Below, piece after piece: positions 1 through 64,000 of a stretch of 64,000 bases of DNA. Within the stretch, counting starts at the first letter, position 1. Every line of letters starts with the position of its first letter. The notes under the pieces are model-generated. The model saw only the letters and a list, made by a program, of their open reading frames with translations. It had not been told where the DNA came from and did no database searches. The translations under genes and the position numbers were made by a program. Source of the stretch: Rhodothermales bacterium (lineage in GTDB: Bacteria; Bacteroidota; Rhodothermia; Rhodothermales; JANQRZ01); NCBI GenBank assembly GCA_039944855.1, contig JBDUXZ010000024.1, positions 124,001 through 188,000 on the forward strand. Reading direction: 5' to 3'.

Positions 1-118
1 GACGTCTTGCACGAACAACGAATCTGTAACGAAGAGCGAGTCCACGGAGAGGGGGAGGGCTGGATGGGCGGAGCCCTACGCTACGGGCGAGGCCAACGGA
101 CGCGCCACCGCCCGCGCG

Positions 119-667
119 CTAATTCATCTGCGGATCATCGGGGTAGTTCGACAGCAGGGCGTACTCGCCGCCGAGCCCGCGCATGATGTCGCGCCACAGC
201 ACCGCCGGGTCGCCGTCGAAGACCTGCGGGGCCGAGGCGGGGAGGACGACCCACCCGCCCTCGTCGACCTCCGTCGCGAGCTGGCCCGGTCCCCAGCCCG
301 AGTAGCCGACGAAGAACCGGAAACCTTCGCCGTCGAGCTGCCCGAGGCGAACGCGCTCGACGATCTCCTCGAACGGCCCGCCCCACCCCACGCCGTCGAG
401 CACGGCGACGGCGTCGTCCACCTCGTCGGCGTAGGCGTGGAGGTAGTGGAGCGTGTCCATCTGCACGGGGCCGCCAAGGTAGAGCAGGTGGTCGAGCCCG
501 ACGGGCTCGGCGAGCACTTCGGGGAGGTGGAGCTCGGTTGGCCGGTTAAGCACGAGGCCGAAGGAGCCTTCGGCGTTGTGGTCGCAGAGGAGGATGACCG
601 TCCGCCGGAAGTTGGGGTCGAGCAGGGCCGGATCGGCCACGAGGAGGACGCCGGGAGCGAGGTCCAT
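119..667 (-). CDS. yqgE: YqgE/AlgH family protein
   Basis: This 182-residue protein belongs to the UPF0301 (YqgE/AlgH) family, whose usual length is about 185 residues. Family signatures are visible: APGVLLVADPALLDPNFRRT at the N-terminus, then VLNRP, LYLGGPVQ and GYSGWGPGQL. The family is cytoplasmic and has no settled biochemical role; AlgH was first described as a regulator of alginate production in Pseudomonas. It starts with ATG at 667. A lipase gene lies 75 bases upstream on the same strand, so the two may share a transcript. Identification is firm; function is open. Confidence 0.92.
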   Translation of the reverse strand: MDLAPGVLLVADPALLDPNFRRTVILLCDHNAEGSFGLVLNRPTELHLPEVLAEPVGLDHLLYLGGPVQMDTLHYLHAYADEVDDAVAVLDGVGWGGPFEEIVERVRLGQLDGEGFRFFVGYSGWGPGQLATEVDEGGWVVLPASAPQVFDGDPAVLWRDIMRGLGGEYALLSNYPDDPQMN

Positions 668-742
668 GCCGGAGCGCGGTGGAAGAGCGGGAGGGGCGGC
701 GGAGCGAGCAAAATAAGCGATGCCCCGTTGGGGCGCCCGCCC

Positions 743-1609
743 TCAGAACCCCTTCGCGGCGAGGTGGTGGGCGATCTGGAGAAAGAACGCCTTCGAGTCG
801 AAGGCGCCGGGGGCGAGGCGGAGGCCGATCTGCCGGGCGTGGTCGGCGTCGAGCAGGCCGAGGAACGTGCCCCACTTCGCGCTCTCGACGGGGACGAGGC
901 CGTCGTTGATGCCGGCGGCGTCGTAGAGCACGCGGTTCGGGACGATGAGCGGGGGGTAGATCGGCAGGTCCGTGCCGCGCCCGGCGTGCCCGGCGTACGA
1001 GGCGTAGTACACGTCGGGGTGGTCGGGATGCGCGGGGTTGAACGTGTTGCACACCCAGTCGGGCGCGAGCTCGCAGAGGGCGTCCTCGGTGTGGGGCGCC
1101 TCGCGCTCGTAGGCGGCGCGACCGATGAAGTCCATGAAGCCGACGGCCCAGCTCTGCAGCCGCTCGGGCTGCGCGTGGAGGTAGTCCACGACGGCGCTGC
1201 CCCGGTGCGGCGTCGAGATCGTGACGAGCGAGGCGACCTCGGCGGCGCGGCCGAGCGTGCCGATGAGGTAGCGCCCGTCGAGCCCGGCCGACGAGAAGGC
1301 GACGAGGTTGACGCGCTCGGCCCCCGTCTCCGCCCGCACGCGGTCGATCCGCTCGGCCCACGCCCGGGCGCGCGTGGCGATCGTGTCGTAGGGGTTGACG
1401 TGGGGGGCGTAGGCCCAGATGCCGTGCCCGCGCAGGTGCATCGCCTCGGCGTGGAGCACGCCGCCCTGCATCAGGTTCGCGAGGGCCCCGAACCCGTGCA
1501 TCAGCACGACGGGGTAGCGCGTCGGCACGAGCGGCGGCTGCGGGAACGGTACGAGCTCGACGGCGCGGCGGGCGAGGGTTTCGGCGCGGTGAGCGAGGTG
1601 TTCGAGCAT
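743..1609 (-). CDS. Triacylglycerol lipase-like alpha/beta hydrolase
   Basis: A 288-residue alpha/beta hydrolase resembling family I bacterial lipases. The oxyanion motif HGFGA is at residues 39-43. The nucleophile elbow reads AFSSA, with the likely serine at 106. The acid lies in NDGLVPV (Asp236) and the histidine in DADHAR (His257), and NDGLVPVESAKWG closely matches the Pseudomonas/Burkholderia lipase signature. The elbow is unusual because both glycines of GxSxG are alanine. I see no signal peptide, so it may be cytoplasmic or start further upstream. The ATG at 1609 was chosen because the reading frame further upstream overlaps the neighbouring enzyme. Substrates are probably acyl esters. 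Confidence 0.85.
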   Translation of the reverse strand: MLEHLAHRAETLARRAVELVPFPQPPLVPTRYPVVLMHGFGALANLMQGGVLHAEAMHLRGHGIWAYAPHVNPYDTIATRARAWAERIDRVRAETGAERVNLVAFSSAGLDGRYLIGTLGRAAEVASLVTISTPHRGSAVVDYLHAQPERLQSWAVGFMDFIGRAAYEREAPHTEDALCELAPDWVCNTFNPAHPDHPDVYYASYAGHAGRGTDLPIYPPLIVPNRVLYDAAGINDGLVPVESAKWGTFLGLLDADHARQIGLRLAPGAFDSKAFFLQIAHHLAAKGF

Positions 1610-1719
1610 GGGCGACCGAGCAGGCGGGACGGGGAGCGTGGGATGCGCGGGGGAGGAGACGCCGCTAACGCCGCCGCTCCGCCCTCGGGTCCACGACAGC
1701 TCGCGGCGAAAGGGCGGCT

Positions 1720-2355
1720 TCAAACGAGCCCCGTCGCCAGCAGCATCGCCGCGCCGGCCACGACGGGCACGCGGACGTTGTCGTTGATCGGCACGGGGAG
1801 TGCTTCGACGAACGCCGCCGTCAGCGCCCCGACCGCGAGTACGACGACGGCTACGCCCGGTACCGGGATCAGGCCGAAGGGGAGTGCCGCCAGCAGCCCC
1901 GTCACGAAGAACGCCGCCGAGCCCTCCACCGACTTCTCGGAAAACGGGTAGCGCGTCCGCCCGAACCGCCGCCCGATGACGGCCGCCGCGCCGTCGCCGA
2001 CCATCAGCATCGCAAGCGACGCGGCCGCAATTGGCTCGGGGAAGAGGAAGGTGCAGACGGCGGCCGAGACGCACATCCACGTCGCCCCGTTGATCACGAT
2101 GGGGCCGCCGAACGGGGGCTGTTCCTCCGGCCGCATGATCGGGGCGAAGAGCCAGTTGATGAATCGGTGCATCCAGCCGACCCGCAGCCGCGCCACGTCG
2201 CACGTCACCGCGAACACGGCGAGGGGGACGAGCAGCCAGAGCGATACCTCGCGCCCGAGCACGACGATGCCGAGCGGCATGACGAGCGCGCCGAGGTGGA
2301 GCGCTTTCCGCTTGAGTTCGGCGGAATACGAGATCAGAGGGGGCGAGTCGCTCAA
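1720..2355 (-). CDS. Dolichol/phytol kinase-like membrane protein (SEC59/DGK1/VTE5 family)
   Basis: An integral membrane protein of about 211 residues related to CTP-dependent dolichol or phytol kinases and CDP-diglyceride synthases. These phosphorylate polyprenols or phytol, or activate phosphatidate. Signatures are AELKRKALHLGAL near the N-terminus, then MVGDGAAAVIGRRFGR and FSEKSVEGSAAFF, with several hydrophobic helices between them. No ATG precedes the conserved AELKRK segment, so the start is placed at a TTG at 2355; this is uncertain because no clear Shine-Dalgarno is visible. It is divergent from the dienelactone hydrolase lipoprotein gene. The exact substrate cannot be read from the sequence. 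Confidence 0.75.
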   Translation of the reverse strand: MSDSPPLISYSAELKRKALHLGALVMPLGIVVLGREVSLWLLVPLAVFAVTCDVARLRVGWMHRFINWLFAPIMRPEEQPPFGGPIVINGATWMCVSAAVCTFLFPEPIAAASLAMLMVGDGAAAVIGRRFGRTRYPFSEKSVEGSAAFFVTGLLAALPFGLIPVPGVAVVVLAVGALTAAFVEALPVPINDNVRVPVVAGAAMLLATGLV

Positions 2356-2469
2356 AGCGGAGACCGTTGGGAAGAGGGCGAGCGGCGCGCCGCCGGGCGG
2401 GATCGGGAGCCTCGGCAAAGCTACGGGGTTCCACCCGTCTCGCCAACGTCTCTCCTCACCCCCGGTCTC

Positions 2470-3345
2470 ATGCGTTCGCTCCTCACCCTCCTCATCCTCT
2501 GTCTCCTCCCCCTCGCCGCTTGCTCCGACCGCGGGGACGACTACGGCGACGCCATGTCCCGCGAACACGCCGACGATACCCCCACGGCTACTCCGCTCAG
2601 CACGCCGTCCGGCACCGCAGACGTCGTCACCGAAGAGGTCGTCTACGCCACCGTCGATGGCACGCGCATGATGGGCTTCGTCGCGCGCCCCGCCACGGAC
2701 GGCGACGTCGAGGCGGGGTCGACACCCGGCCTCATCGTCATCCACGAGTGGTGGGGGCTCAACGACAACATCCGCGCGATGGCCGAGAAGCTCGCCGCCG
2801 AGGGCTACGTCGCCCTCGCCGTGGACCTCTACGGCGGCGACGTAGCCGAGACGCCGGAGCAGGCTCGCTCGCTCATGAGCGCGTCGATGGAGCGCGAGGC
2901 GGCGCTGACGTCGAACGTGACGCAGGCGTACGACTACCTCGCGGCGCAAGGCGGCGTGGAGAACGTCGGCGTGATCGGGTGGTGCTTCGGCGGCGGGTGG
3001 TCGCTACGGACGGCGCTCGCCCTGCCCAACGACATCGACGCGGCGGCGATCTACTACGGCCAGCTCGTCACCGACCCGGACCAGCTCGCGACGCTCGACA
3101 TGCCGATTCTCGGCATCTTCGGCGGCGAAGACCAGGGCATCCCCGTCGCCCAAGTGCGCACGTTCGAGCAGCGGCTCGACTCGTTGGGCGCGAACGCTAC
3201 GGTCGAGATTTACGAAGGGGCCGGCCATGCCTTCGCGAACCCGTCCGGCGAGCGCTACGTGCCCGAGGCCGCCGAGGACGCGTGGCAAAAGACGCTGGCC
3301 TTCTTCGACCGCTACCTCAAAGGGGACGGCAGCGACACGATGTAG
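2470..3345 (+). CDS. Dienelactone hydrolase family lipoprotein
   Basis: A 291-residue secreted hydrolase. The N-terminus is a lipoprotein signal peptide with lipobox LAAC (Cys18), so it should be membrane-anchored. The hydrolase domain carries the dienelactone hydrolase triad: Cys172 in GWCFGGG, Asp221 in GGEDQG and His253 in GAGHAFAN. HEWWGLN (residues 92-98) supplies the family glutamate. Cytosolic dienelactone hydrolases open lactones in chloroaromatic degradation; envelope-anchored versions are of unknown substrate. It starts at ATG 2470 and ends 10 bases before the convergent thiE stop codon. Confidence 0.88.
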   Translation: MRSLLTLLILCLLPLAACSDRGDDYGDAMSREHADDTPTATPLSTPSGTADVVTEEVVYATVDGTRMMGFVARPATDGDVEAGSTPGLIVIHEWWGLNDNIRAMAEKLAAEGYVALAVDLYGGDVAETPEQARSLMSASMEREAALTSNVTQAYDYLAAQGGVENVGVIGWCFGGGWSLRTALALPNDIDAAAIYYGQLVTDPDQLATLDMPILGIFGGEDQGIPVAQVRTFEQRLDSLGANATVEIYEGAGHAFANPSGERYVPEAAEDAWQKTLAFFDRYLKGDGSDTM

Positions 3346-3354
3346 CCGCGTGCG

Positions 3355-3987
3355 TCATCCGTCCGTCGCGCGGTCGATTTCGCGTCGGAACGCGGCGGTG
3401 GCGGCCTCGGGGTCGTCGGCTGTCGTGACCGCCGTCATCACGGCGACGCCGTGGGCGCCGGCGTCGAGCACGGACGCCACGTGCTCGGGCGTGATCCCCG
3501 CGATCCCGATGACGGGGATCGACACGGCGGCGCACGCGGCGGCGAGCCCGTCGAGCCCTTTCACCGAGGCCGGGTTCCGCTTCGACTGCGTTGGGAAGAC
3601 GGGGCCGAAGCCTAGGTAGCTGGCACCGGCGGCCTCGGCGTCGCGCGCCTGCGCTGCGTTTGTAACCGTCGCGCCGACGACCGCGTTGGGACCGAGGATG
3701 CGGCGCGCCACGGCCACCGGCAGGTCGAGCTGCCCGAGGTGGACGCCCGCCGCGCCGACGGCGAGGGCGAGGGCGGGGTCGTCGTTGACGAGGAGCGGGA
3801 CGCCGGCGGCGTGGCACGCCGCGGCCGTCTGCTCGGCTTCGTGGAGGCGGGCACGGAGGGTGGCGACTTTGTGGCGGAACTGAACGGTGTCGGCACCGCC
3901 ACGGGCGGCGAGAGTGGCGAGGTCGGCGTTAGAGAACCGCTGCTGGAAGACGAAATCGGTGAGGACGTGGAGGCGGCCGACGGGCAT
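3355..3987 (-). CDS. thiE: Thiamine-phosphate synthase
   Basis: A 210-residue TIM-barrel enzyme that joins HMP-pyrophosphate and thiazole phosphate to make thiamine phosphate. Family motifs are present in order: VQFRHK (usually QxRxK), [10 protein letters not shown] with the magnesium-binding aspartates, [24 protein letters not shown] and [12 protein letters not shown]. Length fits the family. It starts at ATG 3987, back to back with the upstream region of the cold-shock gene. No other thi gene is in the window and no TPP riboswitch is recognisable upstream. Confidence 0.95.
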
Positions 3988-4029
3988 GGAAGGCGGATTG
4001 GGAGCGGCGAAGGGCGATTAGAAACTTTT

Positions 4030-4057
4030 TTGTCGAAAACAAAAAAATTCCTACTTT
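4030..4057 (+). promoter_or_regulatory. Candidate promoter for the cold-shock gene
   Basis: An unusually AT-rich stretch in a GC-rich genome. TTGTCG (4030-4035) is followed after 16 bases by TACTTT (4052-4057), a plausible -35/-10 pair. It would give a 5' untranslated region of roughly 100 bases before the ATG at 4171, as is usual for cold-shock genes whose leader acts as an RNA thermosensor. Position and composition are observed; promoter function is inferred. Confidence 0.4.
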
Positions 4058-4170
4058 ATACATCTGCAAGCAGAAGTTCGATGCCGAAGCTCTACGATCG
4101 CTCGATCAACAGGCCGGTTATTGAAACGCCTCTGCTCCCTTATTCCTACCACGCAAGACGCATCACTACC

Positions 4171-4383
4171 ATGGGAGAACGCGAGACCGGTAAGGTCAAG
4201 TGGTTCAACGCTGACAAAGGCTACGGCTTCATCGAGCGCGAGTCCGGCGGCGACATTTTTGTTCATCACAGCGAGATCCGCATGGAGGGCTATCGGACCC
4301 TCGAAGAAGGCCAGGCGGTCGAGTTCGTCGTCGGCCAGGGTCGCAAGGGCCTCCAGGCGCAGGAAGTGACCGCTGCTCCCTGA
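4171..4383 (+). CDS. csp: Cold-shock domain protein
   Basis: A 70-residue single-domain cold-shock protein that binds single-stranded nucleic acid and acts as an RNA chaperone. It begins GKVKWFN, followed by the RNP1-like motif KGYGFIE and the RNP2-like motif DIFVHHS. It has the normal length for the family. The gene stands alone, with an AT-rich promoter region, a leader of about 100 bases, and a strong intrinsic terminator 36 bases past the stop codon. Confidence 0.95.
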
Positions 4384-4419
4384 CCTCCGCAGTACGGACG
4401 CTCCCCTCGCGGGACGTTC

Positions 4420-4454
4420 AAAGGGCTGACCCTCTTCGGGGCAGCCCTTTTCTT
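4420..4454 (+). terminator. Rho-independent terminator of the cold-shock gene
   Basis: Perfect 9-bp arms AAAGGGCTG (4420-4428) and CAGCCCTTT (4442-4450). The stem can continue through CCC/GGG, and the right arm runs into TTCTT. It also lies downstream of the convergent LapA-type gene and may serve both. Confidence 0.85.
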
Positions 4455-4499
4455 ATGAGTGCCGTCGATGTTCGCGGGCGCTCAAGCGTGTGGCGATGC

Positions 4500-4931
4500 T
4501 CAGGGGGTGTCGTCGCTGGCGCGGCGCTCGGCTTCGGCGGCGCGGCGTTGCGCGTCGGCGGCCATCCGCTGCGTCTCGGCGGCCATCCGCTCGGTCTCGG
4601 CCGCCCCGCCCGACGCGACGGGTGGCGGCGTCCCGGCAGGGCGCTCAACGACGTCGCGCTCCACGACGACGGTCTCGTGCGGCGTCGTCTCGAGTTCGGC
4701 GACCCGCTTCTCCAGCTTCTTGATGCGGCCGCGCGAGCGGATCCGGCCCGGCACGGAGAACAGCGCGCCGACGAGCACGCCGCTCAGGAGAGTGACGATG
4801 ATGACGAGGGCGAGCGGGCTCGTGAGGACGTAGTTGGGGCCGATGTGGATCTCGGTCGGGTCCGGGTTGTAGAGCGCGAACACGACCGCGAGAATGGCGA
4901 TGAGGAGGGAGAAGACGAGCGCGAAACGCAT
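4500..4931 (-). CDS. LapA-domain (DUF1049) membrane protein
   Basis: A 143-residue inner-membrane protein. Two hydrophobic segments (about residues 1-20 and 38-60) flank the short loop YNPDPTEIHIGPNYVLTSPL, typical of the lipopolysaccharide-assembly protein A domain. After the second helix comes a charged coiled coil (KKLEKRVAELE), then a repetitive tail of ETQRMAADAQRRAAEAE type. It starts at ATG 4931, preceded by a GAGG on the coding strand; an in-frame codon at 4973 would add 14 residues of poor character. Related proteins work with LapB in controlling LPS synthesis, but that role is only an inference here. Confidence 0.8.
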   Translation of the reverse strand: MRFALVFSLLIAILAVVFALYNPDPTEIHIGPNYVLTSPLALVIIVTLLSGVLVGALFSVPGRIRSRGRIKKLEKRVAELETTPHETVVVERDVVERPAGTPPPVASGGAAETERMAAETQRMAADAQRRAAEAERRASDDTP

Positions 4932-5009
4932 GAGGAAGCCTCGATGGGGTGGGTTAGACGGCGCACTCCGCAATTAACGAAAAAAGATGCTGCCGAAAGC
5001 AGCGGGGCG

Positions 5010-6080
5010 TCAGCCGACGGTGCGGCCCTTCCAGCGGACGCGGCCCGTCCAGTGGCTCACGGCCGAGTCGATGGGGAGGAGGCCGCCGAGGAGGAGCGAG
5101 AGCGGGGCGAGGAGGCAGACGCGGAGGGGGAACCGGCCGGCGGCGTCGGTGCCGGCTTTGAGCGCATAGAGCGAGAGGAGGAACCACGGCGAGACGAGCG
5201 GGGGCAGCACGAAGGCGACCCAGAACAGCGAGTGCGCCGCCACGAAACGCAGCGGCGTCCCGCCTTGGAGGAGGTAAGCGTTCTTGCGGAACCCCGCCCA
5301 CGCCTCGCCCAGGCTCCGGTACATCCACACCTCGACATCGTCTTGCAGGTCGCGCAAGGCGACTCGCATCCCTTTCGATTTGAGGTAGCGCCCGATCCGC
5401 ACGTCTTCGAGCACGGCGTCGGGGAGCGCAGCGTGGGGCTCGTGCCGGTGGTACGCCTCGGCGCGGAGGAGCCAGCACTGCCCGTTGAGCGAGGCCAGCG
5501 ACGGCGCTTTCGTGCGCGGGACGAAAGCGAGGGGGAGCGCCGTCATCATCGCGAACGGGACGAGGCTTGTGAGGAGCATACCGCCGCCACGCAGATGAGG
5601 AAGCCCAGTGAGGACGCCGCCCGCCTCGCCCGCCTTCCGCTCCACGGCTTCGAGCCGCTCGACGAGCCGACGCAGCGCGCCCGCGTCTTTCAGCGCCGCG
5701 TCGGCGTCGAGGAAGAGGTAGACCTCGCCGCGAGCCGAGCGCGTGGCCTGGTAGAGCGCGTGGACTTTGCCGACCCAGCCGGGTGGCGGCCCGTCGCCCC
5801 GGAAGCCACGCACGACCCCGCCCGCACTCTCGATCACGTCCCACGTTCCGTCCTCGGAGCCGTCGTCGTAGACGAGCACTTCGAACTCCGGGTAGTCCTG
5901 CTCGACGAGGGTCGGGAGCAGGCGGCGGAGGTTGTCGGCCTCGTTCCGCGCCGGGATCAGCACCGACACCGTTGGCAGCGTGGCGGGGGCGACGCGGGCC
6001 GAGCGCGTCCGCCGCAGGTAGAACAGGTTCGCTGCGAGGACGCTCAGGAACAGAGCGTGGAGGCTGAGGAGAACGGTCAT
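5010..6080 (-). CDS. Membrane GT2 glycosyltransferase (candidate carotenoid glycosyltransferase)
   Basis: A 356-residue membrane glycosyltransferase of family GT2. One helix is at the N-terminus (residues 1-20), with further helices at about 283-305 and 320-340. The GT-A domain shows VSVLIPARNEADN, DDGSEDGT, the DxD motif in LFLDADA (Asp125/Asp127) and a catalytic-type acid pair in LEDVRIG (Glu225/Asp226). It is the fifth gene of a same-strand run beginning with cruF and crtB. CruG-type enzymes that glycosylate carotenoids belong to this family, so a carotenoid sugar transfer role is likely but inferred. A polysaccharide or glycolipid enzyme is the alternative. Confidence 0.8.
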   Translation of the reverse strand: MTVLLSLHALFLSVLAANLFYLRRTRSARVAPATLPTVSVLIPARNEADNLRRLLPTLVEQDYPEFEVLVYDDGSEDGTWDVIESAGGVVRGFRGDGPPPGWVGKVHALYQATRSARGEVYLFLDADAALKDAGALRRLVERLEAVERKAGEAGGVLTGLPHLRGGGMLLTSLVPFAMMTALPLAFVPRTKAPSLASLNGQCWLLRAEAYHRHEPHAALPDAVLEDVRIGRYLKSKGMRVALRDLQDDVEVWMYRSLGEAWAGFRKNAYLLQGGTPLRFVAAHSLFWVAFVLPPLVSPWFLLSLYALKAGTDAAGRFPLRVCLLAPLSLLLGGLLPIDSAVSHWTGRVRWKGRTVG

Positions 6081-6176
6081 CCGGGGGAGGCAGAGGAGAG
6101 CGGAGGGCGCGAAGCGTCGAACGAGGCCGGTCCGCATCCCCCGGGATACGGCTGGCAGCAGGCGGGGTCCCCGAAC

Positions 6177-6800
6177 TTACGGAGGGTCGATGAGGAACTG
6201 GCGGAAGAGCGGCGGTGGGTCCTTGGCGAGGAGGCGGTCGCGGACGCGGTCGGTGTTGGGGCGGCCGAGCTTCTGGAGCGTGTACCAGATCCACACCTCG
6301 GGCTCGAACGGCGAGATGCCGGGCGTCGGGCGCTGGCGCAGCACGGTCCGCAGCCGCTCGAACACCTGGAGCGCTCGCTCGCTGCTCCCGCCGAAGAGGC
6401 CGGGCCGGTAGAGCAGCGATTGGCCGTCCACGAGCAGGACGTACGGCTCCTCGGGGTCGAGGGCGCGGGCGCGTTCGAGCAGGCGGTCGGAGCGCATGCC
6501 GAAGACGGCGAGCTTCCACGGCGGCGCTTCGGCAGCGCGGTAGGCCCAGAGCGCGGCGAGGAGGGCGAAGTCACGGGCCGTACGGCAATCGCTCTCTTCG
6601 GGGATGCCTTCGAGGTAGCGGGCGTCGAGGGTGAGCGGGTAGAGGCGGTAACGGTAGAGGAGTTCGTCGCTCGCGGTGTGGGCGCGCTTGTGTAAGCGAA
6701 CGAGGCCGGCGGAGTCGTTCTGAGCGTAGAGCGAGGCGAGAGTATCGGGCGGGCTCACGGAAGGGCTCGCGAAAAGGAGGAGCGTCAGCAACAGCGTCAT
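6177..6800 (-). CDS. Secreted protein of unknown function
   Basis: I do not recognise this 207-residue protein. It has a short signal peptide (MTLLLTLLLFASPSVS) and then a helical, TPR-like stretch with phrases such as SERALQVFERLRTVL and LERARALDPEEPYVLLVDGQ, suggesting a periplasmic helical-repeat fold. It starts at ATG 6800, after which the hydrophobic signal follows at once. It lies 96 bases upstream of the GT2 gene and on the same strand as the carotenoid genes, so co-transcription is possible. Confidence 0.65.
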   Translation of the reverse strand: MTLLLTLLLFASPSVSPPDTLASLYAQNDSAGLVRLHKRAHTASDELLYRYRLYPLTLDARYLEGIPEESDCRTARDFALLAALWAYRAAEAPPWKLAVFGMRSDRLLERARALDPEEPYVLLVDGQSLLYRPGLFGGSSERALQVFERLRTVLRQRPTPGISPFEPEVWIWYTLQKLGRPNTDRVRDRLLAKDPPPLFRQFLIDPP

Positions 6801-6900
6801 GGACGGGGCAGGAAGCAGGCGGTCACGAGGGAAGCTGCCGTAGGGGCCGGAGCAGAGCCGGGAGGAGTAACAAAGGGAGGCGGAGGTGCAGGGCCGGGGA

Positions 6901-6926
6901 GGGGAAGGAGGGGAAGGAGGGGAAGG
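6901..6926. repeat. Purine tandem repeat
   Basis: Nearly three copies of GGGGAAGGA in tandem. It sits in the 219-base gap between the acyltransferase and the secreted-protein gene. The same gap also has a pyrimidine-rich run at about 6975-7010. The purine/pyrimidine asymmetry could favour unusual DNA structure, but no function is evident. Confidence 0.7.
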
Positions 6927-7019
6927 CAAGCAAAACCGTTCAAGGTAGCGAAGCCGTCGCGCTCCGGTTTACTCTCCATCCCCTCCACTCTCTCCACCCC
7001 CTCCACTCTCCAAATGTGA

Positions 7020-7760
7020 TCACGTCCAGCGGCGAAGCAGGGGAGCGAGGCGACCGAGGTCCCACCGTTCGTGCGCGCTCGGCCGGCCTTCGACGAGGGT
7101 GCGGCCCGACCCCGGCTGCGTAGAACAGAGGGTGTCGATCGCGTGGCGGAGGCGGTCGCGCTCGCCGCCGTCCGGCGCGTCGTGCGGGGCGCTGCCGCCG
7201 AGGAGGACGGTCGGGCGGTCCTCGCCCCACCACGTCACCCGGATGCCGACGGGCCACCACTGCGTCTCGTCCGGCAGGAGTTTAGCCAAACGGCTGAAGG
7301 CGGACGGTGAAAACTCCGCGACGCCCGCGTCCGGCGGGCCGAGCTCGCCCTCGGGGAAATAGAGGAACGCGTGCTCGGGCCGGTCGCGCAGCCGCCGCGC
7401 CGTCTCGCGGATCGTCGCGAGGCGCTGCGCCGGATCGTCGAGGGGAAAGGGGAGCGCGCCGAGCGGGCCGAAGAGCGGCGTCCGCTCCCACTCGTTCATC
7501 CACAGCAGCGGCGGCCGGTCGAGCACGCGGCGCGCGAGCAGCCACAGGAAATAGCCGTCGTGGAATGAGTGGTGGTTCGTGTAGATCACGAGCGGGCGGT
7601 CCGGCGCGAGCGTCGCCCCCGCCCCGTGCCACGGCTCCGGGCCGACCCACACGACGCGGCGAAACGTCCGCCCGAGATCCCGCTCGATCAGCCCTTCGAC
7701 GAGCTTCACCGCGACGCGCTTGCCGAGCGGGGCGGCGGTCCGGGCGTCGTCACGGGCCAT
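7020..7760 (-). CDS. PlsC-like acyltransferase in the carotenoid operon
   Basis: A 246-residue glycerolphosphate-type acyltransferase. It shows the HX4D catalytic motif in TNHHSFHDGY (His63, Asp68) and the block FLYFPEGE (residues 132-139). Such enzymes transfer fatty acyl groups to hydroxyls. The ATG at 7760 lies one base after the crtB stop, so the two are almost certainly cotranslated. This position suggests it acylates a carotenoid glycoside, as needed for salinixanthin-like pigments, rather than making phosphatidic acid. That assignment is inferred from context only. Confidence 0.82.
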   Translation of the reverse strand: MARDDARTAAPLGKRVAVKLVEGLIERDLGRTFRRVVWVGPEPWHGAGATLAPDRPLVIYTNHHSFHDGYFLWLLARRVLDRPPLLWMNEWERTPLFGPLGALPFPLDDPAQRLATIRETARRLRDRPEHAFLYFPEGELGPPDAGVAEFSPSAFSRLAKLLPDETQWWPVGIRVTWWGEDRPTVLLGGSAPHDAPDGGERDRLRHAIDTLCSTQPGSGRTLVEGRPSAHERWDLGRLAPLLRRWT

Positions 7761-7761
7761 G

Positions 7762-8766
7762 TCAGCGCGCAGTTTCGGGATGCGCCGCGATCCTATGCGC
7801 CGCGCGAACGCCCTCCGTCAGTCGCGCTTTGCGGGGGAGGTAGGCGTCGTGGACGACGAGGCGCAGCTTGCGCGGGAGCCTGACGTAGTTGCGGCGGCGG
7901 AGGTTATCGTAGCCTGCAGCGCGGACCTCGTTCATAATCTCGCGGTACATCCGAGCCGCCGCCGCGATCCCAACGCGCGAGCGGAACGGGAGTCCGCCGA
8001 TGCCGCGCTCGGCATCGTCGTAGAGCGCCTCAGTCTCGCCCATCACCGACTCCATCAGGTCGACGTATTCGGCGTCGGGGCCGTGGCCGTTGCGGGCGAC
8101 GCCGAGGAGGTCGGCCCGCGTCAGCCCGTAGCGACGGAGGGCGTCGGCCGGGAGGTAGAGGCGGTCGAGTTCCTGGAGGTCCTCGCCCACGTCGCGGAGG
8201 ATGTTCGTGACCTGCATCGCCTTGCCGAGCGCCCGCGCCGGCGCTTCGAGTGGAGCGATCTGCGCCCGCTCGTCGACGAGGAACGGCAGCATCATCGCGC
8301 CGACGCTGCCCGCGACGAGGTCGGCGTAGGCCAGCAGGTCGCCCATGTCGTCGATACCGCGGCCGCGGAGGTCCCACTCGGCACCGTCGAGGAGTTCGTG
8401 GAGCGGCTCGGGCAACAGGTCGAAGCGCTCGTGGATCTCGGCGAGGCGCCGCCACAGGAACGTGTCCGGCGGCCGGCCCGCGAGCGTCCGGTCGAGCGCG
8501 TCGCGCGCCTCGTCGACCTCGCGCAAAGCGCGGGCCGGCCCGACGGCGAGCACGCGCTCGTCGGCGATCGTGTCCACGGTCCGGCAGTAGAGGTAGAGCG
8601 CGGCGATGGGGAGGCGGACCTCGCCGGGGAGCAGGCGCGTCGCGAGGGAGAACGTGCGCGAGTGGTAGCGGAAGGCCCGCCAGAGGTAGCGGTCCTCGGC
8701 GTCGCGTCCCGCCCCGGCGGGCGGGGCAACGGGCGGTGCAGTCGGGGATGGGCGCGGCGTCGTCAT
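7762..8766 (-). CDS. crtB: Phytoene synthase
   Basis: A 334-residue squalene/phytoene synthase that condenses two geranylgeranyl diphosphates into phytoene. Both magnesium-binding motifs are visible: DTIAD (residues 65-69) and DVGED (192-196), the latter in NILRDVGEDLQELDRLYLP, which is typical of CrtB. The first 25 residues are a low-complexity proline/alanine leader. Its ATG overlaps the cruF stop codon in an ATGA arrangement (8763-8766), and its own stop is followed one base later by the acyltransferase start. The operon order is cruF-crtB-acyltransferase. Confidence 0.95.
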   Translation of the reverse strand: MTTPRPSPTAPPVAPPAGAGRDAEDRYLWRAFRYHSRTFSLATRLLPGEVRLPIAALYLYCRTVDTIADERVLAVGPARALREVDEARDALDRTLAGRPPDTFLWRRLAEIHERFDLLPEPLHELLDGAEWDLRGRGIDDMGDLLAYADLVAGSVGAMMLPFLVDERAQIAPLEAPARALGKAMQVTNILRDVGEDLQELDRLYLPADALRRYGLTRADLLGVARNGHGPDAEYVDLMESVMGETEALYDDAERGIGGLPFRSRVGIAAAARMYREIMNEVRAAGYDNLRRRNYVRLPRKLRLVVHDAYLPRKARLTEGVRAAHRIAAHPETAR

Positions 8767-9650
8767 ACGCGGGCAGGCACGGGCGGGCGGGCGGCGGGTA
8801 ATGTGGTCCCGCGAAAGCGGACGAGGCCGAGCACGACGGCGAGGGCGACGAGGCCGAGGACGCCGGCGAGCGCCGCGCCGTACGCGAAGCAGATGAACAC
8901 GGGGAACAGCACGTTGACGGCGTAAAGCGTCGGTGCCCAGCGCGGCGCGGCGCGCAGCCCGCCGAGGAGCCGGTCGTACCCCCACATGATAACGAGCGAG
9001 GTCCCGAGCCAGCCGAGCCAGTTCACGAGCGGCATCCCGAAGAACACGCCGCCGCCGGGGTACGACCAGAAGCTCCACCCGCTGTGCGCGCCTGCCGTCA
9101 TCGCCGGGTCGAGCGCGACGTCCCACAGCACCATGAACACGGCCGCCGTCACGACCCGGCCCCATCGCCCGATCCCGAGCCGCCCGGCGAGGTCGTAGCT
9201 CAACAGCGACATCGCGTACCACGACGGCGGGATGAACCACGGCACGTGGTCCGCGATCTTCGCGCCGAGGAGGTCGCTGTAGACGTAGGCCCCAAACGGG
9301 AAGCCCGTCTGCGTCCCCACGAGCTCGGCCGCCGCGCCGATCGCGCTGCCCCAGAGGAGGAAGAGGACGGAGCGCCGCGCGCCCAGCGCCGGGAGGTAGA
9401 GCAGCAGCGTCAGGAGGGGCATCAGCGCCATGTACGCCCACGTCGAGCCCTTCACCATGTCGAGGAGGCCGACGCCGAGGTTCTGCGCGATCCATCCGAG
9501 GGCGACGGCCGCCTCGGCGGGGAAGAACGTCAGCAGCAACGTCCCCGCCACGCTGAACAAGATGGAGCCGACGAACACGCCGAACGCGACGGCGAACACC
9601 CGCTCGACGGGGCGCGGCGGGGCCGGGGAGAAGGGAGGCAAAGCGGGCAT
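8763..9650 (-). CDS. cruF: Carotenoid 1',2'-hydratase, CruF family
   Basis: A 295-residue polytopic membrane protein with about seven to eight hydrophobic helices. CruF-type signatures are GTQTGFPFGAYVYSDLLG, HVPWFIPPSWYAMS, WDVALDPAMT and YPGGGVFFGMPLVNWLGW. CruF adds water to the psi end of gamma-carotene-like pigments, making the hydroxyl that is later glycosylated. It starts at ATG 9650; the longer upstream frame has no credible N-terminus. It is the first gene of the carotenoid run and has a 339-base upstream region that must hold its promoter. Confidence 0.9.
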   Translation of the reverse strand: MPALPPFSPAPPRPVERVFAVAFGVFVGSILFSVAGTLLLTFFPAEAAVALGWIAQNLGVGLLDMVKGSTWAYMALMPLLTLLLYLPALGARRSVLFLLWGSAIGAAAELVGTQTGFPFGAYVYSDLLGAKIADHVPWFIPPSWYAMSLLSYDLAGRLGIGRWGRVVTAAVFMVLWDVALDPAMTAGAHSGWSFWSYPGGGVFFGMPLVNWLGWLGTSLVIMWGYDRLLGGLRAAPRWAPTLYAVNVLFPVFICFAYGAALAGVLGLVALAVVLGLVRFRGTTLPAARPPVPARV

Positions 9651-9989
9651 CGCGGGAGCGGTACGGACGGGGTGCGGACGGAAAGGGGCGGGCTCGACCG
9701 CGCGTGCGGTCGGGGAGTTCAACCCGAAGGCGGGCTCCCTGATCCGAGCGTTTTCAGGGTTCGGTGAAAGGAGGGCCGGAGGCGTCTTAAGCCAGCCGCG
9801 AGACGACGGGACAGAGGCGAGCACCGGCCCTCGCTTCGCGCTACCCGTCACGGGCCGTTCATACACATCGGACGAACGGCGCAGTGAAAAATCCGATCGG
9901 TCGAGGACAGAGTACGGCCGTGAGCGGACCCTGTGCCGGGAGTTCGACGTGTAGTGCGTCTACACTTCTCGCACGCACCTCTACGATTC
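9651..9989. other. Intergenic region between cruF and the DUF4235 gene
   Basis: 339 bases without a convincing gene, separating divergent units, so it should contain two promoters. The only clear structure is a small hairpin, GTGTAG (9949-9954) and CTACAC (9960-9965), just before the DUF4235 start. I could not identify confident -35/-10 elements. Confidence 0.5.
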
Positions 9990-10289
9990 ATGTCCGACCT
10001 CAACCCGACTCTCACCGACAAAGCGAAGTGGCTCGCGCTCGCCGTCGGTTCCGCCTTCATCGCTAGCTTCGCCGTGAAGAACCTCATCCGCGCCGGGTGG
10101 CGCACCGTCGCCGACGACGACCCGCCGCTGAACCCCGCCTCGCTCGACACCGATTGGAACGAGGCGATCACGTGGACGGTCATCACCGGCATCGCCGCCG
10201 GGCTCACGCGCCTCGTCGTCCGGCGCGGCGCCGCCGCCACGTGGCGGAACGTCACCGGCACGCACCCGCCGGGCCTCGAAACGCAGTAA
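9990..10289 (+). CDS. DUF4235 small membrane protein
   Basis: A 99-residue protein with two short hydrophobic segments: LALAVGSAFIASFAVKNLI near the N-terminus, and ITWTVITGIAAGLTRLVV before a basic stretch. This matches the DUF4235 family of small membrane proteins, whose function is unknown. It starts at ATG 9990 and ends 22 bases before the DAC-DsbA fusion gene, with which it may be co-transcribed. Confidence 0.75.
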   Translation: MSDLNPTLTDKAKWLALAVGSAFIASFAVKNLIRAGWRTVADDDPPLNPASLDTDWNEAITWTVITGIAAGLTRLVVRRGAAATWRNVTGTHPPGLETQ

Positions 10290-10311
10290 CCTCCACGCTC
10301 CCGATCCGCCC

Positions 10312-11490
10312 ATGCCCACCTCCAACCCCGACGCCCTCCGCGAAGTCTGCGCCGGCCGCAGCGGCGTCGACCCCGACACGCTCGAAGCCGTCGTCTCGCT
10401 CGCCGTCGAGATCGCGCGCGAGGGGCGGGAGGGGCGGAAGATCGGGACGCTCTTCGTCGTGGGTGACACCGACGCCGTGCTCGCGCAGAGCCGGCCGCTC
10501 GTGCTCGACCCGCTCTACGGCCACCCCGACGACGCCCGCCGCGTCGCCGACCCCGCCTTCCGCGAGACGGTCAAAGAGCTCGCCCAACTCGACGGCGGCT
10601 TCGTCGTCCGCAACGACGGCGTGGTCGTCTCCGCCGCGCGGTACATCGACGCCTCCTCCGACGGCGTCGACATCCCGCTCGGGCTCGGGAGCCGGCACAT
10701 GGCCGGGGCGTCGATCACGCTCCGCACCCAGTCCGTCGCCGTCGTCGCGTCGGAGAGTTCGGTCGTGCGGATGTTCGACCGGGGCGAGATCGTGGCCGAG
10801 ATTCTGCCCGAGCTGTGGATGCTCCGCCGCTACGCCGCCGACCTCGGCCTGCCGAGCCTCCTCGATGGCCGCGCCGAGCGCTCGCAGTCCGACGACGGCT
10901 CGGTGATCGTGAGCCGCCCGTCGAGCGCGCGCACCGGCCCCGCCGCCCGCGTTCCCGTGCAGGACCGCCGTACGCTCGCGCCGCCCGTCAGCGACCGCGA
11001 TCACCGCCTCGGGCCGGACGACGCGGCCGTGACCGTCCTCGTCTACGGCGATTTCGAGTGCCCGTACTGCGCCCGCGTCCACGGCCTGCTCGAGACGCTC
11101 CGCGACGAGCTAGGCGACGACCTCCGGCTCGCGTACCGGCACTACCCGCTCGTCCGCGTCCACCCGCACGCGCAGCGCGCCGCCGAGGCTTCGGAGGCCG
11201 CCGGGGCGCAGGGCCAGTTCTGGCCGATGCACGACGCCCTCACCGCCCACCACGACGCCCTCGGCGCCGACCGCATCGATGCGCTCGCCGCCGACCTCGG
11301 GCTCGACATGGAGCGGCTCCGCGAGCAACTCGCCACCCACGCCTTCGCCGACCGCGTCCGCGCCGACTACCGCAGCGGCGTGCAGAGCGGCGTCGACGCC
11401 ACGCCCGCGCTCTTCGTCAACGGGCAGCGCTACCCCGGCAAGCTCCGCCTCGACCCGCTGCGCGCGGCACTCGCCGCCGTCAGGGGTTGA
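10312..11490 (+). CDS. Fusion of diadenylate-cyclase (DisA_N) domain and DsbA-like thioredoxin domain
   Basis: A 392-residue two-domain protein. Residues 40-180 resemble the DAC domain that makes cyclic di-AMP: TLFVVGD, then LDGGFVVRNDGVVVSAARYI where DGA is expected, then GLGSRHMAGASI where RHR is expected, and SVAVVASES. A linker (about 185-230) leads to a DsbA/thioredoxin_4 domain with VLVYGDFECPYC (CPYC 250-253) and the cis-proline loop ATPALFVNG (363-371). There is no signal peptide, so both domains should be cytoplasmic. The DGA-to-DGG and RHR-to-RHM changes leave cyclase activity open. The joining of these domains is unusual; the DsbA part resembles those fused to NhaA-type antiporters elsewhere. 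Confidence 0.85.
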   Translation: MPTSNPDALREVCAGRSGVDPDTLEAVVSLAVEIAREGREGRKIGTLFVVGDTDAVLAQSRPLVLDPLYGHPDDARRVADPAFRETVKELAQLDGGFVVRNDGVVVSAARYIDASSDGVDIPLGLGSRHMAGASITLRTQSVAVVASESSVVRMFDRGEIVAEILPELWMLRRYAADLGLPSLLDGRAERSQSDDGSVIVSRPSSARTGPAARVPVQDRRTLAPPVSDRDHRLGPDDAAVTVLVYGDFECPYCARVHGLLETLRDELGDDLRLAYRHYPLVRVHPHAQRAAEASEAAGAQGQFWPMHDALTAHHDALGADRIDALAADLGLDMERLREQLATHAFADRVRADYRSGVQSGVDATPALFVNGQRYPGKLRLDPLRAALAAVRG

Positions 11491-11532
11491 GCGACTGCGG
11501 TACGGCAGCCAAGTTATTGTTTTAGCAGTATC

Positions 11533-11569
11533 ATCGAATAGTATTCGTTTCGGTTTAACGCTATTCGAT
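11533..11569. promoter_or_regulatory. Inverted CGAATAG sites upstream of the sensor kinase
   Basis: ATCGAATAG (11533-11541) and its exact reverse complement CTATTCGAT (11561-11569) flank the region just before the kinase start at 11585. A third half-site, TATTCG (11542-11547), makes a perfect CGAATA-G-TATTCG palindrome at 11535-11547. The stretch is locally AT-rich. This looks like an operator or the arms of a leader hairpin; which of these is not decidable from sequence. Confidence 0.5.
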
Positions 11570-11584
11570 AGATCGGGGAAGACG

Positions 11585-14093
11585 ATGCGCCCGTTCCTCC
11601 CGCCACTGCTCCTCGTCGCGCTCTGTGGGGCCTCGCTGATCGCCTGCTCGTCGGAGGGCGGCACGCACGACCCGAAGGCGCTCCCGTACACGCTCGTACC
11701 TGTCCGCAACCTCGGCATGGGGGTGCAGGCAGCGGACCTCAACGGAGATGGGATCGATGAGGTGGTGATCTCCAAATTGCCTGGCGGGCGACCACCAGGC
11801 GTGATGGCCGTATGGCTCCAGACCTACGACGGGCGGACCATCGAGCAGGCCAACTTCGAAGGCCAGATTCTGCGTCTGCACTTCCTCGATCTCGATGGGG
11901 ACGGCACTCTCGAAACCCTCGTCCCGTACATCCGCAGCGACTCCCTCTTCCTCGGTATCGTCGACGTGCGGGGCCGGAAGCGCGGCGGGTTCTTCCTCGT
12001 GGCGGGAGAGCCGCGGGAAGAGCCCGAAGGGGCGCTCCCCTGGGACCCGAATATCGAAGCGTTCTACGCCGTCGACGCCGACGACGATGCGAGAGGCGAG
12101 CTCGTGACCGTCGTCCAAACCGGGTACGCTCGGCTCCCCCGAGGCGTGCTGGTTCACGATCTGCCAGACGGCGAGCCGCTCGGGCAGGTCATCATCGGAG
12201 GTCGGCCGGAGTCCTCCTTCCTGAGCGATGTCGGTGGAGATGCTGCGCCGGAGCTAGTGGTGAGCACGTGGTCGCCGAACAACGGAGCGGTGGCCGGAGG
12301 CTTCGACGACGCGCACTCCTACGTCATCGCCTTCGATCTGAATCCGGCGCTAGAGGTGCGGTGGTCGAAGGAGACGGGCGGGCTATGGAGCGGGACCTAC
12401 GTTGCCTCCGCCGACTTCGACGGGGACGGGCACCGCGAACTACTGATATGCACCACGACGGCGTCCTCGAAGCCGGAAGAGGCGCGCTTCGAAATCGTAG
12501 AGTCGGGCACGGGGCGCACCCTCCGGCACCGAAGCATCGCCGAGCCGCTGCGATGGGCACTGGCCGTCGACTTGGATCGGGATGCCCAACCGGAGATCGT
12601 AGCCGTTCGGTCGCCGGACGAGGTGTGGGTCTTTGATGGACGGCTCGAACGGGTTCAGCGCCGCCGGATCGCACGGGAACTGGGGACCCTCGGCGTCTGG
12701 CCGGACATGGACGGCGACGGGGTGGACGAGCTTACGGTGGGCTCAACGGAGGGGGAACTGTTGCTCGACCCGGCGCTTCGAGTGAAGGCGATCATGCCCG
12801 GCGAGGTTGTCGGCGTCATGCGACGAGGGATCGGCCGGTCGCCGTACCTCCTCGTCGGACACGGGGAGCAGGTCTGGGCGATGGAACTCGTCGAGAACCG
12901 GCTCTGGTGGGTCTACCGGTACGGGCCGCTCGCGCTGTGGGTGCTCGGGGTCGCCGGTGCGCTCGGGGCCGTGGCGGGCGGACGTTCCCTCTACCAGCGC
13001 ACTCGATTGCTGGAGCGGGTCTACCCCGTCGCCGTGGACGGGGCGGCGAACGGAGTGCTCGTGCTCGACGACGCCGGGCGCATCGTGCTGATGAACGCTG
13101 CCCTGTGCGAGTGGCTCGGGCTTGCCGAGGCGCGGCCGGTGAAGGGGGGGGCGGTCGGCGCGGTGCTCGGCGAGGCCCCCGCCCTTGCTGCGTTCCTCCG
13201 TCAAGCGCTCGCCGATGACCCACCCCGCCACCACGCCGAAGAGGTGGCGCTGGGGGCGAACGGGCAGCAGCACGTCCACTACGTCGCGGCCGATCCGGTC
13301 GCCCTCCAGAACGGGCGCGCCCCGCACTGGCTCGTCACCCTCGCGCCGGGCCGACGGGACGCTACCTACCTCGACGCTCGGCTGTGGGCGGCGATGGCCG
13401 AGGAGATCACCCACAAGCTCCGCAATGCGCTCGGAGCCATCTTGCTGGAGGCCGAGGAATTGCAAGTCGCCTACCGGCAGCAGGCCCCGGCGTCGTCTGG
13501 GACTCTCGACCCGTACACCGAGCGTATCGCCGAACGCGTCAACACACTCCGACGGGAGACGCTTCAACTCCTGAGCATCCACGACGTGGAGGCCCTTACC
13601 CTCACCCGGTCGGACCTCAGCAGCGTGGTGCGCGACGTGGAGGAGACCCTTGCGCGGGACCGCCCGCCCCGTGCCGAGCTTCGTTTCCGGCTGGAAGACG
13701 GGCTCCCGGCCGTCGCCGTAGATCGAGAGCGGATGCAGGCCGCGCTGGAAAACCTCGTCTCGAACGCCTTCCGCGCCGTCAGCGGCGGGGGCATCGTCAC
13801 GGTCTCCACCTACGCGGTACCGAATTTGCAGCGGGCACAGACAGCCTTCGAACCGGCCGACTACGCGGTGCTGGAGGTCCGGGACAACGGGACGGGGATC
13901 GCACCAGCGGACCTCCGCTCCATCTTCGAGCCGGGCTTCTCGACCGCCGAGTTCGGGACGGGCCTCGGGCTGGCGCTCGTACAGCGCATTGCCGCACACC
14001 ACGGCGGCTTCGTCAAGGTGGAGAGCGAAGCGGGCGTCGGCTCGCTCTTCAGCCTCTATCTCCCCGTCGCAGACGCAGGACCCGTCCAACGGA

Positions 14094-14101
<8 letters not shown>
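11585..14101 (+). CDS. Hybrid sensor histidine kinase with extracytoplasmic FG-GAP propeller
   Basis: An 838-residue kinase. Residues 1-21 look like a lipoprotein signal (lipobox LIAC, Cys21). Residues 40-440 hold about six calcium-loop repeats of the FG-GAP/VCBS type (DLNGDGIDEV, DLDGDGTLET, DFDGDGHREL, DMDGDGVDEL), suggesting a beta-propeller outside the cytoplasm. One membrane helix follows (about 447-465), then a PAS-like segment (about 480-580), the dimerisation box EEITHKLRNALGAI (His near 607), and a HATPase domain with ENLVSNAFRA, DNGTGIAP and GTGLGLALV. It overlaps the response-regulator start by 8 bases, so the two form a pair. The ligand is unknown. Confidence 0.88.
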
Positions 14102-15578
<1,477 letters not shown>

Positions 15579-15813
15579 CCCGACGTTGCAGCGACGCGAC
15601 AGTTTGGAGCAGCGCGATGATGCACGGTTGCACCACGGGCATCGGCGGGTTGCTCGGCTCGGTGAGGGTGAGCCGCCGCGATAGTGCGGCCCGCTCTTTC
15701 AGTGCTGAACTTTAAAGGTTTAGTAGGGGGGAGGACCTGCTGTGGCATCCGGTTTGAACAGCCGGGAGGGGGACGACGCATTCCATCTCGCTCAGCCATC
15801 GCCCAGAGGCCCT

Positions 15814-17058
15814 ATGCAACACGCTACGCTGACCGCACTCGCCCTGTGTCTATTCATCCCGTGGCCTGTGTTCGCCCAAGAGGCGGGCACTCAACACGTG
15901 GGAGTGGAGGGGAGTACATCCGCTCCCGACGCTTCCCTGTCCATCATCCCACAGGCGGACTGGCGAGGCGGTCTCTGGACCACGCCCGGTTCCGAGTTCG
16001 AGGCCTCGCGCTCGGACACGACGGAGGCGGCCACCATCGAACTGAGGAGCGGGTTCTTTCAGGCCGACCAGTTCGTCTACGGGGAGAACAAACCGCAGAA
16101 AGTGTTCACCACGTTCGGCCTCCGGTCCGAGTTCAAGCAGGTCATGGGGGCCCACCCGGAGGCGCTTCAGGCGGCGGAGGGGGCGGGCTCCTACAAGGCG
16201 CTTGCGCTTGCTGGGAGCGTAGCGACGCTGCTCGGCTCCGTGCTCTACCTGTCCAACACCCTCAGCGACGCGAACGAGATCGACCAGGGCAACCTGGAGA
16301 CCTCCGACAACGGGGGGGCGTTCGGCCTCATGATTGGCGGAGCCGTCGTGAGTGGGATAGGGGGGCTGATGGCCCGTTCCCGCGTCCGAGAGGGCGTCCG
16401 CATTTTCAACGAACGGCAAGCAGCGGACGAGTCGCCAAACAGAGCCGAGCCGGTCGTTCGGAACGAGGAGGTAGCGCCGAGTTCCGAGGCGGCGAGTCCA
16501 GTGGCAGAGACGCAGAGAGCACCCGTCGAAGCACGGCCCGCCGGGCTGGAGTCGTGGTACACCTACTGGGGGCTCGGCTGGGCCAATCCCGGCTACCCCG
16601 GTGAGGTGGATCAGACGCTCGATGTGCTACGAGATCTGGATGGTGTGAGCAACCTCACGCTTGGCCTCGACCTGCTCGGCTTCTACTTCCCGCTCGGCGG
16701 CGACAAGACGATCGTGGGCGGCATTGTCAACGCGGCCGGGGAGCGGTTCGAGGTCGAGGGGGAGTCGTTCCAGATCAACCAGTACCTGTACTCGGCCAGC
16801 GTGATGCACTTCTTCAACCAGTACGTCGGGCGTGGCTTCTTCGCACGCGGCGACGTGGGGCTGGCGCGGGTCGCGGTGGACAGTTCGTTCGGTGAGGACG
16901 GGGCGAGCGAGAGCGGCTTCGGCTTCCTCCTCGGCGGCGGCTACGCCTTCCCCGTGACCGCAGGCACGCGCCTGTTGCTCAACGCGAACTTCGCCCGCCG
17001 GAGCGTCGAAGGCGAGAGCTACAGCGCCTTCAGCCTCAGCCTCGGCGGGCTGTTCTGA
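15814..17058 (+). CDS. Outer-membrane beta-barrel-like protein
   Basis: A 414-residue secreted protein of unknown function. A signal peptide (ending near PVFAQ) is followed by a region with two glycine-rich hydrophobic stretches (ALAGSVATLLGSVLYL; AFGLMIGGAVVSGIGGLMA). A disordered Pro/Ala/Glu linker of about 50 residues comes next. The C-terminal third has alternating polar/apolar strands, each ending in an aromatic residue (YTYWGLGWANPG, SVMHFFNQYVGRGFF, FSLSLGGLF). The final phenylalanine is typical of barrel strands recognised by BamA. It lies 235 bases downstream of the NtrC-type regulator. It starts at ATG 15814, preceded by GAGG. Confidence 0.7.
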   Translation: MQHATLTALALCLFIPWPVFAQEAGTQHVGVEGSTSAPDASLSIIPQADWRGGLWTTPGSEFEASRSDTTEAATIELRSGFFQADQFVYGENKPQKVFTTFGLRSEFKQVMGAHPEALQAAEGAGSYKALALAGSVATLLGSVLYLSNTLSDANEIDQGNLETSDNGGAFGLMIGGAVVSGIGGLMARSRVREGVRIFNERQAADESPNRAEPVVRNEEVAPSSEAASPVAETQRAPVEARPAGLESWYTYWGLGWANPGYPGEVDQTLDVLRDLDGVSNLTLGLDLLGFYFPLGGDKTIVGGIVNAAGERFEVEGESFQINQYLYSASVMHFFNQYVGRGFFARGDVGLARVAVDSSFGEDGASESGFGFLLGGGYAFPVTAGTRLLLNANFARRSVEGESYSAFSLSLGGLF

Positions 17059-17110
17059 GGGCTCAAATCAAGTGCAGATACACCGACACGAAATACGACG
17101 AGGCTCTACC

Positions 17111-19000
17111 ATGCGAATCAATACAAGGCGCACACTCTGCATCCAAACGATCTTTTGCAGCCTGTTCCTCTCGGGCCTCGTGCTCCTCACCCTCCCTGCT
17201 GCCGCGACGCAAGCCGATACGCTGTGGTCTGAGAATTGGGAAGGCGACTTCACTGACAACTGGTTCGTGGACAACGGTTCCTGGGAGGTAGGCGAGCCGA
17301 CGAGCGGGCCGGGCAGCGCCTACGAAGGGGGGAACGTAGGGGCTACGGTGCTTGACGGGGACTACTCCGACTCTGCGCCCGACAGCCGGCTCATCCGTTT
17401 TACATCCTTCGTAGTCCCCTCGGCGGAAATGAACCCGGCGCTGCGATTCTGGCACTACGTGAGCTTCGGTGGCGGCGACTTTGGGCGGGTGGATATCAGC
17501 ACGGACGGAGGAAACATATGGGAATCGCTTTCGCCGAATTATTTCCCACACAGCACGGAGCGGTGGACGAACCCTCGGCTCGATCTCAGCGCCTATGCGG
17601 GGCAGGAGGTGCAACTCGCCCTCTTCTTCCATTCCGAAAACCTCGGGGGTGGGAGCGCGGACCCCAGCTCCGGTTGGTACGTCGACGATATTGCCGTCAT
17701 TACGGGTCCGCCTCTGGAATTCGATAACCCACAGAATTGGGAGGCTGGTATTGGCGATTGGGTCGTCGCTGAGCTCGGCACATGGGAAGTAGGGGAGCCC
17801 ACGAGCGGCCCGGGAGGTGCCTTTGCAGGAACGCAGGCCGCGGCCACAATACTCGATGGGAATTATGCCGACTCTGCGCCGGACAGCCGCCTGATCAGCC
17901 CACTCTTTACAGTCCCTGCCTTAGCTGAGAACCCACGGCTGAGGTTCTGGCATTGGTGGAGCTTTGGCGGTGGCGACTATGGGCGCGTCGAGATCAGCAA
18001 CGACGGGGGTACGATGTGGGAAGCTCTATCGCCGAACTACACCTCCCATAGCACGAGCCGCTGGACGAGGCCGTTGCTCGATCTCAGCGCCTATGCGGGG
18101 CAGGAGGTGCAACTCGCCCTCTTCTTCCATTCCGAAAACCTCGGGGGTGGGAGCGCGGACCCCAGCTCCGGTTGGTACGTCGACGATATTGCCGTCATTA
18201 CGGGCTCCCTCCCTCCGGTGAACATCCCAGAAGGTTGGGAAACGGGTGTTGGAGGGTGGCATGCTGACTTTGGGACGTGGGAGGTTGGTATCCCCACAAG
18301 CGGGCCGGGAAGTGCTAATACAGGGGAGCAAAGCGCCGCCACGATCTTAGATGGTAACTACTCCGATTCCGCATTAGATAGTCGACTCATCAGCCCAGTC
18401 TTCGTACTCGACGGTACTGCGACTTCTCGTGTTTGCTTCTGGCACTGGTTCAGCTTCGGAGGAGGCGACTTCGGGGAAACACAGATCCGAGAGATAGGAG
18501 GCGAATGGACGACCATCGGTGGACCGTTCACGAGCAATAGTAGTGGAGTCTGGACCTTCTTCTGCACCAGCTCTCTACCTGCTTACGCGGGGCAGGAGGT
18601 GCAACTCGCATTCTTCTTCCACTCCGAGAACCTTGGGGGTGGGAGCGCAGATCCCGGCGTCGGATGGTACATCGACGACATCGGTGGGCTCGTTACCGTT
18701 GCCTCGGAAGAGCAAGCCACCTCAGGCTCTTGGAACCTCCGTGGCGTGTATCCGAACCCCTTTGCTAGGGAGACCATCTTCGCTTTCTTTCTACCGGGAT
18801 CAGCGGAGGTTATGCTCCGTGTATTCGACGTGCTCGGGCGCGAGGTGGGGACGGTGACGCCGGGGCTGTTGCCGGCGGGCGAGCACCGAATCCCGTGGCG
18901 CGCGGCGGGGCTGGCGAGCGGAGTCTACCTCTACCGCGTCGAGGCGAGGATGCCCGGCGGGACGGAGGTGCGGTCGGGGCGGCTCACGGTGATGCAGTGA
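17111..19000 (+). CDS. Type IX secreted protein with three MAM-like repeats
   Basis: A 629-residue exported protein. After the signal peptide (to about residue 33) come three repeats of about 166 residues, each beginning with WEVGxPTSGPG and LDGxYSDSAxDSRLI and ending with YAGQEVQLAxFFHSENLGGG and GWYVDDI. This jelly-roll layout is of the 'choice-of-anchor'/MAM type and is usually adhesive. The last 80 residues form a type A sorting domain (VYPNPFARET, LRVFDVLGREV, LASGVYLYRVEA), which sends proteins through the type IX system to the cell surface. Repeats 1 and 2 share a perfectly identical 129-bp segment. Composition is less GC-rich than in neighbouring genes. Confidence 0.85.
   Translation: MRINTRRTLCIQTIFCSLFLSGLVLLTLPAAATQADTLWSENWEGDFTDNWFVDNGSWEVGEPTSGPGSAYEGGNVGATVLDGDYSDSAPDSRLIRFTSFVVPSAEMNPALRFWHYVSFGGGDFGRVDISTDGGNIWESLSPNYFPHSTERWTNPRLDLSAYAGQEVQLALFFHSENLGGGSADPSSGWYVDDIAVITGPPLEFDNPQNWEAGIGDWVVAELGTWEVGEPTSGPGGAFAGTQAAATILDGNYADSAPDSRLISPLFTVPALAENPRLRFWHWWSFGGGDYGRVEISNDGGTMWEALSPNYTSHSTSRWTRPLLDLSAYAGQEVQLALFFHSENLGGGSADPSSGWYVDDIAVITGSLPPVNIPEGWETGVGGWHADFGTWEVGIPTSGPGSANTGEQSAATILDGNYSDSALDSRLISPVFVLDGTATSRVCFWHWFSFGGGDFGETQIREIGGEWTTIGGPFTSNSSGVWTFFCTSSLPAYAGQEVQLAFFFHSENLGGGSADPGVGWYIDDIGGLVTVASEEQATSGSWNLRGVYPNPFARETIFAFFLPGSAEVMLRVFDVLGREVGTVTPGLLPAGEHRIPWRAAGLASGVYLYRVEARMPGGTEVRSGRLTVMQ
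17578..17706 (+). repeat. 129-bp direct repeat, copy 1
   Basis: Bases 17578-17706 recur without a mismatch at 18076-18204, exactly 498 bases (166 codons) downstream in the same frame. It encodes the LDLSAYAGQEVQLAL to AVITG part of the repeat unit. Confidence 0.9.
18076..18204 (+). repeat. 129-bp direct repeat, copy 2
   Basis: The second copy of the intragenic repeat at 17578-17706. The flanking parts of the two repeat units have clearly diverged, while this segment is identical. This points to recent gene conversion or duplication. Confidence 0.9.
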
Positions 19001-19049
19001 TTGGGGCAAAGCGTGAGAGGGAGCACGAGCAACGAACGATCACAACACG

Positions 19050-19475
19050 ATGACGGCCATGCGACGACACCTCCAGCTAGGCTTTTGCACCGCATTACTC
19101 ACCGTCGGTCTACTCGCGGGGGGGTGCGACAGCAGCGAAGAAGGATCGGACACGCCGCCGGAGGGGTTCACGCTCGTCGGGGCGTGGGAGGTCACGGCGA
19201 TCGAGGGCGCGCCGGGTTCGGTGGACGGCTCCAACAGCACGTGGACACTCCGGGAGAACGGGACCTACTCGTGGTTCCTCGACCTCCCGCCCTTCGACCT
19301 CAGCGGCGGCGGGAACTACAGCCTCGACGGGGGCACGCTCACTGTCAGCGGTGTCGTTGCTAACACCGTTCTCTCCGAAGCGACCGACGGTCGGGTAGCA
19401 CTCTCGTTTGGGAGCAACACGTTCAGCTTCCGCGACGACGACGGAGACCGATGGACCTACCGAAGGGCGGAGTGA
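19050..19475 (+). CDS. Lipoprotein with lipocalin-like beta domain
   Basis: A 141-residue lipoprotein with lipobox LAGGC near residue 26. The mature part is short and strand-rich: LVGAWEVTAI, NSTWTLRENGTYSWFL, GGNYSLDGGTLTVSGV and FGSNTFSFRDDDGDRWTYRR. This pattern is seen in lipocalin-like or DUF4488-type domains of Bacteroidota lipoproteins. An alternative ATG at 19059 would remove three residues. It follows the type IX secreted protein by 49 bases on the same strand. Function unknown. Confidence 0.75.
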   Translation: MTAMRRHLQLGFCTALLTVGLLAGGCDSSEEGSDTPPEGFTLVGAWEVTAIEGAPGSVDGSNSTWTLRENGTYSWFLDLPPFDLSGGGNYSLDGGTLTVSGVVANTVLSEATDGRVALSFGSNTFSFRDDDGDRWTYRRAE

Positions 19476-19600
19476 GGGGGCGATGCAGCCGAGGCCCGTG
19501 CGGTCGGGAGCTCCTGCCTCTTGCGTAAGCCGAGTGGCGTGGCATGGGAAACCGTTGCTTCGGGTGATGGTTGGCAGCAGCCCCTACGCCGTCTGTTGCC

Positions 19601-20368
19601 ATGTGCGTTCTCTTCGTCGCCCGCGAGGTGCACCCGCGTTACCCGCTCGTCATTGCGTCCAATCGGGACGAGGCGCACGCGCGGCCGACGGCCCCGGCGG
19701 CGTTCTGGGACGACGCGCCGCACGTCCTCGCCGGACGCGACCTCAAAGCCGGCGGCACGTGGTCGGGTGTCACGACGACCGGCCGCTGGGCGGCGCTGAC
19801 GAACATCCGCGCGCCCGAGTGGATGGGCACGGAAGCGCCCCGCTCGCGCGGCGCCCTCGTCGCCGACTTCCTCCGCGGCGACGCCGCGCCCGCCGACTAC
19901 GCCGCCGACGCCACGGCCGAGCGACAGGAGTACGGCGGCTTCAACCTGCTCGTCGGCACGCTCGACGACCTCTGGTACAGCTCGAGCCGGATGGCGACGC
20001 CGCGCCGGCTGGGGGCCGGGCTCTTCGGGCTTAGCAACGGCGCGCTCGACGACCCGTGGCCGAAGGTGGCGCGCGGTGGGCAGGGGTTCCAGCGGTGGGT
20101 CGAGGACGATGGGCTCGGCGAGGAGGACCTCTTCGCCCTCATGCGAGACGAGACGCGGGCGCCGGACGACCTGCTGCCCCTCACCGGCGTCGGCGTCGAG
20201 ACGGAGCGGTTCCTCTCGCCACTTTTTATCGTCAGCCCGGCGTACGGGACGCGGGCGACGACGCTGCTCACCGTCCGCGGCGACGGCACCGCGCGCGTCA
20301 TCGAGCGTTCGTACCGGCCGGACGGCGCGGCGGCGGGCACGGTCGCCTACGATTTTCGCCTCGCGTGA
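19601..20368 (+). CDS. NRDE family (TANGO2-like) protein
   Basis: A 255-residue protein of the NRDE/TANGO2 family. The start ATG at 19601 was chosen because it gives the conserved Met-Cys N-terminus (MCVLFVA), followed by the name-giving ASNRDEAHARPT motif, then GGTWSGVTTTGRWAALTNIR, GFNLLVG and LSNGALDDPWPKV. The fold is Ntn-hydrolase-like with Cys2 as possible nucleophile. Animal TANGO2 has been linked to haem and lipid handling, but the bacterial function is not established. No close partner gene is apparent. Confidence 0.9.
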   Translation: MCVLFVAREVHPRYPLVIASNRDEAHARPTAPAAFWDDAPHVLAGRDLKAGGTWSGVTTTGRWAALTNIRAPEWMGTEAPRSRGALVADFLRGDAAPADYAADATAERQEYGGFNLLVGTLDDLWYSSSRMATPRRLGAGLFGLSNGALDDPWPKVARGGQGFQRWVEDDGLGEEDLFALMRDETRAPDDLLPLTGVGVETERFLSPLFIVSPAYGTRATTLLTVRGDGTARVIERSYRPDGAAAGTVAYDFRLA

Positions 20369-20447
20369 GTCCTGATCCCGGTTCGGGCGTGTACCTCCCC
20401 GCCCCGCATTTCGCTGCGGCTCTCGCCCCCTTTCTTCGATATCCCAC

Positions 20448-21512
20448 ATGGCCCAACCTCCCCCTTCTCGTACGAGCCGCCGCGCCGTGATCAACGCCCA
20501 GGAACCGGCCCGGCCCGGCGAGGAAATGCGCGCCACCCTCGACCGCGCGAAGAGCGGCGCCCCGGCCTCCGGCCACGCCGTCCGCGACCTCTTCTCGACC
20601 GACGAGATCTTCCAGCGCCTCGTCGCCACGGCCGACGAGGAGTTCGTCCGCTCGACGCGGCTGCTGTTCCTCTCGGGCCTCGCCGCCGGGCTCTCGATCG
20701 GGCTCACGCTGATGGCGCGGAGCGCGGGCACGGCCGCCGTCCCCGGCGACGAGAGCGGGCTCATCGGGAATCTGCTCTACCCCATCGGCTTCCTCCTCAT
20801 CGTGCTCGGGCGCTATCAACTGTTCACCGAGAACACGCTCACGCCCGTGACGCTCGTGCTCACGCGGATCGCGGCGATCCCCCAGCTCCTCCGCGTGTGG
20901 GGCGTCGTGCTCGTAGCGAACGTGCTCGGCGCGGCGCTCGTGGCGTTCATGCTCGCGAAGACGGGCGTGCTCGACGCCGACTCCGCCGCCGCTGCGCGGG
21001 CCTTCGGGCTGCACGGGATCGAGACGGCGTGGGGTCCGCTGTTCTGGAAAGCGGTCATCGCGGGCTGGCTCGTGGCGAGCATGGTGTGGCTGAACCACGC
21101 CGCGCGCGACACCGTGAGCCGGTTCTTCATCGTCTTCTTTATCATGTTCATCATCCCGAGCGCCGACCTCTTCCACTGCATCACCGGCGCCTGCGAGGTG
21201 TTCTATCTCATGTTCCAGGGCGAGGCCGGGTTCGGCGACTTCGGGCACTTCTTCAGCGCCGTCGTGCTCGGCAACACCGTTGGCGGCGTGCTCCTCGTCG
21301 CCATCCTCAACAACGCGCAGACGCGCGAGCGCCGCTTCCCCGACCGCGACTGCGGCGAGCTCACGCTGACGTGGCGGGAGTTCCTCTTCGGGCTCGAACC
21401 GGGCGAGGCGAAGAAGGCCCAGCCGCCCGGCGACCGGCCCGACCGCGCCGTGGAGGAGGAGAGCATGCTCGACCGCCCGATCCCCACCGATGAGACCCCC
21501 GCCCATGCCTGA
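20448..21512 (+). CDS. Formate/nitrite transporter family protein (YfdC-like)
   Basis: A 354-residue membrane protein with a hydrophilic N-terminal region of about 70 residues and six membrane helices. FNT features include YPIGFLLIVLGRYQLFTENTLTPV and MVWLNHAARDTVSRFF. FNT proteins are pentameric channels for formate, nitrite or similar anions; the long N-terminus and TENTLTPV place it nearer the YfdC branch, whose substrate is unknown. The window also encodes pyruvate formate-lyase, so formate is one candidate. Its last 8 bases overlap the start of the next gene. Confidence 0.88.
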   Translation: MAQPPPSRTSRRAVINAQEPARPGEEMRATLDRAKSGAPASGHAVRDLFSTDEIFQRLVATADEEFVRSTRLLFLSGLAAGLSIGLTLMARSAGTAAVPGDESGLIGNLLYPIGFLLIVLGRYQLFTENTLTPVTLVLTRIAAIPQLLRVWGVVLVANVLGAALVAFMLAKTGVLDADSAAAARAFGLHGIETAWGPLFWKAVIAGWLVASMVWLNHAARDTVSRFFIVFFIMFIIPSADLFHCITGACEVFYLMFQGEAGFGDFGHFFSAVVLGNTVGGVLLVAILNNAQTRERRFPDRDCGELTLTWREFLFGLEPGEAKKAQPPGDRPDRAVEEESMLDRPIPTDETPAHA

Positions 21513-22503
21513 TACCTACCGCAAGCTGATCGCCACGACCCTCACGCCGCACTTCCGCGAGGCCGCCGAGCTCGTCGAAGCGTCGGTCCCTGAGCCGGGG
21601 CCGGGCCAGCTCCTCGTCCGCAACCGCTACGCCGGTGTCAACGCGACCGACGTGAACATCACTGCCGGCCGCTACGCAGCGGACCCAACGCTCCCCTTCG
21701 ATCTCGGTGCCGAGGCGGTCGGTGTGGTCGAGGCCGTCGGGCCGGACGTGAAGGGATTTAGCCCCGGCGACGCCGTCGCCACCGGAGGCTTGGGCGGTGG
21801 ATACCGCGAGTTCCAACTCGTCAACGTGCGCCACGCCGTGCCCGTCCCCGAGGCCTCGCCCGAGGTGCTGTCGATCTTCGTCAGCGGCCTCACGGCGTCG
21901 ATCGCGCTCAATGAAGTGGCGCGGATGGGGGAGGGCGAGACGGTCCTCGTGACGGCGGCGGCGGGGGGGACGGGGCAGTTCGCCGTCCAGCTCGCGCACC
22001 TCGCCGGCAACCACGTCATCGGGACGTGCGGGAACGACGAGAAGGCCGACCTCCTCCGCCGCCTCGGCTGCGACCGCCCGGTCAACTACCGCGCGGAGGA
22101 TGTGGCATCGGTGCTGAAGCGCGAGTACCGGAAGGGCGTGGACCTCGTCTACGAAAGCGTCGGGCGCGGCCTCTTCGACGCGGCGCTCGGTGCGCTCGCC
22201 CAGCGGGGGCGGATGCTGTGCATCGGCTACGTCAGCGAGTACGTCGACGGCGTCGAGGCGGTCGAGCGGCCCCGGATCTACACCCAACTCCTCGGCCGGT
22301 CGGCGTCGATCCACGGGTTCTTCCTGCCGCACTTCCGCGAGCAGTATCAGGCGCACACGCTCAAGCTGATGGGCCTCGTCCGCGAGGGTAAGCTCGACGT
22401 CGCCATCGACGAGCGCTTGTTCGAAGGCGTCGAGTCCATCGTCGACGCCGTCGAATACCTCCACAGCGGGCAAAGCAAAGGGAAAGTCGTCGTCAAACTC
22501 TGA
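21505..22503 (+). CDS. Zinc-type medium-chain dehydrogenase/quinone reductase-like (PTGR3/ZADH2-like)
   Basis: A 332-residue MDR-family oxidoreductase. The N-terminal GroES-like domain has LVRNRYAGVNATDVNI. The Rossmann domain has TVLVTAAAGGTGQFAVQLAHLAGNHVIGT, a form of the AAxGGxG cofactor motif. No structural zinc cysteine cluster is visible. It resembles PTGR3/ZADH2-like NADPH enone reductases. It overlaps the FNT gene by 8 bases and precedes an SDR gene by 8 bases, forming the head of a lipid-catabolic run with the acyl-CoA dehydrogenase and the kinase. Confidence 0.87.
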   Translation: MPDTYRKLIATTLTPHFREAAELVEASVPEPGPGQLLVRNRYAGVNATDVNITAGRYAADPTLPFDLGAEAVGVVEAVGPDVKGFSPGDAVATGGLGGGYREFQLVNVRHAVPVPEASPEVLSIFVSGLTASIALNEVARMGEGETVLVTAAAGGTGQFAVQLAHLAGNHVIGTCGNDEKADLLRRLGCDRPVNYRAEDVASVLKREYRKGVDLVYESVGRGLFDAALGALAQRGRMLCIGYVSEYVDGVEAVERPRIYTQLLGRSASIHGFFLPHFREQYQAHTLKLMGLVREGKLDVAIDERLFEGVESIVDAVEYLHSGQSKGKVVVKL

Positions 22504-22511
22504 GAGGCTCT

Positions 22512-23294
22512 ATGCAGACATCATCCAGCATCGCCCAGCGTTTCCGGCTCGATGGGAAAATCGCCGTCGTCACGGGGGCGTCGAAAGGCATCGGCGAGGC
22601 GATCGCGCGCGGGCTCGCCGAGTTCGGCGCCCACGTCGTCGTCAGCAGCCGGAAACAGGATGCCGTCGACGCCGTCGCCGAATCGATCCGCACCGACGGC
22701 TACGAAGCCTCGGCCCTCGCCTGCCACATGGGCGACGTCGAAGCCATCCACGCGTTCGTCGACCGCGTCGTGGACGAGCGCGGCGGGATCGACATCGTCG
22801 TCAACAACGCGGCGGCGAACCCCGCTTTTGGGCCCGTCGAGGACACCGACGGCGACGCCTTCGACAAGATCTTCGACGTGAACCTGCGCGGGCCGTTCGA
22901 GCTGTGCAAGCGCGCGCTCCCGTCGATGCGCGCGCGCGGCGGCGGCAGCATCGTCAACATCGCCTCGATCGGCGGGCTGAATCCGGAGCGGGGGATCGGG
23001 ATGTACAGCGTGAGCAAGGCCGCGCTGATCAACCTCACGCAGACCTTCGCGAAGGAGTGGGGGCCGGACGGCGTCCGCGCGAACGCGATCTGCCCCGGTT
23101 TCATCCAGACGAAGTTCAGCCGGGTGATGTGGGAAAACGACGCCCTCCTCGGCAAGCTGGAGAGGCGGCTGCCGCTCGGGCGGATCGGACAGGCCGAGGA
23201 GATGGCGGGCCTCGCCGTGTTCCTCGCCTCCGACGCCGCGAGCTACTGCACCGGCGGCGTCTACCTCGCCGACGGCGGCTACATGCTGATCTGA
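22512..23294 (+). CDS. Short-chain dehydrogenase/reductase (DHRS4-like)
   Basis: A 260-residue classical SDR: TGASKGIG (21-28) for cofactor binding, NNAAANP, catalytic Ser152, and YSVSK with Tyr165 and Lys169. The C-terminus ends in the typical DGGYMLI. The sequence style (NPAFGPVEDT, NICPGF-type loop) resembles DHRS4-like NADP reductases. A GAGAGG sequence before ATG 22512 fits a ribosome site. It lies 8 bases after the MDR reductase and is followed by a palindromic repeat and the acyl-CoA dehydrogenase. Confidence 0.92.
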   Translation: MQTSSSIAQRFRLDGKIAVVTGASKGIGEAIARGLAEFGAHVVVSSRKQDAVDAVAESIRTDGYEASALACHMGDVEAIHAFVDRVVDERGGIDIVVNNAAANPAFGPVEDTDGDAFDKIFDVNLRGPFELCKRALPSMRARGGGSIVNIASIGGLNPERGIGMYSVSKAALINLTQTFAKEWGPDGVRANAICPGFIQTKFSRVMWENDALLGKLERRLPLGRIGQAEEMAGLAVFLASDAASYCTGGVYLADGGYMLI

Positions 23295-23357
23295 CGCGGC
23301 GGGTGGCACCTCTGCTCCGGCCGCGTACCACAGCATTTTATGGCCGTGTGCCACTCC

Positions 23358-23385
23358 GTAGAGACGCGACATGGCGCGTCTCTAC
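23358..23385. repeat. Palindromic repeat GTAGAGACGCG
   Basis: GTAGAGACGCG (23358-23368) and its exact reverse complement CGCGTCTCTAC (23375-23385) with a 6-base loop. It lies in the 133-base gap before the acyl-CoA dehydrogenase. There is no T-run, so it looks like a dispersed palindromic unit rather than a terminator. Confidence 0.75.
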
Positions 23386-23427
23386 CTTCGCCTCAGTAGC
23401 ACATCATCCCCAAGCAGATCCGATTCG

Positions 23428-24621
23428 ATGCCCGACATTTCTGACCTCCTCCCGCGTGTCCGCGACTTCGTGCGCGACACCGTCCGGCCGCTCGAAGAGC
23501 ACCTCCTCGCGCACGATTACGACGCGCTTGAAGCGGGCATCGAAGCAGCGCGGGCGGAGGCGAAGGAGGTCGGGCTGTGGAACCCGCAGTTGGCGGAAGC
23601 TGCGGGCGGGCTCGGGCTGACGCTGCCCGAATTTGGTCGCGTCAGCGAAGCGCTCGGGACGAGCCCGCTCGGGCACGTCGTCTGCAACGCGCAGGCGCCG
23701 GACGCGGGCAACATGGAGATTCTTCTGGAGCACGCGACCGACGACCAGCGCTCCCACTTCCTCGAACCGCTCCTCCGGGGCGACGTTCGCTCCTGCTTCG
23801 CGATGACGGAGCCCGAGCACGCCGGCTCGAACCCCGCCGTCCTCTCGACGACGGCGCGGCGCGACGGCGACGACTACGTGATCGACGGCCACAAATGGTT
23901 CACGACGGCGGCCGACGGCGCGGCCTTCGCAATCGTGATGGCGGTGACGAATCCCGAGGCGGAGAGCCGCTACGCCCGCGCCAGTCAGTTCATCGTGCCG
24001 ACCGACACGGCGGGCTTCGAGCACGTCCGCCGTATCCCGGTGATGGGCGACGAGGGGCGCGGCTGGTTCTCGCACTCCGAAGTCCGGTTCACCGATTGCC
24101 GCGTGCCCGTGGCCAACCGGCTCGGCGACGAGGGCGCGGGCTTCCTCATCGCCCAAGAGCGGCTCGGTCCGGGGCGCATCCACCATTGCATGCGGTGGAT
24201 CGGTGTGTGCGAGCGGGCGCTCGACCTGTTGTGCCGGCGCGCGGCGGAGCGGGAGCTGTCGCCGGGCAAGCCGCTCGCGACGCGGCAGGCCGTGCAGTTC
24301 TGGATCGCCGAGAGCCGCGCCGAGATCGACGCCGCCCGACTTCTCGTGCTCGACGCCGCCGACCGCGTCGAGCGCGACGGCGCACGCGTGGCCCGCGCCG
24401 CGATCTCCGCTATCAAGTTCCACGTCGCGGATGTGCTGATGCGGGTGCTCGACCGGGCCATTCAAACGCATGGTGCGCTCGGCGTCACCGACGACACGCT
24501 GCTGTCCTTTTGGTACCGCCACGAGCGCGGCGCGCGGATCTATGACGGCCCCGATGAAGTCCACAAATCCGTCGTGGCCCGTGAGGTGATGAAGGGCTAC
24601 GGGCTCGATCTCCGGAACTGA
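23428..24621 (+). CDS. Acyl-CoA dehydrogenase (ACAD10/11-like)
   Basis: A 397-residue flavoprotein. Family blocks are CFAMTEPEHAGSNP and FTTAADGAAFAIVMAV in the middle domain, and RAIQTHGALGVTDDTLLSFWYR plus ARIYDGPDEVHKSVVAREVM at the C-terminus. Enzymes of this branch act on branched, long or hydroxylated acyl-CoA. The start ATG 23428 gives the usual N-terminus. Its stop overlaps the next start (TGATG at 24619-24623), tying it to an aminoglycoside-phosphotransferase-like kinase. In animal ACAD10 and ACAD11 those two domains are fused in one protein. Confidence 0.92.
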   Translation: MPDISDLLPRVRDFVRDTVRPLEEHLLAHDYDALEAGIEAARAEAKEVGLWNPQLAEAAGGLGLTLPEFGRVSEALGTSPLGHVVCNAQAPDAGNMEILLEHATDDQRSHFLEPLLRGDVRSCFAMTEPEHAGSNPAVLSTTARRDGDDYVIDGHKWFTTAADGAAFAIVMAVTNPEAESRYARASQFIVPTDTAGFEHVRRIPVMGDEGRGWFSHSEVRFTDCRVPVANRLGDEGAGFLIAQERLGPGRIHHCMRWIGVCERALDLLCRRAAERELSPGKPLATRQAVQFWIAESRAEIDAARLLVLDAADRVERDGARVARAAISAIKFHVADVLMRVLDRAIQTHGALGVTDDTLLSFWYRHERGARIYDGPDEVHKSVVAREVMKGYGLDLRN

Positions 24622-25703
24622 TGCCCGACGCGCCCCGCGATTGGATCGACCGGCCGAAGCCCGTCCGCACGGGCGAAGCGCTCGACGAACGCGCGCTCGC
24701 CGCGTTCCTCCGCGAACACGTCGAGCTCGATGGCGACGTGACCGTTGAGCAGTTCCCGAGCGGGTTCTCGAACCTGACGTACCTCGTTCGCGTCGGCGAG
24801 CGCGACCTCGTCCTCCGCCGCCCGCCGTTCGGCGCGAACGTGAAGGGCGGGCACGACATGGAGCGAGAGTTCACGATCCTCCAGCGGCTCCACGGGCGCG
24901 TCCCCGTCCCCGAGCCGCTCGCCTTCGACGGCGGGGATGTGCTCGGCGCGCCGTGCTACCTGATGGAGCGTGTGCGCGGCGTGATCCTCCGAGGCCAGAT
25001 GCCACCCGCGATGCAGCCCGACCCCGCGACGATGGCGGGCATCGCCGACGCCTTCGTCGACACGTTCGCCGACTTGCACAGCCTCGACCTCGACGCGGCC
25101 GGGCTCGCCGACTTCGGCCAGCCCGAGGGCTACGTGCAGCGGCAGGTCGACGGCTGGACGCGGCGCTACCAGCGGGCGAAGACCGACGACGTGTCCGAGA
25201 TCGACCGCGTCGCCGCGTGGCTCGACGCCAACCTGCCACCGGAGTCTGGAGTCACTCTAATCCACAACGACTACAAGTGTGACAACCTCGTCCTCGACGC
25301 TGGGGATTGTACGCGCGTCCGCGCCGTGCTCGACTGGGAGATGGCGACGGTCGGCGACCCGCTGATGGATCTGGGCTCGACGCTCGGCTACTGGGTCGAG
25401 CCCGACGACTCGCACGTGCTGCAGATGCTCGCGCTCAGCCCGACGACGCTGCCGGGGAATCCGACGCGCGAGGCACTCGTCGCGCGCTACGAACGGGCGA
25501 CGGGACGGACGGTCGAGCAGCCGGTGTTCTACTACGTCTACGGCCTGTTCAAGCTCGCCGTGATCGTGCAGCAGATCTACAAGCGCTACGTGCTCGGCCA
25601 CACGGCGGACGAGCGGTTCGCCGGGCTGATCCACGCCGTCCGTGTCTGCGGGCAGACCGCCGAGCGAGCGATCGAGCGCGGCCGGATCAGCGGGCTCGGG
25701 TGA
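24621..25703 (+). CDS. APH-like phosphotransferase (kinase partner of acyl-CoA dehydrogenase)
   Basis: A 360-residue aminoglycoside-phosphotransferase-fold kinase. The ATP-lobe has FPSGFSNLTYLVRVG and LVLRRPPFG. The catalytic loop is LIHNDYKCDNLVLD (Brenner motif), followed by LDWEMATVGDPLMDLG for metal binding. It matches the kinase domain of ACAD10/ACAD11, which is proposed to phosphorylate 4-hydroxyacyl-CoA before dehydrogenase-domain processing. The start overlaps the dehydrogenase stop by one base. A role in antibiotic resistance is unlikely given this context. Confidence 0.9.
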   Translation: MPDAPRDWIDRPKPVRTGEALDERALAAFLREHVELDGDVTVEQFPSGFSNLTYLVRVGERDLVLRRPPFGANVKGGHDMEREFTILQRLHGRVPVPEPLAFDGGDVLGAPCYLMERVRGVILRGQMPPAMQPDPATMAGIADAFVDTFADLHSLDLDAAGLADFGQPEGYVQRQVDGWTRRYQRAKTDDVSEIDRVAAWLDANLPPESGVTLIHNDYKCDNLVLDAGDCTRVRAVLDWEMATVGDPLMDLGSTLGYWVEPDDSHVLQMLALSPTTLPGNPTREALVARYERATGRTVEQPVFYYVYGLFKLAVIVQQIYKRYVLGHTADERFAGLIHAVRVCGQTAERAIERGRISGLG

Positions 25704-25797
25704 CGGGCTGCCCGGCTAACCCGGCCGTACGGCAGGGCGGGAACAGGAGGGGGGACCCCGCGCGTGTCTCCGCCCCCTCCACTTCACCGCTCCGATC

Positions 25798-26442
25798 ATG
25801 CGAATCGCCGTCTTCGGCGCCACCGGCCGCACCGGCCGGGAGGTCGTCACGCAAGCCCTCGCCGCCGGCCACACCGTCACCGCCTTCGTCCGCAACCGCG
25901 ACAAGCTCGCCGCCCAGCAGGACCTCTCGAACGAACGCCTCACCGCCGTCACCGGCGACGTCCGCGACTACGACGCCGTCGCCCGCGCCGTCGAGGGCGC
26001 CGACGCCGTCGTGTCGTGCCTCGCGCCCGTTCCGAAAGAGGGCCTCGTGCAGACCGAGGGCACGCGGAACATCGTCCGGGCGATGGAGGCCCACGGCGTC
26101 CGCCGCATCGTGAGCGAAACCGGCGCCGGCGTCGAGGCTCCCGGCGACCCCGAGCGCTCGCTCGGCGGGAAGCTCATGCGCGGCGTGATGCAGCTCGTCG
26201 CCGGGAAGATCCTCGCCGACGGCGAGGGCCACGCCGAGGTCCTCCGCGCCTCTGACCTCGACTACGCCGTCGTCCGCCCGCCGCGGCTCACCGACGCCCC
26301 GCACTCCGGCCGCTACCGCCACGGCATCCTCGCGCTCGGCCCCGGCGCCAGCGTCGCCCGCGCCGACGTCGCCGATTTCATGCTAGCCGAGGCGACGGGC
26401 GGGGAGTACCACCGCGCCGAGCCCCACGTGACGGGTGCGTGA
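25798..26442 (+). CDS. NAD(P)-binding atypical SDR (NmrA/YwnB-like)
   Basis: A 214-residue Rossmann protein with the N-terminal motif MRIAVFGATGRTG (GxxGxxG), then VRNRDKL (NADP-type basic residues), GDVRDYDAV and a conserved YAVVRPPRLTD near residue 160. These features are typical of atypical SDRs related to NmrA, biliverdin reductase B and YwnB. Some act as reductases, others as redox-sensing regulators. There is no operon partner; 94 bases separate it from the kinase gene. Confidence 0.87.
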   Translation: MRIAVFGATGRTGREVVTQALAAGHTVTAFVRNRDKLAAQQDLSNERLTAVTGDVRDYDAVARAVEGADAVVSCLAPVPKEGLVQTEGTRNIVRAMEAHGVRRIVSETGAGVEAPGDPERSLGGKLMRGVMQLVAGKILADGEGHAEVLRASDLDYAVVRPPRLTDAPHSGRYRHGILALGPGASVARADVADFMLAEATGGEYHRAEPHVTGA

Positions 26443-26569
26443 CCGCGCAGGTCGCGGGGCCGGTGTGCCGAGCGAGGAGGGAGGCACGGAATTGAAAATA
26501 TTTAGGTTGGCACCCGTTGCGCACAGCTTGCGGTGGATGCACATTTGCTGCAACCAGCCGCCGCCTCCG

Positions 26570-27289
26570 ATGCGCCTCGCCCTCGCCGTCACGCTTTCCT
26601 GCGCCGCCTTGCTCGGGTGCGCCTACGCCCAAACTCCCGTTGAAATCGCCGACGGGCGTAGCGGTAGTGAATGGGTCGATCTGTCGGCGTGGGCGACGGC
26701 CGCGCCGATGCAGCAGGCGAGCGCGGCAGCCCGGTCGTACTGGCAGGGGAAGGACGCGAGCTACGAGGAAGACCTGCGCATCTTCGCCGTCGCGGAGGGC
26801 GCATTCACCGAGCCCGGTGCCCAGCAGCAGGCAGTCCTGTTCGTTATGAGCGTGTGGCCCCGCTGCTGTCCGAAGACGGGCCTCGCCGTCGTCGAAGGCG
26901 ACCGGCTCGTTCGCAACGTTGCGTTCGAGGGCGTTGCGCAGGGGCTCTCCGCTGTACCCGACCTCGACGGCGACGGGCGCGACGAACTCGCGCTCACCGG
27001 GGAGTTCGGGATGGGAGGGCAGGTGAGCCGGAGCGTGACGCTCGCGTCCTTCGGGACGGAGGGGCTGGCCGACTGGGGGTCTACGTCCCTCCTCGACGAC
27101 TCCTGCGCGGCGGGGTACGATGGGTCCTCGGCGACCCACGTGACGGCGCTTCCGGGGCCGACGTTCACGGTCGAGCGCTACGCCCGCGCCTCGTGCGAGT
27201 CCGAGACGTGGGAGCCCGTCGGTGGGCCGGAGGCGCTCGAACTCGTCGCGCCCGAGACCAGCCCGTACGTCGATCTGCGGGTGCCGTAG
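26570..27289 (+). CDS. Secreted protein with one FG-GAP-like loop, unknown function
   Basis: A 239-residue exported protein that I do not recognise. The signal peptide is MRLALAVTLSCAALLGCAYAQ; the Cys in LLGC could act as a lipobox, or cleavage may follow AYA. The mature part contains VPDLDGDGRDELALTGE, an FG-GAP-type calcium loop, and a cysteine pair in WPRCCPK. About 60 bases upstream an AT-rich stretch holds TTGGCAC (26507-26513), which looks like half of a sigma-54 promoter. Start ATG 26570 was chosen for the signal peptide. Confidence 0.65.
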   Translation: MRLALAVTLSCAALLGCAYAQTPVEIADGRSGSEWVDLSAWATAAPMQQASAAARSYWQGKDASYEEDLRIFAVAEGAFTEPGAQQQAVLFVMSVWPRCCPKTGLAVVEGDRLVRNVAFEGVAQGLSAVPDLDGDGRDELALTGEFGMGGQVSRSVTLASFGTEGLADWGSTSLLDDSCAAGYDGSSATHVTALPGPTFTVERYARASCESETWEPVGGPEALELVAPETSPYVDLRVP

Positions 27290-27392
27290 TCGCGCGAGGG
27301 CGGGCCGGTTCTGTTAAGCTTCGGCGGGGAGGTCAACCCCGCGGAGTCTGGGTCGTACAGAGACGAACCCCGCCACCCGCCGAGATGATCTG

Positions 27393-28793
27393 ATGCCTCA
27401 CCCCACTCCCATTCGCTCTGTCGATGCCGCCCCCGCCGCCGACGGGATGCAGCCGCGCCCCCGCGTCGTCGTCGTCGGAACGGGCCACGGCGGGCTCGAA
27501 GCCGTCCGCGCGCTGCGGAAAGCGCCCGTCGACGTGCTCCTCATCGATCGCAACAACTACCACAAATTCCAGCCGCTGCTGTATCAGGTCGGCACGGCGG
27601 GGCTCCAGCCGGGGCAGATCACACAGCCCGCCCGCCACATCTTCCAGGGGCAGGAGAACTTCGACTTCCTCATGGCGAAGGTGCTCGGCGTCGACTTCGA
27701 CGCGCGGCAGGTGCTCGTCGACGTCGGCCCGCCCGTCTCGTACGACTACCTCTTGCTCGCCGCCGGAGCCTCGACGGCGTACTTCGGCGTCGAAGGGGCC
27801 GAGACGTTCTCGTTCCCGCTTAAGAACGTCTCCGACGCCGTCAACCTGCGGAGCCACGTCATGGGGCAGTTCGAGGCGGCGAACCGGAACCCCGGCCTCA
27901 TCGAAGAGGGCGCGCTCACGTTCGCCGTCGTCGGCGGCGGGGCGACGGGCGTGGAGACGGCGGGCGCACTCATCGAACTCTTCGACCGTGTCCTCGTGAA
28001 GGACTTTCCCGGCCTCGACGTGGACCGGGCGCGCGTCGTGCTCGTCGAGATGGGACCGGATCTGATGGCGGCGTATCAGCCGGAGCTGCGGGCGTACACG
28101 CGGCGTGTGCTGGAGAAGCGTGGCGTCGAAGTGCGCACCGAGACGGCCGTCGAGCGCGTGACGGCGCGCGGTCTCAACTTGAAAAGCGGCGAGACGCTGG
28201 CGGCGCAGACCGTCGTGTGGGGCGCGGGCGTCCGCGCGAACCCGCTCGCCGACGAACTCGGCGTCGAGCAGACGCGGGGCGGGCGCGTCGTGGTCGACGA
28301 GCACCTCCGCATCCCCGGCCGGCCCGACGTGTTCGTCGTCGGCGACATGGCGGGGGGGACGAGTCCCGAGGGCGAACTCTACCCGCAGGTGGCGCAGGTG
28401 GCGATCCAGCAGGGCATCCACGCTGCGCGCACCGTCGAGCGCGAGCTGCGCGGGCTCGCGCCCGAGCCGTTCCGCTACCGCGATCTCGGCATGATGGCGA
28501 CGATCGGCCGCAACGCCGCGATCGTCGAGTTCCCCGGCGGGTTCACGCTGAAGGGGTTTCCGGCGTGGCTCGCGTGGGCCGGGCTCCACGTCGTCAAGCT
28601 CGTGGGGTTTCGGAACCAGGTCGGCGTCCTCCTCAACTGGGTCTACAACTACTTCACGTACGACCGCGGGCCACGGCTCATCCTCACGACGTTCCCCGAG
28701 ACGGACGAGGTGGAGCCCGAGCGCCGCGCCGTGCTCGCGACCGCGCCGACCTCGCCCGCGCCGGGCGGCTCGCACGACGCGAGGCTGGGGTAG
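27393..28793 (+). CDS. Type II NADH dehydrogenase-like flavoprotein
   Basis: A 466-residue FAD-dependent pyridine-nucleotide oxidoreductase of the NDH-2 family, which passes electrons from NADH to quinone without pumping protons. The first dinucleotide site reads VVVVGTGHGGLEAVRAL and the second TFAVVGGGATGVETAGAL. DRNNYHKFQPLLYQVGT and FVVGDMAG (FAD C-terminal motif) are typical. The C-terminal segment ends in an amphipathic stretch (GFRNQVGVLLNWVYNYFTYDRGPRL) that usually holds the enzyme to the membrane. It is followed by a strong terminator in a palindromic element. Confidence 0.92.
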   Translation: MPHPTPIRSVDAAPAADGMQPRPRVVVVGTGHGGLEAVRALRKAPVDVLLIDRNNYHKFQPLLYQVGTAGLQPGQITQPARHIFQGQENFDFLMAKVLGVDFDARQVLVDVGPPVSYDYLLLAAGASTAYFGVEGAETFSFPLKNVSDAVNLRSHVMGQFEAANRNPGLIEEGALTFAVVGGGATGVETAGALIELFDRVLVKDFPGLDVDRARVVLVEMGPDLMAAYQPELRAYTRRVLEKRGVEVRTETAVERVTARGLNLKSGETLAAQTVVWGAGVRANPLADELGVEQTRGGRVVVDEHLRIPGRPDVFVVGDMAGGTSPEGELYPQVAQVAIQQGIHAARTVERELRGLAPEPFRYRDLGMMATIGRNAAIVEFPGGFTLKGFPAWLAWAGLHVVKLVGFRNQVGVLLNWVYNYFTYDRGPRLILTTFPETDEVEPERRAVLATAPTSPAPGGSHDARLG

Positions 28794-28810
28794 CGTGGTC
28801 ACGAACGGGG

Positions 28811-28939
28811 CGGACCCCCCGCCACGCTCGCGGTCGCTCGCAGGGCTCGCTCCCCGCTACGCGCGGCTGTCCCCCTCGCCGAGGGGGACAGTTTTTCGCG
28901 CCAGGGAGCGCAGCGATCGCGCGAAAAACGGGGGGTCCG
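28811..28939. repeat. Nested palindromic element
   Basis: A 129-base element bounded by exact inverted ends CGGACCCCCCG (28811-28821) and CGGGGGGTCCG (28929-28939). Inside lie a perfect 11-bp hairpin (28867-28890) and a second inverted pair, TTTTTCGCGC (28892-28901) and GCGCGAAAAA (28919-28928). There is no open reading frame of note. The design resembles a MITE- or REP-like unit that supplies a terminator downstream of the NDH-2 gene. Confidence 0.7.
28867..28896 (+). terminator. Rho-independent terminator of the NDH-2 gene
   Basis: CTGTCCCCCTC (28867-28877) pairs with GAGGGGGACAG (28881-28891) around a three-base loop and is followed by TTTTT. It is one of the strongest terminators in the window. 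Confidence 0.85.
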
Positions 28940-29006
28940 ATGATGCCCCACGCTGCCGTAGCTTGCGCCCCGCTCCCGTCCCGGCTCCTCTCGCTCCACT
29001 TTTCTG

Positions 29007-31217
29007 ATGGCTGACCGCCCGGCCCCCACGTCTTCTCCCGCTGCCGGTCGGTTCGGCACCTTCAAAGGGGTCTTCACCCCGAACGTCCTCACGATCCTCG
29101 GCATCATCCTGTTCTTGCGGACGGGGTGGGTCGTCGGGCAGGCGGGGCTGTGGGGCGCGCTCGCCATCATCGTGCTCGCGAACGCGATCTCGTTTCTGAC
29201 CGGCCTCTCGCTCTCGGCGATCGCGACGAGCATGGACGTGAAGGCGGGGGGGAACTACTACCTCATCTCGCGCTCGCTCGGGCTCGAAATCGGCGGGGCG
29301 ATCGGGATCCCGCTGTATCTGTCGCAGGCGATCTCCGTCGCGTTCTACATCATCGGCTTCACCGAGGCCGTCTCGGCGATGCCGTTCTTCGCGGCCTACA
29401 GCCCGGCTGTCATTGCCACGGTCGTCGCGCTCGTGTTCGTCGTGATCGCGTGGGTCGGGGCCGACTTCGCGCTGAAGATCCAGTACGGCATCCTCGCGAT
29501 CCTCGCCGCCGCGCTCGTGTCGTTCTTCACCGGCGGCTGGGGCGATTTCGTCGAGCCGAACCTGATGCCGCAGTTCACCGAGGGGATCAACTTCTGGATC
29601 GTCTTCGCCGTGTTCTTCCCGGCGGTGACGGGGATCGAGGTCGGCATCTCGCTCTCGGGCGACCTCAAGGACCCGAGCCGGAGCATCCCGCGCGGGACGA
29701 TCGCGTCGATCGTCGTGACGGCGCTGATCTACATCGCCGCCGCCGTGTGGTTCGCCTTCCAACTCCCGGCCGACGTGCTCATCGCCGACAACCTCTCGAT
29801 GGAGCGGATCGCGAGCGTGCCCGCGCTGATTCTCGCGGGCGTGGCGGCGAGCACGCTGTCGTCGGCGCTCGGCAGCGTGCTCGCCGCGCCGCGCACGCTG
29901 CAGGCCGTCGCGAACGACCGCGTCACGCCGAAGTGGATGGCGGCGAACCTCGGCAGCCCGACCGAGCCGCGCATGGCCGTGCTCATCACCGGCGCCGTCG
30001 CCGTCGGCGTGATCTGGATGGGCGACCTCGACTTCGTCGCGCCCATCATCACGATGTTCTTCCTCAACACGTACGGGATGGTGAACCTCGTCGGCGCGAT
30101 CGAGCGGCTCGTCGGGAATCCCAGCTTCCGCCCGCGCTTCGACATCCCGCTGTGGGTGTCCCTCCTCGGCGCGCTCGGCTGCTACGGCGCGATGTTCCTC
30201 ATCAACGTGCCCGCGACGGCGGCGGCGATCGTGTTCTCTTACGGCCTCTTCTTCGCCCTAAGTCGGCGGCGGATGGTGCGGACGTGGGGCGACGTCCGCA
30301 GCGGGATCTGGACCTCGCTCGCGCGCTACGCCCTGCTCCACCTCGAACGGCAGCCGGCCGAGCACGCCCGCAACTGGCGCCCGAACATCATGGTGTTCAC
30401 CGGGCAGCCGCACAACCGCGAGCACCTCGTCGCCCTCGCCGAGTGGCTCAGCCTCGGCCGCGGCATCGTGACGTTCTCCCAGCTCATCACCGGGGCCGTC
30501 GATCAGCCGAACAAGCCGAAGCTGCGCGAGACGGCGCGGCGCCACATCCGCTCGTACATCAAGGACCGGCGGATGGCCGCCTTTGCCGAAGCGCAGATCG
30601 TGCCCGACTTCGCGCGCGGCGCCGTCTCCGTAGCCCAGGCGCATGGCATCGGGCAGCTCGAATCGAACGCCGTGATGATGGGGTGGAGCGGGACGCCCGA
30701 GGGCCGCGCCCTGCTGATGGAGGTGCTCCGCAATATGACCGACCTCCAGAAGTCCGTCCTCTTCCTCAACGTCGATTCCGCGCGTGGATTCGGACAGCGG
30801 CGCGTGATCAATGTGTGGTGGGGCGGGCGCGGCGGGAATGCCGACCTCATGCTGCTCCTCGCCCACCTCGTCCACGAGCACCGCGCGTGGGACCGCGCCG
30901 AGCTCCGCGTCCTCCGCATCGTGGACAGCGAAGAGGGCGTCGAGCAGACGCAGGCGGCGACGGAAGCGCTCCTCGCCGAGGTCCGCGTGGAGGCGACGGT
31001 CCGCATCATCGTGCGCAAAGACCCGGCGCGGCCGATCGCGGACCTGCTGGCCGAGCACAGCGCGGAGGCCGACCTGACGTTCCTCGGCATGCAACGGCCC
31101 GATGCCGATGCGTCGAAGGCTTACGGTGAACGGCTCCACACGCTCGCCCAAGCCGTGGGCAGCGTGGTCATGGTGTGCAACGGACAGCCGCAGGGCGCCC
31201 TCTTGCAGGGGGAGTGA
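29007..31217 (+). CDS. Cation-chloride cotransporter-like (SLC12/APC) permease
   Basis: A 736-residue transporter. The N-terminal 440 residues have about 12 membrane helices with the SLC12 signature FGTFKGVFTPNVLTILGIILFLRTGWVVGQAG and GGNYYLISRSLG. The C-terminal 290 residues form a cytosolic domain (NWRPNIMVFTGQPHNREHLV; SRG-type segments) like that of Na-K-Cl cotransporters. The family carries chloride with Na or K; bacterial members may instead move amino acids. In a probably halophilic marine lineage, ion balance is a reasonable role. Start ATG 29007. No partner genes. Confidence 0.9.
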   Translation: MADRPAPTSSPAAGRFGTFKGVFTPNVLTILGIILFLRTGWVVGQAGLWGALAIIVLANAISFLTGLSLSAIATSMDVKAGGNYYLISRSLGLEIGGAIGIPLYLSQAISVAFYIIGFTEAVSAMPFFAAYSPAVIATVVALVFVVIAWVGADFALKIQYGILAILAAALVSFFTGGWGDFVEPNLMPQFTEGINFWIVFAVFFPAVTGIEVGISLSGDLKDPSRSIPRGTIASIVVTALIYIAAAVWFAFQLPADVLIADNLSMERIASVPALILAGVAASTLSSALGSVLAAPRTLQAVANDRVTPKWMAANLGSPTEPRMAVLITGAVAVGVIWMGDLDFVAPIITMFFLNTYGMVNLVGAIERLVGNPSFRPRFDIPLWVSLLGALGCYGAMFLINVPATAAAIVFSYGLFFALSRRRMVRTWGDVRSGIWTSLARYALLHLERQPAEHARNWRPNIMVFTGQPHNREHLVALAEWLSLGRGIVTFSQLITGAVDQPNKPKLRETARRHIRSYIKDRRMAAFAEAQIVPDFARGAVSVAQAHGIGQLESNAVMMGWSGTPEGRALLMEVLRNMTDLQKSVLFLNVDSARGFGQRRVINVWWGGRGGNADLMLLLAHLVHEHRAWDRAELRVLRIVDSEEGVEQTQAATEALLAEVRVEATVRIIVRKDPARPIADLLAEHSAEADLTFLGMQRPDADASKAYGERLHTLAQAVGSVVMVCNGQPQGALLQGE

Positions 31218-31241
31218 CCCGGTGGGCGACGGGCCCGAACC

Positions 31242-31466
31242 TCAGGCGATCTGCTCGACCGACTGCACGCTGTAGCCGGCTTCGTCGATGGCCGCTTCGA
31301 TGTCGGACGGCGTGACGTCGTTCGCTTCGTAGCGCACGCGCGCCCGACCGATGGCGACCTCCTCGACGGCGAGGCCGTCGATCTGTTTGAGCTCGCCTTC
31401 CACCGCGTCGATGCAGTGGCGGCAGCTCATGCCTTCGATGTGGTAGTCCGCTTTGATGGTGCTCAT
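31242..31466 (-). CDS. Heavy-metal-associated domain protein (copper chaperone-like)
   Basis: A 74-residue single HMA domain with the metal-binding GMSCRHC motif (Cys15 and Cys18) and the expected ferredoxin-like layout (VEGELKQIDGLAVEEVAIG; IEAAIDEAGYSV). Such proteins bind Cu(I) or similar ions and pass them to P-type ATPases or regulators. No ATPase or metal regulator is nearby. Start ATG 31466. A small membrane-protein gene lies 65 bases upstream on the same strand. Confidence 0.9.
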   Translation of the reverse strand: MSTIKADYHIEGMSCRHCIDAVEGELKQIDGLAVEEVAIGRARVRYEANDVTPSDIEAAIDEAGYSVQSVEQIA

Positions 31467-31531
31467 GAGAGAAGGGGGATGGGGGAGAGGCGAATACGCC
31501 CCTTCAACCCCCGGCGGACACGCGGGTTCGG

Positions 31532-31705
31532 CTAGAGACGGACCGTATCGGACGCGGCGGGCGTTACGGGCACGTCCGGCACGCTCTCGACGACGACGTG
31601 CGAGGGCGTCGCTTCCTCCGTATTCGCAGCCTGATTGAGAGTCACCGCCGCGACGCCAATGAACAGGACGGCGACGAAGAGAAGGAAGAACTGGTACGGT
31701 GCCAT
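31532..31705 (-). CDS. Small single-helix membrane protein
   Basis: A 57-residue protein with one hydrophobic helix near the N-terminus (PYQFFLLFVAVLFIGVAAVTL) and a polar tail rich in Val, Thr and Pro. I do not recognise a family. ATG 31705 was chosen; an in-frame ATG at 31732 would add nine residues. It precedes the metal-binding protein gene on the same strand, so the two may be co-transcribed. Confidence 0.5.
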   Translation of the reverse strand: MAPYQFFLLFVAVLFIGVAAVTLNQAANTEEATPSHVVVESVPDVPVTPAASDTVRL

Positions 31706-31906
31706 GGGAGCGGTAGGGTTGGTGAGTGTCATGCCCACGCAATCACGCACCGTGCCGAGGCCCGTGCAGCCGCAACACGCGAGGGCTCAGGAACTGGAAT
31801 AGGTGCCGCCGCCCGTGTATACTGTGGATATCGCCGCGCGCCGCCGCTCGCTGTTCCAGCATCGGGCCGCGCGTATCACTCCGAGTCTCTCTTAACGAGA
31901 ACCACG

Positions 31907-32581
31907 ATGGGACGCCTTCTCCGCCTCGCGCTCTGCCTGACCCTCCTCCCCTTCATCGGCTGCGGCTCCGACAGCAGCGGCGACGAACCCCGCGATTCCG
32001 ACGCCGCCCGGGACGTCCGCGATGCCGAGCGCACGCCGCAGGCCGACCCCGACGACATCGCCGGCTCGATTGCCGACGCTTTCGGCGGAGCCTTTGGCGG
32101 CGAGGGGCGCGCGGCGGAGACCGTCGACTTTCGCACGCTCCGCGACCTCCTCCCGGAAGAGTTGGACGACTTCGAGCGCACCGACGCGAGCGGCGAGCGG
32201 ACCGGCATCGCCGGGTTCTCCTTCTCCCAGGCCGAGGGTGAGTACCGCAGCGACGACGGCGAGCGCCGCATCTCCCTCCAGATCGTCGACGCCGGCGGGA
32301 TCGGGCAGATGACGATGCTCGGGGCCTCGTGGATGCAGCTCGACGTTGACCGCGAGAGCAGCGATGGGTACGAGCGGACGACGGAGTTCGAGGGCTATCC
32401 CGCGTTCGAGAAGCTGCGCAGCGGCGAGCGGCCGCGCTCCGAGTTGCAGCTCGTCGTCGCCGACCGGTTCTTCGTCTCGGCGAACGGGCAGAACGTGGAG
32501 ATGGACGACCTCAAAGACGCGCTCGAAGAGGTCGACTTCGATGAGCTGAAAGACCTCCGGGACGTGGGCGTCGAGAAGTAG
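31907..32581 (+). CDS. Lipoprotein of unknown function
   Basis: A 224-residue lipoprotein with signal MGRLLRLALCLTLLPFIGC (lipobox FIGC). The mature part begins with a disordered, Asp-rich stretch. It continues into a domain containing DFRTLRDLLPEELDDFERTDASG, GIAGFSFSQAEGEY and LQLVVADRFFVSANGQNVEMD. This type of transposable phrase pattern (LLP..L.GF.R, A.A.Y) is common in uncharacterised Bacteroidota lipoproteins. Function unknown. It is divergent from the small membrane-protein gene, with a 200-base spacer. Confidence 0.7.
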   Translation: MGRLLRLALCLTLLPFIGCGSDSSGDEPRDSDAARDVRDAERTPQADPDDIAGSIADAFGGAFGGEGRAAETVDFRTLRDLLPEELDDFERTDASGERTGIAGFSFSQAEGEYRSDDGERRISLQIVDAGGIGQMTMLGASWMQLDVDRESSDGYERTTEFEGYPAFEKLRSGERPRSELQLVVADRFFVSANGQNVEMDDLKDALEEVDFDELKDLRDVGVEK

Positions 32582-32633
32582 GGCGCGGCGAACGCGGGGG
32601 CGGCGCGGGTCGAACCTTTGGACACGTCGACCG

Positions 32634-32649
32634 TTGGCACCTGCCTCGC
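32634..32649 (+). promoter_or_regulatory. Possible sigma-54 promoter before nrnA
   Basis: TTGGCAC (32634-32640), five bases, then TCGC (32646-32649): GG and GC are separated by the exact 10 bases that sigma-54 needs, with one mismatch to TTGC. Transcription would begin near 32661, just before ATG 32672. A chance match is possible in this GC-rich sequence. Confidence 0.3.
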
Positions 32650-32671
32650 CCCGTTTACCGCTCGAACCGCC

Positions 32672-33730
32672 ATGCTCCCCACGGTCCTCTCGCACCTCCT
32701 CGACGCCGAGCGCGTCGTCATCACCACCCACCTCCGGCCCGACGGCGACGCGCTCGGCTCGCAGATCGGCCTCGGTCTGTTCCTGCGGAAGCTGGGCAAA
32801 GACGTCACGCTCATCAACTCGGACGCGGCCCCGCGCAACCTCGAGTGGATGATGGACCTCGCCGAGGTCACGACGTTCACGGGCGCGCTCAAGCAGCTCA
32901 AGCGGATCGCCGAGGCCGACGCGCTCGTCGTCGTCGATACGGGCGTGGAGGAGCGGATCGGGAAGCTCGGGCCGAGTTGGCGCGACGCGCCGGGCGTGAA
33001 GCTGCTCATCGATCACCACCCGAATCCCGAGACGTGGTTCGACCACCAGCTCCTCAGGACCGAGGCCGCCGCGACGGGCGAGCTGATCTACGACCTCATC
33101 GCGGCGCACGACGCCGACCTCATCGACGGCGAGATCGCCACGGCGCTCTACGCCGCGATCATGACCGACACCGGCTCGTTCCGCTACGGCTCGACGACGG
33201 CCCGCGTCCACCAGATCACCGCCGACCTGCTGGAGCGCGGCGACATCGCCCCCGAACCCATCCACGTCGCCATCTTCGACACGCGGATGCCGAGCACGTT
33301 GCGGCTGCTCTCCCGCGCGCTCGACACGATCACGACGGTCTACGACGGGCAACTCGCCTACGTCGTCGTCTCGCTCGACGCGATGAACGGCGTCGGGGCG
33401 CGCTCGGACGAGGCGGAGGGGATCGTGAGCTACCCGCTCTCGATGGAGGGCGTCCGCGCCGCCGTCATCTTCCTCGAAACGCCGTCGGGAATCAAGTGCT
33501 CGTTCCGCTCCAAAGGTGCGCTCGCCATCAACGGGTGGGCGCGTGCATTCGGCGGCGGCGGCCACCGCAACGCGGCCGGGGCGTACATCCGCGAGCCGCT
33601 CCGCGAGGTCATCGACCGCGTCATAGCCGCCGCGCCGAAGCACCTCGATCTCGGCGAGGAGTACGAGGTCAGCGACGAGATCAAAGACGAAGACCTCGCG
33701 CTCCTCGCCTCGTTCCAGGGCAAGCTCTGA
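32672..33730 (+). CDS. nrnA: Oligoribonuclease/pAp phosphatase, DHH-DHHA1 family
   Basis: A 352-residue DHH phosphoesterase that degrades very short RNAs, and in many bacteria also pAp and pApA, the breakdown product of cyclic di-AMP. Metal-binding motifs occur in order: RPDGDALGS, VVVDTG, LIDHHPN (the DHH motif) and MTDTGSFRY. The DHHA1 domain carries the substrate-binding GGGGHRNAAG. ATG 32672 was chosen over an in-frame codon at 32618 because it directly precedes the conserved VLSHLLDAERVVITTH. The next gene starts 43 bases downstream. Confidence 0.93.
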   Translation: MLPTVLSHLLDAERVVITTHLRPDGDALGSQIGLGLFLRKLGKDVTLINSDAAPRNLEWMMDLAEVTTFTGALKQLKRIAEADALVVVDTGVEERIGKLGPSWRDAPGVKLLIDHHPNPETWFDHQLLRTEAAATGELIYDLIAAHDADLIDGEIATALYAAIMTDTGSFRYGSTTARVHQITADLLERGDIAPEPIHVAIFDTRMPSTLRLLSRALDTITTVYDGQLAYVVVSLDAMNGVGARSDEAEGIVSYPLSMEGVRAAVIFLETPSGIKCSFRSKGALAINGWARAFGGGGHRNAAGAYIREPLREVIDRVIAAAPKHLDLGEEYEVSDEIKDEDLALLASFQGKL

Positions 33731-33773
33731 CCCGCTTCCCCGTCCCGTCCCGGTTACGCTCTCTTCCTCGCTC

Positions 33774-35981
33774 ATGCTCCGACCTCTCCTGCTCCTTCTG
33801 CTTTTCGCGCCGGCCGTCGCTGCGCAACCGCTCGACTTCGAGCGGCAGATCACCCCGTTCCCCGTGCTCGGCAGCGACGGCGAGCCGTACGCGCTGCCCT
33901 TCGCGGGCGGCTTCAACAACCCCCGGACGCAGCTCGCGGACATCGACGCGGACGGCGACGCCGACCTCTTCATCCTCGAAGAGCAGGGGCGCGTGACCTA
34001 CTTCGAGAACGTCGGCGGGAGCGCGGGGCCGACGTTCGCGTGGCGCACGGATCGGTACGCCGCCGTCGACGCCGGCTCGTGGTTCCAACTCGGCGACCTC
34101 GACAGCGACGGCGACCTCGACCTGCTGACGCAGCGCTCGTCGGGGCAGGTCCGGTTCTTCGAGAACACCGGCTCGGCGACGGACGCCGCGTTCGAACTCC
34201 GCGCCGATCCGCTCCTCGACACGGCGGGCGAGCCGGTGAACCCCGAGGACCCGAACGTCCCGGCCCTCGCCGACATCGACGCCGACGGCGACCTCGACCT
34301 CTTCCTCGGCCGCGCCGACAGCGGGAAGATCCGCTGGTACCGCCACACCGGTCTCGCCGATGGCGTCCCGCAGTACGAGTTCGCGGGCGAGCAGTTCAGC
34401 GACCTCGTGATCTTCGAGTCGAACCCAACGTGCGGAGGCGGGGGAGACGAGCCGTTCTTCATCATGCCCGACGGTCCGGTGAACGGGACCTCCGGCGGCA
34501 CGTCGGGCGGGCGCGGCACGCTCCACGGGCAGAACGCGCTCGCCTTCGCCGACCTCGACGGCGACGGCACCCTCGACCTGTTCTGGGGCGACTTCTTCAC
34601 CCCGAGCCTCTACTTCTTCCAGAATACGGGCACGCCGACGGACCCGAACATGGTGCTCGTTTCGGAGACGTACCCCCTCGGCAATCCCGTCACGTCGGGC
34701 GGCTACAACGTGCCGACGTTCGGTGACGCGGACGGCGACGGCGACCTCGACCTCGTCATCGGCATCGTCGGCGGGTTCTGCTCGACGACGGTGAGCATCG
34801 CGGCGAACCTCTACTACCTCGAGAACACGGGCACGCCGACGGAGCCGGACTTCGTCGAGCGGACGAGCCGGCTGATCGACGCCGTCGACGTGGGCCGCGC
34901 GAGCTACCCCGCGTTCGAGGACCTCGACGGCGACGGCGACGCGGACCTCCTCGTCGGCAGCGGGTTCGACCCGAACCCGGACGGGCCACAGCGCGGCACG
35001 CTCTTCCGCTTCGAGAACGTCGGTACGGCAACGATGCCGTCATACCGCCTCGCCGAGGACGACTACCTCGCGCTCGACGTGGATTTCGCCAACCACTACG
35101 CCCCCGTCTTCGCTGACCTCGACGGCGACGGGCAGCGCGACCTCCTCGTCGGCACGTTCGGCGGGCGGCTCGCCTTCCTCCTCAACACCGGCTCGGGCTA
35201 TGAGCTGACCGTCGAGGCGCTGCAAGACCTCGACGTGGGCTCCGTCGCGACGCCGACGCTCGCCGACCTCGACGGCGACGGCGACCTCGACCTCCTCGTC
35301 GGCGAGTTCGCCGGCACGCTGAACTATTTCCGCAACGACGGCTCGCCGCAGGTCCCGAACTTCGTCGAGACCGACGTGACGGCGCTCGGCCTCCCCGACG
35401 GCTTCGACGTCGGCCGCTTCAGCGCGCCGCACCTCACGGACCTCGACGGCGACGGCGACGCGGACCTCCTCGTCGGGACGGAGACCGACGACATCCTCTT
35501 CTTCCGCAACGTCGGGACGCCGACGGCGCCGCAGTTCGAGCAGCAGCCGCTGGAGGCGGGGACGCTCCGCTACAACACGGCCCCCGCCACGGCCGACCTC
35601 GACGGCGACGGCGACCTCGACATCCTCGCGGGCGACCTCGCCGGGGGCCTGCTCTACCTCGACAACCGGCGGATCACGACGTCGAGCGCCGCGCCGCTCC
35701 CGGCGCCGAGCGGCGCCCGCGTCGAGAGCTTCCCCAATCCCTTCGGCGAGGCGACGACGCTGCGGGTCAGCGGGGGCGAGGCGCCGATGACGCTGACGCT
35801 CTTCGACGCCGTCGGCCGGGCGCTGCGGGCGTGGCCGCTCCGCTCCCCGGCGGCGGTCCACACCGTCGCGTGGGACGGGACGACGGCGGCGGGCGTGCCG
35901 GCCCCGAGCGGGGTGTACGTCGCCCGCCTCACCGCCGGCGACCGCGTGCTCGACACGCAGAAGCTGCTGCGGCTGCGTTAG
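33774..35981 (+). CDS. Type IX secreted FG-GAP/VCBS repeat protein
   Basis: A 735-residue surface protein. A signal peptide (to about residue 18) is followed by ten calcium-loop repeats of the DxDGDGDxDL kind, such as DIDADGDADL, DLDSDGDLDL and DADGDGDLDL, each followed by a strand-rich segment (YFENTGTPTDP type). These form one or two beta-propellers. The last 85 residues are a type A type IX sorting domain (SFPNPFGEATTLRV, LFDAVGRALR, APSGVYVARL). Its role is likely adhesion or polymer binding at the cell surface. The nucleotide sequence is internally repetitive as a result. Confidence 0.88.
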   Translation: MLRPLLLLLLFAPAVAAQPLDFERQITPFPVLGSDGEPYALPFAGGFNNPRTQLADIDADGDADLFILEEQGRVTYFENVGGSAGPTFAWRTDRYAAVDAGSWFQLGDLDSDGDLDLLTQRSSGQVRFFENTGSATDAAFELRADPLLDTAGEPVNPEDPNVPALADIDADGDLDLFLGRADSGKIRWYRHTGLADGVPQYEFAGEQFSDLVIFESNPTCGGGGDEPFFIMPDGPVNGTSGGTSGGRGTLHGQNALAFADLDGDGTLDLFWGDFFTPSLYFFQNTGTPTDPNMVLVSETYPLGNPVTSGGYNVPTFGDADGDGDLDLVIGIVGGFCSTTVSIAANLYYLENTGTPTEPDFVERTSRLIDAVDVGRASYPAFEDLDGDGDADLLVGSGFDPNPDGPQRGTLFRFENVGTATMPSYRLAEDDYLALDVDFANHYAPVFADLDGDGQRDLLVGTFGGRLAFLLNTGSGYELTVEALQDLDVGSVATPTLADLDGDGDLDLLVGEFAGTLNYFRNDGSPQVPNFVETDVTALGLPDGFDVGRFSAPHLTDLDGDGDADLLVGTETDDILFFRNVGTPTAPQFEQQPLEAGTLRYNTAPATADLDGDGDLDILAGDLAGGLLYLDNRRITTSSAAPLPAPSGARVESFPNPFGEATTLRVSGGEAPMTLTLFDAVGRALRAWPLRSPAAVHTVAWDGTTAAGVPAPSGVYVARLTAGDRVLDTQKLLRLR

Positions 35982-35997
35982 CGCGCGCCGCCGGTCC

Positions 35998-36627
35998 CTA
36001 CTCCCGATCCGGTGCCGTCGCCGAGGTCAGGATGAACGAGCGGCGCGCGTCCACCGTCTCGTCCGATTCAATCGCCTCGAACCCCGCGCCGCGGAGGAGC
36101 GATTCGACCTCGTCGCGCTCCCAGAGCCGGAATCCGTACTGCGTGGGCGGGAGGCGCTGGAGATCCTCGACGCGGCCGTACGCGATGCAGAGCCGGCCGC
36201 CGGGCGTCAGCACGCGGGCGAGTTCGCGTGCGGCCCGCTCCGGGTCGGACCAGAAGTAGATGGTGTTCACGGTGAAGGCGCGGTCGAAGCTCGCGTCGCC
36301 GAACGGGATCGCCTCCACGGAGCCCCGCTTGAGATCGAGCCGGCCCTGCTCGATCGCCAAGCGGAACTGGCGCTCGGCCCGATGCCGCATCGTGTCCGAG
36401 AGCTCGAGGCCGGCGACCGCGCCCTCCGGCGTGCGCCGGAGGAGCTCGTCGAAGAGGGAGGCCCCGCCGAAGCCGATTTCGAGAACGCGGTGCCCGGCTT
36501 CGAGGCCGAGGGCTTCGAGCGTGGCGCGGTTCATCGGGCGGTTGCCCACGTTCATCAGCCGAGCGATGAGCCGCCCGAACAGGCCGTCTGGCGTGCGGAG
36601 GTGGCGCGCGATCAGACGGAACACCAC
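35998..36627 (-). CDS. Class I SAM-dependent methyltransferase
   Basis: A 209-residue methyltransferase. Motif I is HRVLEIGFGGASLF, followed by AGLELSDTM (acidic end of strand 2), FDRAFTVNTIYFWSDP (motif IV) and LTPGGRLCIAYG. It resembles UbiE/methyltransferase_11 enzymes acting on small lipophilic molecules, but the substrate is not readable. It starts at GTG 36627, since no ATG lies before the conserved FRLIARHLRTPDG. That start is three bases after the YpfJ-like gene's stop, so the two are probably cotranslated. Confidence 0.88.
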   Translation of the reverse strand: MVFRLIARHLRTPDGLFGRLIARLMNVGNRPMNRATLEALGLEAGHRVLEIGFGGASLFDELLRRTPEGAVAGLELSDTMRHRAERQFRLAIEQGRLDLKRGSVEAIPFGDASFDRAFTVNTIYFWSDPERAARELARVLTPGGRLCIAYGRVEDLQRLPPTQYGFRLWERDEVESLLRGAGFEAIESDETVDARRSFILTSATAPDRE

Positions 36628-36630
36628 GGC

Positions 36631-37470
36631 CTACCTCTGCAAGTCAGCGAAGGTGTCGCAGGAGCCGACGTCGCCGCTGCGGAACCCGCTCTGGAACGCC
36701 TCGACGCGCTGCGCCGACGTGCCGTGCGTGAACGAGTCCGGAGACGCGGCGTCCCCCTGGATGCGGTCGTCGCCGACGGCCCCTGCCGCGTCGATGCCCT
36801 CTTGCACGTCGCCCGTTTCGAGGAGGTCGCGCTCGGTCTCGGCGTAGTACGCCCAGACGCCCGCGTAGCAGTCCGCCTGCAGCTCGGTGCGGACGGAGAG
36901 CTCGTTTGCCTGCGCCTGCGGGAGCCGCTGCTTCATCTGCTGAACTTGGGAGAGCGTGCCTTCGAGGTTCTGCACGTGGTGGCCGATCTCGTGGGCGATC
37001 ACGTACGCGATCGCGAAGTCGCCCGACGCGCCCATCCGCTGGAGCTGGCGGAAGAAGCCGAGGTCGAGGTAGACCCGCTGGTCGGTGGGGCAGTAGAACG
37101 GGCCCGTCGCCGCGCCCGCGATCCCGCACGCCGACTGCACGCGGTCGGTGAAGAGCACGAGCTCGGGCTCACGGTACTGCGCGCTCGCCTGCTGGAAGAT
37201 CCGGCCCCACGTGTCCTCGGTGTCGGCGAGGATGACCTGGACAAACTCGCCGGCGTCGTCCTGCGGTGGCACCTCGCCCGAGGTCTGCGTCTCGACGGTC
37301 GCCGCGCCGCCTCCGCCGCCGAGGAGCGCGAGGAGCTGCCCCGGATCGACCCCGAAGAGGAGACCGAGCAGGACGATGAGGAGGGTGCCGCCGCCGAGGG
37401 CGGCTTTGCCCTTCTTGCCTCGGACGTCGATGACGTTGGAGCTACGCCGGCGACCACGCCACTGGACCAT
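36631..37470 (-). CDS. YpfJ-family neutral zinc metallopeptidase-like membrane protein
   Basis: A 279-residue protein of the KPN_02809/YpfJ family. A short basic N-terminus (MVQWRGRRRSSNVIDVRG) is followed by one membrane helix (LGGGTLLIVLLGLLFGVDPG), then an extracytoplasmic domain with the zinc motif AYVIAHEIGHHVQNLEG and the downstream ELQADCYAGVWA glutamate region. VLFTDRVQSACGIAGAATGPFYCP is a family hallmark with two cysteines that may form a disulphide. The family is predicted to be proteolytic, but its substrate is unknown. It is followed after three bases by the methyltransferase. Confidence 0.93.
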   Translation of the reverse strand: MVQWRGRRRSSNVIDVRGKKGKAALGGGTLLIVLLGLLFGVDPGQLLALLGGGGGAATVETQTSGEVPPQDDAGEFVQVILADTEDTWGRIFQQASAQYREPELVLFTDRVQSACGIAGAATGPFYCPTDQRVYLDLGFFRQLQRMGASGDFAIAYVIAHEIGHHVQNLEGTLSQVQQMKQRLPQAQANELSVRTELQADCYAGVWAYYAETERDLLETGDVQEGIDAAGAVGDDRIQGDAASPDSFTHGTSAQRVEAFQSGFRSGDVGSCDTFADLQR

Positions 37471-37551
37471 GAGAGGAGGGGAAAATGGGAGAGGAGAAAC
37501 GCCGCGCCGAATACGCCGGCGTCGTGGGTTAGTCAGGGGTTAAGCAACGTG

Positions 37552-38139
37552 CTACTCGTTCGGTTCCGCAGACGACTCCGACGCGGAGCGGGCGCGGTGC
37601 AGCACGCGGCCCTGCGTCACGAACGAGATGCCCTGCGAATTGGACGCGCTGATCATCACGGCCTCGACGACGGGCGGCGTCACAGCGAGATCGGCCTGCC
37701 ACTCGACGATGAAATTGGCACCGACGCCGCCGCTGTCGTCCTGCTGTTCGACGAGGAAGTTCGTGCTCGCCATCGGGCCGACGGAGACCGGCGTGTCGAT
37801 GTATCGCCGCACGAGCGCTCCGGCGTTGTCGTAATAGCGGACGGCGGTGAGGCGGATCGGCGTCGTGCCGTCCGTGTTGCGGACGCTGAGCGTCGCGGCG
37901 AGGTCGATGTCGCGGCGGCTGTCGCGGAAGTAGATGTGGGAGTAGATGGGGACATAGACGCGCTCGCCGAGGGCCATCTCCACAGGGTCCCACGCCTTGC
38001 CCGTCCTGTCTCCACCCGTCTCGCTCTCGCCCGACCCCGGCACGTCCTCGACGAAGGTGGGCGGCGGCGAGTCTTGGGCCGCACAGCCCGCCCCGAAGGC
38101 GGGGAGGATCAGGGCGAGCAGGAGGGCGATGCGAGGCAT
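37552..38139 (-). CDS. DUF3124 family lipoprotein
   Basis: A 195-residue lipoprotein with lipobox GAGC near residue 19. The mature domain matches DUF3124: ERVYVPIYSHIYFRDSRRDIDLAATLSVRNTD, then RYYDNAGALVRRYI and FLVEQQDDSGGVGANFIVEW. These are small beta-sandwich-like envelope proteins with no known function. It ends 81 bases before the YpfJ-like gene and starts 22 bases after the M28 peptidase stop, all on one strand. Confidence 0.85.
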   Translation of the reverse strand: MPRIALLLALILPAFGAGCAAQDSPPPTFVEDVPGSGESETGGDRTGKAWDPVEMALGERVYVPIYSHIYFRDSRRDIDLAATLSVRNTDGTTPIRLTAVRYYDNAGALVRRYIDTPVSVGPMASTNFLVEQQDDSGGVGANFIVEWQADLAVTPPVVEAVMISASNSQGISFVTQGRVLHRARSASESSAEPNE

Positions 38140-38161
38140 GGAGGGACTCAGAGGGAGGGCG

Positions 38162-39871
38162 CTACTCGTCGCGCAACGCGGCCTCGGACTGCGCCCGCGT
38201 CTCGGCGAACGCCTCGCTCGCGTTCCACTGCGGGCGGACGGTCGAATTCGCGATGGCGTAGCCGAGGCGGAGCGCGACGCGCGTCTGCTGGACGATTCCG
38301 GCGAAGGGCATCGTGTCGCTCAGCTCGTCGGCCGGCTGGTGGTAACGGGTCGCCCGGTAGTCGGCGGCGAGCTGGTCGGCGTAGTCGGCGGGCTGGCCAC
38401 GGAAGGAACGGCCGGTTTTGACGAACACGGCGGGGACGCCGCCGCGCGCGAACGCGAGTTGGTCGCTGCGGAAGAAGATGCCCTGGTTCGGCTGGTTATC
38501 CGGCGTCACCGACATCCCCTCGGCCGCCGCCGCCGTGCGGAGGAGGCCGAGCATCTCGCTCCGCTCCGCGCCGATGCCGACGATGTCCTCCGTCGCGCCG
38601 TCGAGGTTGCCGGAGTCCACGTTGATGTTGGCGATCGTGTTCGCGAGCGGGATCGCGGGGTTCTCGGCGTAGTAGCCCGAGCCGAGCAGGCCGGACTCCT
38701 CCGCCGTCAGCGTGATAAAGACGACGGTCCGCGCCGACGGCCCCGCGGCCACGAACGCCTCGGCGAGTTCGAGCATCATCGCCACGCCGCTCGCGTTGTC
38801 GACGGCGCCGTTGTAGATCCCGTCCTCGCCCGCCGCCTCCAGCTCCCGGTCGATGCCGAGGTGGTCGTGGTGCGCGGTGTAGACGATCGCCTCCTCGGGC
38901 CGTGCCGTGCCCGCGAGCTTGCCGATCACGTTCGTCCCCTCGAACCGCCGCCGCTCGAACTCCATCGCGAGGTCGGCCGTGACGGGGAGTTCCTGCGGCT
39001 GGAAGTCGCGCGTGGCGGCGGCCTCCATCCACGCGTCCAGCGTCGTCCCGCTCATCGCGGCGAGCTGCTGGGCTACGGGCTCGGTGATCCAGCCCTTGAG
39101 TTGGAGCGGGTTGTCGGGCGGCGTCGTGAGCTGGATCTGCTCGCCACGTGCGCCTGACGAGAGAACGGTGAACGGGTAGCCCGCCGTCGGCTCGGTGTGG
39201 ATGAGGAGGATGCCGGCCGCGCCCCGCCGCCGTGCTTCCTCGTACTTGTACGTCCATCGGCCGTTGTACGTCAGCGTGTCGGCCTGGAAGAGGTCGGGCT
39301 CCTCGGCCGTCGCGGGCGGGTCGTTGACGAGCGAGACGAGGACTTTGCCGCTCACGTCGACATCTTTGAAGTCGTCCCAATCATAGCCCGGATTCGAGAT
39401 GCCGTAGCCGACGAACACGAGCGGGGCGTCGAACGAGGCGGCGTCGGCGTCGAGGTCCGTCGACGCGATGAAGTCCTCCACGAAGTCGAGCGCGACGGGC
39501 GCACCGTTTTCGGGCGTGAACGTCAGCGCGCCGATCTCCGTCGGCGTCGAGCCGAGGAGGGGAACGGGCTGGTAGAAGCTGCCGTCGGCGGCGCCGCCTT
39601 CGAGCCCCGCCGCCTGCATCTGCTCGCGGATGTACTCGATGGTCTTCTGCTCACCCGGCGTCCCCGTCCCGCGCCCCTCGAACGAATCGTCGGCGAGGAC
39701 GGCGACGTGCGCGCGGAGTCCCGCGCTGTCGATCTCGGCGAGGGCGGCGTCGGGCACCGGCGGTGCTTCGGCGGGGATAACGTCGGTGCCGGCGGCGGGC
39801 GGCGAGGTCGTGTCGTCGCAGCCGGTGAAGAGGAGCGGGACGAAGAGGGCGAGCCAGAGCGTGCGGCGCAT
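38162..39871 (-). CDS. M28 family metallopeptidase lipoprotein with PA domain
   Basis: A 569-residue exported aminopeptidase-like enzyme. The lipobox is LFTGC near residue 18. An N-terminal cap (LADDSFEGRGTGTPGEQKT) and a protease-associated domain (about residues 150-280) precede the M28 core. The two-zinc ligands are visible: YTAHHDHLG, NGAVDNASGVAMMLELA, ITLTAEESGLLGS, ANINVDSGN and the final ATRYHQPADE. It should release amino acids from peptides in the periplasm or at the surface. It starts at ATG 39871; DUF3124 follows 22 bases downstream. Confidence 0.92.
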   Translation of the reverse strand: MRRTLWLALFVPLLFTGCDDTTSPPAAGTDVIPAEAPPVPDAALAEIDSAGLRAHVAVLADDSFEGRGTGTPGEQKTIEYIREQMQAAGLEGGAADGSFYQPVPLLGSTPTEIGALTFTPENGAPVALDFVEDFIASTDLDADAASFDAPLVFVGYGISNPGYDWDDFKDVDVSGKVLVSLVNDPPATAEEPDLFQADTLTYNGRWTYKYEEARRRGAAGILLIHTEPTAGYPFTVLSSGARGEQIQLTTPPDNPLQLKGWITEPVAQQLAAMSGTTLDAWMEAAATRDFQPQELPVTADLAMEFERRRFEGTNVIGKLAGTARPEEAIVYTAHHDHLGIDRELEAAGEDGIYNGAVDNASGVAMMLELAEAFVAAGPSARTVVFITLTAEESGLLGSGYYAENPAIPLANTIANINVDSGNLDGATEDIVGIGAERSEMLGLLRTAAAAEGMSVTPDNQPNQGIFFRSDQLAFARGGVPAVFVKTGRSFRGQPADYADQLAADYRATRYHQPADELSDTMPFAGIVQQTRVALRLGYAIANSTVRPQWNASEAFAETRAQSEAALRDE

Positions 39872-39978
39872 GGGATACGAGGCGGGTGGATGCAAAAGGG
39901 GCGCGGCCGACAGTTCGACCGCGCCCCGCAAAATAAGGGGAGAAGCGGACTGCTACCGTGACCGCCTCACCTTGTCCT

Positions 39979-40121
39979 GTCATCCTGAGCGGAACGTCCT
40001 GTCATCCTGAGCGGAAGGGAGTGGAGTCGAAGGATCTGTTCGGGCATGGCTTCAACAGGCTGGCAGGGCCTCTCCCGGAAAGATCCTTCGACTGCGGCCT
40101 GCGGCCTCCGCTCAGGATGAC
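39979..40121. repeat. Dispersed inverted repeat, GTCATCCTGAGCGGA family
   Basis: A full unit spans 40001-40121: GTCATCCTGAGCGGA at the left end, CTCAGGATGAC at the right end, with an inner inverted pair TCGAAGGATCT (40026-40036) and AGATCCTTCGA (40081-40091). A partial extra copy of the left end lies at 39979-39993. The same family occurs at 45102-45186. It abuts the displaced icd tail. Confidence 0.8.
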
Positions 40122-40141
40122 AAAATGGGACGGTTGGAGCA

Positions 40142-40219
40142 CTACCCCATGTTCTCGATGAGGGCGTCGCCGAACTCGCTCGTCTTGAGGAGGGTCGCGC
40201 CGTCCATCAGCCGCTCGAA
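40142..40219 (-). pseudogene. icd': Displaced 3' end of icd
   Basis: Bases 40147-40219 match the end of the intact icd gene (41629-41701) with only three mismatches, all in third codon positions. It encodes the last 24 or so residues ([18 protein letters not shown] and onward), ending ENMG-stop where the intact gene ends ENMD-stop. It has no start or upstream part of icd. It forms the distal boundary of the toxin-antitoxin island; the PIN pseudogene runs a few bases into it. Confidence 0.92.
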
Positions 40220-40628
40220 ACGATTGCCAGGAAGTCAGTCGGGGCGAGGATGGGGATTCCTCGGAACGGGTGGAGCACGAGGAGATCCTCATCGCCCGTC
40301 ACGAGGTAGTCCGCCCTCCCGCCGACCGCTACGTCGAGAAACTGTCGTCCCTGGGGTCTCGGCACGCCTGGATCGATTCGTTGGGCACGACACGAGAGGC
40401 CACGGTCACGACGCGCTGGGCGAACCCCGCTGCGCTCTCGGCCGGGAGGAACTTCCGCAGCCGAGGCCGTGCCAACACCTCGATCAATTCGTCATAGGTC
40501 GCCTCTGAGAAGAGGAGGAGTCCCTGCCGGGCCACGAGATCGACCGCTCGCTGGGGCTTCCCGCCCGGCGTGAGCAGGGCGCTGACGGGGACGTTCGTGT
40601 CGAGGACGACGCGGAGCGAATCCGTCAC
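40207..40628 (-). pseudogene. PIN-family toxin gene with a one-base frameshift
   Basis: The first 99 codons encode a COG1569-type PIN ribonuclease: RVVLDTNVPVSALL with the first catalytic Asp, EATYDELIEVLARPRLRK, and CRDPRDD. The frame then ends early. If one base is restored near 40344 the reading continues as QFLDVAVGGRADYLVTGDED, then [14 protein letters not shown], giving the normal length of 140 residues and the missing acidic residue. So a single-base deletion has broken the gene (or a sequencing error is present). It starts at GTG 40628, overlapping the antitoxin stop. Its restored stop lies inside the displaced icd tail. Confidence 0.85.
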
Positions 40629-40876
40629 TTCTCGTCGCTCGGCGGGTCCTCGCTCAGCATCTCATCGAGGAGTTCGGGCGTGAGGCCCCGCTCCTGCGCC
40701 GCGCGTCCGACTTCATCCATGTACCGGCTGAGTTCCTCCGCGGCTTCGCGCTTCCCCCGGAGGGAGAGGGCAAAGGCGGACTCGGCACGCTCGCGGTCGG
40801 CCTGCGAGGCGTCGTGATAGGCGCGAGCGGTAGTCGGGTCCACACAGAGAGTGACGCGAGACGGAGGAGCAGGCAT
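40625..40876 (-). CDS. Antitoxin of a PIN-type toxin-antitoxin pair
   Basis: An 83-residue acidic, helical protein (EAAEELSRYMDEVGRAAQERG; ELLDEMLSEDPPSDEK). Its stop overlaps the PIN toxin start (GTGA, 40625-40628), the classical order antitoxin then toxin. The N-terminal half (SRVTLCVDPTTARAYHDAS) is probably the DNA-binding or dimerisation part, and the C-terminal half the toxin-binding part. It is typical of the small partners found before COG1569 PIN genes. Start ATG 40876. Since the toxin is frameshifted, the pair is probably inactive as it stands. Confidence 0.75.
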   Translation of the reverse strand: MPAPPSRVTLCVDPTTARAYHDASQADRERAESAFALSLRGKREAAEELSRYMDEVGRAAQERGLTPELLDEMLSEDPPSDEK

Positions 40877-40964
40877 GGCGCGCGGGGTTAGTTCCCTTCG
40901 AAAACGCTGGGGCGGTCAGATCGTTTCGCGGTGTGCCGCAAGGGGCCTTCGTGTCTCGGCGCTG

Positions 40965-40990
40965 CAGGGGCAACGCATGCGTCGCCCCTG
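40965..40990. repeat. Palindromic repeat CAGGGGC
   Basis: CAGGGGC (40965-40971) and GCCCCTG (40984-40990) enclose the self-complementary ACGCATGCGT. It lies in the 211-base gap between the lipoprotein and antitoxin genes of the icd island. It resembles the GTAGGGGC units at 59783 and 63904. Confidence 0.65.
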
Positions 40991-41087
40991 CGACGGAGGT
41001 CACGCGAGCAGCAGCCGGTGGCCTCTCGGCTCGGGGGGCAGCACGATCCTCCACTACGGCATCACATTCATAATCCCAGGGCCAGCG

Positions 41088-41624
41088 CTAATCTCGAAAG
41101 TGTAGTGCTGTCGAGTCCGTACTTGCAGTAAGCTCGAACACGTCTCGCGCTTCGCTGCCGTAGCCGATCAGCAACCCGGTGAGTCCCCCGAGTCCGGCGA
41201 AGAGCAACGCGCCTGCAAGTGCACTGTCGCCGCGACTGCTGATCACGATGTCCGGCCCTTCGTACGTGCTGAGGCCGACGACGTACCCGAGCGCTGCTCC
41301 ACTACCGAAGCCGATGGCAAATCCCTCTCCGGCATGGCGGCCTCCGGTTGGGAATGAGATGGACTCGATCCCGCCTGTGGCGACGGTGCGGACCTGTCGC
41401 GCTTCGGGCTCCAGCCAGGACGTGGAGTCGGTGGCGATGCGGAGGGCATCGGCTTGGAGACGCTGTCCGTCGCGGAGCGTCACCGTGGCCTGCTGCCCCT
41501 TCGCCCGCTCGTTGACGGCAGCGCGTTCCTCCGGGGCTCCGTTATCGAACGGGATCGTGTGAGCACAGCCGGAGAGGAGGAGCGCAAGCAGCCACGCGGC
41601 TTTAGCCACGGGGAACGTGTTCAT
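41088..41624 (-). CDS. Lipoprotein with glycine-rich membrane-like segments
   Basis: A 178-residue lipoprotein ([20 protein letters not shown], lipobox LSGC). The mature part has a strand-rich segment (QQATVTLRDGQRLQADALRI, resembling a small barrel domain). Two glycine-rich hydrophobic stretches follow, FAIGFGSGAALGYVVGL and LAGALLFAGLGGLTGLLIGYGS, of the glycine-zipper kind. Its ATG overlaps the icd stop (TGATG), so it is translationally coupled to icd. It lies inside the island bounded by the duplicated icd tail. Function unknown. Confidence 0.75.
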   Translation of the reverse strand: MNTFPVAKAAWLLALLLSGCAHTIPFDNGAPEERAAVNERAKGQQATVTLRDGQRLQADALRIATDSTSWLEPEARQVRTVATGGIESISFPTGGRHAGEGFAIGFGSGAALGYVVGLSTYEGPDIVISSRGDSALAGALLFAGLGGLTGLLIGYGSEARDVFELTASTDSTALHFRD

Positions 41625-42886
41625 CAGTCCATGTTCTCGATGAGGGCGTCGCCGAACTCGCTCGTCTTGAGCAGCGTTGCGCCGTCCATCAGCCGCTCGA
41701 AGTCGTAGGTCACGCGTTTCTGCGAGATCGTCTTGTCCATCGACGAGATCAGGAGGTCGGCGGCCTCGGTCCAGCCCATGTAGCGGAACATCATCTCGCC
41801 CGAGAGGATGACCGACGACGGGTTCACCTTGTCCTGCCCGGCGTACTTCGGCGCCGTGCCGTGCGTGGCCTCGAAGATGGCCTGCCCCGTGTCGTAGTTG
41901 ATGTTCGCGCCCGGCGCGATCCCGATGCCGCCGACCTGGGCGGCGAGGGCGTCGGAGATGTAGTCGCCGTTGAGGTTCATCGTGGCGATCACGTCGTAGC
42001 TCTTCGGCCGCGTGAGGATCTGCTGGAGCATGGCGTCGGCGATTACGTCGTTGACGGTGATCTCGCGACCGTCGTCGGTCGTGATGACCTGCCACGGGCC
42101 GCCGTCGAGGTCGGTCGCGCCGAACTCGTCGCGGGCGACCTCGTAGCCCCACGTGCGGAACGCGCCCTCGGTGAACTTCATGATGTTGCCCTTGTGTACG
42201 AGCGTGAGCGTCTCTGCGCCCGTCGCAATCGCGTAGCGGATGGCGGCGCGGACGAGCCGCTTCGTGCCCTCCTCGGAGATCGGCTTGATGCCGAGCCCGC
42301 TCGTGTTGGGGAAGCGGATGCTCGTCACGCCCATCTCGTCTTCGAGGAAGCGGCGGAGCTTCTCGACCTGCTCGGTCCCGGCGGCGAACTCGATCCCGGC
42401 GTAGATATCCTCCGTGTTCTCGCGGAAGATGGTCATATTCACCTCTTCCGGGTTGCGCACCGGGGAGGGCACACCGTCGAAGTAGCGGACGGGGCGGACG
42501 CAGGCATAGAGATCGAGCTTCTGGCGGAGCGCGACGTTGAGGCTGCGGAAGCCGCCGCCGACGGGCGTCGTGAGCGGGCCTTTGATGGCGACGAGGTAGC
42601 GCTCGATAGCCGTGAGGGTGTCCTCGGGCAGCCACTCGCCGAAGGTGTCGAACGCCTTCTCGCCGGCGTAGACCTCGAACCACTCGATCTGGCGGTCGCT
42701 GCCGTATGCTTTCTCCACGGCGGCGTCGAGCACGCGGCGGGAGGCGGCCCAGATGTCAGGGCCGGTGCCGTCGCCCTCGATGAACGGGAGGATCGGCCGG
42801 TCGGGGACGTCGAGCGAGCCGTCGCGCATCGCGATGGCTTCGCCGTCGGTGGGCGCGGTGAGTTGGGTGAAGGCGGCGTCAGACAT
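41624..42886 (-). CDS. icd: NADP-dependent isocitrate dehydrogenase
   Basis: A 420-residue TCA-cycle enzyme converting isocitrate to 2-oxoglutarate with NADPH formation. It closely follows the E. coli type: [20 protein letters not shown] (substrate serine loop), [53 protein letters not shown] and [20 protein letters not shown] (cofactor site). Start ATG 42886. The 3' end is duplicated at 40147-40219 and its stop overlaps a lipoprotein start. The final residues probably come from incoming DNA, with no change of the protein except at the last codon. Confidence 0.96.
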
Positions 42887-42930
42887 GGGCGTTTCGGTAG
42901 AGGAGGAAAGGGTGAGAGGGTAGGTCGTAC

Positions 42931-43704
42931 TCACAGCCGGCCGAAGAGGTCGCGGAAGCGGAGCTCCCAGACTTTCAGCGCGGCCTCGCGGACGATGGCC
43001 TTGCTCATCTTGCTCTGGCCCTCCGTCCGCTCGGTGAATGTGATGGGCACTTCGACGACGGTGAACCCCTTGCGCCACGCCCGATACGTCATCTCGATCT
43101 GGAACGAGTAGCCGTTCGAGGAGACGCGGTCGAAGTCGATGGCCTGGAGGACGCGGTGGTGGAAGCACTTGAAGCCAGCCGTGACGTCTTGGACCGGCAG
43201 CCGGGTGATGGAGCGGGTGTAGATCCCCGCGCCGTACGAGAGGATCAGCCGCGAGAGCGGCCAGTTCAGCACGCGCACGCCGTCGACGTAGCGGCTGCCC
43301 ACCGCGACATCCGCGCCGGAGCGGACGGCTTCGACGAGGAGCGGGAGGTCGGCGGGGTTGTGCGAGAAGTCGGCGTCCATCTCGCAGATGAAGAGGTAGC
43401 CGTGGTCGCGGGCGTAGCGGAAGCCGGTGAGGTAGGCCGTCCCGAGCCCTTGCTTCCCTGCACGCTCGATGAGGTGGACGCGGCCGGGGAACTCGTTTTG
43501 GATCTCGCGGACGAGGTCGGCCGTCCCGTCCGGCGAGCCGTCGTCGACGATGAGCACGTCGTAGCCGTCCGGCAGCGCGATGACCTGGCGCAGGAGGGGG
43601 CCGACGTTCGCCGCCTCGTTGTAGGTCGGGACGACGACGAGCACGCGCGGCGCGTCGGGGGCGTCGCTGGGGAGGGCGGGGGCGATGGGGGCGGTGTCGG
43701 GCAA
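42931..43704 (-). CDS. Polyprenol monophosphomannose synthase-like glycosyltransferase (GT2)
   Basis: A 257-residue soluble GT2 enzyme similar to dolichyl-phosphate mannose synthase. It shows [47 protein letters not shown] (DxD) and [16 protein letters not shown], then [19 protein letters not shown]. It should move a hexose from a nucleotide sugar to polyprenyl phosphate for surface glycan or glycoprotein assembly. There is no C-terminal membrane domain. The start is a TTG at 43704 because no ATG precedes the conserved core; a GTG near PRVLVVVP is the alternative. It ends 44 bases before icd. Confidence 0.88.
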
Positions 43705-43920
43705 CGGGGAGCGAGAAAGGCGGAGTCGGAAACTAAGGAGGGCGGCGTTGATCGGCTAGGGCGGCGGCGTGGCTAAATGCGCCGGCGAAGGCGTCCTCCT
43801 TCACGCAGGGTTTCCACCGCGTGCGGGACCGCATCGCGCCCTCCGTGGTATATTGCAGCCCGCGCCGCGAGGCCTCCCTCTGCGCGCCGAGCACCTCCTC
43901 TTACGAACCCGCACGCTCCG

Positions 43921-45084
43921 ATGGCGAACGAGACGAAGAAGGCCCCGCGCAAGCGCGCAGCCAAGGGCAAGAGCACCCCTCCCGACACGACCTCCGACGC
44001 CAAGAAGCCGAACGGTCAACTCCCCACCGAACCCCCGAAAGGAACGCCCGACGACGCCGACTTCCGGTTCTACACGAAGGGCGGACACACGCACGAGTCC
44101 CTCGGGCTCAGCGAGGACGACCTGGTCGGGATGTACCGGAGCATGATGCTCCAGCGCCGCTTCGAGGAGCGCGCCGCGCAGATGTACGGCCGCCAGAAGA
44201 TCTCCGGCTTCCTCCACCTCTACATCGGGCAGGAGGCCGTCTCGACGGGCACCGTGCAGGCGCTCCAGCCCGCCGACCCGATCATCACCGCCTACCGCGA
44301 CCACGGCCTCGGCCTGGCGCGCGGCATGACGGCCAACGAGTGCATGGCCGAACTCTTCGGAAAGATCGACGGCTCGTCGCGTGGCAAGGGCGGCTCGATG
44401 CACTTCTTCGACGTCGAGCATCACTTCTACGGCGGGCACGGCATCGTCGGCGGGCAGATCCCCGTCGCCGTCGGGCTCGGCTTCGCGGCGAAGTACAAGG
44501 AGACGGGGAACGTCGCCGTCGGCTTCTTCGGGGACGGCGCCATCAACCAGGGCGCGTTCCACGAGGCGGCCAACCTCGCCTCGCTCTACGACATCCCCGT
44601 GCTGCTCTGCTGCGAGAACAATGCGTACGGCATGGGCACGAGCGTCGAGCGCTCGACGGCGCAGCCCGAGCTCTACAAGAAGGCGTACGCCTACGACATG
44701 ACCGGCGCCGTCGTCAACGGGATGGACGTGTTCGAGGTCTACTACGCGATGAGCGAGCTCGCGAAGCAGGCGCGCGAGCAGAACCGGCCCGCCCTCGTCG
44801 ACATCCGCACGTACCGCTACCGCGGCCACTCGATGTCGGACCCGCAGAAGTACCGCACGAAGGAGGAGATGGAGTCGAAGAAGAACGAGGACCCCATCAT
44901 CCGCCTCAAGTCCTACATCGTCGACCAGGGCTTCAGCGACAACGAGGCGCTCGACGGCATCGACGAGGAGGTGAAGCAGGTCGTGCTGGAGTCGGTCGAG
45001 TTCGCCGAGAACAGCCCGTTCCCCCCCGTCGAGACGATGTACGAGGACGTGTACGTGCAGGACGACTACCCATTCATTGTGTAG
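43921..45084 (+). CDS. pdhA: Pyruvate dehydrogenase E1 component, alpha subunit
   Basis: A 387-residue thiamine-diphosphate subunit. A basic, disordered N-terminal extension of about 45 residues precedes the core. GFFGDGAINQGAFHEAANLA is the ThDP motif (GDG-x-NQG); RGKGGSMHFF, YGGHGIVGGQIPVAVG and YRYRGHSMSDPQKYRTKEE (phosphorylation-loop region) are typical. It decarboxylates pyruvate together with the beta subunit. It begins at ATG 43921. The E1 beta gene follows after 120 bases that hold a palindromic repeat. Confidence 0.95.
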   Translation: MANETKKAPRKRAAKGKSTPPDTTSDAKKPNGQLPTEPPKGTPDDADFRFYTKGGHTHESLGLSEDDLVGMYRSMMLQRRFEERAAQMYGRQKISGFLHLYIGQEAVSTGTVQALQPADPIITAYRDHGLGLARGMTANECMAELFGKIDGSSRGKGGSMHFFDVEHHFYGGHGIVGGQIPVAVGLGFAAKYKETGNVAVGFFGDGAINQGAFHEAANLASLYDIPVLLCCENNAYGMGTSVERSTAQPELYKKAYAYDMTGAVVNGMDVFEVYYAMSELAKQAREQNRPALVDIRTYRYRGHSMSDPQKYRTKEEMESKKNEDPIIRLKSYIVDQGFSDNEALDGIDEEVKQVVLESVEFAENSPFPPVETMYEDVYVQDDYPFIV

Positions 45085-45101
45085 CGCCACCCATTCCACC
45101 C

Positions 45102-45186
45102 GTCATCCTGAGCGGAGCGAAGGATCTCCTCAGGGCTGACTCATCCCCCTCGGGAGATCCTTCGTCGCTCCGCTCCTCAGGATGAC
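45102..45186. repeat. Dispersed inverted repeat, GTCATCCTGAGCGGA family, inside the pdh operon
   Basis: The left arm starts GTCATCCTGAGCGGAGCG (45102), and continues to GGATCTCC at 45129. The right arm starts GGAGATCC at 45153 and ends CAGGATGAC at 45186. The arms are reverse complements except for about three extra bases in the right arm. It fills most of the pdhA-pdhB gap, so its RNA would form a long hairpin between these two cistrons. Same family as 39979-40121. Confidence 0.85.
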
Positions 45187-45204
45187 AAGCTGAATCGTAG
45201 AGAC

Positions 45205-46188
45205 ATGGCTGAAATTCAATTCAGAGAGGCCCTCCGCGCCGCGATGGTCGAGGAGATGGAGCGGGACGAGGACGTGTTCCTCATGGGCGAGGAGGTGGCC
45301 GAGTACAACGGTGCCTACAAGGTTTCCGAGGGCATGCTCGACCAGTTCGGGCCGAAGCGCGTGATCGACACGCCGATCTCGGAGAACGGCTTCTCCGGCC
45401 TCGGCATCGGCGCGGCGATGATGGGGCTCCGCCCGATCGTCGAGTTCATGACGTGGAACTTCACGTTCGTCGCCTTCGACCAGATCGTCTCGAACGCGGC
45501 GAAGATGCGCTACATGTCGGGCGGCCAGCTCAAGGTGCCCATCGTGTTCCGCGGTGGCAACGGGGCCGCCGGCCAGCTCGCCGCCACGCACAACAACTCG
45601 ACGGAGGCGTTCTACACGAACGTCCCCGGCCTCAAGGTGATCGCCCCGTCGAACCCCGACGACGCGAAGGGCCTCCTCAAAGCCGCCATCCGCGACGACG
45701 ACCCCGTGCTCTTCATGGAATCCGAGCTGATGTTCGGGATGAAGGGCGAGGTCTCCGACGACGAGGACTACATCCTCCCGATTGGCAAGGCCCGCGTCGC
45801 GCGCGAAGGCGACGACGTGACATTCGTCGCCCACTCGAAGAGCTACTGGCTGGCGATGGAAGCGGCCGAGGAACTCGCGAAGCAGGGCTACGAGGCGACC
45901 GTCATCGACCCCCGCACGCTCCGCCCGTTCGACACCGAGACGGTGCTGGAGTCGGTGAAGAAGACGAACCGGCTCGTCATCATCGACGAGTGCAGCCCGT
46001 ACGGCGGCATCGCTTCCGAGGTCGCCTTCCGCATCCAGCAGCAGGCCTTCGACCACCTCGACGCACCGATCGCGCGCGTGACGGCGAAGGACACGCCGGC
46101 CCCGTACGCCAAGAACCTCATCGAAGCCTGGATGCCGACGGTCGACGAAGCGATCGCTGCGGCGAAAAAGGTGATGTACGTGGACTAG
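45205..46188 (+). CDS. pdhB: Pyruvate dehydrogenase E1 component, beta subunit
   Basis: A 327-residue transketolase-like subunit. It has AEIQFREALRAAMVEEMERD, the ThDP-contacting DTPISENGFSGLGIGAAM, PIVFRGGNGAAGQLAATHN and EATVIDPRTLRPFD, all usual for E1 beta. It pairs with the alpha subunit encoded upstream. Start ATG 45205 lies 18 bases after the palindromic repeat. The E2 gene starts 76 bases downstream. Confidence 0.95.
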   Translation: MAEIQFREALRAAMVEEMERDEDVFLMGEEVAEYNGAYKVSEGMLDQFGPKRVIDTPISENGFSGLGIGAAMMGLRPIVEFMTWNFTFVAFDQIVSNAAKMRYMSGGQLKVPIVFRGGNGAAGQLAATHNNSTEAFYTNVPGLKVIAPSNPDDAKGLLKAAIRDDDPVLFMESELMFGMKGEVSDDEDYILPIGKARVAREGDDVTFVAHSKSYWLAMEAAEELAKQGYEATVIDPRTLRPFDTETVLESVKKTNRLVIIDECSPYGGIASEVAFRIQQQAFDHLDAPIARVTAKDTPAPYAKNLIEAWMPTVDEAIAAAKKVMYVD

Positions 46189-46234
46189 GTTCGAGGTTGG
46201 AGGTTCTGAGTTTTGAGTGCTTAGACATCCGACC

Positions 46235-46262
46235 CACAACCCCAAACTCACAACCCCAAACC
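46235..46262 (+). repeat. Short tandem repeat before pdhC
   Basis: Two adjacent near-identical 14-base copies of CACAACCCCAAAC plus one base, ending just before the E2 ATG at 46265. The rest of the 76-base spacer (46190-46220) is rich in G and T. No obvious Shine-Dalgarno is present here. Confidence 0.55.
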
Positions 46263-46264
46263 CG

Positions 46265-47680
46265 ATGGCCGTAGCCGTAGAAATGCCCAAAATGAGCGAC
46301 ACGATGGAGGAGGGCGTCCTCGTCGCGTGGCTCGCAGAAGAGGGGGACGCCGTCTCCGCCGGCGACGTCGTCGCCCAGGTCGAGACCGATAAGGCGACCA
46401 TGGACCTCGAGGTTTACGACGACGGCGTGCTGCTGAAGCGGGTCGTCGCAGACGGCGCGAGCGTGCCGATCGGCGGACTGATCGCCGTCCTGGGGCAGGA
46501 GGGGGAGGACATCTCCGACATCCTCGCGAAGTACGGCGGTGACGGCGGGAGCGAAGCGGCCGAGCCGAAGGCGGAAGAAGCACCCGCCGAGGAGGCGCCC
46601 GCGAAACAGGGCGACGCGCCCGCTCAACCCGCGGCCCCCTCCGGCGATGGCGCGGCGGGCGTGCCCGAAGGCTACGGCCACGAAGGCCAGCAGCCGGAGC
46701 CCATGCCCACGCCCGCCGGCGGCTCCGCCTCTGACGGAAGTCGCGTTAAAGCGTCGCCCCTCGCGCGCCGCATGGCGACCGAAGGCGGCCTCGACCTCGG
46801 CTCGGTGCAGGGGAGCGGGCCGGAAGGGCGGATCGTCAAGCGCGACGTAGAAGCGGCCCTTTCAGGCGGAGCGCCCGCCGCCAAGCCAGCCCCGGCCTCC
46901 GCGCCTGCCGAAGCCCCGGCCGAGCGTGCGCCCGACCGTGCCCCGCGCCCGGCGTCGTCGCCCGCGCCGTCCGTCGGCGACGGTGGCTACGAGTCCGTGC
47001 CGATCACGCAGATGCGGAAGACGATCGCTCGGCGGCTCGCCGAGAGCAAGTTCACCGCGCCGCACTTCTACCTCACCGTCGAGATCGACATGGCGCGGTC
47101 CGTGGAGATCCGGTCGCAGCTCAACGATATGGCCGAGGCGCAGGGCCGCCCGAAGATCTCGTTCAACGACCTCGTCACGAAGGCGTGCGCCGTCGCGCTC
47201 CGGCAGCACCCGAACGTCAACGCATCGTATCTGGAGAAGGAAGGCGAGATCCGGCGGCACCACGTCGTCCACGTCGCCGTCGCCGTAGCGGTCGACGAAG
47301 GGCTCCTCACGCCCGTCATCCGCAACGCCGATCAGAAGGGGCTCGCGCAGATCTCGGAAGAGACACGCGCTTTCGCCCAGAAAGCCCGCGACCGTCAGCT
47401 CCAGCCGCAGGATTGGGAGGGCTCGACGTTCACCACGAGCAACCTCGGGATGTTCGGGATCGAGGAGTTCACGGCCATCATCAACCCGCCGAACGCCTGC
47501 ATCCTCGCGATCGGCGCGATCCGCGACGTGCCCGTCGTCGAGGACGGGGCCGTGGTGCCGGGCAAGCGCATGAAGGTGACGCTCTCGTGCGACCACCGCG
47601 TCGTGGACGGCGCCACCGGCGCGGCGTTCCTCGGCGACGTGCAGCGCTATCTCGAGGAGCCGATGAACCTGCTGCTGTAG
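46265..47680 (+). CDS. pdhC: Pyruvate dehydrogenase E2 component (dihydrolipoamide acetyltransferase)
   Basis: A 471-residue acyltransferase forming the core of the pyruvate dehydrogenase complex. A single lipoyl domain has ETDKATMDLEV with the lipoylated Lys43. A Pro/Ala/Glu linker follows. The E1/E3-binding domain is KASPLARRMATEGGLDLG to GRIVKRDVEAAL (about 160-200), and after a second linker comes the catalytic domain. SCDHRVVDGATGAAFL holds the active-site histidine near residue 446. Start ATG 46265. No E3 gene is in the window. Confidence 0.95.
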   Translation: MAVAVEMPKMSDTMEEGVLVAWLAEEGDAVSAGDVVAQVETDKATMDLEVYDDGVLLKRVVADGASVPIGGLIAVLGQEGEDISDILAKYGGDGGSEAAEPKAEEAPAEEAPAKQGDAPAQPAAPSGDGAAGVPEGYGHEGQQPEPMPTPAGGSASDGSRVKASPLARRMATEGGLDLGSVQGSGPEGRIVKRDVEAALSGGAPAAKPAPASAPAEAPAERAPDRAPRPASSPAPSVGDGGYESVPITQMRKTIARRLAESKFTAPHFYLTVEIDMARSVEIRSQLNDMAEAQGRPKISFNDLVTKACAVALRQHPNVNASYLEKEGEIRRHHVVHVAVAVAVDEGLLTPVIRNADQKGLAQISEETRAFAQKARDRQLQPQDWEGSTFTTSNLGMFGIEEFTAIINPPNACILAIGAIRDVPVVEDGAVVPGKRMKVTLSCDHRVVDGATGAAFLGDVQRYLEEPMNLLL

Positions 47681-47711
47681 CGACGCGGCGTGCTGCGTCA
47701 ACGAAGGTCGG

Positions 47712-47744
47712 GAGAGCGGCGGGGCGAACGCCTCGGCCGCTCTC
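47712..47744 (+). terminator. Hairpin after the pdh genes
   Basis: GAGAGCGGC (47712-47720) and GCCGCTCTC (47736-47744) form a perfect 9-bp stem with a 15-base loop, 31 bases after the E2 stop. There is no T-run, so it may stabilise the 3' end or act with Rho rather than terminate alone. Confidence 0.45.
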
Positions 47745-47790
47745 GGCGTATACTCCGTCCCCTCTCGCGTCGTTAGCTCCCAATCGATTC

Positions 47791-48651
47791 GTGGAACCGA
47801 CCCCTCCCGCTCAGCGCTCGGCTCCGGACGCCCCGTTCTTCCGGCTCGCCCACCTCTCGGACATCCACTTCGGCAAGATCGCGCATGAGCGCGTCGTGCC
47901 CGCGCTCGTGGAGGAGGTGAACGACGGCGGGCTCGACCTCGTCGTGATCTCGGGCGATCTCACGCAGCGCGCCCGCACGAGCGAGTACGAGGCGGCGCGC
48001 GCGATGATCGACGCCTTCCGGCCGCCCGTCCTCGTCGTCCCCGGCAACCACGACGTGCGGGCGTGGTGGCACAACCCGTTCGAGCGCATCTTCCGCTCGG
48101 CCTCCCGCTTCCGCCGCTTCATCGGCGACGACACGACGCCGTCGTTCGCGGCCGACGGCGTAGCGGCGTTCGGGCTGAACTCAGCCCACGGGCTGACCAT
48201 CAAAGGCGGTAAGATTCGTCCGCGCCACCTCGACCGGATGCGGACGTTCTTCGAGGCGCAGCCGCCCGAGGCGTTCCGCGTCCTCGTCGTCCACCACCAC
48301 CTCACGCGGCTGCGGGCGCTGGGCTCGCACGACATCGCCCACGGCGCGAAGAAGGCGCTTCAGGCGGCCGGGAGCGCGAACGTCGAACTCCTCCTCTGCG
48401 GCCACCTCCACATGAGCCACGTCGAGAACGTCGAGATCGACGTCGAACTCGGGCAGCGGATCGTGATCGCGAGCGCGGGCACGGCGACGAGCAGCCGCGG
48501 CCGGGGCACGAACCGCGACGTGAACTTCTACAACCACGTCTGCGTGTGGCCGGACCACTTCACCGTGGCGGAGCGGCGGTTCGTCGCCGACGCGGGCGCG
48601 TTTGAGCCGGCGCGTGAGACGCGGTTCGAGCGCGTTACCGAGGCGGTATGA
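47791..48651 (+). CDS. Metallophosphoesterase, CpdA/3',5'-cyclic nucleotide phosphodiesterase-like
   Basis: A 286-residue calcineurin-like phosphoesterase. All five metal motifs are visible: LSDIHFG, VVISGDLTQRA, VVPGNHDVRAWW, VLVVHHHL and LLCGHLHMSHVEN. Such enzymes hydrolyse phosphodiesters, including cyclic nucleotides; the exact substrate is uncertain. No ATG precedes the motif region, and GTG 47791 gives a natural start (EPTPPAQRSAPDAPFFRLAH). It stands alone between pdhC and the L,D-transpeptidase gene. Confidence 0.88.
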   Translation: MEPTPPAQRSAPDAPFFRLAHLSDIHFGKIAHERVVPALVEEVNDGGLDLVVISGDLTQRARTSEYEAARAMIDAFRPPVLVVPGNHDVRAWWHNPFERIFRSASRFRRFIGDDTTPSFAADGVAAFGLNSAHGLTIKGGKIRPRHLDRMRTFFEAQPPEAFRVLVVHHHLTRLRALGSHDIAHGAKKALQAAGSANVELLLCGHLHMSHVENVEIDVELGQRIVIASAGTATSSRGRGTNRDVNFYNHVCVWPDHFTVAERRFVADAGAFEPARETRFERVTEAV

Positions 48652-48717
48652 GCGCGGGAAACTGCGGGGCGGTGCGGCGTTAGAGGGGCATCGTTCCCTT
48701 CTCCCATCGCATCGCTC

Positions 48718-49983
48718 ATGGCCCCTCGTCTGCTCGTCCTCCTCAGCCTCGTCCTCCTCGCGGGCTGCCAGCTCGAAAACCGCTCGGCGGATCGTCCCGA
48801 CGCGCCGCCCGTCACGAACGCCGACGCCGAGGTCTCTGTCTACGGCGACAGCGACCGCACGCCGACGGACGCCGACGTCGAGGCCGGCCGCCGCGATACG
48901 TCGTGGCGCGGCTTTGCCGGGCGCGAGGCGGACTACGCCGTCGATACGGCGCAGCCGGACTCGATGCGGGCGCCGCAGCCTGCCGCCCCCCGTCCGACGC
49001 GGGCGGACACGGCGGCGTACGCTGAAGCCCTCGCCGTCCCGCTCTCGGCCGACACCGACGGCCGCGCCGTGCTCTACGCCCAGATCCTCCTCGACCGCGC
49101 CCGCTTCTCGCCTGGCCAGATCGACGGGCGGTGGGGGCAGAACACCGAGAAAGCCGTCTACTGGCTCCAGCGCCGCGAAGGGCTCGACGCGAGCGGCACG
49201 CTCGACCGGCCGACGCTCCAGCGCCTCGTCCAGCTCGCCGACGCGCCGCGCTCGCCCGATTCGCTCCTCGTCCTCCGCACGCTCACCGAAGACGACGTGG
49301 AAGGGCCGTTTGAGGAGATCCCGGACGACATCTACGCGAAGGCTGAGATGGAGCGGCTGACGTACCAGAGCGTCGGTGAAAAGCTGGGCGAGGCGTACCA
49401 CGTCGCGCCGTCGCTCCTGCGCGAGTGGCGCGGCGGCGCGCTCGACGGCCTCGCCGCGGGCGACACGCTCCGCGTTCCGAACCTCCGCCCGCCCACGTTC
49501 GAGGCCGAGATCGACCGGCTCGTCGTCTCCGACGGCGGGCGCTACCTCCACGCACTCGACGCGCAGGGCCGCATCCTCGCCCACTTCCCGTCCACGCTCG
49601 GCTCAGACTACGACCCCTCGCCGTCGGAGACGCAGGAGATCGTCTCGATCACCGACTATCCGGGCTGGCACTATCAGCCCGACATCCTCGCCGATGTGGA
49701 CGACAGCGAGGAGGATGCGCACATCCCGCCGGGCCCGAACAACGCCGTCGGCGTGGTGTGGATGGAGCTCTCGAAGGAGCACTACGGCATCCACGGCACG
49801 GCCTACCCCGAGACGATCGGGCACACGGCGTCGGCCGGCTGCGTGCGGCTCACGAACTGGGACGCGCAGACCCTCGCGAAGCACGTCGAGCCCGGCATCG
49901 AGGTCGCGTTCCGCGGCACCGACGGCCGCGGAGAGCAAGCGACGAGTGCCGATTCTACGGCTGCGCCGCGCTCCCGCCCGTAG
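48718..49983 (+). CDS. L,D-transpeptidase (YkuD) lipoprotein with peptidoglycan-binding domain
   Basis: A 421-residue envelope enzyme with lipobox LLAGC. After an acidic linker comes a peptidoglycan-binding domain (ILLDRARFSPGQIDGRWGQNTEKAVYWLQRREG), then a LysM-like stretch (YQSVGEKLGEAYHVAPSLLREW). The catalytic domain has HGTAYPETIGHTASAGCVRL, in which the nucleophile is Cys375 and His369 precedes it. It should make 3-3 cross-links or attach proteins to peptidoglycan. The last 29 bases overlap the convergent M23 peptidase gene. Confidence 0.92.
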   Translation: MAPRLLVLLSLVLLAGCQLENRSADRPDAPPVTNADAEVSVYGDSDRTPTDADVEAGRRDTSWRGFAGREADYAVDTAQPDSMRAPQPAAPRPTRADTAAYAEALAVPLSADTDGRAVLYAQILLDRARFSPGQIDGRWGQNTEKAVYWLQRREGLDASGTLDRPTLQRLVQLADAPRSPDSLLVLRTLTEDDVEGPFEEIPDDIYAKAEMERLTYQSVGEKLGEAYHVAPSLLREWRGGALDGLAAGDTLRVPNLRPPTFEAEIDRLVVSDGGRYLHALDAQGRILAHFPSTLGSDYDPSPSETQEIVSITDYPGWHYQPDILADVDDSEEDAHIPPGPNNAVGVVWMELSKEHYGIHGTAYPETIGHTASAGCVRLTNWDAQTLAKHVEPGIEVAFRGTDGRGEQATSADSTAAPRSRP

Positions 49984-50746
49984 CGCTGCTCGGGTCCGCC
50001 GCATCGCGCAGAAGCGGGTAGGGGTTGATCGGCTCGCCGTCCCAGAACCGCGCCGGGTCGGTGACGGTCCACATCGCGAAGTGGAGGTGGGTGTTGCCCG
50101 GCGCGGCGTTCCCGCTGTCGCCGACCGTGGCGATCGTGTCGCCGCGCTGGACGGCGTCGCCCGCCGCCAGGCCCGGCGCGTACGCGTCGAGGTGGGCGTA
50201 GTAGTAAACCGTCTCGCCGTCGAGGCCGAGCTGATAGATCGTGAGCCCGCCGCGCTCGCTCTCGAAGAGCCGGAGGACGGTGCCCGGCGCGGCGGCTACG
50301 ACGGCTCGCCCGCGCGGCGCGAGGATGTCCACCGCGTTGTGGACGCGGCCCTGCCCGCGGGCCGCCGTAAACGTGTCCACGAGGTCGCCGGGCCGAATCC
50401 CCGTGACGGGCACGGCGAGGCCCGCCGCAGGCTCGACTTCGGTCCGTGCGGGCGGTGCGCCTTCGATCTCGACGCTCGGCGGGTTGACTTCGCGCGGGTT
50501 CGGCGCGGCGGAGTCCGGCGGTACGGCGTCGGGCAGGGCGAGGGCGCGGTGGGCCTCGTCGCGGCGGGCGGCGAAGAGCACGCGGCTCGTCGAGTCGTCG
50601 GGCGGCACGTCGAACGCGCCGCAGGCGAGCGTCGTGTCCGCGTCCGTGAGGCGCACGAGCGGGTCGGCGTCGGGCCGCCGCTCGATCTCGCACGCAGCGA
50701 AGGCGGCGACGAGCGCGAGGAGGAGGGCGGAGCGGAGAGCGGCCAT
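49955..50746 (-). CDS. M23 family peptidase (LytM-like) lipoprotein
   Basis: A 263-residue envelope protein with lipobox FAAC. The C-terminal LytM domain has the zinc ligands in RVHNAVDILAPRG (HxxxD) and GNTHLHFAMW (HxH), and the intervening YYYAHLDAYAPGLAAGD. It should cut peptide cross-bridges in peptidoglycan or act as an amidase activator. ATG 50746 was chosen over a TTG two codons upstream. It converges with the L,D-transpeptidase gene and shares 29 bases with it. Confidence 0.9.
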   Translation of the reverse strand: MAALRSALLLALVAAFAACEIERRPDADPLVRLTDADTTLACGAFDVPPDDSTSRVLFAARRDEAHRALALPDAVPPDSAAPNPREVNPPSVEIEGAPPARTEVEPAAGLAVPVTGIRPGDLVDTFTAARGQGRVHNAVDILAPRGRAVVAAAPGTVLRLFESERGGLTIYQLGLDGETVYYYAHLDAYAPGLAAGDAVQRGDTIATVGDSGNAAPGNTHLHFAMWTVTDPARFWDGEPINPYPLLRDAADPSSATGGSAAQP

Positions 50747-50759
50747 GGGCAACGGGATA

Positions 50760-50784
50760 GGGGCGCTCCGGCGTGGAGCGCCCC
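50760..50784. repeat. Perfect hairpin between M23 and MFS genes
   Basis: GGGGCGCTCC (50760-50769) and GGAGCGCCCC (50775-50784) with a 5-base loop. It lies after the MFS gene and before the M23 gene, both on the minus strand. There is no T-run, so it may be a palindromic repeat unit or a stability hairpin. Confidence 0.7.
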
Positions 50785-50856
50785 AACGTTACGGCACCAT
50801 AGCAGGGCTGGGCAAGCGGGGAATCCATGCCGCCTGCCGCACGGCCAGGGATGCGC

Positions 50857-52104
50857 TCACGCCGCGGCGGTCAGGGGCGCGCGCCGGAGGCGACGGATGT
50901 TCGCCGCCATCACGAGCGACGTGAAGAACGCCACGCCGAGGAGCCCGGCGAAGAGGTAAAACGAGAGGTCGTAGCTGCCCGTGTGGTCCACGATGTAGGC
51001 CACGAGCATCGGCCCGACGATGCCGGCCATCGACCAGGCCGTGAGGAGGAGGCCGTGAATGGCCGCGAGCTGGCGCGTCCCGAAGAGGTCGCCGATGAAG
51101 GCTGGCAGCATCGCGAACCCGCCGCCGTACATGGTCAGGACGGTGAAGAGGAGGACTTGGAACAGGAGCGGGTCGGTCGTCCCGGGCAGGAGGAGGAACG
51201 CGACGAGCTGGACGGCGAAGAACAGGATGAAGACGTTCCCCCGTCCGACGTAGTCCGAGAGCGAGGCCCAGCCGATGCGGCCGCCGCCGTTGAAGAGCCC
51301 CATCAGCCCGACGATCGCTGCCGCCGCGACGGCCGTCATCCCGACCTGATCCTGCGCGAGCGGCGAGGCGACGGAGATCAGCTTGATCCCGGCTGAGATG
51401 TTGATGAACATCATCACCCACAGCAGCCAGAAGCGCGGCGTGCGCAGCGCCTCCCGCGACGTGAGCTGCCCGAGGTCTTCGAGGACGAGCGTCCGCGGCT
51501 TCTTCCCGTCCGCGAGCGTCGCCGGTTTCCATCCCTTCGGCGGCTTCGCGATGTAGCTGGCACCCGCCGCCATGAGGATGAGGAACGCCCCGCCGAGGAT
51601 GAAGAACGTTTGCGGCACGCCGAGCGTCACGATCAGCCGCGCGGCGACGGGGCTCGCGACGAGCGCGCCCGCGCCGAAACCGAGGACGGCCATGCCCGTC
51701 GCCATGCCGCGCCGGTCCGGGAACCAACTCACGAGCGTCGACACCGGCGAGATGTAGCCGATCCCGAGCCCGATTCCCCCGACGACGCCGTAGCCGAGAT
51801 AGAACACCGCCAGGCTTCCCGCTCCGACGCCCAGCCCGGCGATCACGTGGCCCGCGGAGAACAGCGCGGCCGCGACGAGCGCCGAAATGCGCGGCCCTTT
51901 CCGCTCGACGAACGGCCCGAAAAGCGCGGCCGAGAGGCCGAGGAAGACGATCGCGATCGTGAAGGCCAGCGAGGTCTCCGTGCTGCTCCAGCCGAGCGCG
52001 TCGGCGAGCGGGCGCTTGAACACGCTGTAGGCGTAGGCCGAGCCGATCGAGAGGTGGATCGCGACGGCGGAGAGGGCGATGAGCCAGCGGTTCTTCGTGA
52101 CCAT
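50857..52104 (-). CDS. OFA-family MFS transporter (oxalate/formate antiporter type)
   Basis: A 415-residue major facilitator with 12 membrane helices. The OFA branch is indicated by AIHLSIGSAYAYSVFKRPL, GYGVVGGIGLGIGYISPVSTLVSWFPDRRG and MMFINISAGIKLISVASPL. OFA proteins exchange carboxylates such as oxalate, formate or lactate; related proteins often accompany fermentation enzymes. Start ATG 52104. It is the last gene of the pflB-pflA-transporter run, 29 bases after the pflA stop, so export of formate or uptake of a carboxylate is probable but inferred. Confidence 0.88.
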   Translation of the reverse strand: MVTKNRWLIALSAVAIHLSIGSAYAYSVFKRPLADALGWSSTETSLAFTIAIVFLGLSAALFGPFVERKGPRISALVAAALFSAGHVIAGLGVGAGSLAVFYLGYGVVGGIGLGIGYISPVSTLVSWFPDRRGMATGMAVLGFGAGALVASPVAARLIVTLGVPQTFFILGGAFLILMAAGASYIAKPPKGWKPATLADGKKPRTLVLEDLGQLTSREALRTPRFWLLWVMMFINISAGIKLISVASPLAQDQVGMTAVAAAAIVGLMGLFNGGGRIGWASLSDYVGRGNVFILFFAVQLVAFLLLPGTTDPLLFQVLLFTVLTMYGGGFAMLPAFIGDLFGTRQLAAIHGLLLTAWSMAGIVGPMLVAYIVDHTGSYDLSFYLFAGLLGVAFFTSLVMAANIRRLRRAPLTAAA

Positions 52105-52133
52105 AAGAGGCGAATGTTGAGCGCGAGCGGGCG

Positions 52134-52925
52134 TTACCGGACCGGCAGGCCGTAGGCGCGGAACTGGTCTTCGACGCGCGCGACGAGCGCATCGTCGGGC
52201 GGCGGCGTGTCGGCGAGCGGATACGAACGGCCGAGGCGCTCCCATTTGTCGCGTCCCATTTGATGGAACGGCAGCACCTCCACGCGCTCCACGTTGTCGA
52301 GCCCGGCGACGAAGGCGGCGAGGCCGTCGACGTTGGCTTCGTTGTCGGTGAGGCCGGGGACGAGGACGAAGCGGATCCACGCCGGCTTGCCCAGATCCGA
52401 GAGTCGCCGCGCGAACGCGAGCACGTCGTCGACCGGGTAGCCCGTCGTGCGTTTGTGCGTCTCCGGGTCGAACGACTTGATGTCGAGCAAGACGAGGTCG
52501 ACGTCCTCCAACTCCTCGTCCGAAATCCGGTGGCCGAGGTAACCGTTCGTATCGAGGACGGTGTGGAGCCCGAGCGCTTTGCATGCGCGGAAGAGCCGCG
52601 TCACGAACGGGGCCTGCACGAGCGGCTCGCCGCCGCTGATCGTGACGCCGCCGCCCATCATCTTCAGCACGCGCTCGTACTTCCCGATCTCGGCCATCAT
52701 CTCATCGACCGAGGTCGGCTCTCCGTGCTTGAGATGCCACGTGTCGGGGTTGTGGCAGTACAGGCAGCGCATGAGGCAGCCCGTCGTCCACAGCACGAAG
52801 CGGACGCCCGGCCCGTCGACGACGGAGCCCGTCTGGAACGAGTGCACGTAGCCGCTCGCGCCGTCGTCTTTCACGGCGGCGCGTAGCTGGCAAGCGGCAG
52901 GCGGCGGGGCGGGGGCGGCGGGCAT
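52134..52925 (-). CDS. pflA: Pyruvate formate-lyase activating enzyme
   Basis: A 263-residue radical-SAM enzyme that puts the glycyl radical on pyruvate formate-lyase. The iron-sulphur ligands are in TTGCLMRCLYCHNPDTW (CxxxCxxC). GSVVDGPGVRFV, VTISGGEPLVQ (GGEP motif) and LDTNGYLG are typical. It starts at ATG 52925, with an N-terminal extension rich in Ala and Pro before GYVHSFQTG. pflB ends 85 bases upstream, with a terminator-like hairpin between them. It is oxygen-sensitive and works only without air. Confidence 0.95.
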   Translation of the reverse strand: MPAAPAPPPAACQLRAAVKDDGASGYVHSFQTGSVVDGPGVRFVLWTTGCLMRCLYCHNPDTWHLKHGEPTSVDEMMAEIGKYERVLKMMGGGVTISGGEPLVQAPFVTRLFRACKALGLHTVLDTNGYLGHRISDEELEDVDLVLLDIKSFDPETHKRTTGYPVDDVLAFARRLSDLGKPAWIRFVLVPGLTDNEANVDGLAAFVAGLDNVERVEVLPFHQMGRDKWERLGRSYPLADTPPPDDALVARVEDQFRAYGLPVR

Positions 52926-52955
52926 CGCGTCGTCGGGTCTCGCGGGTGGTTCGGG

Positions 52956-52997
52956 AAAAGGGAAAAGCCCCCGGCGGCGGAGTCGCCGGCCGGGGGC
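52956..52997 (-). terminator. Intercistronic terminator/attenuator between pflB and pflA
   Basis: On the minus strand GCCCCCGG pairs with CCGGGGGC (52990-52997 with 52967-52974), the stem can extend inward through GGCGAC/GCCGCC-type pairs, and TTTTCCCTTTT follows. Placed between the lyase and activase genes, it probably reduces pflA and transporter expression relative to pflB. Confidence 0.7.
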
Positions 52998-53010
52998 GTG
53001 CCCCTCCAGA

Positions 53011-55269
53011 TTACATCTGCCCGTGGAACGTCCGGTTCACCACGTCGAGCTGCTGCTCGCGCGTCAGCTTGATGAAGTTGACGGCGTAGCCCGAGACCCG
53101 GATCGTGAGCTGCGGGTAGTTCTCCGGGTGCTCCATCGCATCCAACAGCGTCTCGCGGTTCAGCACGTTGACGTTGATGTGGAAGCCCTGCTCGGTGAAG
53201 TAGGCGTCGAGCACGTTCGCGAGGTTCGTGACGCGCTCCTCGGTCGTCGCGCCGAGCCCATTCGGGATGACGCTCGCGGTGAACGAGATGCCGTCCTGGG
53301 CGTGCTCGTACGGCAGCTTCGCGACGGAGAGCGCCGAGGCGAGGAAGCCGTGCTCGTCGCGCCCGTGCATCGGGTTCGCGCCGGGTGCGAAGGGCTCGCC
53401 CTGGCGGCGGCCGTCGGGCGTGTTGCCGGTGTACTTGCCGTAGACCACGTTCGAGGTGATCGTGAGTACGGACTGCGTGTGCTCGGCGTCGCGGTACGTC
53501 GGCCGGGCGCGGAGCTTCTCCATGAACGTCTCGAGGACATTCGCGGCGAGCGTGTCCACGCGGTCGTCGTTGTTGCCGAACGTCGGGAAGTCGCCGTCGG
53601 TCTCGAAGTCGACGATGAGGCCGCGCTCGTCGCGGATCGGGCGGACCCACGCGTGCTTGATAGCCGAGAGGCTGTCGGCTACGACCGAGAGGCCGGCCAC
53701 GCCGAAGGCCATCGTCCGCTTCGGGTCGTAGTCGTGGAGCGCCATCTCGATGCGCTCGTAGGCGTACTTGTCGTGCATGTAGTGGATGACGTTCATAGCC
53801 CCGACGTAGATGTCGGCGAGCCAGTCCATCATCTCGTCGAGCCGCGCTTTGACCTCGTCGTAGTCGAGCACGTCGCCCTGCACCGGGGCCAGCTCCGGGC
53901 CGATCTGGTCGCCCGAGATCTCGTCCCGGCCGCCGTTGAGGGCGTAGAGCAGGCACTTGGCGAGGTTGACGCGCGCGCCGAAGAACTGCATCTGCTTGCC
54001 CATCTCCATCGCCGAGACGCAGCACGCGATCGCCGTGTCGTCGCCGTAGGTCGGGCGCATGAGGGCGTCGCTCTCGTACTGGATCGAGGAGGTCTCGATC
54101 GAGAGCTCGGCGCAGAAGCGCTTGAAGCCGTCGGGGAGTGCCGGGTCCCAGAAGACGGTGAGGTTCGGCTCGGGAGCCGGGCCGAGGGTGCGGAGCGTCT
54201 GGAGGAAGCGGAAGCTCGACTTCGTCACGAGCGGGCGGCCATCGAGGCCGACGCCGCCGATGACTTCGGTGACCCACGTCGGGTCGCCGGAGAAGAGCGC
54301 GTCGTACTCCTTCGTCCGCAGGAAGCGCACGATGCGGAGCTTGATGACGAAGTCGTCGATGATCTCCTGCGCTTCGGTCTCGGTCAGCGTGCCGGCGGCG
54401 AGGTCTCGCTCGAAGTAGACGTCGAGGAACGTGGAGGTGCGGCCGAGCGACATCGCGGCGCCGTTCTGCTCTTTGACGGCGGCGAGGTAGCCGAAGTAGA
54501 GCCACTGCACGGCCTCCTTCGCCGTCGTCGCCGGGCCGGAGATGTCGAACCCGTAGGCACGGGCCATCGCCTTCAGCTCGTCGAGGGCGCGGAGTTGCTC
54601 GGAGAGCTCTTCGCGGTCGCGGATGATGGCGTCGGTCGCGGGCGCGGTGTCGAGGCTGCGCTGCTCGGCCTCTTTGGCTTCGAGGAGCGCATCGACGCCG
54701 TAGAGCGCCACGCGGCGGTAGTCGCCGATGATGCGGCCGCGGCCGTAGGCGTCGGGCAGGCCGGTGACGATGCCGGAGCGGCGTGCGTTCAGGATCTCGG
54801 GCGTGTACGCGTCGAAGACGCCGTCGTTGTGGGACTTCCGGTACTTCGTGAACACCTCGGTCACGAGCGGGTCGACCTCGAAGCCGTAAGCCTCGAGCCC
54901 GGCCTCGACCATGCGGTAGCCGCCGTTGGGGAAGATGGCGCGCTTGAGCGGCGCGTCCGTCTGCAGCCCGACGACGAGTTCATTCTCGCGGTCGATGTAA
55001 CCGGGTTCGTGCGCGAGGATGCTGCTCGGCACCTGCGACACGTCGAGCACGCCGCGCTCGCGCTCTTTCTCGAAGAGGTCGCCGAGGCGGGTCCAGAGAC
55101 GCTCGGTGCGCGCGGTCGCTGAGGCGAGGAAGGCGGCGTCGCCCTCGTACGGGGTGTAGTTGCGCTGGATGAAGTCGCGCACGTCGATCCGTTCCGTCCA
55201 CGGGCCGGGGGTGAAGCCGCGCCACGCCGGCGCGGTGTCGAGGGTGAGGTCGTTCGAGAGAGTGGGCAT
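53011..55269 (-). CDS. pflB: Pyruvate formate-lyase (formate C-acetyltransferase)
   Basis: A 752-residue glycyl-radical enzyme that cleaves pyruvate with CoA to acetyl-CoA and formate in the absence of oxygen. The catalytic cysteines are adjacent in [15 protein letters not shown], and the radical glycine is Gly727 in RVSGYAVNF near the C-terminus. Length fits PflB (about 760). [21 protein letters not shown] and [21 protein letters not shown] blocks also agree. Start ATG 55269. It leads the operon with pflA and an OFA-type transporter. Confidence 0.96.
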
Positions 55270-55578
55270 AGCCCTGGGGCGTTGAGTGGAGGTACGAAAG
55301 AGGGCGGCTTCGGGAGGCGTCCGACCCGGGAGGGCGGCCCTTCTCACCCGAAGGCAGAGCAGCATACGGAGCGGTCTGGACCCGGCGCTGCAGCGTATCC
55401 CTCCCCACGGCGTAGGGGATTCCCGCCCCCCGCTGAGAGGCCTGATAGCGCGAATGGGAGCGGAAGCGCTACCGAAAGGGCACGTCCTCAGCGCTTGCAT
55501 CTGGGTACGAAAAAAGAGCGCGCACCCACCGTGCGAGTGGGTGCGCGCTCCCGTTGCGTTTCAGCGACGTCTCGGGCG
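55270..55578. other. Spacer between pckA and pflB
   Basis: 309 bases without a gene. Its first part after pckA (55510-55550) is the pckA terminator. The rest should contain the pflB promoter on the minus strand, but I cannot point to convincing -35/-10 elements or an FNR-type TTGAT-N4-ATCAA site. Confidence 0.5.
55510..55550 (-). terminator. Rho-independent terminator of pckA
   Basis: Perfect 14-bp arms, GAGCGCGCACCCAC (55516-55529) and GTGGGTGCGCGCTC (55537-55550), with a 7-base loop. On the minus strand the stem is followed by TTTTTT. It is the strongest terminator in the window, 29 bases past the pckA stop. Confidence 0.92.
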
Positions 55579-57177
<1,599 letters not shown>

Positions 57178-57723
57178 GGACCTAGTCCTCCTGATGGGTG
57201 GCTTGTTGGTGCGGGCCGAGCATGTGTGATGGGCCGGGGGCGGTCACGCGTCGTCTCATGGTACCACGCGGGCGCCGTCGCGGGTGTCGGTGCGGGTGCG
57301 CCGGCAGATGTGGGGCATCCGTTGCTACGGACGTAGGGCGGAACATGACCCCGTCGGGAACGCGGGGGAGGGGAAAGATCCCCAAACCCGGCGACGCGCG
57401 CAACTGCTCCGGGGCCGGACGCCCTCGCGGCACAGCGGCCGCCGGCTTCTCCGCCATCGGGTCGGCACGTCGGAGCGCCTCGGCGGTGGCTCGAACGCCT
57501 TTCCGATGGAGAAACGGGGCGTGTACGAAGGATACGACCGATACGGATAGGGCGAGGGTGGCGTTTCTGAAGACGCATCAAAGTCGGGTACCGCTGCCGG
57601 CCGGGGGGGCGGTACCGACCGGTGGGGAGTGGGCAGAGACCGTTCGAGATCGTACTATGGACCGCTCGCCCCGCGTTGATACCTTACCTCGTTCCGCCTC
57701 TCCGCCACCCGGTTCGCCGTCTC
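57178..57723. other. Divergent control region between pckA and the GWxTD gene
   Basis: 546 bases without a convincing gene, the longest gap in the window. It should hold promoters for pckA (minus) and the GWxTD gene (plus). A near-perfect inverted repeat lies at 57583-57619, with GTCGGGTACCG on the left and CGGTACCGAC on the right. Otherwise I see no recognisable sites. Confidence 0.5.
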
Positions 57724-59160
57724 ATGACCTTGCTACGCGCGCTCTGCGTCTTCGCCTGCACCTCCCTCGCCGTGGGCACGGCCCCCGCCCAGGTCGCCGA
57801 GCTCCCCCTCCAGCTCGACATCGACTACGCCACGTTCCAGTACGACGAGGGCGCGTCGCTCGTCGAGACGTACCTCGCCTTCGAGGCCAGCTCGCTGCCC
57901 TACGTCCGCGCCGTGGAGGGCTACGAGTCTGCCCTCCCCGTCGTCGTGACGCTCCGGCGCTCGGACGCAGCGGGGCCGCCGCAGGCCTCCGACGCCCTCG
58001 CCTTCGCCGACACCCTCGCGCTCCGCTTCGCCGTGGCCGACACGGCCGGGCTCGTGCAGGGGCAATACTTCGTGCAGCAGGTCCGCGCCGCCGTGCCCCC
58101 CGGCGAGTACGAGCTCGAAGTCACCGTGCCCGGCGACTCCGCCACGAGCCGGCCGAACTTCCGCGCCACGCCCGGCGACGTCACCGTCCCCGACTTCACC
58201 GCCGCCGGCGACGCGGGCCGGGCCATGATCTCGGACGTCACGCTCGCCTCCGCGATCGGCCCCTCCGACGACCGCGCCGCCACGTTCTACAAGAACGGGC
58301 TCCTCGTCCAGCCCAACCCGAACGGCCTCTTCGGGCAGGGCCTCCCGACGCTGTTCTACTACGCCGAAGCCTACGGGCTCGCCGAGGCGCTCGGCACCGG
58401 GGCGTACACGCTCTTCGCCTACCTCGCCCCGTCGAACGTCGCCGCGCCGATGGAGGGCTACCAGCAGCGAACCGAGCGCGCGGCGCAGCCCGTCGACGTG
58501 CTGGTCGGCTCGTTCGACCTGCGGCAGTTGCAGAGCGGGGCGTACTACCTTCGCCTCGCCGTGCTCGACGCGAACAACGAAGCCCTCGCCGAGCAGAGCC
58601 GGAAATTCTACGTCTACAACCCGGCCGTCGCCGCACCCGTCGCCGCCGCCGCCGATGAGTCGTACGAGGCGAGCCTCTACGCGGTGATGCCCGAGGCCGA
58701 GATCGACGACAACCTCCGCCACGCCGAGGTCATCGCAAGCGGCCGCGAGCGGGACCAGATCAACCGGCTCGGCAGCCTCGACGCCAAGCGGGACTTCCTC
58801 ACCGAGTTCTGGCGCAAGCGCGACGAGGAGCCCGCGACGCCGATCAACGAGAGCCGGATCCGGTTCTACGAGCGCGTCCAGTACGTCAACGACCGCTACT
58901 CGACCTCCCAGACGGAGGGGTGGAGGACGGACCGGGGACGGACGGTGCTGAAGTACGGCCAGCCCTCCCAGGTCGACCCCACGCTCTACGATAACCAGTC
59001 GCTCCCGCACGAGACGTGGACGTACGACAACATCCCCGGCTCGGGCCGCGCCCTCTTCGTCTTCGTCGACCGCGTCGGCTTCGGCGACTTCGAGTTGATC
59101 CACTCGACGGTGACGGGCGAGGTGAGCATGCCCGACTGGCAGCGCCAGCTCCAACGGTGA
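57724..59160 (+). CDS. GWxTD domain secreted protein
   Basis: A 478-residue exported protein with a signal peptide ending near TAPAQ. The first 300 residues are strand-rich and unrecognised (QLDIDYATFQYDEGASLVE; YYLRLAVLDANNEALAEQSRKFYVYN). The C-terminal region has the name-giving block: FLTEFWRKRDEEPATPINE, YVNDRYSTSQTEGWRTDRGR and YGQPSQVDPTLYDN. GWxTD proteins are typical of Bacteroidota, Rhodothermota and Acidobacteriota, and have no known function. The start ATG 57724 was chosen for the signal peptide. The next gene overlaps its stop in a GTGA arrangement. Confidence 0.9.
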   Translation: MTLLRALCVFACTSLAVGTAPAQVAELPLQLDIDYATFQYDEGASLVETYLAFEASSLPYVRAVEGYESALPVVVTLRRSDAAGPPQASDALAFADTLALRFAVADTAGLVQGQYFVQQVRAAVPPGEYELEVTVPGDSATSRPNFRATPGDVTVPDFTAAGDAGRAMISDVTLASAIGPSDDRAATFYKNGLLVQPNPNGLFGQGLPTLFYYAEAYGLAEALGTGAYTLFAYLAPSNVAAPMEGYQQRTERAAQPVDVLVGSFDLRQLQSGAYYLRLAVLDANNEALAEQSRKFYVYNPAVAAPVAAAADESYEASLYAVMPEAEIDDNLRHAEVIASGRERDQINRLGSLDAKRDFLTEFWRKRDEEPATPINESRIRFYERVQYVNDRYSTSQTEGWRTDRGRTVLKYGQPSQVDPTLYDNQSLPHETWTYDNIPGSGRALFVFVDRVGFGDFELIHSTVTGEVSMPDWQRQLQR

Positions 59161-59786
59161 GCGCGAGCGGAGATCGGATATCGGTCGAGCGCGCCTCGGT
59201 CGAGCACGCCGCCGAGGTGGTGTGGGGCGGCGGCGTGCTCGTCTACCCGACGGAGACCGTCTACGGCATCGGCTGCAACCCCCACGACGTGCACGCCGTC
59301 GACCGCGTCCGCGCTGTCAAAGGCCGCGACGCCGACCGCCCGATGCTGGCGCTGACGGACGAGTGGGACCGCGTCGAGGCGTGGCTCGCGAGCGTGACGG
59401 CGGCGCACCGCCGCTTGATGCAGCACGATCCGTTGCTGCCTGTGACGCTCCTCTTCGAGGCCTCGGAGAAGGCTCCGCCCGGTCTCGTGAGCGCGAGCGG
59501 GGAGATCGGCCTGCGGCGGACGCCGGACCCGTTCTGCCGCGCGCTCGTCGCCGCCGCCGACGTACCGCTCCTCTCGACCTCGGCCAACCGCGCCGGCCAG
59601 CCGCCGGCCCATCGCTTCGCCGATCTCGACCCCGCCGTGATCGACGCCGTGGACCTCGCCGTGGACGCCGGACACGATCTCGGTGGTACGCCGTCGACCG
59701 TCGTGCGCATCGAGTCGGGCCGCGTCGTCGTCCTCCGCGAAGGCGCTGTGGATGCCGCAACGCTCCGGTCGATCATCGAGGCGTAG
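59157..59786 (+). CDS. L-threonylcarbamoyladenylate synthase (Sua5/YciO/YrdC family)
   Basis: A 209-residue YrdC-domain enzyme that makes threonylcarbamoyl-AMP for the tRNA modification t6A. Motifs are GGVLVYPTETVYGIGCNP, VKGRDADRPMLAL (KxR...P), LPVTLLFEA, RTPDPFCRAL, and LLSTSANRAGQPP with STVVRIESG (S/T-SAN). Start GTG 59157 overlaps the GWxTD stop (GTGA), so it is translationally coupled. Its TAG stop lies inside the left end of a GTAGGGGC palindromic element. Confidence 0.93.
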   Translation: MSASGDRISVERASVEHAAEVVWGGGVLVYPTETVYGIGCNPHDVHAVDRVRAVKGRDADRPMLALTDEWDRVEAWLASVTAAHRRLMQHDPLLPVTLLFEASEKAPPGLVSASGEIGLRRTPDPFCRALVAAADVPLLSTSANRAGQPPAHRFADLDPAVIDAVDLAVDAGHDLGGTPSTVVRIESGRVVVLREGAVDAATLRSIIEA

Positions 59787-59862
59787 GGGCAGACCCGCGT
59801 GTCTGCCCGGCCCGGGCGTGGTGGCGAATCCGACCAGGGCGGACACGTGGGTCCGCCCCTAC
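59783..59862. repeat. GTAGGGGC palindromic element
   Basis: An 80-base unit with outer ends GTAGGGGC (59783-59790) and GCCCCTAC (59855-59862). It contains two inner hairpins: GGGCAGAC (59787-59794) with GTCTGCCC (59801-59808), and GGGCGGAC (59837-59844) with GTCCGCCC (59851-59858). It supplies the stop codon of the preceding gene. Related, shorter units lie at 63904 and 40965. Confidence 0.75.
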
Positions 59863-59886
59863 GGGGACGATGCTACGGGGACGATG
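59859..59886 (+). repeat. 14-bp tandem duplication
   Basis: CTACGGGGACGATG occurs twice in tandem at 59859-59872 and 59873-59886, beginning at the right end of the GTAGGGGC element. It looks like slippage or a small target-site duplication next to the element. Confidence 0.8.
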
Positions 59887-59975
59887 CGTCTGTCGGTTCT
59901 TCCGCTCTTTGGTTCTCCCGGTCCGTGCTCCGGGTTAACTTCCGCCGCCCGTTTCCCCCACATCGCTCCCCGTCC

Positions 59976-61484
59976 ATGACCGACCCGTTTACCCCCATCC
60001 GCGCTCTCGCTGCTCACGAAGGCGAGACCGTCACGCTCGCCGGCTGGCTCTACAACAAGCGCGGCTCGAAGGGCCTCTACTTCCTCATCCTCCGTGACGG
60101 CACCGGCCTCGCGCAGTGCGTCGTCAACGAGGAGCAGGTGGACGCCGAGTCGTTCGCCGCGGCCGACGCGGCGACGCAGGAGAGCGCGCTCCGCATCACC
60201 GGCCGCGTCGTCGCCGACGAGCGGCAGGTCGGCGGGTTCGAGGTGCAGGCGACGGGCGTCGAGCTGCTGAGCCAGGCCGAGGAGTACCCGATCACGCCGA
60301 AGGCGCACGGCGTCGAGTTCCTCATGAACAACCGGCACCTCTGGCTGCGCTCGCAGCGGCAGTGGGCCATCATGCGCGTCCGCAACCGCATCATCCAGTC
60401 GATCCACGCCTACTTCCAGGGCGAGGGGTTCATCCAGATGGACCCGCCGATCCTCACCGGCAACGCGGCTGAGGGCACGAGCACGCTCTTCGAGCTCGAC
60501 TACTTCGACGAGCCCGCCTACCTCACCCAGAGCGGCCAGCTCTACGGCGAGGCGATGGCGATGGCGCACGGCAAGATCTACACCTTCGGCCCGACGTTCC
60601 GCGCCGAGAAGTCGAAGACCCGCCGCCACCTCACCGAGTTCTGGATGATCGAGCCCGAGATGGCGTTCTACGACCTCGCCCTCGACATGGAGGTCGCCGA
60701 GGAACTCCTCGGCCGCATCGCCTCCGATGTGCTCGCCGACTGCGCCGACGAGCTCGCGACGCTGGAGCGCGACACGACCGCGCTCCAACGGGCGGCCGAG
60801 GGCGGCTTCCCGCGCGTCCACTACTCCGAGGCCGTCGACCTCCTCAAGAGCGACGAGACGCAAGAGATGCTCGACCGCGAGATCGCCGACCTCGAAGCCG
60901 AGCAGGAGCGGATCACCGCTGAGCGCGACGAGAATCGGTCCCGCTACAACAACGTCAAGAAGGGGGAGAAGCGGCGGATCGACGCCCGCGAGATCGAGAT
61001 CAACGGGCGGCTCGAAGAGATCGAGGAGATGCTCCGCAACCTCCCACAGTGGAAGGAGAGCGCCGCCAATTTCGAATGGGGCAACGATTTCGGCGGCTCC
61101 GACGAGACCGTCCTCACGCGCCACTTCGACCGGCCGATCATCGTCCACCGCTTCCCCGCCGTCATCAAGGCGTTCTACATGAAGCGCGACCCCGACGACG
61201 ACCGGCTCGCGCTCGGGATGGACGTGCTCGCGCCCGAGGGCTACGGCGAGATCGTCGGCGGCGGCGAGCGGGCGACGGACTTGCAGTTCCTCAAAGCGCA
61301 GATCGCCGAGCACGGGCTGCCGCAGGACGTGTTCGAGTGGTACCTCGACTTGAGGCGCTACGGCTCGGTGCCACACGCAGGCTTCGGGCTCGGGCTGGAG
61401 CGGACGGTGGCGTGGGTCTGCGGCCTCCCGCACGTCCGCGAGACGATTCCCTTCCCGCGCCTCCTCGGCCGGCTGAACCCGTAG
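59976..61484 (+). CDS. asnS: Asparaginyl-tRNA synthetase
   Basis: A 502-residue class II synthetase. It has the OB-fold anticodon domain at the N-terminus (VTLAGWLYNKRGSKGLYFL), motif 2 (FGPTFRAEKSKTRRHLTEFWM) and motif 3 (GFGLGLERTVAW). Between motifs 2 and 3 lies an extra charged coiled coil at about residues 295-360 (REIADLEAEQERITAERDEN), which makes it longer than the 466-residue E. coli enzyme. Start ATG 59976. The final 22 codons are duplicated at 62011-62077 behind a toxin-antitoxin-like pair; its own TAG lies two bases before the DUF4160 start. Confidence 0.95.
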   Translation: MTDPFTPIRALAAHEGETVTLAGWLYNKRGSKGLYFLILRDGTGLAQCVVNEEQVDAESFAAADAATQESALRITGRVVADERQVGGFEVQATGVELLSQAEEYPITPKAHGVEFLMNNRHLWLRSQRQWAIMRVRNRIIQSIHAYFQGEGFIQMDPPILTGNAAEGTSTLFELDYFDEPAYLTQSGQLYGEAMAMAHGKIYTFGPTFRAEKSKTRRHLTEFWMIEPEMAFYDLALDMEVAEELLGRIASDVLADCADELATLERDTTALQRAAEGGFPRVHYSEAVDLLKSDETQEMLDREIADLEAEQERITAERDENRSRYNNVKKGEKRRIDAREIEINGRLEEIEEMLRNLPQWKESAANFEWGNDFGGSDETVLTRHFDRPIIVHRFPAVIKAFYMKRDPDDDRLALGMDVLAPEGYGEIVGGGERATDLQFLKAQIAEHGLPQDVFEWYLDLRRYGSVPHAGFGLGLERTVAWVCGLPHVRETIPFPRLLGRLNP

Positions 61485-61486
61485 GC

Positions 61487-61750
61487 ATGCCACGCATCTC
61501 CGAGTTCTACGGCATCTTCGTCTACATGTACTTCCTCGATACGCGGCAGCATCACACCCCGCACGTCCACGTCCGGTACGGCGAGTACAAGGCGTCGTTC
61601 TCGATTGAGACGGGCGATCTGCTCGCGGGAAGGCTCGGACCGAAGCAGACACGGCGGGTACAAACGTGGATCGCAGCCCGCCGGATGGCGTTAGAGGCGA
61701 ACTGGCACCGCGCTCTGTGCGGCGAAACGCTCGAATGGATAGATCCCTGA
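61487..61750 (+). CDS. DUF4160 protein (toxin-antitoxin-like partner)
   Basis: An 87-residue protein matching DUF4160: MPRISEFYGIFVYMYFLDT, then HHTPHVHVRYGEYKASFSIETGDLLAGRL and TWIAARRMALEANWHRAL. DUF4160 genes are usually found beside DUF2442 genes, and the pair has been predicted to be a toxin-antitoxin-like module; a biochemical activity is not established to my knowledge. The start ATG 61487 lies two bases past the asnS stop. The DUF2442 start follows five bases after its stop. Confidence 0.85.
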   Translation: MPRISEFYGIFVYMYFLDTRQHHTPHVHVRYGEYKASFSIETGDLLAGRLGPKQTRRVQTWIAARRMALEANWHRALCGETLEWIDP

Positions 61751-61755
61751 AGCCG

Positions 61756-62004
61756 ATGAACCCCGACGTGCTAGACGTTCAGCCCCTCGACGACTACGTC
61801 CTCCGTCTCATCTTCGAGGGCGGTGCAGTGCGCGACTTCGACGTGAAGCCTTACCTCGAACTCGGTGTCTTTCGGGAACTACGGGACGAGTCCTACTTCC
61901 GTGAGGCCTACGTGGAATTTGGCTCCGTGGAATGGCCGCACGGGCAGGGGTTGAGCTACGACACGCTCTACCTCGAAAGCAAGCCCGTGGAAGTGGCAGC
62001 ATAA
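61756..62004 (+). CDS. DUF2442 protein (toxin-antitoxin-like partner)
   Basis: An 82-residue DUF2442 protein: DVLDVQPLDDYVLRLIFEGGAVRDFDVKPYLELGVFRELRD, followed by VEFGSVEWPHGQGLSYDTLYLES. DUF2442 proteins are small, partly beta, and resemble the N-terminal domains of some antitoxins. ATG 61756 was chosen; an upstream ATG at 61735 would overlap DUF4160. Its TAA stop (62002-62004) sits almost directly on the duplicated asnS tail. Confidence 0.85.
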   Translation: MNPDVLDVQPLDDYVLRLIFEGGAVRDFDVKPYLELGVFRELRDESYFREAYVEFGSVEWPHGQGLSYDTLYLESKPVEVAA

Positions 62005-62010
62005 CATGAC

Positions 62011-62077
62011 CTGCGGCCTCCCGCACGTCCGCGAGACGATCCCCTTCCCGCGCCTCCTCGGCCGGCTCAATCCCTGA
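62011..62077 (+). pseudogene. asnS': Displaced 3' end of asnS
   Basis: 67 bases matching the end of intact asnS (61418-61484). Four mismatches are synonymous (ATT/ATC, CTG/CTC, AAC/AAT, CCG/CCC) and the stop changes from TAG to TGA. It encodes CGLPHVRETIPFPRLLGRLN and the final Pro. The convergent PH-like gene has its stop codon inside this fragment (62067-62069), which suggests the fragment is the original chromosomal end of asnS. Confidence 0.93.
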
Positions 62078-62471
62078 AGAGCTGGCTCTGTACGGCCTTC
62101 ACGAACGTAGAAGCTTCTTGGCGTGTCCAGGGGAAGCCGATCGCCGGTCGGAGGTCGCTCCCTGCTGTATTCAGCACTACGCGGGGGGACCCCCAAAGCA
62201 GCAGGACCGCGATGACGATCATCAGCGTGCCGAAGAACGCCTGATCCGCGTTGAACGCGAAGAAACCACCTAATAGCAACAAGAGCCCTAGGAGGACATG
62301 GCGATTGATCTCCATGCGAACCGAGGTGATGTGCTTGAGCGGGAGATCTTCCTGAGAGCCGCCGCTGAACCAGCCTTTCTTTGAGCGGAAGACTACCCGG
62401 CGGTCCGTGACCGTGCCGTAGCCGGTGGACGCGATCTGTTGTTCGTTTCCATGCAGGATTGACTGAGTCAT
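62067..62471 (-). CDS. PH-domain-like small membrane protein
   Basis: A 134-residue protein. The N-terminal half looks like a bacterial PH-type strand domain (ASTGYGTVTDRRVVFRSK; LPLKHITSVRMEI). Then come two hydrophobic helices (VLLGLLLLLGGFFAF; TLMIVIAVLLLWG) and a short polar tail. ATG 62471 was chosen over an upstream TTG at 62534 because GAGGAAGG, a strong ribosome site, lies just before it. Its last codons overlap the displaced asnS tail. The 203-base spacer to the divergent SIMPL gene is AT-rich and probably carries both promoters. Confidence 0.7.
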   Translation of the reverse strand: MTQSILHGNEQQIASTGYGTVTDRRVVFRSKKGWFSGGSQEDLPLKHITSVRMEINRHVLLGLLLLLGGFFAFNADQAFFGTLMIVIAVLLLWGSPRVVLNTAGSDLRPAIGFPWTRQEASTFVKAVQSQLFRD

Positions 62472-62674
62472 GCCTTCCTCGCCGAGTCTTGGTTTATCGT
62501 AGAGGATATTATGAATCAAGATTTTATCAGGCAAGAGGAGCGTTATTGGTATCGGCTCTATGCTGCTTGGCGCGAATGGTCGTTATGATGAGATATCAGA
62601 ATCGGGTGCGTAGTACGTTATGGAGGACGCGCCGCGTGCGCGCTCCCTCTCGATCAACCCTTTCCCATTTTATC

Positions 62675-63400
62675 ATGTCTCGCCTCGCCTCCTTCCTCAC
62701 CTTCTTGTTGCTCGCCCTGCCAACCATGGCCCAACCCGCTGATCCCGCTCTTTACCATCTCCCGCAGGCGCGCACCGTGACGGTCAGCGGCGTCGGTACG
62801 GTGGACGTGGAGCCGGACGAGGCGACGGTCATGTTCGCCGTCGTGACGCGGGCGGAGACGGCGGAGGACGCGCGCCGCCAGAATGCCGAAGCGGCCGAAT
62901 CCGCGATGGACGCCGTCCGCGCCCTCGGCATCGCCGACCGCAAAATCCAGCTTCTCAGCCTCCGGCTCGACGAGGAGTGGGACTACCAAAACAACCAACG
63001 CATCCGCAAAGGCTTCATCGCCCGCCGCGACGTGAGAGTGGTGATCGAAGACCTCGACCTCGTGCCCGACCTCGTCGCGACGGTCGTGCAGGAGGGGGCG
63101 AACGAGTTGAACGGGATTCAGTACGGCTTGCAGGACCGCGATGCCGTCGAAGATCAGGCGTTGCAGGCGGCGATCGTTCGGGCGCGGGAGAAAGCGCAAC
63201 TCATGGCCGAGGCGCTCGGGGTCGGGCTCGGCCGCGTCGTGCAGGTCGCCGAAGGCGGTGTGCAGTTCCCGCAGCCGCCGCCGGTGATGTTCGCCCGCGC
63301 TGAGATGGCGATGGACCAGAGCGAGAGCAACCCCGGCGCGTATGCCGCCGGCGAGATCGTCGTCCGCGCCACCGTCACCGTCACGTTCGAACTCGACTAA
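62675..63400 (+). CDS. SIMPL (DUF541) domain secreted protein
   Basis: A 241-residue exported protein with a signal peptide ending near PTMAQ. The SIMPL domain is recognised by RTVTVSGVGTVDVEPDEATVMFAV, the central LGIADRKIQLLSLRLDEEWDY, ALQAAIVRAREKAQLMAEALGVGLGRV and the C-terminal VVRATVTVTFELD. These periplasmic or outer-membrane proteins may assemble into large rings; their physiological role is uncertain. Start ATG 62675. The deaminase gene begins seven bases downstream, so the two are probably co-transcribed. Confidence 0.9.
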   Translation: MSRLASFLTFLLLALPTMAQPADPALYHLPQARTVTVSGVGTVDVEPDEATVMFAVVTRAETAEDARRQNAEAAESAMDAVRALGIADRKIQLLSLRLDEEWDYQNNQRIRKGFIARRDVRVVIEDLDLVPDLVATVVQEGANELNGIQYGLQDRDAVEDQALQAAIVRAREKAQLMAEALGVGLGRVVQVAEGGVQFPQPPPVMFARAEMAMDQSESNPGAYAAGEIVVRATVTVTFELD

Positions 63401-63407
63401 CCCCACT

Positions 63408-63887
63408 ATGGCTGACGCTAGCGACCTCGACTACATGCGCCTCGCCGTCGAGCAGGCCAAGCAGAGCGTCCACGACGGGCAGAGCCCGTTCGGCGCCGTG
63501 ATCGTCAAAGACGGCGAGGTGGTCTGCGCCGTCCACAACGTCGTCTGGGCAACGACCGACATCACGGCGCACGCCGAGGTCCACGCCCTCCGCGTGGCCT
63601 GCGAGCGACTCGGCACGATCGACCTCAGCGGCTGCACGATTTACTCCTCGACCGAGCCCTGCCCGATGTGCTTCGCCGCGATCCACTGGGCGAACTGCGA
63701 CCGCATCGTCTTCGGCACATACATCGCCGACGCCGACGCGGCGGGCTTCCGCGAGCTCTCGATCTCGAACGAGCAGATGCGCACGCTCGGCGGCAGCGAC
63801 GTGGCCGTCGAGGGCGGCGTCCTCCGTGATGAAGCGCAGGAAGCCTTCGACCTCTTCGCCGAGGTCAGCGACGGCAAGCTGTACTGA
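63408..63887 (+). CDS. Nucleoside/guanine deaminase-like protein
   Basis: A 159-residue cytidine-deaminase-fold enzyme. The zinc site is TAHAEVHAL and STEPCPMCFAA (PCxxC), with the catalytic glutamate in HAE. Length and the segment DAAGFRELSISNEQM resemble guanine deaminases such as B. subtilis GuaD, rather than tRNA adenosine deaminase. Guanine to xanthine conversion is the best guess. Start ATG 63408, seven bases after the SIMPL stop. A GTAGGGGC palindrome follows. Confidence 0.88.
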   Translation: MADASDLDYMRLAVEQAKQSVHDGQSPFGAVIVKDGEVVCAVHNVVWATTDITAHAEVHALRVACERLGTIDLSGCTIYSSTEPCPMCFAAIHWANCDRIVFGTYIADADAAGFRELSISNEQMRTLGGSDVAVEGGVLRDEAQEAFDLFAEVSDGKLY

Positions 63888-63903
63888 ACCGTTCTGCCAA
63901 ATT

Positions 63904-63931
63904 GTAGGGGCGCAGCGTGCTGTGCCCCTAC
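63904..63931. repeat. GTAGGGGC palindromic unit
   Basis: GTAGGGGC (63904-63911) and GCCCCTAC (63924-63931) with a short partly self-complementary centre. It lies 17 bases past the deaminase stop. It has the same ends as the 80-base element at 59783-59862. Confidence 0.75.
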
Positions 63932-63945
63932 GCATCCCCACCGCT

Positions 63946-64000
63946 GTGTCCGAGTTTCCCCACGTCCCGCACCACTTCCGCCTGCTCCCCGAGGAGGAGA
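63946..64000 (+). CDS. Start of an unidentified protein, truncated by the window edge
   Basis: An open frame from GTG 63946 to the end of the window, reading SEFPHVPHHFRLLPEEE after the start. It is too short to recognise. The lack of stops, the codon use and its position after a repeat unit suggest a real gene beginning here, but the start codon is uncertain. Confidence 0.4.
   Translation, partial: MSEFPHVPHHFRLLPEEE

Follow-up and report, generated by a model that had tools for sequence, protein, structure and literature searches.

What controls the activity of diadenylate cyclases is a persistent question in the study of c-di-AMP. The window considered here, the whole 64,000-nucleotide stretch of Rhodothermales DNA that was analysed, holds a gene that raises this question directly, since its product joins a diadenylate-cyclase (DAC) domain to a DsbA-like thioredoxin (Trx) domain. 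Does the protein make c-di-AMP, and could the thiol chemistry of one half govern the output of the other? We tentatively propose that it is a c-di-AMP synthase of the DacZ class, located in the cytosol, and that thiol exchange of the tethered redox domain with Cys13 may gate its output, a reading to which we give somewhat less than an even chance. The features discussed below are listed in Table 1.

Table 1. Position of the fusion gene, its domains and motifs, and the gene upstream, in window coordinates.
Feature	Coordinates	Strand	Remarks
DUF4235 gene	9990..10289	+	22-bp gap upstream of fusion; absent beside orthologues
Fusion gene, short DacZ-type DAC + DsbA-like Thioredoxin_4, 392 aa	10312..11490	+	single intact ORF
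Cys13 codon	10348..10350	+	near-invariant in short bacterial DacZ family
DAC domain PF02457, residues 35-159	10414..10788	+	Pfam, structural match to CdaS/CdaA
DGG motif, D94 at catalytic Asp position	10591..10599	+	DGA 19/25, DGG 6/25 aligned relatives
SRHM motif, residues 127-130	10690..10701	+	DacZ-class form of xRHR
SES motif, residues 147-149	10750..10758	+	DacZ-class form of SEE
Linker, residues 179-226	10846..10989	+	low pLDDT at 187-220; least conserved among 3 orthologues
DsbA-like Thioredoxin_4 domain, residues 229-387	10996..11472	+	Pfam, structural match
CPYC redox motif, residues 250-253 (C250, C253)	11059..11070	+	kept in 3/3 orthologues
cis-Pro position P365 in Thr-Pro loop 364-365	11404..11406	+	kept in 3/3 orthologues

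The fusion gene, its orthologues and its distribution

Both halves of the protein are recognised by Pfam, the N-terminal one as DAC (57.0 bits, cut-off 27) and the C-terminal one as Thioredoxin_4 (68.4 bits, cut-off 23.2) and DSBA (59.7 bits, cut-off 25.6). The C-terminal half combines a CxxC motif, a cis-Pro loop and a DsbA-like fold with a profile score above the cut-off. The first-pass annotation had described a DAC domain fused to a CPYC thioredoxin domain with a cis-Pro loop, and this description holds, with both domains over their cut-offs, CPYC at residues 250–253 and the Thr-Pro pair at 364–365. It had also named two observations that would count against a fusion: weak domain scores for the N-terminal half, which are not seen at 57.0 bits against a cut-off of 27, and a frameshift between two genes, which is absent, the orthologues in two related genomes (G001 and G002) being full-length. 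The N-terminus, MPTSNPDALREVCAGRSG, was read for a hydrophobic stretch, a signal peptide or a lipobox, and none is present, in agreement with the missing signal peptide of the earlier annotation. The signal peptide or lipobox that marks an exported DsbA is thus lacking, and the protein is predicted from its sequence to be cytosolic.

The annotation had suggested structure prediction as a check, and the AlphaFold model (mean pLDDT 85.4, pTM 0.58) gives two confident domains, a DAC fold and a BdbD/DsbA fold. The DAC half superimposes on B. cereus CdaS (2fb5; Z 15.9, rmsd 2.6, 138 residues aligned) and on the CdaA-AMP complex (8c4n; Z 15.3, rmsd 5.0, 140 aligned), and the C-terminal half on BdbD (3eu3; Z 23.1, rmsd 2.2, 173 aligned). 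The two domains are joined by a disordered linker, whose residues 187–220 have pLDDT values mostly below 50. No contact between Cys13 and CPYC appears in the model, because the linker is placed without confidence.

Full-length orthologues occur in G001 (83% identity) and G002 (80%), with the ORF unbroken in both assemblies. These two genomes belong to another genus, and the fusion is present in all three genomes of the family that were examined. The G001 and G002 loci share their position beside divergent carotenoid genes, and the upstream synteny is preserved. Across the three orthologues, pN/pS is 0.08–0.31 in the DAC half, 0.21–0.33 in the Trx half and 0.28–0.57 in the linker; both halves are under purifying selection, and the linker evolves more freely. 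Since full-length orthologues share the locus and selection acts to preserve both halves, the fusion is a real gene. In a poorly resolved tree of short DacZ proteins, the three fusions cluster in a single clade (100/95).

Genomes were surveyed with a profile (A2) built from the DAC domains of short DacZ proteins. It matches in 6 of 245 genomes of the class, giving the three fusions, two standalone proteins (frames of 220 and 222 aa) and one frame of 292 aa that has a DAC domain with an N-terminal extension and no Trx domain. With a stricter E-value limit, the 345 phylum genomes searched give matches from the family of the fusion only. A 297-genome sample of the phylum of a Desulfarculaceae genome yields short DacZ frames of 191–278 aa, and in the 294 planctomycete genomes sampled, DacZ frames mostly measure about 300–580 aa. 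Fifteen planctomycete DacZ proteins were read, and none carries a C-terminal thioredoxin domain; all stop shortly past the DAC domain. No DAC-Trx fusion beyond the three was found in the 245 class genomes, the 345 phylum genomes and the samples of the two other phyla. The architecture, for which the first-pass annotation had proposed a database search, thus occurs in at least three related genomes. A contig scan placed standalone short relatives, among the matches listed, in Desulfobacterota, Bdellovibrionota, Planctomycetota, KSB1, Dadabacteria and Acidobacteriota, about 50–69% identical to the DAC half. The literature searched contained no paper describing a DAC-thioredoxin fusion, consistent with the annotation, which knew of none. 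The fusion is a new domain combination that is conserved in one small family and unites a known enzyme class with a known redox module.

Cysteines and possible thiol control

Each of the three orthologues contains exactly three cysteines, namely Cys13, which is the sole cysteine of the DAC half, and the CPYC pair. Cys13 is therefore the only thiol in the chain besides CPYC. Its column is Cys in 24 of 25 aligned short proteins, and the 25th has a Cys one residue further along; the column entropy is 0.24 bits, against 1.1–3.4 bits elsewhere in residues 1–23. The long DacZ proteins of haloarchaea and planctomycetes that were examined do not have Cys13, which argues that it is dispensable for DacZ catalysis in general. 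We regard it as a thiol peculiar to the short family, with a candidate role in regulation or as a ligand. Family members that lack a Trx domain keep it just as strictly, so it may act independently of the fused domain. The whole short bacterial family might consist of thiol-controlled c-di-AMP synthases, with the N-terminal cysteine as a redox switch or a metal/thiol ligand, and the fusion lineage, in which the redox partner has been fused on, would expose this regulation; we consider this wider idea rather doubtful.

In the proposed mechanism, the DAC half would pair with the DAC domain of another subunit and condense two ATP into c-di-AMP, a step that is likely from class membership. The DsbA-like domain may exchange disulfides through CPYC with Cys13 of the same or the partner subunit. 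Such exchange would favour or block a productive arrangement of the DAC domains, so that c-di-AMP output would track the cytosolic thiol state and feed ion and osmotic control. We infer the gating of c-di-AMP output by Cys13-CPYC exchange, its direction and its physiological role. The fusion could in this way tie the c-di-AMP signal to the internal redox state. A redox-tethered DAC with one other cysteine also permits a simple, direct test of thiol control (Cys13 versus CPYC), and the fusion draws attention to a little-studied DAC family, found in at least six phyla, in which one cysteine is nearly invariant.

Alternatively, the protein could be an active DacZ-type synthase whose Trx domain does not control the cyclase but works on other proteins, either as an oxidoreductase on a tether or in a chaperone-like way. 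The nearest relatives of the Trx half, among the matches listed, are cytosolic Thioredoxin_4 domains, mostly at 40–54% identity, and Pfam finds the module in various settings. It forms the C-terminal part of NhaA Na+/H+ antiporters (L056 from Jiangella, L108 in a Chlamydiae record), is joined to FNT formate/nitrite transporters (L062 from Haladaptatus, L007 from the order of the window's genome) and stands as a single domain in L046; many other matches have some 430–470 residues ahead of the domain, a length that would fit NhaA. Since NhaA and FNT fusions are seen, the module has repeatedly become joined to other proteins, with ion transporters frequent among them. In L007 (G040), the motif reads CPTS, the second active-site cysteine having been lost. 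A module that is found alone and also on NhaA or FNT may be a general add-on, and the long, low-confidence, fast-evolving linker is likewise consistent with an independent role. However, the fusion has been kept in three species with both CPYC and Cys13 retained, which suggests a functional link between the halves, and we consider an independent Trx domain unlikely, though the most serious of the alternatives. A theme shared with NhaA-Trx and FNT-Trx would connect the cytosolic thiol state to ion homeostasis.

Catalytic motifs of the DAC half

The DacZ model of NCBIfam (NF041371) aligns with residues 17–167 of the fusion at 137 bits, compared with 24 bits for the next-best DAC model; the alignment begins at model position 120, and the score lies below the 430 bits needed. 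About 34 residues precede the DAC domain, and the DacZ_P/PK_C-like N-terminal sensor domain of haloarchaeal DacZ is absent. The DAC half is nevertheless closest to DacZ and shows the motifs of that class, DG(A/G), G(S/A/T)RHM and SES. Asp94, Gly95, Arg128, His129 and Ser147 are invariant in all 25 aligned short proteins, and Glu148 is present in the fusion. RHM predominates among them (18 of 25), and standalone bacterial relatives have DG(A/G), RH(M/V/L/F/I) and mostly SES. Haladaptatus DacZ, which scores 499 bits against the NF041371 cut-off of 430, reads LDGA, GARHM and LSES. Five further haloarchaeal DacZ proteins, retrieved via the exact H. volcanii dacZ primer sequence (PMC6741144), read LDGA, G(A/T)RHM and LSESDG. 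One of these five, L215, matches two primers of that study at the published 113-bp spacing, and its catalytic Asp is residue 193, versus 194 in H. volcanii.

Biochemical reports help to interpret these residues. H. volcanii DacZ has been reported to produce c-di-AMP in the presence of Mn2+ (PMC6741144). In M. tuberculosis DacA, Ala is tolerated in place of the Gly of DGA, and the change of RHR to AAA abolishes activity (PMC3328451). The ATP contacts listed for CdaA are Leu, Asp71, Thr102, Arg103, His104, Ser122 and Glu124, and the third residue of RHR is not among them (PMC7288161). The equivalents of Thr102 and Glu124 in the fusion are Ser127 and Ser149, and the latter is also Ser in the haloarchaeal DacZ that were read. 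DGG, RHM and SES are typical of the family and class rather than degenerate. Because the motifs are class-typical and H. volcanii DacZ is active, synthesis is the default expectation, and from its sequence the fusion likely produces c-di-AMP. No enzyme assay of a short bacterial DacZ was found in the literature.

The first-pass annotation had called the motifs altered and suggested that the protein may bind nucleotides as a sensor. DGG and RHM are indeed there, but they are not atypical for the class, RHM and SES being shared by haloarchaeal DacZ. A DAC half that no longer synthesises c-di-AMP, and instead steers the Trx domain by binding ATP or c-di-AMP, would account for the departure of DGG, RHM and SES from the textbook DGA, RHR and SEE, and a canonical CdaA is already encoded in the genome. 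DacZ-class proteins, those of haloarchaea among them, nevertheless carry these residues as a rule (PMC6741144), and Asp94, Arg128, His129 and Ser147 are invariant with Glu148 in place. A sensor thus appears improbable, and a dead DAC domain was dropped as the leading idea.

It is slightly less probable still that the Trx fold serves chiefly as an oligomerisation scaffold that sets the encounters of DAC domains, its redox chemistry being incidental. DAC enzymes need paired domains, and the structural matches of the Trx half also include ScsC and BcfH, which are oligomeric DsbA-like proteins. Against this, all three orthologues retain CPYC and the cis-Pro in full, and AlphaFold predicts a low-confidence linker, with no helical oligomerisation stalk, ahead of the Trx domain. 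A joining of two genes by frameshift or misassembly was ruled out for practical purposes, given a single ORF in three assemblies at 80–83% identity with upstream synteny kept.

Genomic context and comparison with known systems

The neighbourhood of the gene gives no conserved operon partner that would point to a pathway. The small DUF4235 gene upstream, which had been suggested to localise the fusion protein, was not found at the G001 and G002 loci (best tblastn E 0.21). Its absence from both orthologous positions rules it out as a conserved partner, and it is probably unrelated to the fusion system. Downstream, G001 and G002 have an apparent glycyl-tRNA synthetase gene, identified by eye, in place of the window's histidine kinase. 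The latter (11585–14101) is an FG-GAP sensor kinase with a lipoprotein-like start, FG-GAP repeats, PAS and a histidine-kinase ATPase domain, and it is not conserved beside the orthologous fusions. No Rfam element was found near the fusion gene at gathering scores.

The standalone short DacZ genes likewise have no neighbour common to the loci examined; RuvB, an ACR transporter, Memo, DUF1638, aconitase and AhpC/TSA are among those seen, and tblastn found no related Trx gene adjoining them. In a Dadabacteria locus (L040:2568–3968), a gene for a pyridine-nucleotide disulphide oxidoreductase with an apparent frameshift at its end lies directly upstream of a short DacZ gene. In one KSB1 genome, a DHH-DHHA1 phosphoesterase gene lies 18 bp upstream of a short DacZ gene (L041:3939–5594). 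Known c-di-AMP and pApA hydrolases belong to the DHH-DHHA1 family, and the two KSB1 genes likely form a synthase-hydrolase pair.

The window's own genome encodes a separate canonical CdaA with DGA and RHR (G000:C33), many TrkA_C proteins and DHHA1 proteins; a c-di-AMP network therefore probably exists independently of the fusion. The window itself contains a DHH-DHHA1 gene (32618–33730, with an NrnA/GdpP-like domain pair) 21 kb from the fusion, whose product is a candidate c-di-AMP or pApA hydrolase. The fusion would add a redox-conditioned input to a network that already comprises CdaA, TrkA_C and DHH-DHHA1 proteins.

Other attached domains, DacZ_P and PTS EIIA_2, occur in DacZ-class DACs elsewhere, so the swapping of attached domains has precedent in the class. 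In the planctomycete protein L159 (G534), Pfam places PTS EIIA_2, DacZ_P and DAC in that order from the N- to the C-terminus; similar frames occur in L219–L222, these DacZ-class proteins being about 470–580 aa long. It is possible that an architecture of the L159 type couples sugar-phosphotransfer state to c-di-AMP synthesis.

Among known systems, DacZ/CdaZ (H. volcanii DacZ, NF041371; M. jannaschii CdaZ) share with the fusion a DAC domain with motifs in the DGA-RHM-SES style. The fusion lacks their DacZ_P/PK_C-like domain; its N-terminus is short and bears a Cys, and its C-terminal part is a DsbA-like domain. The short standalone bacterial DacZ-like DACs (about 190–220 aa) have both the motifs and the N-terminal Cys in common with it, but no thioredoxin domain. 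CdaA/DacA, DisA and CdaS share the DAC fold (2fb5 Z 15.9). Unlike CdaA/DacA, the fusion has no transmembrane helices by sequence and carries RHM rather than RHR; unlike DisA, it ends in a DsbA-like fold rather than a DNA-binding HhH domain. The Thioredoxin_4 domain is that of DsbA/BdbD-like proteins, whereas the classical DsbA and BdbD are exported and the fusion is joined to a cyclase and predicted to be cytosolic. The NhaA-Trx and FNT-Trx proteins have both the module and the habit of fusing it in common with the DAC-Trx fusion.
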